DNA of 17,931 nt, from NCBI GenBank assembly GCA_965371225.1, contig CBDUXP010000075.1, forward strand, positions 1 through 17,931. The letters are read 5' to 3'. The translations under genes and the position numbers were made by a program. The stretch comes from CBDUXP01 sp965371225 [NCBI: uncultured bacterium] (GTDB lineage: Bacteria; Abyssobacteria; SURF-5; CBDUXP01). Of this stretch, positions 1 through 17,931 are shown piece after piece (the stretch's first letter is position 1; each line of letters opens with the position of its first letter). The notes under the pieces were generated by a model. It saw only the letters and a list, made by a program, of their open reading frames with translations. It searched no databases and was not told the DNA's origin.

Positions 1-1
1 A

Positions 2-538
2 CAGCAGGCCGTCCTGTTCACGGGAACCGTTCGCGAGAACATTGCGGCCGGCCGGCCGGATGCGGACGGGGTGGGGGTCATGCGCGCCGCGCGCATTGCC
101 CAAGCGCACGATTTCATTATGCAACTCCCGCAGCAATACGACACACCGCTCGGTGATCACGGCAGCGACGTGTCTGGCGGGCAAGCCCAGCGCATCGCAC
201 TGGCCCGTGCCGTGTTCCGCGAACCCCGCGTGCTGGTGTTGGATGAAGCCATGTCCTCCCTGGATTCCATGGCCGAGGAAGCCATCTGCCAAGGGCTGCT
301 TGGGCTGACCGTGGATCGCACGAGCCTGATTATCGCGCATCGCCTGTCCACCATCACGGCAGCCGATCGTGTGATCTTGCTCCACGAGGGCCGCGTAGCC
401 GCCCAGGGGACACACGCGGCGCTCCTGACAGAGCACGCACTCTATCGGGACCTGTTCGAACGCCAGCTATTGCCCATCTTGGACGATGTCGCGGCAACCG
501 GGGACGCGACGGTTCGCACGTCACGGGTGGGCGCATGA
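2..538 (+). CDS. ABC exporter, ATP-binding domain (3' part of gene)
   Basis: The 5' end lies outside the window; the frame is open from base 2. The visible part is the C-terminal two thirds of an ATP-binding domain: a Q-loop region at the very edge (QQAVLFTGTVREN), the ABC signature VSGGQ at about 170-184, Walker B with D-loop (VLVLDEAMSSLD, about 229-264) and the H-loop in IIAHRLST (about 331-354), followed by a short tail. The segment between Q-loop and signature (LPQQYDTPLGDHGSDVSGGQ) is typical of half-size exporters of the MsbA/lipid or peptide exporter type, in which a membrane domain precedes the ATPase domain. It would power export of a lipid, glycolipid or peptide across the inner membrane. 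The neighbouring glycan-modification genes suggest a glycan-related substrate, but that is inference. It ends convergently with the next gene, 56 bp apart. Confidence 0.93.
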   Translation, partial: QQAVLFTGTVRENIAAGRPDADGVGVMRAARIAQAHDFIMQLPQQYDTPLGDHGSDVSGGQAQRIALARAVFREPRVLVLDEAMSSLDSMAEEAICQGLLGLTVDRTSLIIAHRLSTITAADRVILLHEGRVAAQGTHAALLTEHALYRDLFERQLLPILDDVAATGDATVRTSRVGA

Positions 539-594
539 GGCCGGCCCGACTCAGCCGTGCGACACGCCCGTCGCTGCATCGGCGCGATGAGACC

Positions 595-1524
595 TTACAC
601 GCGCGGATTGACCCAGGTCTGCACTCCGTCGCCGAACGTGATCGGGCCGTAGGGCGTGGCGGCCGCCGTCCCACAGGCATAGTCGTTGCGCAATGTCCAA
701 CCATGCGCGGTAAAGAGAGCGCGGAGCCCGTCTTCAATTGCCGCAGAATGGGTCCCAATATGCAACCGGCGCACTGTCGCCGTGAGAGGTTCGATGGCGG
801 AACGCAACACGGCCAGCTCTGCGCCCTGGATATCCAGATCGATCAGATCCACGCGCGCATGCTGCTCAAGAATCCCGGTCAGCGTCACCGTCCGCACCGC
901 TTGCCGACGCTGGCCGTTCGGTCCGGATTGAGACGCAGCCGTCGCGGCCCGCTGCGCGGCCCGCTTTGCGCGGCGGCGCTTGCGCAGCAGGAAGCCCACC
1001 GGGCCACTGCGGCGGGGGGCGGGCGCCGGCGCGTCGTCCTTCGCGAGCGCTTGGCCGTACCATCCCGCCGGATTCCCCACGTGAAACATGGCCGTCCCGG
1101 CCGACACGTGCATGGCGGCCTGGATCAGATCGTGCGCGTCCGGGCCGATCCCGTTATCGTCCAGGTGTTCGCGCAGCCAGGCGAAATGCGTCGGCTCGGC
1201 CTCCACGCCAACCAACGCGTACGGCAGCGGATTCAGCACGCGGAGCGCCGCGACGCCGCGCACCAGCCACCTCCCGTACCCGGCGCCCAACTCGATCATG
1301 ACGAAACGCTCCCGCGCTGCCGCGACCGCTTCGAGCACATCCACCCACTCGAACGTTTCTTCGCTGAACGCCGGCAGCGGAGGTTCGCGGATGCCGGGAT
1401 CCCGCCCGTAGCTTTCGACGTGAGCCGCGAGGCCTGTTTCGAACTCCGCTCGCGTCTTGATCCCAAAGCAGTCCACGACGAAGCCGGCAGGCGGAACGCC
1501 ACGCCAACGCGGCATCTGGAGCAT
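595..1524 (-). CDS. FkbM-family SAM-dependent methyltransferase
   Basis: A 309-residue protein with a Rossmann-type SAM site: motif I ELGAGYGRW (residues 78-86), an acidic strand end VGVEAEP (105-111), and the FkbM-characteristic VDLIDLDIQGAE (225-236) followed by RRLHIGTHS (252-260). FkbM proteins O-methylate sugars or polyketides, and many lie in polysaccharide or LPS clusters, which fits the neighbours. Residues about 166-210 form an unusual Pro/Ala/Arg/Lys-rich insert between the two halves of the fold, probably a disordered basic loop. The ATG at 1524 has a second in-frame ATG three codons later (Met4), so the exact start is uncertain. It is encoded opposite to the following operon and converges on the ABC gene. 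The family call is firm; the substrate is unknown. Confidence 0.88.
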   Translation of the reverse strand: MLQMPRWRGVPPAGFVVDCFGIKTRAEFETGLAAHVESYGRDPGIREPPLPAFSEETFEWVDVLEAVAAARERFVMIELGAGYGRWLVRGVAALRVLNPLPYALVGVEAEPTHFAWLREHLDDNGIGPDAHDLIQAAMHVSAGTAMFHVGNPAGWYGQALAKDDAPAPAPRRSGPVGFLLRKRRRAKRAAQRAATAASQSGPNGQRRQAVRTVTLTGILEQHARVDLIDLDIQGAELAVLRSAIEPLTATVRRLHIGTHSAAIEDGLRALFTAHGWTLRNDYACGTAAATPYGPITFGDGVQTWVNPRV

Positions 1525-1585
1525 GAGCGGGTGTTCGTCGGGAATGAGATCTCACCGGCGGCGCAAGGATACGCGCAGCGTGGCG

Positions 1586-1617
1586 GCCATTATATGGCAG
1601 GCCGCGTGCGGCGTCGC
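1586..1617 (-). promoter_or_regulatory. Possible promoter for the FkbM gene, with short palindrome
   Basis: In the 194-bp divergent gap 1525-1718 the minus strand reads TATAAT at 1594-1589, about 65 bp before the FkbM ATG. The -35 position at the right spacing (1617-1612) is only a weak match (GCGACG). The -10 overlaps a perfect 5-bp inverted repeat GCCAT-TAT-ATGGC (1586-1598). I see no convincing plus-strand promoter in the gap for the glycosyltransferase operon. Confidence 0.28.
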
Positions 1618-1718
1618 CGGGCTTCCCGTTCGCGCGGGGCACATGGCCTGAGCCCAGGCGCGTGCACCGTAGGCGGGCATCAGGCAGCGGCCATCCGCCC
1701 CTGCGAGAGCGGCACGCC

Positions 1719-3086
1719 ATGACCGCCGTCGCCACGCGCGCCCCCGAAGGCCCGCAGCTGAGCGTGGTGGTCACGTCGCGGCATGACGACCACGGGGGGG
1801 ACCTGCTCTTTCGGATGCAGCATTTCGTGACCGGCTTGGCGGCGCAGGCACACCGGCATACCCTCCCCGTGGAACTGATCCTGGTGGAATGGAACGCTCC
1901 CGCCGACCGGTCGTCGCTGGCCACGGCGCTGCACTGGCCTGAGCCGACGCGATACTTTCACCCACGGGTGATAGCCGTACCCGCGTCGCTCCACCAGACC
2001 CTCGCGCACGCAGACGCCCTCCCGCTATTTCAGATGCTGGCGAAAAACGTCGGCATCCGGCGGGCCACCGCCCCGTACATTCTCGCGACGAACATTGACA
2101 TTCTTTTTCCGGACGCACTCATGCGCACGTTGAAGACCCGGCTTCGGCCCGGCGTGATCTTCCGGACGGATCGCCATGACGTGGCGTGCGATGTGCCGGA
2201 GAGCGCGGAGGTTGCGGCTGTGCTGGCGTATTGCGACGCGCATGTCATTCGCCAGCATCGCGCGGATGGCACGTTTTTACCCGCGAATGGCGCGTGGGTA
2301 TGTCGCAACCCTTCCTACCGCGTGCTGCCACTGCGACTCACGCGACTAGCCATCCGCCGCTGGCGCCACGCGGTGCGGCAGGAGGTCAACTTGGCATACA
2401 ACCCCGTCGTGCAGACCATGCGGCGTTGGCTAGACGCACGGGGCCTGCTGCACCCCATGGAGCGCCGGCGGCTCCTGAATAACCGGCGCACGCGGCGCGG
2501 CGCCGCGGCCGTGGTGCGGACCGCCATCGCGCTGGCCCTGGGAGGCCGCACGGTGTTCCGCCGCGAACGGCGCGCGCCTTGGTGGAACCGGCTGCAAGCC
2601 CACACGACCCACATCGCATTCCAGTCGCGCGTGCATCGCGCCTATGTGCGGCTGCATACGAACGCCTGCGGCGATTTTACGCTTGCGGATCGGGACACGT
2701 GGTACGCGTTGCACGGGTACCCGGAGTGGCAGATCTTCTCCTGGCACTTGGACTCCGTCCTGCTGTTCCAAGCGGAGGCTCATGGCATCCCGGTGGTGCG
2801 CTTCCCGCGCGCGTGCGCCACGTATCACATTGACCACGGAGCGGGCTGGACTCCGGAGGTCGAGGAGGATCTCTTCGCGCGATTGGAACGCCGTGGGGTG
2901 CCCTATCTCACGATTGAGGCCCTGCATGACCGCATCGCCGACATGCAGACCTCGGTTAGGCAGGGCCGCCCGGTAGTCTACAACGATGACAGTTGGGGCT
3001 TTGCCCACGTGCCGCTGCGCGAAACGGTCCCCGGCTCCCCGCCGCAGATTCCGGGCGCGGCCGTGCCGGTGGCCAGCAGGGACTAG
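1719..3086 (+). CDS. Glycosyltransferase-like protein (GT-A type)
   Basis: 455 residues from ATG 1719. A GTG at 1662 is in frame, but the sequence between is Arg-rich and unlike a GT-A N-terminus, while PQLSVVVTSRHDD starts 11 residues after the ATG like the first beta strand of a GT-A fold. The nucleotide-sugar region continues with ELILVEWNAP and a DxD-like TNIDILF (T124-N125-I126-D127). The C-terminal half has NACGDFTLADRD (from 315), GYPEW (333-337), FSWHLDSVL with D345, and a His-containing YHIDHGAGW. This resembles the acceptor-side half of galactosyltransferase-like families. It probably adds a sugar to a surface glycan in the cytoplasm. It is the first gene of a tight plus-strand operon, 14 bp before the sulfotransferase. 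Donor and acceptor are unknown. Confidence 0.8.
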   Translation: MTAVATRAPEGPQLSVVVTSRHDDHGGDLLFRMQHFVTGLAAQAHRHTLPVELILVEWNAPADRSSLATALHWPEPTRYFHPRVIAVPASLHQTLAHADALPLFQMLAKNVGIRRATAPYILATNIDILFPDALMRTLKTRLRPGVIFRTDRHDVACDVPESAEVAAVLAYCDAHVIRQHRADGTFLPANGAWVCRNPSYRVLPLRLTRLAIRRWRHAVRQEVNLAYNPVVQTMRRWLDARGLLHPMERRRLLNNRRTRRGAAAVVRTAIALALGGRTVFRRERRAPWWNRLQAHTTHIAFQSRVHRAYVRLHTNACGDFTLADRDTWYALHGYPEWQIFSWHLDSVLLFQAEAHGIPVVRFPRACATYHIDHGAGWTPEVEEDLFARLERRGVPYLTIEALHDRIADMQTSVRQGRPVVYNDDSWGFAHVPLRETVPGSPPQIPGAAVPVASRD

Positions 3087-3090
3087 GAGG
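3085..3090 (+). promoter_or_regulatory. Ribosome binding site AGGAGG fixing a GTG start
   Basis: A perfect AGGAGG lies 10 bases before GTG 3101. It overlaps the last codons and stop of the glycosyltransferase gene. This favours GTG 3101 over the in-frame ATG at 2993, which would add 36 residues lying inside the upstream gene. Confidence 0.75.
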
Positions 3091-3100
3091 GCGTGTACCT

Positions 3101-3916
3101 GTGAGCCTGTCAAACGTGTTCGTAGTCGTAAGCTGGGGCCGCACCGGTACCGTGTGGTTAGCCAAACTCCTGAACGCCCACCCCCAGGTGTTTTGCTTGC
3201 ACCATCTGCCGGCGTCGATGCAGAGCGTGCTGGGCCCCGCGGCCGTGCCGAGTGAGGTGGACTATTTGCGGCTGGTCGTGGACCAGGCAGGGGCGCATTA
3301 CCGGTTGGTCGGCGATTGTCATGGTGTGCGCGTCCAACGGATTCATTTGCTCCAGGATGCGTTTGGGGATCGCTTGCGGGTGTGTTCTGTCACCCGCCAT
3401 CCGGTGCCGCGCCTGGAGTCCTATCTGCTGTACGCGCAACAGATAGGCGTCGCGTCCTATGGAATTGACTACGTTCGTGTCTCTGCGGGCATTCCAGAAC
3501 ACCTGCGGGCGTTGGCCGAAGGCGAAGAGCGGATGTTCTTTGCTTACCTCATGGGGCTGGTGAACTTGATCGAGCTGGAAGTTGAGGCCGGCCCAGTCTT
3601 CCCTATCGAACGGCTCTCGACGAATCTTCGGGAGGTGAATCGGTTGCTGGCCCATCTGTCGGACGGCGAGTTGAAGTTCACCGCTGCGGCGGCGCGGAGC
3701 GTGATGGCCGAGCGGCTCAATGTCAGTGTCGGACCCGACGGCACGCCCCTTCCCCCGCGTACGGCCGATCCGGAAGAGCGCTTCATGGCGTGGCCGTCCT
3801 GGCAGCAGGAACTCTTTCTCGGCCTGCTGCACGACCGGGCCAGGGAACTGTACGAGCAACTGGGTTTGGCCCTACCGACTGGCCAGACGGTCAGCCCATG
3901 CCCCCCCTCAGAATGA
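3101..3916 (+). CDS. PAPS-dependent sulfotransferase family protein
   Basis: 271 residues from GTG 3101, chosen from the AGGAGG 10 bases upstream. The N-terminus VFVVVSWGRTGTVWLAKLL (residues 6-24) is the phosphate loop that binds the 5'-phosphosulfate of PAPS. VTRHPVPRLESY (97-108), with R99 and S107, matches the 3'-phosphate-binding RHP...R..S motif. These two motifs in this order define sulfotransferase folds; the length is normal for bacterial carbohydrate sulfotransferases. It would transfer sulfate from PAPS to a hydroxyl of a glycan or lipid. It lies between a glycosyltransferase and a methyltransferase with 14- and 16-bp gaps, so the product is probably a sulfated surface glycan. The acceptor is unknown. 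No PAPS-synthesis genes are in the window. Confidence 0.83.
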   Translation: MSLSNVFVVVSWGRTGTVWLAKLLNAHPQVFCLHHLPASMQSVLGPAAVPSEVDYLRLVVDQAGAHYRLVGDCHGVRVQRIHLLQDAFGDRLRVCSVTRHPVPRLESYLLYAQQIGVASYGIDYVRVSAGIPEHLRALAEGEERMFFAYLMGLVNLIELEVEAGPVFPIERLSTNLREVNRLLAHLSDGELKFTAAAARSVMAERLNVSVGPDGTPLPPRTADPEERFMAWPSWQQELFLGLLHDRARELYEQLGLALPTGQTVSPCPPSE

Positions 3917-3932
3917 CCGGAGTGGCGTTGAC

Positions 3933-4769
3933 ATGAGTGGTTTCCCGACCGTGCCGCTCGTGGAGGTGCAGCGCTACTGGGATGCCCGTCCGTGTAACAT
4001 CCGGCATTCGCCGAAACCGGTCGGCACCCGCGAGTATTTCGACGAGGTGGAGTCGCGGAAGTACCGGGTCGAACCGCACATTCCCCCATTCGCCGCGTTC
4101 GACCGCTGGCAAGGGAAGCGGGTGTTGGAGCTGGGGTGCGGGATCGGAACGGACACTATCAATTTCGCCCGCGCCGGCGCACGGGTCACTGCGGTGGACC
4201 TGTCCGGGCAATCCTTGGAAGTTGCCCGCCGGCGCGCCGCGGTGTTTGGGCTCGCCGATCGGATCGGGTTCTATCAGGCCAACGGTGAAGAATTATCGGC
4301 TACGGTGCCGGTGCAGCCATACGACCTGGTGTATTCGTTCGGGGTGATTCACCACACGCCCCATCCCGAGCGTGCGTTGGCGCAACTTCGTCAGTATCTC
4401 GCGCTCGGGGGGACACTCAAACTCATGCTGTACTACCGTTGGTCCTGGAAGGTGTTTTGGATCCTGCTCACCTTTGGGCGCGGGCGATTCTGGAAGCTGG
4501 ACGAGTTGGTGGCGGCGCATTCTGAGGCCCAGACGGGATGCCCCGTGACCCATGCCTATAGCAAGGAGGGGGCATGGACCCTTGTCGAAGCGCAGGGATT
4601 TCGCGTAACCGCCATGTTCGTCGACCACATTTTCCCATACCGCATACCGGAGTACGTGGAGTACCGGTACAGCCACACGTGGTTTGCTCGGTACATGCCG
4701 CGTGCGTTCTTCCGTTGGTGCGAGCGGCGATTCGGCTGGCATCTGTGTATCACCGCCGAAGCGACATAG
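3933..4769 (+). CDS. Class I SAM-dependent methyltransferase
   Basis: 278 residues from ATG 3933. A GGAG at 3919-3922 sits 10 bases upstream, and the longer in-frame extension to 3720 lies inside the sulfotransferase gene. The class I motifs are clear: VLELGCGIGTDT (64-75) binds SAM, TAVDLS (86-91) holds the acidic residue for the ribose, and DLVYSFGVIHHTPHPE (131-146) is the post-II/motif III region of the UbiE/Methyltransf_11 type. The C-terminal part (Tyr/Trp/Arg-rich, with a segment LKLMLYYRWSWKVFWILLTF) may be membrane-associated or bind a lipid-linked acceptor. Together with the sulfotransferase it suggests methylation of a glycan or lipid-linked sugar. The acceptor is not predictable from sequence. 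Confidence 0.87.
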   Translation: MSGFPTVPLVEVQRYWDARPCNIRHSPKPVGTREYFDEVESRKYRVEPHIPPFAAFDRWQGKRVLELGCGIGTDTINFARAGARVTAVDLSGQSLEVARRRAAVFGLADRIGFYQANGEELSATVPVQPYDLVYSFGVIHHTPHPERALAQLRQYLALGGTLKLMLYYRWSWKVFWILLTFGRGRFWKLDELVAAHSEAQTGCPVTHAYSKEGAWTLVEAQGFRVTAMFVDHIFPYRIPEYVEYRYSHTWFARYMPRAFFRWCERRFGWHLCITAEAT

Positions 4770-4876
4770 CCGAGCCCTGCCGAGATGACGAAGCGCCTGT
4801 GGACCCCCGCCTCAGGGCCGCCCACCGAAACCAGTAAGCGGCCCCGGGGACGCGGCGCGGCGACGGGGCAGTGATC

Positions 4877-6118
4877 ATGCAAGCGCAACGCAAGGTGTTC
4901 TTCCTCCTACTGTTCCTCTTGATACTGGTCGTGCTTGAGGGGACCGCGAAGGTGGTCTACGCGGTGCGGGAAGGGGGCTACGTCTCGACAGCCGAACTGT
5001 TCGCACGGAACTCGAACGAGTTCATTCGCGACCTCGAGCGCCCCGAGGACGACTGCACCTACCTCGACACGTTATATCCCCACCCATATCTGGCGTTCGT
5101 CCACCACGATACCCCCCCGTGTGGCATACGTAGCCAGTTAAACAGTCAAGGCCTCTTCGGGGAGGAGCTTCCCCTACAGCGGGATCCCGAGTACTTCACC
5201 ATTTTGCTTACCGGAGGGTCCGTCGGAGCGCAACTCGGCCAGGTGAATAATCCCGGCAGCCCCAAGCATCTCGAGGTATCGCTGAATGCGCGGTACCGCA
5301 GTCCGACCGGCAAACCGTTTCGCGTGTTCAACGGCGGGGACGGCGCCTGGAAGTATCCACAGCAGCTCATTCTCTTCGCGATCTACGGCCCGTTCGTCGA
5401 TGGTCTTGTGACTTTGGACGGCTACAACGAACATTCCGGCGTCAGGTTCGGTTCTCGAGATCGGATCGAGAAACCGGCGAACAATTTCATAGAGGTGAAC
5501 CCGCTCGCGAATTACAGCGTGGATGCCCTCGGCGGCGCGTGGGCCGTGAATCGCCTGCGTTCCGTCATACGCGGGACCCCGGTCGTCAAGCGATCGCATC
5601 TCGCCTACCTCCTTTTCCAGGCGGCGCGCGGCGCGTGGGCCACCGCGCTTGCCGATGTTGACGATCCCCTCCGTCAACGCCAGGCGTCCATGTTCACCCT
5701 CCCCGCCGAATGGGACGCCGAACAGGCGTGGCAATGGAACGTTGAACGCTACGCGGACTACATCCGCTCGATGGAGACGATGGGCAGCCGGCTGGGTGTG
5801 AAGACCGCCTTCTTTATCCAGCCGGCCCCGGCGTTCGGCAAGGTGTTAACCGACGAGGAGGCGGCGGTGGTCGGGCCACTGGACTATGCGGACTCCTACG
5901 TGGCGATGACGGGGCATCTACTGGCGCTACGCAGTGAAACGATCAATATCTTCAGCCTGCTCACCTTGCTTGAGGAGGTGGCGGACACGATCTACGCCGA
6001 CCACATACACTTTGAACGAGCCGGCCGTGGGTACACGCTGATGGCGGAACGGATGGCCACGGACATCGCGACCGCGTGGCAACTCGATGCGCACGACCCG
6101 GCTGCCGACACCGAATAG
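4877..6118 (+). CDS. Membrane-anchored SGNH/GDSL-like hydrolase or acyl-modifying enzyme
   Basis: 413 residues from ATG 4877. An in-frame GTG at 4871 is possible, but GGGG at 4865-4868 is better spaced for the ATG. A single N-terminal hydrophobic helix (about residues 7-20, VFFLLLFLLILVVL) implies an inner-membrane anchor with a periplasmic catalytic domain. SGNH blocks are visible: GGSVG with nucleophile S115, the block II glycine in NGGDG (152-156), block III DGYNEH with N184, and block V DHIH with D375 and H378, followed by the typical ERAGRGYTLMAERM. All four catalytic positions are present. Such proteins remove or transfer O-acetyl or other acyl groups on glycans. It lies 107 bp after the methyltransferase, last in the glycan operon. 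Substrate unknown. Confidence 0.78.
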   Translation: MQAQRKVFFLLLFLLILVVLEGTAKVVYAVREGGYVSTAELFARNSNEFIRDLERPEDDCTYLDTLYPHPYLAFVHHDTPPCGIRSQLNSQGLFGEELPLQRDPEYFTILLTGGSVGAQLGQVNNPGSPKHLEVSLNARYRSPTGKPFRVFNGGDGAWKYPQQLILFAIYGPFVDGLVTLDGYNEHSGVRFGSRDRIEKPANNFIEVNPLANYSVDALGGAWAVNRLRSVIRGTPVVKRSHLAYLLFQAARGAWATALADVDDPLRQRQASMFTLPAEWDAEQAWQWNVERYADYIRSMETMGSRLGVKTAFFIQPAPAFGKVLTDEEAAVVGPLDYADSYVAMTGHLLALRSETINIFSLLTLLEEVADTIYADHIHFERAGRGYTLMAERMATDIATAWQLDAHDPAADTE

Positions 6119-6262
6119 GTGCCTCGACCCGCACCGATAGACTTGCCCCCCTCGAGCGACCTCGCACGCGATCGGGGAAGCTGATTCTCGATCCAAATAG
6201 CGACACAAGCCCTGACTAGGCAACGACTTAGCCACAGCACAAATGCCTGTGCCGGGCGGGAC
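6119..6262. other. Intergenic region between glycan operon and TetR cassette
   Basis: About 144 bp with no convincing coding frame. A short inverted repeat GCACA-AATGCC-TGTGC (6237-6252) is present but has no T-tract, so I do not call a terminator. Beyond it the composition shifts abruptly to an AT-rich stretch (about 6263-6294) that holds the TetR promoter. Confidence 0.5.
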
Positions 6263-6291
6263 TTGACAATATTAAATTAACACTGTTAAAT
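6263..6291 (+). promoter_or_regulatory. Sigma-70-type promoter of the tetR-like gene
   Basis: A consensus -35 TTGACA (6263-6268) is followed after exactly 17 bp by TTAAAT (6286-6291), a good -10. The AT-rich block stands out sharply from the GC-rich surroundings. The predicted transcription start is about 6297-6300, which coincides with ATG 6299. The mRNA would therefore be leaderless. Confidence 0.72.
6277..6289. promoter_or_regulatory. Palindromic operator, probable TetR binding site
   Basis: TTAACA-C-TGTTAA is a perfect 13-bp palindrome. It lies in the spacer and overlaps the -10 hexamer of the promoter just upstream of the TetR gene. This size and placement are typical of self-regulating TetR-family operators, where bound repressor blocks RNA polymerase. 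The palindrome is seen directly; its recognition by the adjacent regulator is inference. Confidence 0.65.
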
Positions 6292-6298
6292 ATTGGGC

Positions 6299-6928
6299 AT
6301 GGCCAGGTTGGCGCTGACGGCGGAGCAGGTGGACGCGGGGCGGGCGGAGATCTGCCAGGCGGCGATGCGGGTGTTCGCCCGGGGCGGGATCGCGGCGGTG
6401 ACGCTGCGGGCCATCGCCAAGGAGCTGGGCTGGAGCTACACGACGCCTTACCGGTATTTCGCGAGTAAGGACGACATCATCGTGGCCCTGCGCACGGCGA
6501 CGTTTGCCCGGTTCGCTGATGTGCTGGAGGCGGCGATTGCGAGCGTGACCGACCCCGCGGCCGGTCTTGTCGTTCTGGTCCGCGCGTACACCGAGGCGGC
6601 CCTCGCCGACCCGGACGGTTACCGGTTGCTGCTGGACCTGCGCCAGGAAGACAGCAACGCGTTTCCCGAACTGGCGCGCCAGCGGCGGCGGGCGTTCGAG
6701 ACGTGCGTGCACACTGCCCGCGCGGCGCACGCGGCGGGACTGATCCCCGCGGACGCCGACGCAGAAACCGCGGCGCACGTGCTCTGGTCCGGCGTGCACG
6801 GGCTGGTGTCACTGCACCTGGCCGACCAACTGGTGATGACTCGCACGCTGGACGACTTGATCGAACCGCTGACCCAGACGCTGGTGGCAGGCACGCTCGC
6901 CCGCCGCGGCGAACCGTCGACGAACTAA
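6299..6928 (+). CDS. TetR/AcrR-family transcriptional regulator
   Basis: 209 residues from ATG 6299. An in-frame TTG at 6293 is rejected because it would precede the predicted transcription start. The N-terminal DNA-binding domain is canonical: a first helix around QAAMRVFARGG (20-30), then the helix-turn-helix TLRAIAKELGWSYTTPYRYF (35-54), followed by SKDDI. The rest is the all-helical ligand/dimerisation domain, with no recognisable subfamily signature. The repressor probably controls its own promoter through the 13-bp palindrome and, by readthrough, the two genes downstream, since only 21 bp separate it from the next gene and no terminator is visible. The ligand is unknown; a hydrophobic substrate of the downstream redox pair is plausible. 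Confidence 0.92.
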   Translation: MARLALTAEQVDAGRAEICQAAMRVFARGGIAAVTLRAIAKELGWSYTTPYRYFASKDDIIVALRTATFARFADVLEAAIASVTDPAAGLVVLVRAYTEAALADPDGYRLLLDLRQEDSNAFPELARQRRRAFETCVHTARAAHAAGLIPADADAETAAHVLWSGVHGLVSLHLADQLVMTRTLDDLIEPLTQTLVAGTLARRGEPSTN

Positions 6929-6936
6929 TCACATAC

Positions 6937-6941
6937 GGAGG
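6937..6941 (+). promoter_or_regulatory. Ribosome binding site GGAGG of the diiron-like gene
   Basis: GGAGG lies 8 bases before ATG 6950, in the short gap after the TetR stop. It is the strongest Shine-Dalgarno match of the cassette, in contrast to the leaderless first gene. The enzyme may thus be translated more efficiently than the repressor. Confidence 0.7.
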
Positions 6942-6949
6942 ACTGAACG

Positions 6950-7828
6950 ATGAAGACCACGCACGCCGAGACGCCGGATACGGGGATCACGATCCGCAAG
7001 CTGGACTTCGGCGTGCCGGAGGACGTCAACCCGCACTGGCACCCGGCCGAGCCCGAGTGGAGCCACATGGTGAACGGCGCGTCGCTCTGCATGCCCTACC
7101 TGGAGCCCTACCTGATCAAGGCGGTGAAGGCGGCGAAGCCGCACATCGCCGACCCCCAGCTGCTAACGGAGGTGGACGACTACATTGGCCAGGAGGCGCA
7201 CCACTACAAGCAGCACCGCCAGTTCAACGACATCCTTATTCGTCACGGCTACGACGAACTGCGGGACATCGAGCGGCGCATGGCGGATGACTACGCGCGC
7301 TTCCTGCGGGACAAGCCGCTCGCCTTCCACCTCGCCTACACCGCGGGGTTCGAGTCCATGGCCCTGGGTATCGGCCACTGGCTGGTACGTGACCGGGAAC
7401 GGCTGTTCGGCGGCGCGGACTCAAGCGTGTCGTCGCTGGTGCTGTGGCACTTCGTCGAGGAGATCGAACACAAGAACGTCGCGCTCGACGTGTACCGCGC
7501 GGTGTGCAGCAGCTATTGGTGCCGCATCCACGGCCTGTTCTTCGCCACGCTGCACGTGATCAAATACTCGCGCCAGGCGTACCAGGCGATGCTGAAGCAC
7601 GACGGGCTGTGGCGCAACCTGCGCAGCCGCTGGCGCCTGCAGAAGATGCTGCTGCGGTTCTTGGGCGCACTGGTGCCGCACATACTGCGCTGCTGCGTAC
7701 CCGGCCACGAGCCGCGGGACATCCCGAATCCCGCGTGGACCGACGCGTGGGTGGAACGCTACGAGGCGGACGGCGGGCGGCTCACGCGGCTGGACACGGC
7801 GCGCCTGGCGGCGGGTACGCCGGCATGA
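6950..7828 (+). CDS. PF10118-type 'metal-dependent hydrolase', probable ferritin-like diiron protein
   Basis: 292 residues from ATG 6950 with GGAGG 8 bases upstream. The overall sequence matches the family annotated as predicted metal-dependent hydrolases (COG3687/PF10118). The visible metal-ligand pattern is that of a diiron four-helix bundle: E52, then E82-x-x-H85 (GQEAHH), then E135 (GFESMA), then E171-x-x-H174 (VEEIEH). The 30- and 36-residue spacings within the pairs are close to those of ribonucleotide reductase R2. Diiron proteins of this kind usually activate oxygen (hydroxylation, epoxidation, N-oxidation, desaturation), so 'hydrolase' may be misleading. The C-terminal part is basic (WRNLRSRWRLQKMLLRFLG) and may touch the membrane. 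The stop overlaps the next start as ATGA. Reaction and substrate are unknown. Confidence 0.82.
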   Translation: MKTTHAETPDTGITIRKLDFGVPEDVNPHWHPAEPEWSHMVNGASLCMPYLEPYLIKAVKAAKPHIADPQLLTEVDDYIGQEAHHYKQHRQFNDILIRHGYDELRDIERRMADDYARFLRDKPLAFHLAYTAGFESMALGIGHWLVRDRERLFGGADSSVSSLVLWHFVEEIEHKNVALDVYRAVCSSYWCRIHGLFFATLHVIKYSRQAYQAMLKHDGLWRNLRSRWRLQKMLLRFLGALVPHILRCCVPGHEPRDIPNPAWTDAWVERYEADGGRLTRLDTARLAAGTPA

Positions 7829-8322
7829 GCGGGGGGACCATGGATGCGCGGCTGCAGCGGCTGATGATCGCACACGGGGGCATGGTCTTTTTCGGCGGGC
7901 TGATGGTGGGCTGGGGCTTTCTCTTTTTCCTCATGGGTGCAGTTTCCGTCTGGCCCATCCCCTGGCGGTTGGACGTGCAGTTGCCCGGCGACGTACGCGC
8001 GTGGCGCATGGCGCACATGGAGGGCATCCTCAACGGCCTCACCATGCTGGCCGTGGCGGGCATCTGGCATAACCTCACGCTCACCCCGCGCGCGCAGAAA
8101 TGGGTTGCCTACGGGCTGATCGTGACCGGGTGGGGCAATCTCATCGCCGCGACGCTGGGGCCCATCTTCGGCGGGCGCGGACTGGCCATCGGCGTCGGGT
8201 TCCATGAAGAAGGTGCCAACCACATCATGTTCTTCCTGTTCGCCATCTCCATCGTCACCATCATGACCGCGATGATCCTCATCATCCGCAACGCACTGTC
8301 CTCGGCCCAGGTGTCGGAGTAA
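7825..8322 (+). CDS. Four-helix membrane protein, styrene-oxide-isomerase-like
   Basis: 165 residues from ATG 7825, which overlaps the upstream TGA as ATGA. ATG 7840, preceded by a GGGGGGA, is an alternative start. Four hydrophobic helices are seen (about 13-38, 64-82, 92-112, 131-156). The pattern IAHGGMVFF, then RMAHMEGILNG, then GLIVTGWGN resembles bacterial styrene oxide isomerase (SOI), a small membrane enzyme that binds heme and converts epoxides to aldehydes. Aligned without gaps to the SOI sequence as I recall it, H64 matches the heme-ligand His58, N70 matches Asn64 and N105 matches Asn99. T101 and A109 replace Asp95 and the catalytic Tyr103. It may be a divergent isomerase, a heme redox partner, or another member of that fold. 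The homology is from memory and needs a profile search. Confidence 0.55.
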   Translation: MSGGTMDARLQRLMIAHGGMVFFGGLMVGWGFLFFLMGAVSVWPIPWRLDVQLPGDVRAWRMAHMEGILNGLTMLAVAGIWHNLTLTPRAQKWVAYGLIVTGWGNLIAATLGPIFGGRGLAIGVGFHEEGANHIMFFLFAISIVTIMTAMILIIRNALSSAQVSE

Positions 8323-8341
8323 TCCCCGGGCGACACCAGCT

Positions 8342-8381
8342 CACTCACGCGGCCGCTTGCCGGCGGGGCCGTGCCTGAGTG
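8342..8381. terminator. Imperfect hairpin between convergent genes, possible bidirectional terminator
   Basis: CACTCA (8342-8347) pairs with TGAGTG (8376-8381), with an inner CGGCC/GGCCG pairing inside it. The structure lies between two converging genes, where a shared terminator is expected. No T-tract follows on either strand, so function is uncertain. Confidence 0.35.
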
Positions 8382-8449
8382 CGCGCAGTTGCCAGCGGAA
8401 GTAAGCGAGCATTCGGGGGAGGTGCCACGGGCGCTTCGCAATCCGTTCC

Positions 8450-9058
8450 CTAAGGGTTGGCCCGCAGTTGCGCGTTCTCCGCCTCCAGCTCCGCAATGCG
8501 CGCCTTCAGACCGTGCACCGTGTCCGCCACTTCCTCGTCCGTGAACCGTGGAACGATGTGCTGGGGGCAATTCACGTCCCACGCTTCCACGCGGAAGCGG
8601 AATGCCCGCTCCGGAACACCACTATAGTCTGGGTCTGCGAGGGCGGCGAGCAGTGTGGGATCGTCCTCGATCACCTCGGCCCGGCCCCAGATCTTGATCC
8701 GGCGCCGGTTGGGGTAGTCCATCAGAAACATGAACGCCCGATCGTTCTCGCTCAGGTTCCCCATGGAGATGTACTGGCGGTTCCCGCGGAAGTCGGCGAA
8801 GGCTAACGTGTGTTCATCAATGACCTTCAGGAACCCCTTCGATCCGCCCCGGTGCTGGATATATGGGCGTCCGTCAGTGGTGGCCGTGCCGAAGTAGAAC
8901 GAATCCCGTTCGGCGATGAACGCCGCCAAATCGGGCGTGACTGTATCGGTCCACCCGCCGCGCTGTTCCATCTTGACGTAGCCGCTGCGCGAGCCGAGGC
9001 GTTCTTGGATGGCCTTCACGCTGGGGGTAAAGGCAATGTCGCTGATCGCTGCAGTCAT
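8450..9058 (-). CDS. Pyridoxamine 5'-phosphate oxidase-like FMN-binding protein
   Basis: 202 residues from ATG 9058. AAGGGA lies about 8 bases upstream, and the in-frame extension to 9202 is low-complexity. The split-barrel FMN-binding signature is clear: ERDSFYFGTATTDGRPYIQHR (about 50-70), GSKGFLKVIDE (72-82), DFRGNRQYISMGNLSEN (89-105), and later RRRIKIWGRAEV. This is the pattern of general PPOX-family flavoproteins (FMN or F420/heme-using relatives), not the PdxH enzyme itself. The C-terminal 30 residues (LKARIAELEAENAQLR) are a short coiled coil, suggesting oligomerisation or partner contact, which is unusual for the family. It is downstream of the symporter and the truncated CMD gene on the same strand. 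Substrate unknown. Confidence 0.85.
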   Translation of the reverse strand: MTAAISDIAFTPSVKAIQERLGSRSGYVKMEQRGGWTDTVTPDLAAFIAERDSFYFGTATTDGRPYIQHRGGSKGFLKVIDEHTLAFADFRGNRQYISMGNLSENDRAFMFLMDYPNRRRIKIWGRAEVIEDDPTLLAALADPDYSGVPERAFRFRVEAWDVNCPQHIVPRFTDEEVADTVHGLKARIAELEAENAQLRANP

Positions 9059-9092
9059 GACGCTATTCCCTTCGGGAGAAGCGGTGCTCCGT

Positions 9093-9116
9093 CGGGCCGG
9101 CGGGGGTACCGGCCCG
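9093..9116. repeat. GC-rich perfect inverted repeat upstream of the PPOX gene
   Basis: CGGGCCGG (9093-9100) and CCGGCCCG (9109-9116) form an 8-bp perfect stem with an 8-base loop. It lies between the truncated CMD gene and the PPOX start on the minus strand. No T-tract follows, so it may be an mRNA structure, processing site or weak terminator. Confidence 0.4.
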
Positions 9117-9146
9117 GCGGGTCCTGAAGTGACACGCGAGCCGGCA

Positions 9147-9392
9147 TTAGGCACCGGCCAACGCAGCGGCGGCCGGGAAGTCGACGACGGTCTCCCCCAC
9201 ATGGTTGAAGTAGATGGTCAAGATCGTCAGCGCGACGTTCGCGATGATCTCCGCAACGTCGCCGTCACTGTAGCTTGCCGCGCGCACGCGCGCCAAGTCG
9301 CCGTCGTCCCCCGCACCCTCCGTATCCACGATGCAATGGGCAAACGTTAGCGCCGCGGCCGTCCGCCCGTCGCACGCGCGCACCGGTGTCAA
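9147..9392 (-). pseudogene. 5'-truncated carboxymuconolactone decarboxylase/AhpD-like gene
   Basis: The reading frame covers about 81 residues and matches only the C-terminal part of peroxidase-related CMD-family proteins: TAAALTFAHCIVDTEG, then ASYSDGDVAEIIANVAL, then YFNHVGETVVDFP, ending AAAALAGA at a normal family C-terminus. Full-length members are near 180 residues and carry the Cys-containing active site in the missing N-terminal half. Upstream, the frame immediately runs into the 3' end of the symporter gene and stops at 9420-9422. The possible starts are weak (TTG 9392 or internal GTG), with no Shine-Dalgarno. It therefore looks like a remnant left by deletion that joined the symporter gene to the CMD tail. 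An alternative is a functional short variant, which I think less likely. Confidence 0.6.
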
Positions 9393-10873
9393 TCGGCGGC
9401 TGCCGGCGGCTCGGCCACCTCACTGCTGGCTCGCGCGTCCCGGCGCGCCTCGAGCTCGGCCAGGATCCGGCCATGCCGGCCGCGGTTCAGGTCGTACCGG
9501 CTGATGAACAGTACGGAGAGGCAGAAAAAGACGGTCATCACGCCGCCCTGCGCCAAGCCAAGGCCGGTGACCATGCGCTCCGACACGTCCTCGGGCGACA
9601 CCTGCTCGCCCAGGCCGACGAGGTCGATGACGATACCCGCCACCAGCGGACTCAGGCCGGTCAAGACTTTCCAGGTGAATGACTCGGCGCCGAAGATCAC
9701 GCCCTCCCGCCGGCGGCCGTGCGCCAGCTCGTCTTGGTCGGTGATGTCGCCGAGCATCGAGCCCGTCATGGGACCGGACGCCGCGATCCCGAAGTGGGCG
9801 AGGAAGCCGGTCGTGAAGATATACAGCGGGATGTACAGGGGACTCTCGTGTGCCGGCCACCAACCCACGATTTTCAACAGGTAGGGCAGGCAGAAGAACA
9901 CAAGATACGTGACGTCGCCGATGATGGCCACGGGTTTCTTGTCGATACGCGCCGCCACCGAGCGCCAGAACGGCAACCCGATGAAGAGGCCGGTGAACAT
10001 GCCGACGCCCCAGAGGAACAGAATGTCCGTGCTGACCTGCCAGAAGTAGGTGGCCATATAGATGCCGAGCGTATCGGCCACGCCCCACGCGATGTGGCGG
10101 CTCACGCTGCCGAACAGCACGGCGCGAAACGAGCGATGGACGAGCGCCTGCCGGTACTCCCCAAATACATCGCGCAGCCGGCTGGTGGCGCCAGCGGACG
10201 CCGTCGAGAGGCGGGGGATCCAGTGGCGCGTGCGCCACGCACTGGCAAGCAGCGCCACCGCGATCACCACGCTCATGAGGGCGCCAAACGGCGGATACGC
10301 GGCGGGGTTGAGCTGCCCGTTGGGATACTCCGGAGTGGGCCGGAAGAACACCAACAGCAGGATCATCCCGGCTAACGACCGCCCAACGTTGAACAGGATG
10401 CCGCGCATCGTGGTGATGCGCGTGCGCTCTTCGTAGTCCGAAGTGATTTCGGCCCCCAGCGCCAGGTACGGGACGGCGTACAACGTGTCGATGAGCCGTT
10501 TGGCCAGATGCAGCGCCAGCAGCCACGCCATGAGCGCCGGGAGCGAGAAGCCCGGCGGCATCGCCCACATGAGATAGAACGTCAGGGCCGAGGGGACTGC
10601 GGCCCAGAGGAGAAAGGGGTGCCGGCGTCCGAGGCGCCCCCGCGTCCGGTCTGAGATCACCCCCACCACGGGATCGGTGAGGGCGTCGAAGACGGTCACC
10701 AGCAACGCCCCGACCCCAATGTACGAGGCCGGCATCCCGATCACCTGGTTGTAGTAGAACACCAGGTAGTTGAACGCGAGGACGCCGATCCCCCACGGCG
10801 CGCTCCCCAGGGCGTACCAGCCCACCTCCGCATTGGACAGCCGCGCGTCGGGTTGCTTCACTGGTTCAGCCAT
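9389..10873 (-). CDS. MFS transporter of the GPH (MelB-like cation symporter) family
   Basis: 494 residues from ATG 10873; an in-frame start at 10924 adds an Arg/His-rich leader with no membrane character. About twelve hydrophobic helices are seen. The GPH signature is strong: FDALTDPVVGVISDRTRGRL (about 62-81), followed by GRRHPF. D63 and D67 align with Asp55 and Asp59 of the melibiose permease MelB, which bind the coupling cation, so sodium or proton symport is likely. The second half repeats the fold (AESFTWKVLTGLSPLVAG). GPH members move sugars, glucuronides or other organic solutes. The C-terminus is Ala/Glu/Arg-rich. The gene overlaps the short upstream ORF by 16 bp and overlaps the truncated CMD frame at its end. 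Substrate unknown. Confidence 0.9.
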   Translation of the reverse strand: MAEPVKQPDARLSNAEVGWYALGSAPWGIGVLAFNYLVFYYNQVIGMPASYIGVGALLVTVFDALTDPVVGVISDRTRGRLGRRHPFLLWAAVPSALTFYLMWAMPPGFSLPALMAWLLALHLAKRLIDTLYAVPYLALGAEITSDYEERTRITTMRGILFNVGRSLAGMILLLVFFRPTPEYPNGQLNPAAYPPFGALMSVVIAVALLASAWRTRHWIPRLSTASAGATSRLRDVFGEYRQALVHRSFRAVLFGSVSRHIAWGVADTLGIYMATYFWQVSTDILFLWGVGMFTGLFIGLPFWRSVAARIDKKPVAIIGDVTYLVFFCLPYLLKIVGWWPAHESPLYIPLYIFTTGFLAHFGIAASGPMTGSMLGDITDQDELAHGRRREGVIFGAESFTWKVLTGLSPLVAGIVIDLVGLGEQVSPEDVSERMVTGLGLAQGGVMTVFFCLSVLFISRYDLNRGRHGRILAELEARRDARASSEVAEPPAAAD

Positions 10874-11112
10874 GGCGCGAGGATCGTGGACAATAGCAGG
10901 AAATCGCCGCGCACAACGTACCACCGCCGTTCCACCAGGTACCCCCGCTCGTCCACGGGGATTCCCGGCGTTGTCTCGTGAAAGAAGGCCACCGGAAGCT
11001 CAATCCGCGCTGGCCAGGGCATCGTGTCCCTTGCGGCCACGGGATTCCTGTTTGCGGCAGTCACTCCGCAAAAATGAGCGCTTGCGGTGGACAGGCTCTG
11101 AGCTAAGGGCAT
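10858..11112 (-). CDS. Small hypothetical ORF overlapping the symporter start
   Basis: Up to 84 residues from ATG 11112, or 54 from ATG 11022. I do not recognise it. The part after the second Met (LPVAFFHETTPGIPVDERGYLVERRWYVV) has protein-like composition and GC-rich third codon positions, while the first 30 residues do not. That favours the shorter start. Its end overlaps the symporter ATG by 16 bp, as in translationally coupled genes. It could be a real small partner protein, the 3' remnant of a degraded gene, or chance. No Shine-Dalgarno is obvious for either start. Confidence 0.35.
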   Translation of the reverse strand: MPLAQSLSTASAHFCGVTAANRNPVAARDTMPWPARIELPVAFFHETTPGIPVDERGYLVERRWYVVRGDFLLLSTILAPWLNQ

Positions 11113-11275
11113 CTTTCACGCTACAACCAGACCATTATCGTGTGTTATTCGCCCAGAATCGCGGCAGAATTACGAAACAGTAGCCCGGCATGCCTATTGC
11201 GTAAGCTTATTAGCCGAAGAAGTACAGATTACGGAATCTTTCTACCGGTCGCGCAGCAACGCGACCTGAAGGCGC
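11113..11275. other. Divergent intergenic region between symporter and protease genes
   Basis: A stretch of relatively lower GC that must hold promoters for both directions. On the minus strand GATAAT (11139-11134) is a possible -10 for the symporter genes, but no good -35 is present. On the plus strand I see no convincing -35/-10 pair. The last 30 bp hold a perfect hairpin next to the protease start. Confidence 0.4.
11247..11266 (+). promoter_or_regulatory. Perfect hairpin in the protease 5' leader
   Basis: GGTCGCG (11247-11253) and CGCGACC (11260-11266) form a 7-bp perfect stem with a 6-base loop, ending 9 bases before ATG 11276. The only Shine-Dalgarno-like bases (GAAGG, 11268-11272) follow the 3' arm directly. 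The structure could influence initiation or mRNA stability; that role is inference. Confidence 0.45.
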
Positions 11276-14200
11276 ATGCCTCTGAAGTCCCGCCGACCGG
11301 CTACGCCGCAAGTCGCAGCCACCGCATCCGCTCCTCCGCATCGCCAACCCGGCCGTGTGCACCTCGGGTGGTTCGTCCTGTTGTGCGCGTTGTGCATCAG
11401 CCTCGGCATGCCGGCCGCGGCCCAGATGCGAGCCACGCAGAGCAGCTCGCGCGAGACGCTGTTCGACCGAAGCGCGCACCGCGACTTCCTGAATAGCCTG
11501 GACGATGAAAGCCGCGAGCGTGCGGTCGTCCTCAAAGCACGGGTCGTCGTGCCGGGCGGTGGGGAACTCGCCTCGGATTCCGACGCGCCCCAACATCTCT
11601 ACGTGCAGACTACCCGCGTGCTGTCCGTGGACGACCGCGCTCACCTGTTGACGTTGGGTGTCGAAGTCCGCAACTACCTCGCGAACAGCACCTACGTAAT
11701 GGACTGCGGGCCCGGTGCCGTGTCCCTGCTGCTGGCGGACCCGCTCGTCGCCGGCCTCGCGAGTATCCAGCCCGAAGACAAGGTGACAGCCGCTTTGGGT
11801 TATCGCGCCACCGGGCGTGTACCGGCGGGCATGGCCCCGCTCGCGGACGCCCCGGTCCCGTACCGTGTCCTGTTGTACGAGGGGGTCCCGCTCCAGGAGG
11901 TGCGGGACGCGCTGACGGCCCTCGGCATCGCCTTTACGGAAGTCGAGCATGGGCAGCGCATGGCTGTGGAAGCCTCCCTGACACCCGACCAAGCCATGAG
12001 CCTTGCAACCCTTGACACCGTGGCGGCCCTCGACCGCGCGTCGCCGCCACGCGCGGTGCAAAACAGCAATGCCCAGGCGTACACCACCTCCGACCAAGCG
12101 CAGAGCGGCCCGTACAACCTCACGGGCGCCGGGGTGACGGTGCTCGTGCGCGACCAAAGCTTCCCGGCGCACACAGACTACAACTCTCGGACCACGATCA
12201 TCGATACCGCAGGCAAGGGAGTCGGTTCCCACCACACCCACGTGACCGGTACGGTCGCGGGCGACGGCTCCGGCAGTGCGCTCGCCGAAGGCATGGCGCC
12301 TGCGGCCACGATCGTCACGCACGAATTCAACGGTAATGACACCACGGAGATCGGCGGCGCGTTCATCGATTACGGCGCACAGCTCTCGAACCATTCCTAC
12401 GGCATTCCCAGCGGTTGGCAAGGCAGCGCCTTCTACATGTATTCCGGGTATGAGTTCGGCAACTATAACGCGATGTCGAACGAATGGGACGCGCTCATCT
12501 ACGACAACGATCTAATCATCTGCAAATCCGCCGGCAACGACCGCAACGATATGGCCGCCAGCGGGTCCCACACGCACGTGCCGGGGGGGGGCACGTGGAA
12601 CGATACCCACCCGAACGACGGTCCCTACAACTGCATCAACGAAGCGGCGCTCTCCAAGAACGTGATCACCGTGGGCGCGGTGGATCACGACGACAGCATG
12701 TCCAGCTTCAGTTCTTTCGGCCCCCCCGAAGACGGGCGGGTCAAACCGGATGTCGTCAGCGACGGCGTCAGCCTCTATAGCACGTACCCGGGTAACTCCT
12801 ATCAAGGCGGCTGGAGCGGCACGAGCATGTCCTCGCCGGCGGTCACGGGCAGCCTCGTGCTCTTCACCGAACGGTACAAGGCGCTGAACGGGGGCACCCC
12901 GCCGACCGCCGCCATGGCCAAGGCCTGCCTCCTCCACGGAGCGCGGGATCTCACACCTGCAGAAGACATCGGCACCTATGCCGGTTTCTACCGGGTCGGC
13001 CCGGATTACGCCACCGGCTTCGGCGCTGTGGACATCGTCAACAGCATCGACGCGATCGACAACATGTCGACAGGAGACGTGAGTCAGGGTGAGGTCGACA
13101 TCTACATGGTGACCATCGCCAGCCCCGCCACACCGCTCAAGGTGACGCTCGTGTGGACCGACCCCCCGGGCAGCACCATCGCCGCGACGGCCATCATCAA
13201 CGATCTCGACCTCACGGTCACCCGGCCCGATGCCTCCGTCGCGTATCCGTGGGTGCTCGACCCCTTAAGCCCCGGCAACGCGGCGACCACCGGCGTGAAT
13301 CTCGTCGATACCACCGAGCAGGTCGTCGACACCGCGCCCCCGGTCGGCACCTACACGATTCGCGTCACCGGCACGAGTGTCCCGACGGGGCCGCAGGCCT
13401 ATGCGCTCGTCATCACTGGCACCCTCTTCATCCCCCCCGCAACCGGCGTGACGCTGACGCCCGACGTGGTGAGCCCGCAGGAGATGGGGACGCCGGTGAC
13501 CTTCACGGCGGCGGGCCAGGGCGGGAGCGGCACGTACGAGTATGAATTCGCGCTCCAGGGCCCGGCCACTGGCGGTGTCATGACCGTGCAGCAGGCCTAC
13601 TCGACCATGGCCACCTGGACCTGGGACACGAGCCGCATCGTTGGGGACCATACCGTACAGGTGAACGTGCGGAGCGCAGGCACGGCGAGCCTAGTCGATG
13701 CCACGACGGCGGTGAACTACAGCATCGTTAGCGAGCCGCTCACCCTGACCCCGAGCCGACCGAGCCCGGGGATCGTCGGGTTCCCGACCGTCTGGACCGC
13801 TGCGGGTGGACCCGGCGCCGGGCCGTTCGAATACCGGTTCTGGAAGCAGGCCCCCGCCAGCGCGTTCGTCATGGTGCAGGACTTCGGCGTGGGAAGCACC
13901 TGGACCTGGACGCCGATCCTCGCCGACCTCGGCATTCATTCGCTTAAGGTCGACGCGCGCACCGTCGGGTCCGCCACAGTCACTACCGGCCCCACCCAGA
14001 ACTACACCATCGAGACGCCGCCGACGCCGCCGGGGCCCCCCGCAGGTGTCACCGTCCCCGCAACCGACATCGACGGCGCGTACACGATCATCTGGACCGC
14101 CGGTACGGGGCCGATCGACACGTATGAACTACAAGAGGCCACCGACGCGGCCTTCTCCGACGCGGCAACTGTGTACACCGGCGCGACGCTCTCGGCCGCC

Positions 14201-17200
14201 ATCAGCGGGAAGACCGTCGGCGACTACTACTACCGCGTCCGCGCGGTCAATACGGGGGGGACGAGCGCCTATACCGCGGGCGCAAACCCGTGCTCGGTTA
14301 CGCTCCCACCGCCACCGTCGCTGACCCCGAACGCGCCGAGTCCCGGCGCGGTCGGGACGCCCGTCGTGTGGACCGCCGCGGGTGGGTTCGGTGCGGGACC
14401 ATTCGAGTATCGTTTTTCGTGGCAGACCACGGGCGGGGTGTGGTTGATGGTCCAGAACTTCGGCGTGGGTACTACGTGGACTTGGACCCCGAGTGCCGGC
14501 GACGTGGGCACGCATGCGTTCAAGATCGAAGTGCGGTTGGTCGGCTCCGCCACGGCCGCCGTTGGGCCGACCGTGAGTTACGACATCGTTGGTTCGGCGG
14601 CGCAATCACGCTGCCGCGCCCTGGAGCGCGCCAGCGTGGCGTCCGACGGCACCCAGGCGAACAAGGACACCTTTAGCGCAGGCATCAGTGCCGATGGCCG
14701 CTTCGTGGCGTTTGATTCGTGGGCGACCAATCTCGTGCCGGGCGACACCAACGCGAGGTGGGACGTCTTTGTGTTTGACCGGGAGACCGGCATCACCGAG
14801 CGCGTGAGCGTGACCTCCGCCGGTACCGAATCAGACCTGGGCGGCTTCTACCCGGTGATTAGCGGGGATGGCCGGTTCGTCGCCTTCGATTCCTTCTCGA
14901 CCGACCTCGTCCCGGGGGACACCAACGGCGTGCGGGACGGATTCATCCACGACCGCCAAACCGGGACCACCGAGCGGATCACCGTGGCGACCGACGGGAC
15001 AGAAGGGGACGCCTACAGTTACGTGTATTCCATCAGCCTGGACGGCCGGTTCGTCTCCTTCGCCTCGTGGGCGACCAATCTCGTCCCCGGCGACACTAAT
15101 GGGACCGGCGACGTGTTTGTGCGCGACCGCCTCATGGGGACCACCGAGCGTATCAGCGTCGTCTCCGACGGGACGGAAGCCAACGGCTGGAGCGATATCT
15201 CCTCCATAAGCGCGGATGGCCGGTATGTGGCGTTTGATTCCATCGCCGACAATCTCGTCCCCGGCGACACGAACGGCCTCTGGGATGCGTTCGTCCACGA
15301 CCGCCGCACCGGAATGACGGAACGCATCAGCGTCGCCTCCGACGGGACCGAGGGCATTTACAACAGCGGCTGGCCCACCATGAGCGTGGACGGCCGATTC
15401 GTGGCCTTCGATTCCGCCGCTGACAACCTCGTCCCCGACGACTCGAACAACCAGTGGGACGTGTTCGTCCACGACCGCCAAACGGGGACCACCGAGCGCG
15501 TCACCGTGGCGTCTGACGGCACTCAGGGGACAAGTGTGAGCTATGGCATCTCCATCAGTGGGGACGGGCGTTTTGCGGCCTTCCAGTCCCTGGCCACCAA
15601 CCTGGTGCCCGGCGACACAAACTTCGCGTGGGACGTGTTTGTGCACGATCGCGCCACGGGCGAGACCGTCCGCGTCAGCGTCGCGCCCGATGGGACGCAG
15701 GGGGATTGGGATACGTCCGCTTTCGTCCAGACGGACAACCTGCTCAGCGATGACGGCCTCGTGCTGGCGCTCCAGACCAGCGCGACGAACCTCCTGCCGG
15801 GGGATGGGAACGGCGCGAACGATACGTTGGTCTTCGGCAACTGCCTGGCGACAGACTGTGGCCTGACGGTGGTCGCCCCGCGCGCCGGGGACACGTGGGC
15901 GCGCGGCGACGAGGTGACGGTCTTCTGGACCGGCGCCGTCCCCTCAGGCACCGACGTACAAGTGGATCTCTACCGGGGGGGCGCCCAGGTAGCCACGATT
16001 GCCGGACCCATGTCGAACGTCGGATTTGCGACATGGACGGTGCCCGCGGGTCTGACGGCCACGGCCAATTACTCGGTGAAGGTGAAGACGGTGGACGACG
16101 CCTGCATCGTTTCGTCAGCCGGCGCCCTGACCATTGTGGATCCGGCCACCGGCGTGACGCTGACGCCTGACTTGGCCAGCCCACAGGAGATGGACACGAC
16201 CGTGACGTTCACCGCCGCGGGCCAAGGTGGCAGTGGCAGTTACGAGTACGAATTCTCATTGCAGGGCCCGGGCACGGGCGGCGCCATGATCGTGCAGCGG
16301 CCGTATGCCACAAGCCCCACCTGGGCGTGGACCCCGGGTGTCGCTGATGTGGGCGCGAACACCGTGCGCGTGCGCGTGCACAACCTCGGCTCCAGCGCCA
16401 TAGAACACGCGTCCACCGCACTCGCCTACACGATCGACTATCCACCCCCACCGGGTCCCCCCGGAAGCGTGACCGTGCCGCTGACTGACGACGATGGCAC
16501 GTTCACCATCACGTGGACCGCCGGGACCGGCGTCATCACCGGGTACGAGTTGCAGGAAGCGACGGATCCGGGCTTCGCGGGCGCAGCGACCGTGTACGCC
16601 GGCGCGACCATGAGCGTCACGCTGATGGGTCGAGCCGACGGCACGTACTATTACCGTGCGCGCGCCACCAACGCAGGGGGCGGCGGCACCTATACTGCCG
16701 GCGCCAACGGCTGCACCGTCACCCTACCCCCGCCCCCATCGGCGCCCGGCAGCGTCTCGGTCCCACTCACGGACGCGGACGGAGGGTTTACCGTTGCGTG
16801 GACGCCGGCCACCGGTCTGGTCGACACATACGAGGTGCAGGAATCCACGGACCCAGGATTCGCGGGAGCGACGACCGTGTACACCGGCGCGACCTTGAGC
16901 GCCACGATTTCCGGCAAGGCGGACGGAACCTATTACTACCGCGTCCGTGCGCGCAACGTGGGCGGCGCCGGCCCGTACACCGCCGCCCCCAATGCGTGCA
17001 CCGTCACGCTGGTGGTGCAGTGGGTGACCCTCACGCCGGACGCGCCGTCGCCGGGCGTGGTCGGAGTACCGGTCGTGTGGACGGCCGAGGGCGGCCCCGG
17101 TACAGGACCGCACCTGTATCGCTTCCTTGTCAAAACTGTCGGAGGCCTCTGGACGATCGCGCAGAACTACGACAGCAGCCCCACGTGGACGTGGACCCCG

Positions 17201-17931
17201 ACGGCGGGCGACTACACGGTTTCGGTGAACGCCCGCGAGGTGGCCGGGTTCGACATCCAAGCACCTTCGTCTATCCCGTACACGATCACCGAACCACTGG
17301 TTCCGTTCTCGTTGACGCCGAGCGTGCCCAGTCCGGGGGTGGTGGGGACCGCCGTGACGTTCGTGGCGGCGGGCGGCCCGAGTGCGGGGCCGTTCCAGTA
17401 CAGCTTCTGGCTGACGGGCCCGAGCACGGGGCAGGCGTGGAAACTGGTCCAGAACTACAGCACGAACCCGTGGGTCTGGACGCTCCCCGCCAGTGCCGTG
17501 GGCACCTCCACCATCCGCTGCGCGATCAAGGACCTGAGCACCGGCGCCACCAGTTCGGCCCCCGACCAGGTCTATGCCGTCGTCCCCCCGCCCGCACCGG
17601 GGGCGCCGGGCAGCCTGGCCGGGCCGGCGACGGATGAGGACGGCACCTATACGCTCACGTGGACCGCCGGGAGCGGGACGATCGACGCGTACGACCTGCA
17701 AGAGGCCACGCAGGCGGACTTCAGCGACGCGGGCACGGTGGCCACGCCGGCGGGGCTCACGTATACGCGGACCGGGCAGAGCACCGGGACGTACCACTAC
17801 CGGGTGCGCGCGTGCAACACGGGCGGGTGTAGCGCCTACACCGCGGGCGGCAACAGTGTGGTGGTCACCATCCCGGCGTTCTCGTTGACGCCGAGCGTGC
17901 CCAGTCCGGGGGTGGTGGGGACCGCCGTGAC
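11276..17931 (+). CDS. Giant secreted subtilisin-like (S8, KP-43 type) protease with repeat mosaic, 3' end outside window
   Basis: One frame stays open from ATG 11276 to the window end (at least 2218 codons). An in-frame TGA at 11267-11269 fixes the upstream limit. Residues 1-50 are a signal peptide with a long n-region, core WFVLLCALCISLGM and cleavage near PAAAQ. A prodomain runs to about 265. The S8 catalytic domain (about 265-595) has D293 (LVRDQSF), H319 (HHTHVTGTVAG), oxyanion N421 (SAGND) and S517 (GTSMSSPAVTG). A jelly-roll (601-715) with LKVTLVWTDPPG and NDLDLTV is typical of KP-43-like proteases. Then come beta-sandwich modules, fibronectin-III-like modules, a seven-bladed propeller, a Kre9/KNH-like domain (nt 15863-16138; GDTWARGDEVTVFWT) and more modules. 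It probably acts outside the cell on proteins or surfaces. C-terminal anchoring or sorting signals would lie beyond the window. Confidence 0.93.
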   Translation, partial: MPLKSRRPATPQVAATASAPPHRQPGRVHLGWFVLLCALCISLGMPAAAQMRATQSSSRETLFDRSAHRDFLNSLDDESRERAVVLKARVVVPGGGELASDSDAPQHLYVQTTRVLSVDDRAHLLTLGVEVRNYLANSTYVMDCGPGAVSLLLADPLVAGLASIQPEDKVTAALGYRATGRVPAGMAPLADAPVPYRVLLYEGVPLQEVRDALTALGIAFTEVEHGQRMAVEASLTPDQAMSLATLDTVAALDRASPPRAVQNSNAQAYTTSDQAQSGPYNLTGAGVTVLVRDQSFPAHTDYNSRTTIIDTAGKGVGSHHTHVTGTVAGDGSGSALAEGMAPAATIVTHEFNGNDTTEIGGAFIDYGAQLSNHSYGIPSGWQGSAFYMYSGYEFGNYNAMSNEWDALIYDNDLIICKSAGNDRNDMAASGSHTHVPGGGTWNDTHPNDGPYNCINEAALSKNVITVGAVDHDDSMSSFSSFGPPEDGRVKPDVVSDGVSLYSTYPGNSYQGGWSGTSMSSPAVTGSLVLFTERYKALNGGTPPTAAMAKACLLHGARDLTPAEDIGTYAGFYRVGPDYATGFGAVDIVNSIDAIDNMSTGDVSQGEVDIYMVTIASPATPLKVTLVWTDPPGSTIAATAIINDLDLTVTRPDASVAYPWVLDPLSPGNAATTGVNLVDTTEQVVDTAPPVGTYTIRVTGTSVPTGPQAYALVITGTLFIPPATGVTLTPDVVSPQEMGTPVTFTAAGQGGSGTYEYEFALQGPATGGVMTVQQAYSTMATWTWDTSRIVGDHTVQVNVRSAGTASLVDATTAVNYSIVSEPLTLTPSRPSPGIVGFPTVWTAAGGPGAGPFEYRFWKQAPASAFVMVQDFGVGSTWTWTPILADLGIHSLKVDARTVGSATVTTGPTQNYTIETPPTPPGPPAGVTVPATDIDGAYTIIWTAGTGPIDTYELQEATDAAFSDAATVYTGATLSAAISGKTVGDYYYRVRAVNTGGTSAYTAGANPCSVTLPPPPSLTPNAPSPGAVGTPVVWTAAGGFGAGPFEYRFSWQTTGGVWLMVQNFGVGTTWTWTPSAGDVGTHAFKIEVRLVGSATAAVGPTVSYDIVGSAAQSRCRALERASVASDGTQANKDTFSAGISADGRFVAFDSWATNLVPGDTNARWDVFVFDRETGITERVSVTSAGTESDLGGFYPVISGDGRFVAFDSFSTDLVPGDTNGVRDGFIHDRQTGTTERITVATDGTEGDAYSYVYSISLDGRFVSFASWATNLVPGDTNGTGDVFVRDRLMGTTERISVVSDGTEANGWSDISSISADGRYVAFDSIADNLVPGDTNGLWDAFVHDRRTGMTERISVASDGTEGIYNSGWPTMSVDGRFVAFDSAADNLVPDDSNNQWDVFVHDRQTGTTERVTVASDGTQGTSVSYGISISGDGRFAAFQSLATNLVPGDTNFAWDVFVHDRATGETVRVSVAPDGTQGDWDTSAFVQTDNLLSDDGLVLALQTSATNLLPGDGNGANDTLVFGNCLATDCGLTVVAPRAGDTWARGDEVTVFWTGAVPSGTDVQVDLYRGGAQVATIAGPMSNVGFATWTVPAGLTATANYSVKVKTVDDACIVSSAGALTIVDPATGVTLTPDLASPQEMDTTVTFTAAGQGGSGSYEYEFSLQGPGTGGAMIVQRPYATSPTWAWTPGVADVGANTVRVRVHNLGSSAIEHASTALAYTIDYPPPPGPPGSVTVPLTDDDGTFTITWTAGTGVITGYELQEATDPGFAGAATVYAGATMSVTLMGRADGTYYYRARATNAGGGGTYTAGANGCTVTLPPPPSAPGSVSVPLTDADGGFTVAWTPATGLVDTYEVQESTDPGFAGATTVYTGATLSATISGKADGTYYYRVRARNVGGAGPYTAAPNACTVTLVVQWVTLTPDAPSPGVVGVPVVWTAEGGPGTGPHLYRFLVKTVGGLWTIAQNYDSSPTWTWTPTAGDYTVSVNAREVAGFDIQAPSSIPYTITEPLVPFSLTPSVPSPGVVGTAVTFVAAGGPSAGPFQYSFWLTGPSTGQAWKLVQNYSTNPWVWTLPASAVGTSTIRCAIKDLSTGATSSAPDQVYAVVPPPAPGAPGSLAGPATDEDGTYTLTWTAGSGTIDAYDLQEATQADFSDAGTVATPAGLTYTRTGQSTGTYHYRVRACNTGGCSAYTAGGNSVVVTIPAFSLTPSVPSPGVVGTAV
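13442..14590 (+). repeat. First block of protease modules: A1-A2-FN3-A3
   Basis: Within the protease, two module types of roughly 90-100 residues alternate. Type A has LTP...SP, then VTFTAAG or VWTAAG, then GPFEYRF, then TWTWTP, and ends in Y-x-I. Copies are A1 13442-13729, A2 13736-14014 and A3 14318-14590. The other type (14015-14305) is fibronectin-III-like: PPGPPAGVTVP, TYELQEATD, DYYYRVRAVNTGG. Both are probably beta-sandwich spacers or ligand-binding stalks. I cannot name a Pfam family for type A with certainty. Confidence 0.75.
14612..15859 (+). repeat. Seven-bladed beta-propeller repeat with DxNxxxD loops
   Basis: Seven copies of a unit with (S/T)DGT, then SxDGRFVAF, then ATNLVPGDTN, then DVFVHDRxTG, then TERVSV. 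The Asp of the GDTN motif (first base of its codon) occurs at 14744, 14918, 15092, 15266, 15440, 15614 and 15803. The spacing is 174 bp (58 residues) five times, then 189 bp. Every copy keeps a D-x-N-x-x-x-D loop, as in calcium-binding loops. The unit resembles TolB/PD40-type propeller blades. Seven blades would form a closed propeller. A Cys (C1113) at the start and two Cys near the end might clamp it. Confidence 0.85.
17304..17358 (+). repeat. Direct repeat, copy 1 (55 bp)
   Basis: Identical at every base to 17877-17931, 573 bp (191 codons) downstream. It encodes FSLTPSVPSPGVVGTAV at the start of module A6. The period corresponds to one A plus one FN3 module. Confidence 0.95.
17877..17931 (+). 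repeat. Direct repeat, copy 2 (55 bp, reaches the window end)
   Basis: Identical to 17304-17358 up to the last base of the window, so the true repeat may be longer. It begins module A7 and suggests that the A6-FN3 unit has been recently duplicated in tandem. Confidence 0.95.

Follow-up and report, generated by a model that had tools for sequence, protein, structure and literature searches.

A conserved gene pair of a PF10118 protein, predicted to be a diiron protein, and a styrene oxide isomerase-like membrane protein, here downstream of a TetR-family gene

What might a protein of the PF10118 family and a small membrane protein do together when their genes overlap and lie directly behind a gene for a TetR-family regulator? 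We examined this question for a contig of 17,931 nt (CBDUXP010000075.1; this whole stretch is called the window). An initial annotation, made from the letters alone, had read positions 6299 to 8322 as a TetR-controlled pair in which a diiron-like protein is coupled to a membrane protein resembling styrene oxide isomerase (SOI), and had proposed either a two-step oxygenation/isomerisation module or a diiron enzyme with a dedicated heme redox partner. The features are as follows (L and G numbers below denote loci and genomes).

6263..6289, + strand: putative operator, a palindrome of 27 bp (TTGACAATATTAAATTAACACTGTTAA) lying 9 nt ahead of the TetR start
6299..6928, + strand: TetR-family regulator, 209 aa (TetR_N and TetR_C_33 profiles), probable autorepressor of the cassette
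6937..6941, + strand: GGAGG, likely ribosome-binding site of the PF10118 gene, from the sequence
6950..7828, + strand: PF10118 protein, 292 aa, predicted ferritin-like diiron oxygenase/oxidase (Pfam, model, motif)
7825..8322, + strand: SOI-like four-helix membrane protein, 165 aa, predicted to hold heme b (sequence and fold homology)

The three genes form a tight cassette with its own palindromic site. The 21 nt between the TetR and PF10118 genes hold the GGAGG, and the SOI-like frame overlaps the PF10118 stop codon in ATGA, confirming the compact layout first described, with the ATG at 7840 as a possible other start. This second start is in frame; it would leave an 11-nt gap and lies nearer to the starts of several homologues. 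The first gene matched the Pfam profiles TetR_N (E 5e-13; 49 bits versus a cut-off of 24) and TetR_C_33 (E 1e-14), and these matches, along with the upstream palindrome as putative operator, support the claim of control by TetR. The second scored 201 bits against the PF10118 gathering cut-off of 33.2, and Pfam returned no match for the SOI-like protein. A scan of positions 6100-8500 gave no sigma-70-like promoter above its threshold; the left end of the palindrome resembles a -35 hexamer.

The PF10118 protein carries the motif E52 ... Q81-E82-x-x-H85 ... E135 ... H167-x-x-E170-E171-x-x-H174. The seven candidate ligands (E52, E82, H85, E135, H167, E171 and H174) were identical, or fell in a gap, in 75/75 aligned PF10118 rows (L051, L055, L057 and L089 left out), and Q81 behaved likewise; E170 was once Lys and E173 once Ala. 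These rows were split by score into 52 and 23, the 52 taking in two sister-group rows (L048 6070 and L052 3859) and the 23 a subfamily fragment (L040). The full diiron ligand set first noticed by eye is thus borne out as a seven-ligand set, the iron itself being a prediction. In the structure model (pLDDT 93.8), Foldseek placed CmlI first but weakly (best E 0.022), and VIA-align placed ribonucleotide reductase R2, CmlI, R2lox and AurF at the top (rmsd 4-6 Å) with Z ~12, which is below 13, a value that a shared helix arrangement alone can produce among helical bundles; all 50 listed VIA-align rows were R2, R2-like oxidase, AurF/CmlI or methane monooxygenase chains. Among the weaker Foldseek rows were also TenA, heme oxygenase and designed bundles. 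The sequence of the PF10118 protein, compared with those of solved structures, matched no diiron enzyme, and a PF10118 profile run against PDB sequences gave one match up to E 10, which was not a diiron enzyme. With the fold score below the level that is safe for helical bundles, the ligand set is the stronger evidence, and motif and fold taken together lead us to predict a diiron protein.

The DnfA site (E88/E123/H126/E182/H209/E213/H216), stated to be identical to those of AurF and CmlI (PMC9478400), and the AzoC site (E102/E137/H140/E198/H225/E229/H232; PMC6783550) have the ligand order and the ExxH and HxxxExxH spacings of PF10118. AurF, CmlI and DnfA share with it the succession E, ExxH, E, HxxxExxH and a 3-His/4-carboxylate set, matched by motif and not by alignment, and AurF and CmlI are both among its weak fold matches; however, no significant sequence similarity was found, the motifs read DExxH and HxxDExxH in these enzymes versus QExxH and HxxEExxH in PF10118, and, unlike them, PF10118 is partnered with a heme membrane protein. 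The CylC halogenases, a C-H-halogenating family for which six ligands (3 His/3 Glu) are predicted, carry QExxH and HxxDExxH (PMC12101540). Set side by side by motif only, the CylC/NocO dimetal halogenases and PF10118 agree in QExxH followed by Hxx[D/E]ExxH; they differ in that PF10118 has E where CylC/NocO has D in the second motif, in having seven candidate ligands versus six predicted ones, and in context, that of CylC/NocO being cyanobacterial biosynthesis. Since the ligand set matches published diiron sites, the family label of metal-dependent hydrolase is probably a misnomer; a PF10118 protein has been grouped among protease candidates (PMC8960859). A hydrolase function was set aside because the conserved residues are those of a diiron-carboxylate set and the top folds are ferritin-like dimetal proteins.

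The 3-His/4-carboxylate set has been described as largely unique to N-oxygenases (PMC12101540). It is the point in favour of N-oxygenation, in which an AurF-like PF10118 protein would oxidise an amine and the heme protein would dehydrate or rearrange the N-oxygenated product. Heme aldoxime dehydratases offer a parallel for such a second step. We consider this reading very improbable: PF10118 has QExxH, as does CylC, versus the DExxH of AurF (PMC12101540), and some SOI-like genes elsewhere lie near styrene monooxygenase genes.

The likeness of the membrane protein to SOI was upheld by sequence and by fold. It matched the NCBIfam StyC model NF045734 with 53.2 bits (E 3.2e-14), below the equivalog cut-off of 150, and in phmmer it matched two solved SOIs (E 1.8e-10 and 1.4e-8); a profile of 52 relatives found these two again (E 1.6e-34 and 5.8e-34), with nothing else among solved sequences up to E 1. 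The model (pLDDT 92.7) has the SOI four-helix fold, with SOI 8pnu_A as the sole Foldseek match at E <=0.001 (E 7e-6) and a VIA-align Z of 16.8 (rmsd 2.8 Å, 153 aligned residues). Heme-copper oxidase subunit I and MAPEG enzymes came second in rank and were set aside, since common helical arrangements can by themselves give the Z of ~7-11 that they reached.

In SOI, heme b is ligated by His58 at the trimer interface; the substitutions N64A and D95A impair activity, and N99A and Y103A abolish it (PMC11374702). Both heme-holding residues have equivalents in the window protein (H64 for the axial H58, R118 for R112); network-1 (N64, D95, N99, Y103) is incomplete, N70 and N105 standing for N64 and N99, with T101 replacing D95 and A109 replacing Y103. 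The main set held 51 PF10118-adjacent SOI-like rows, including the window and the near-duplicates L051 and L055. The His58 equivalent was kept in all 51 and the Arg112 equivalent in 49 (one His, one gap elsewhere); Tyr103 was kept in three, all second copies (L003, L010, L048), Asn99 in those three and in the window (4/51), and Asp95 in none. In a second set Tyr103 was kept in 7/12 adjacent SOI-like proteins, a set that takes in L109-L112, chosen to test Tyr103, of which L109 and L110 look closely related. The residue counts were made without the subfamily pairs of G664, G580, G560, G456, G686, G558 and G662. Because the histidine is invariant in the main set while these three network residues are mostly lost, heme binding is expected throughout the SOI-like proteins, and the substrate-positioning network, as judged from the alignments, varies and is mostly unlike that of SOI. 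With Tyr103 and Asp95 replaced, plain SOI activity was not accepted as the sole reading for the window.

We examined if the pair is conserved, as the initial annotation had asked of other genomes. Genome contigs scanned with just the membrane protein yielded 56 SOI-like loci (L051 and L055 counted), of which 47 had a PF10118 gene within 1 kb of the SOI-like one, or 46/55 when L050 and L051, one contig read twice, are counted once. In 44 of the 47 the two genes shared a strand and their domains were separated by <=100 nt, and three Erythrobacteraceae loci were divergent; nine of the 56 loci had no PF10118 gene nearby, one of the nine (L018) being at a contig end. A 4-base start/stop overlap was present in 23 of 45 same-strand pairs, window included. 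Judged from record titles and tree labels, the hosts include Alpha- and Gammaproteobacteria, Binatota, Myxococcota and an Acidimicrobiales MAG. Both families are larger than the pair, since in 18 genomes of these loci only 20/68 PF10118 and 20/49 SOI-like matches were within 1.5 kb of each other, leaving 29 of the 49 SOI-like genes with no PF10118 gene near.

The same relation held in two samples defined by taxonomic class, in which a PF10118 gene was assigned to the subfamily when it exceeded 360 bits with the subfamily profile. In the class of G007 (274 genomes, compared by eye), seven genomes had SOI-like matches, nine in all; 5/5 subfamily genes adjoined an SOI-like gene, no other PF10118 gene among the matches listed did so, and four of the nine SOI-like genes had no PF10118 gene near. 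In the class of G001 (289 genomes), 11/14 subfamily genes adjoined an SOI-like gene, one of the three misses (in G489) ending 158 bases before the contig end; 16/36 SOI-like matches adjoined PF10118 and 20/36 did not, adjacency being computed on 25/59 PF10118 and 26/36 SOI-like rows and judged by eye for the rest. Both samples include their centre genomes and G005, which came from the locus scan; upon removal of these, co-occurrence by genome was 4/4 in the first class (Fisher p 7e-8) and 12/12 in the second (Fisher p 4e-17), the 12 including G489, whose SOI-like match is partial and weak (27.6 bits). A sister PF10118 group in the class of G001 (253-269 bits) adjoined an SOI-like gene in four of six cases, with the SOI-like gene upstream in all four and once on the opposite strand; the SOI-like proteins of these four pairs keep Asn99 and Tyr103. 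Of 148 genomes sampled from the phylum around G010, four had SOI-like matches, and the three new loci among these (L058-L060) showed no PF10118 gene in the short stretch covered.

A neighbourhood conserved across genomes was thus clearly found, and the locus scan, the class samples and the co-occurrence led us to reject chance neighbourhood and single-lineage synteny. Plasmid spread of the pair was likewise rejected, as the plasmid collection gave no SOI-like match and its PF10118 matches (in 77 records) had <34% identity among the 30 matches listed. The genes of one PF10118 subfamily are locked to those of SOI-like proteins.

In a quick PF10118 tree (71/80 rows, rooted at the midpoint only; L051, L055, L057 and L089 omitted as duplicate or truncated, and L029, L040, L081 and L083 as fragments), 49 subfamily rows, all SOI-like-adjacent, formed one branch with SH-aLRT 95; most of these were sampled via the SOI-like gene, and the branch accordingly speaks to subfamily identity and not to an unbiased rate of adjacency. 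A four-row sister group had one adjacent row (L048). A further 18 PF10118 genes of these genomes fell outside the subfamily branch, and none of them had an SOI-like match within 1.5 kb. The SOI-like tree (L051, L055, L057, L061-L063 and L089 omitted) was less resolved, with the window row on a long branch. Distances among PF10118 proteins and among their SOI-like partners correlated with r 0.82 for 43 pairs versus a shuffled maximum of 0.19, shared ancestry being uncorrected (L001, L029, L040, L051 and L055 omitted).

The palindrome occurs once in the window, and shuffling the window 200 times gave no match. TetR homologues (E 1e-45 to 2e-32) are encoded ahead of the SOI-like gene in L004, L009, L011, L014, L020, L026 and L030, and the palindrome precedes the TetR gene in all of these as in the window. 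Its symmetrised, idealised form is TTGACAGTGTTAAATTAACACTGTCAA, and the matrix built from the sites has the 28-base consensus TTGACACTGTTAAATTAACACTGTTAAA. The eight sites used for the matrix score 30-39; a ninth, held out of it (L088), scored 32 versus 17.4 for the best unrelated place in 1.008 Mb, and precedes a TetR-like ORF (judged by eye) followed by PF10118 and SOI-like genes. In whole genomes the palindrome was found once each in G002, G011 and G012 and twice in G006, in every case at these loci only, one of the two G006 loci (L009) having TetR and SOI-like genes and no PF10118 gene; G014 had no palindrome at three mismatches, and a reversed-pattern control found none in the five whole genomes. 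Because the palindrome was confined to these loci in four of the five, the TetR protein appears to be dedicated to this operon, with the palindrome as its putative operator, and it is a probable autorepressor of the cassette. There is good support for the module itself, for its conservation and for the palindrome dedicated to it.

The genes around the pair bear upon its purpose. A neighbour scan of PF10118-bearing loci covered 128/144 references (10 loci left out as near-duplicate or short). The regulators found beside the pair in other loci included AraC, MEDS/HTH and other TetR proteins, and the 128 neighbours included nine short-chain dehydrogenases, four acyl-CoA dehydrogenases and two aldehyde dehydrogenases. 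One could suppose that the signal for TetR is a toxic hydrophobic compound (terpene, alkene or aromatic) which the pair disarms with no feed into catabolism; the confinement of the palindrome to these loci in 4/5 genomes, by which the regulon looks limited to them, and the different regulators beside the pair in different loci are in keeping with such detoxification, but the catabolic dehydrogenases are against it, and we think it distinctly unlikely as a separate account. Detoxification overlaps the main explanation.

A scan around SOI-like genes with no PF10118 gene nearby covered 60/120 neighbours, and 10 more directly, with nine loci left out. Four of the 60 matched the StyA substrate-binding domain and four matched flavin reductase. 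Other neighbours of SOI-like genes were a linalool dehydratase/isomerase (L102), GST-domain proteins (L034, L091) and, in L028, a protein of the FAD monooxygenase type. The proximity of SOI-type proteins to oxygenases is thus a recurrent theme, in which PF10118 looks like a second kind of oxygenase partner; this recurrence is the main argument for a sequential reaction, and the lost tyrosine argues against a simple epoxide isomerase.

That same loss gives weight to a different role for the heme protein, as a membrane anchor for the diiron enzyme or as an electron donor to it (e.g. from quinol) with no isomerisation. The main set mostly lacks the catalytic SOI residues and keeps those that hold heme, the PF10118 and SOI-like genes are tightly coupled, SOI has itself been suggested to act as an anchor (PMC12502698), and no electron-donor family was among the 25 listed of 126 neighbour families. 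However, the Arg presumed to touch a heme propionate (R111 of Rhodococcus SOI, PMC12502698, equated with R112) is in a periplasmic-side loop (PMC11374702) and no signal peptide was seen by eye in the PF10118 protein, so direct electron transfer looks hard; moreover, one heme species of Rhodococcus SOI was not chemically reducible (PMC12502698), and some linked SOI-like proteins keep both Tyr103 and Asn99. We regard an anchor or redox role as unlikely, and the dedicated redox partner of the initial annotation gained no positive evidence.

The reading we prefer, tentatively and at slightly less than even chances, is a self-regulated module of a diiron oxygenase and an SOI-type heme protein performing two-step chemistry. 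TetR would leave its operator upon binding a hydrophobic compound; the cytosolic PF10118 enzyme, of AurF/CmlI/CylC type, would activate O2 and oxygenate the inducer or a relative of it; the SOI-like trimer, holding ferric heme b via H64 at the subunit interface, would take the product in the membrane and rearrange it by Lewis-acid catalysis, as SOI does with the product of StyAB. In members without Tyr103, the window included, that product would probably not be an epoxide of the styrene oxide kind, or another group would position it. The analogy with StyAB-StyC lies in an oxygenase, here a predicted one, encoded with an SOI-type heme membrane protein, and in the homology of StyC and the window protein by sequence and fold. 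The cassettes differ in that StyAB is a two-component flavin monooxygenase in place of which the window has the PF10118 protein, in the replacement of Tyr103 and Asp95 unlike in StyC, and in the presence of TetR and the lack of an aldehyde dehydrogenase alongside. The two-step idea as first proposed therefore stands in part: the conserved pair, the predicted diiron site and the SOI homology speak for it, but its epoxide isomerisation fares less well with Tyr103 and Asn99 mostly lost, the window keeping Asn99 with Ala for Tyr103 and other linked members keeping both. Against the preferred reading also stand the weak fold matches of the PF10118 protein, the many SOI-like genes that have no PF10118 gene in their vicinity, and the lack of any electron-donor family among the 25 neighbour families listed of 126. 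Epoxide chemistry by the pair is plausible, by analogy. The initial annotation knew of no described system with this pairing, and none was found in PMC full text, a collection that mostly leaves subscription-only papers outside.

A wider proposal, which we hold as doubtful, is that the large PF10118 family is misnamed and consists of AurF/CylC-type dimetal oxygenases, one branch of which would join SOI-like heme b trimers in a new module docked at the membrane, a diiron oxygenase plus a heme Lewis-acid isomerase for the oxygenation and rearrangement of membrane-soluble hydrocarbons, and that the members without Tyr103 would carry out a heme rearrangement other than the Meinwald reaction of SOI. 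The findings offer a function that can be tested for a family whose sole annotation is 'predicted metal-dependent hydrolase', suggest that SOI-type heme proteins extend beyond styrene degradation, and provide a series of natural SOI relatives that lack the catalytic tyrosine. The cassette palindrome could serve as a reporter for the inducing compound, which is perhaps the substrate; if the two-step reading is true, the pair would be a new biocatalytic cascade, an O2-dependent step and a redox-neutral rearrangement, encoded in ~1.4 kb.

SOI-like genes, which encode distant relatives of the heme membrane protein styrene oxide isomerase (SOI), were found in tandem behind the gene for PF10118, a predicted ferritin-like diiron oxygenase, at three loci from other genomes:

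L003, 8521-8991: tandem SOI-like
L010, 8520-8990: tandem SOI-like
L117, 1175-2185: tandem SOI-like

At L003 and L010 an essential SOI residue, Tyr103, was kept in one SOI-like copy and was absent from the other. Since the SOI site is made from two subunits, mixed trimers formed from the tandem copies would be conceivable. Two loci of a single genome (G006) shared the same TetR palindrome, a putative operator; a third, divergent SOI-like gene of this genome adjoined the first of them.

L009: TetR and SOI-like without Tyr103; no PF10118
L009, 6689-7183 and 7977-8459: SOI-like genes
L088: TetR-like, PF10118 and SOI-like with Tyr103

A further pair of loci, L050 and L051, proved to be the two ends of one contig read in opposite directions, with an identical cassette at identical positions; this repeat is probably an assembly inversion or duplication. 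At locus L102 a linalool dehydratase/isomerase (PF18566) gene adjoined the SOI-like gene, pointing to terpene metabolism as the setting of another SOI-like branch. When the SOI-like model was compared with the PDB, SOI was followed by chains of heme-copper oxidase subunit I and by MAPEG enzymes, with Z about 7-11; these matches possibly reflect only a common helical arrangement.

Two other open reading frames were noted within the window:

4871-6118: 415-aa ORF containing a GGSVG stretch
11276-17929, reaching the window end: very long ORF in which a subtilase domain is followed by matches of the fibronectin III and Ig-like types

Neither Pfam nor NCBIfam gave a match to the 415-aa ORF at E 1; its GGSVG stretch is reminiscent of a motif of SGNH hydrolases.

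Up to nine PF10118 matches per genome were obtained in the 18 genomes scanned. Relatives in the plasmid collection amounted to 77 records (54 from Acinetobacter), and 27 of the 30 matches listed were annotated "metal-dependent hydrolase". Going by the diiron motif, this name may be wrong across the whole PF10118 family.
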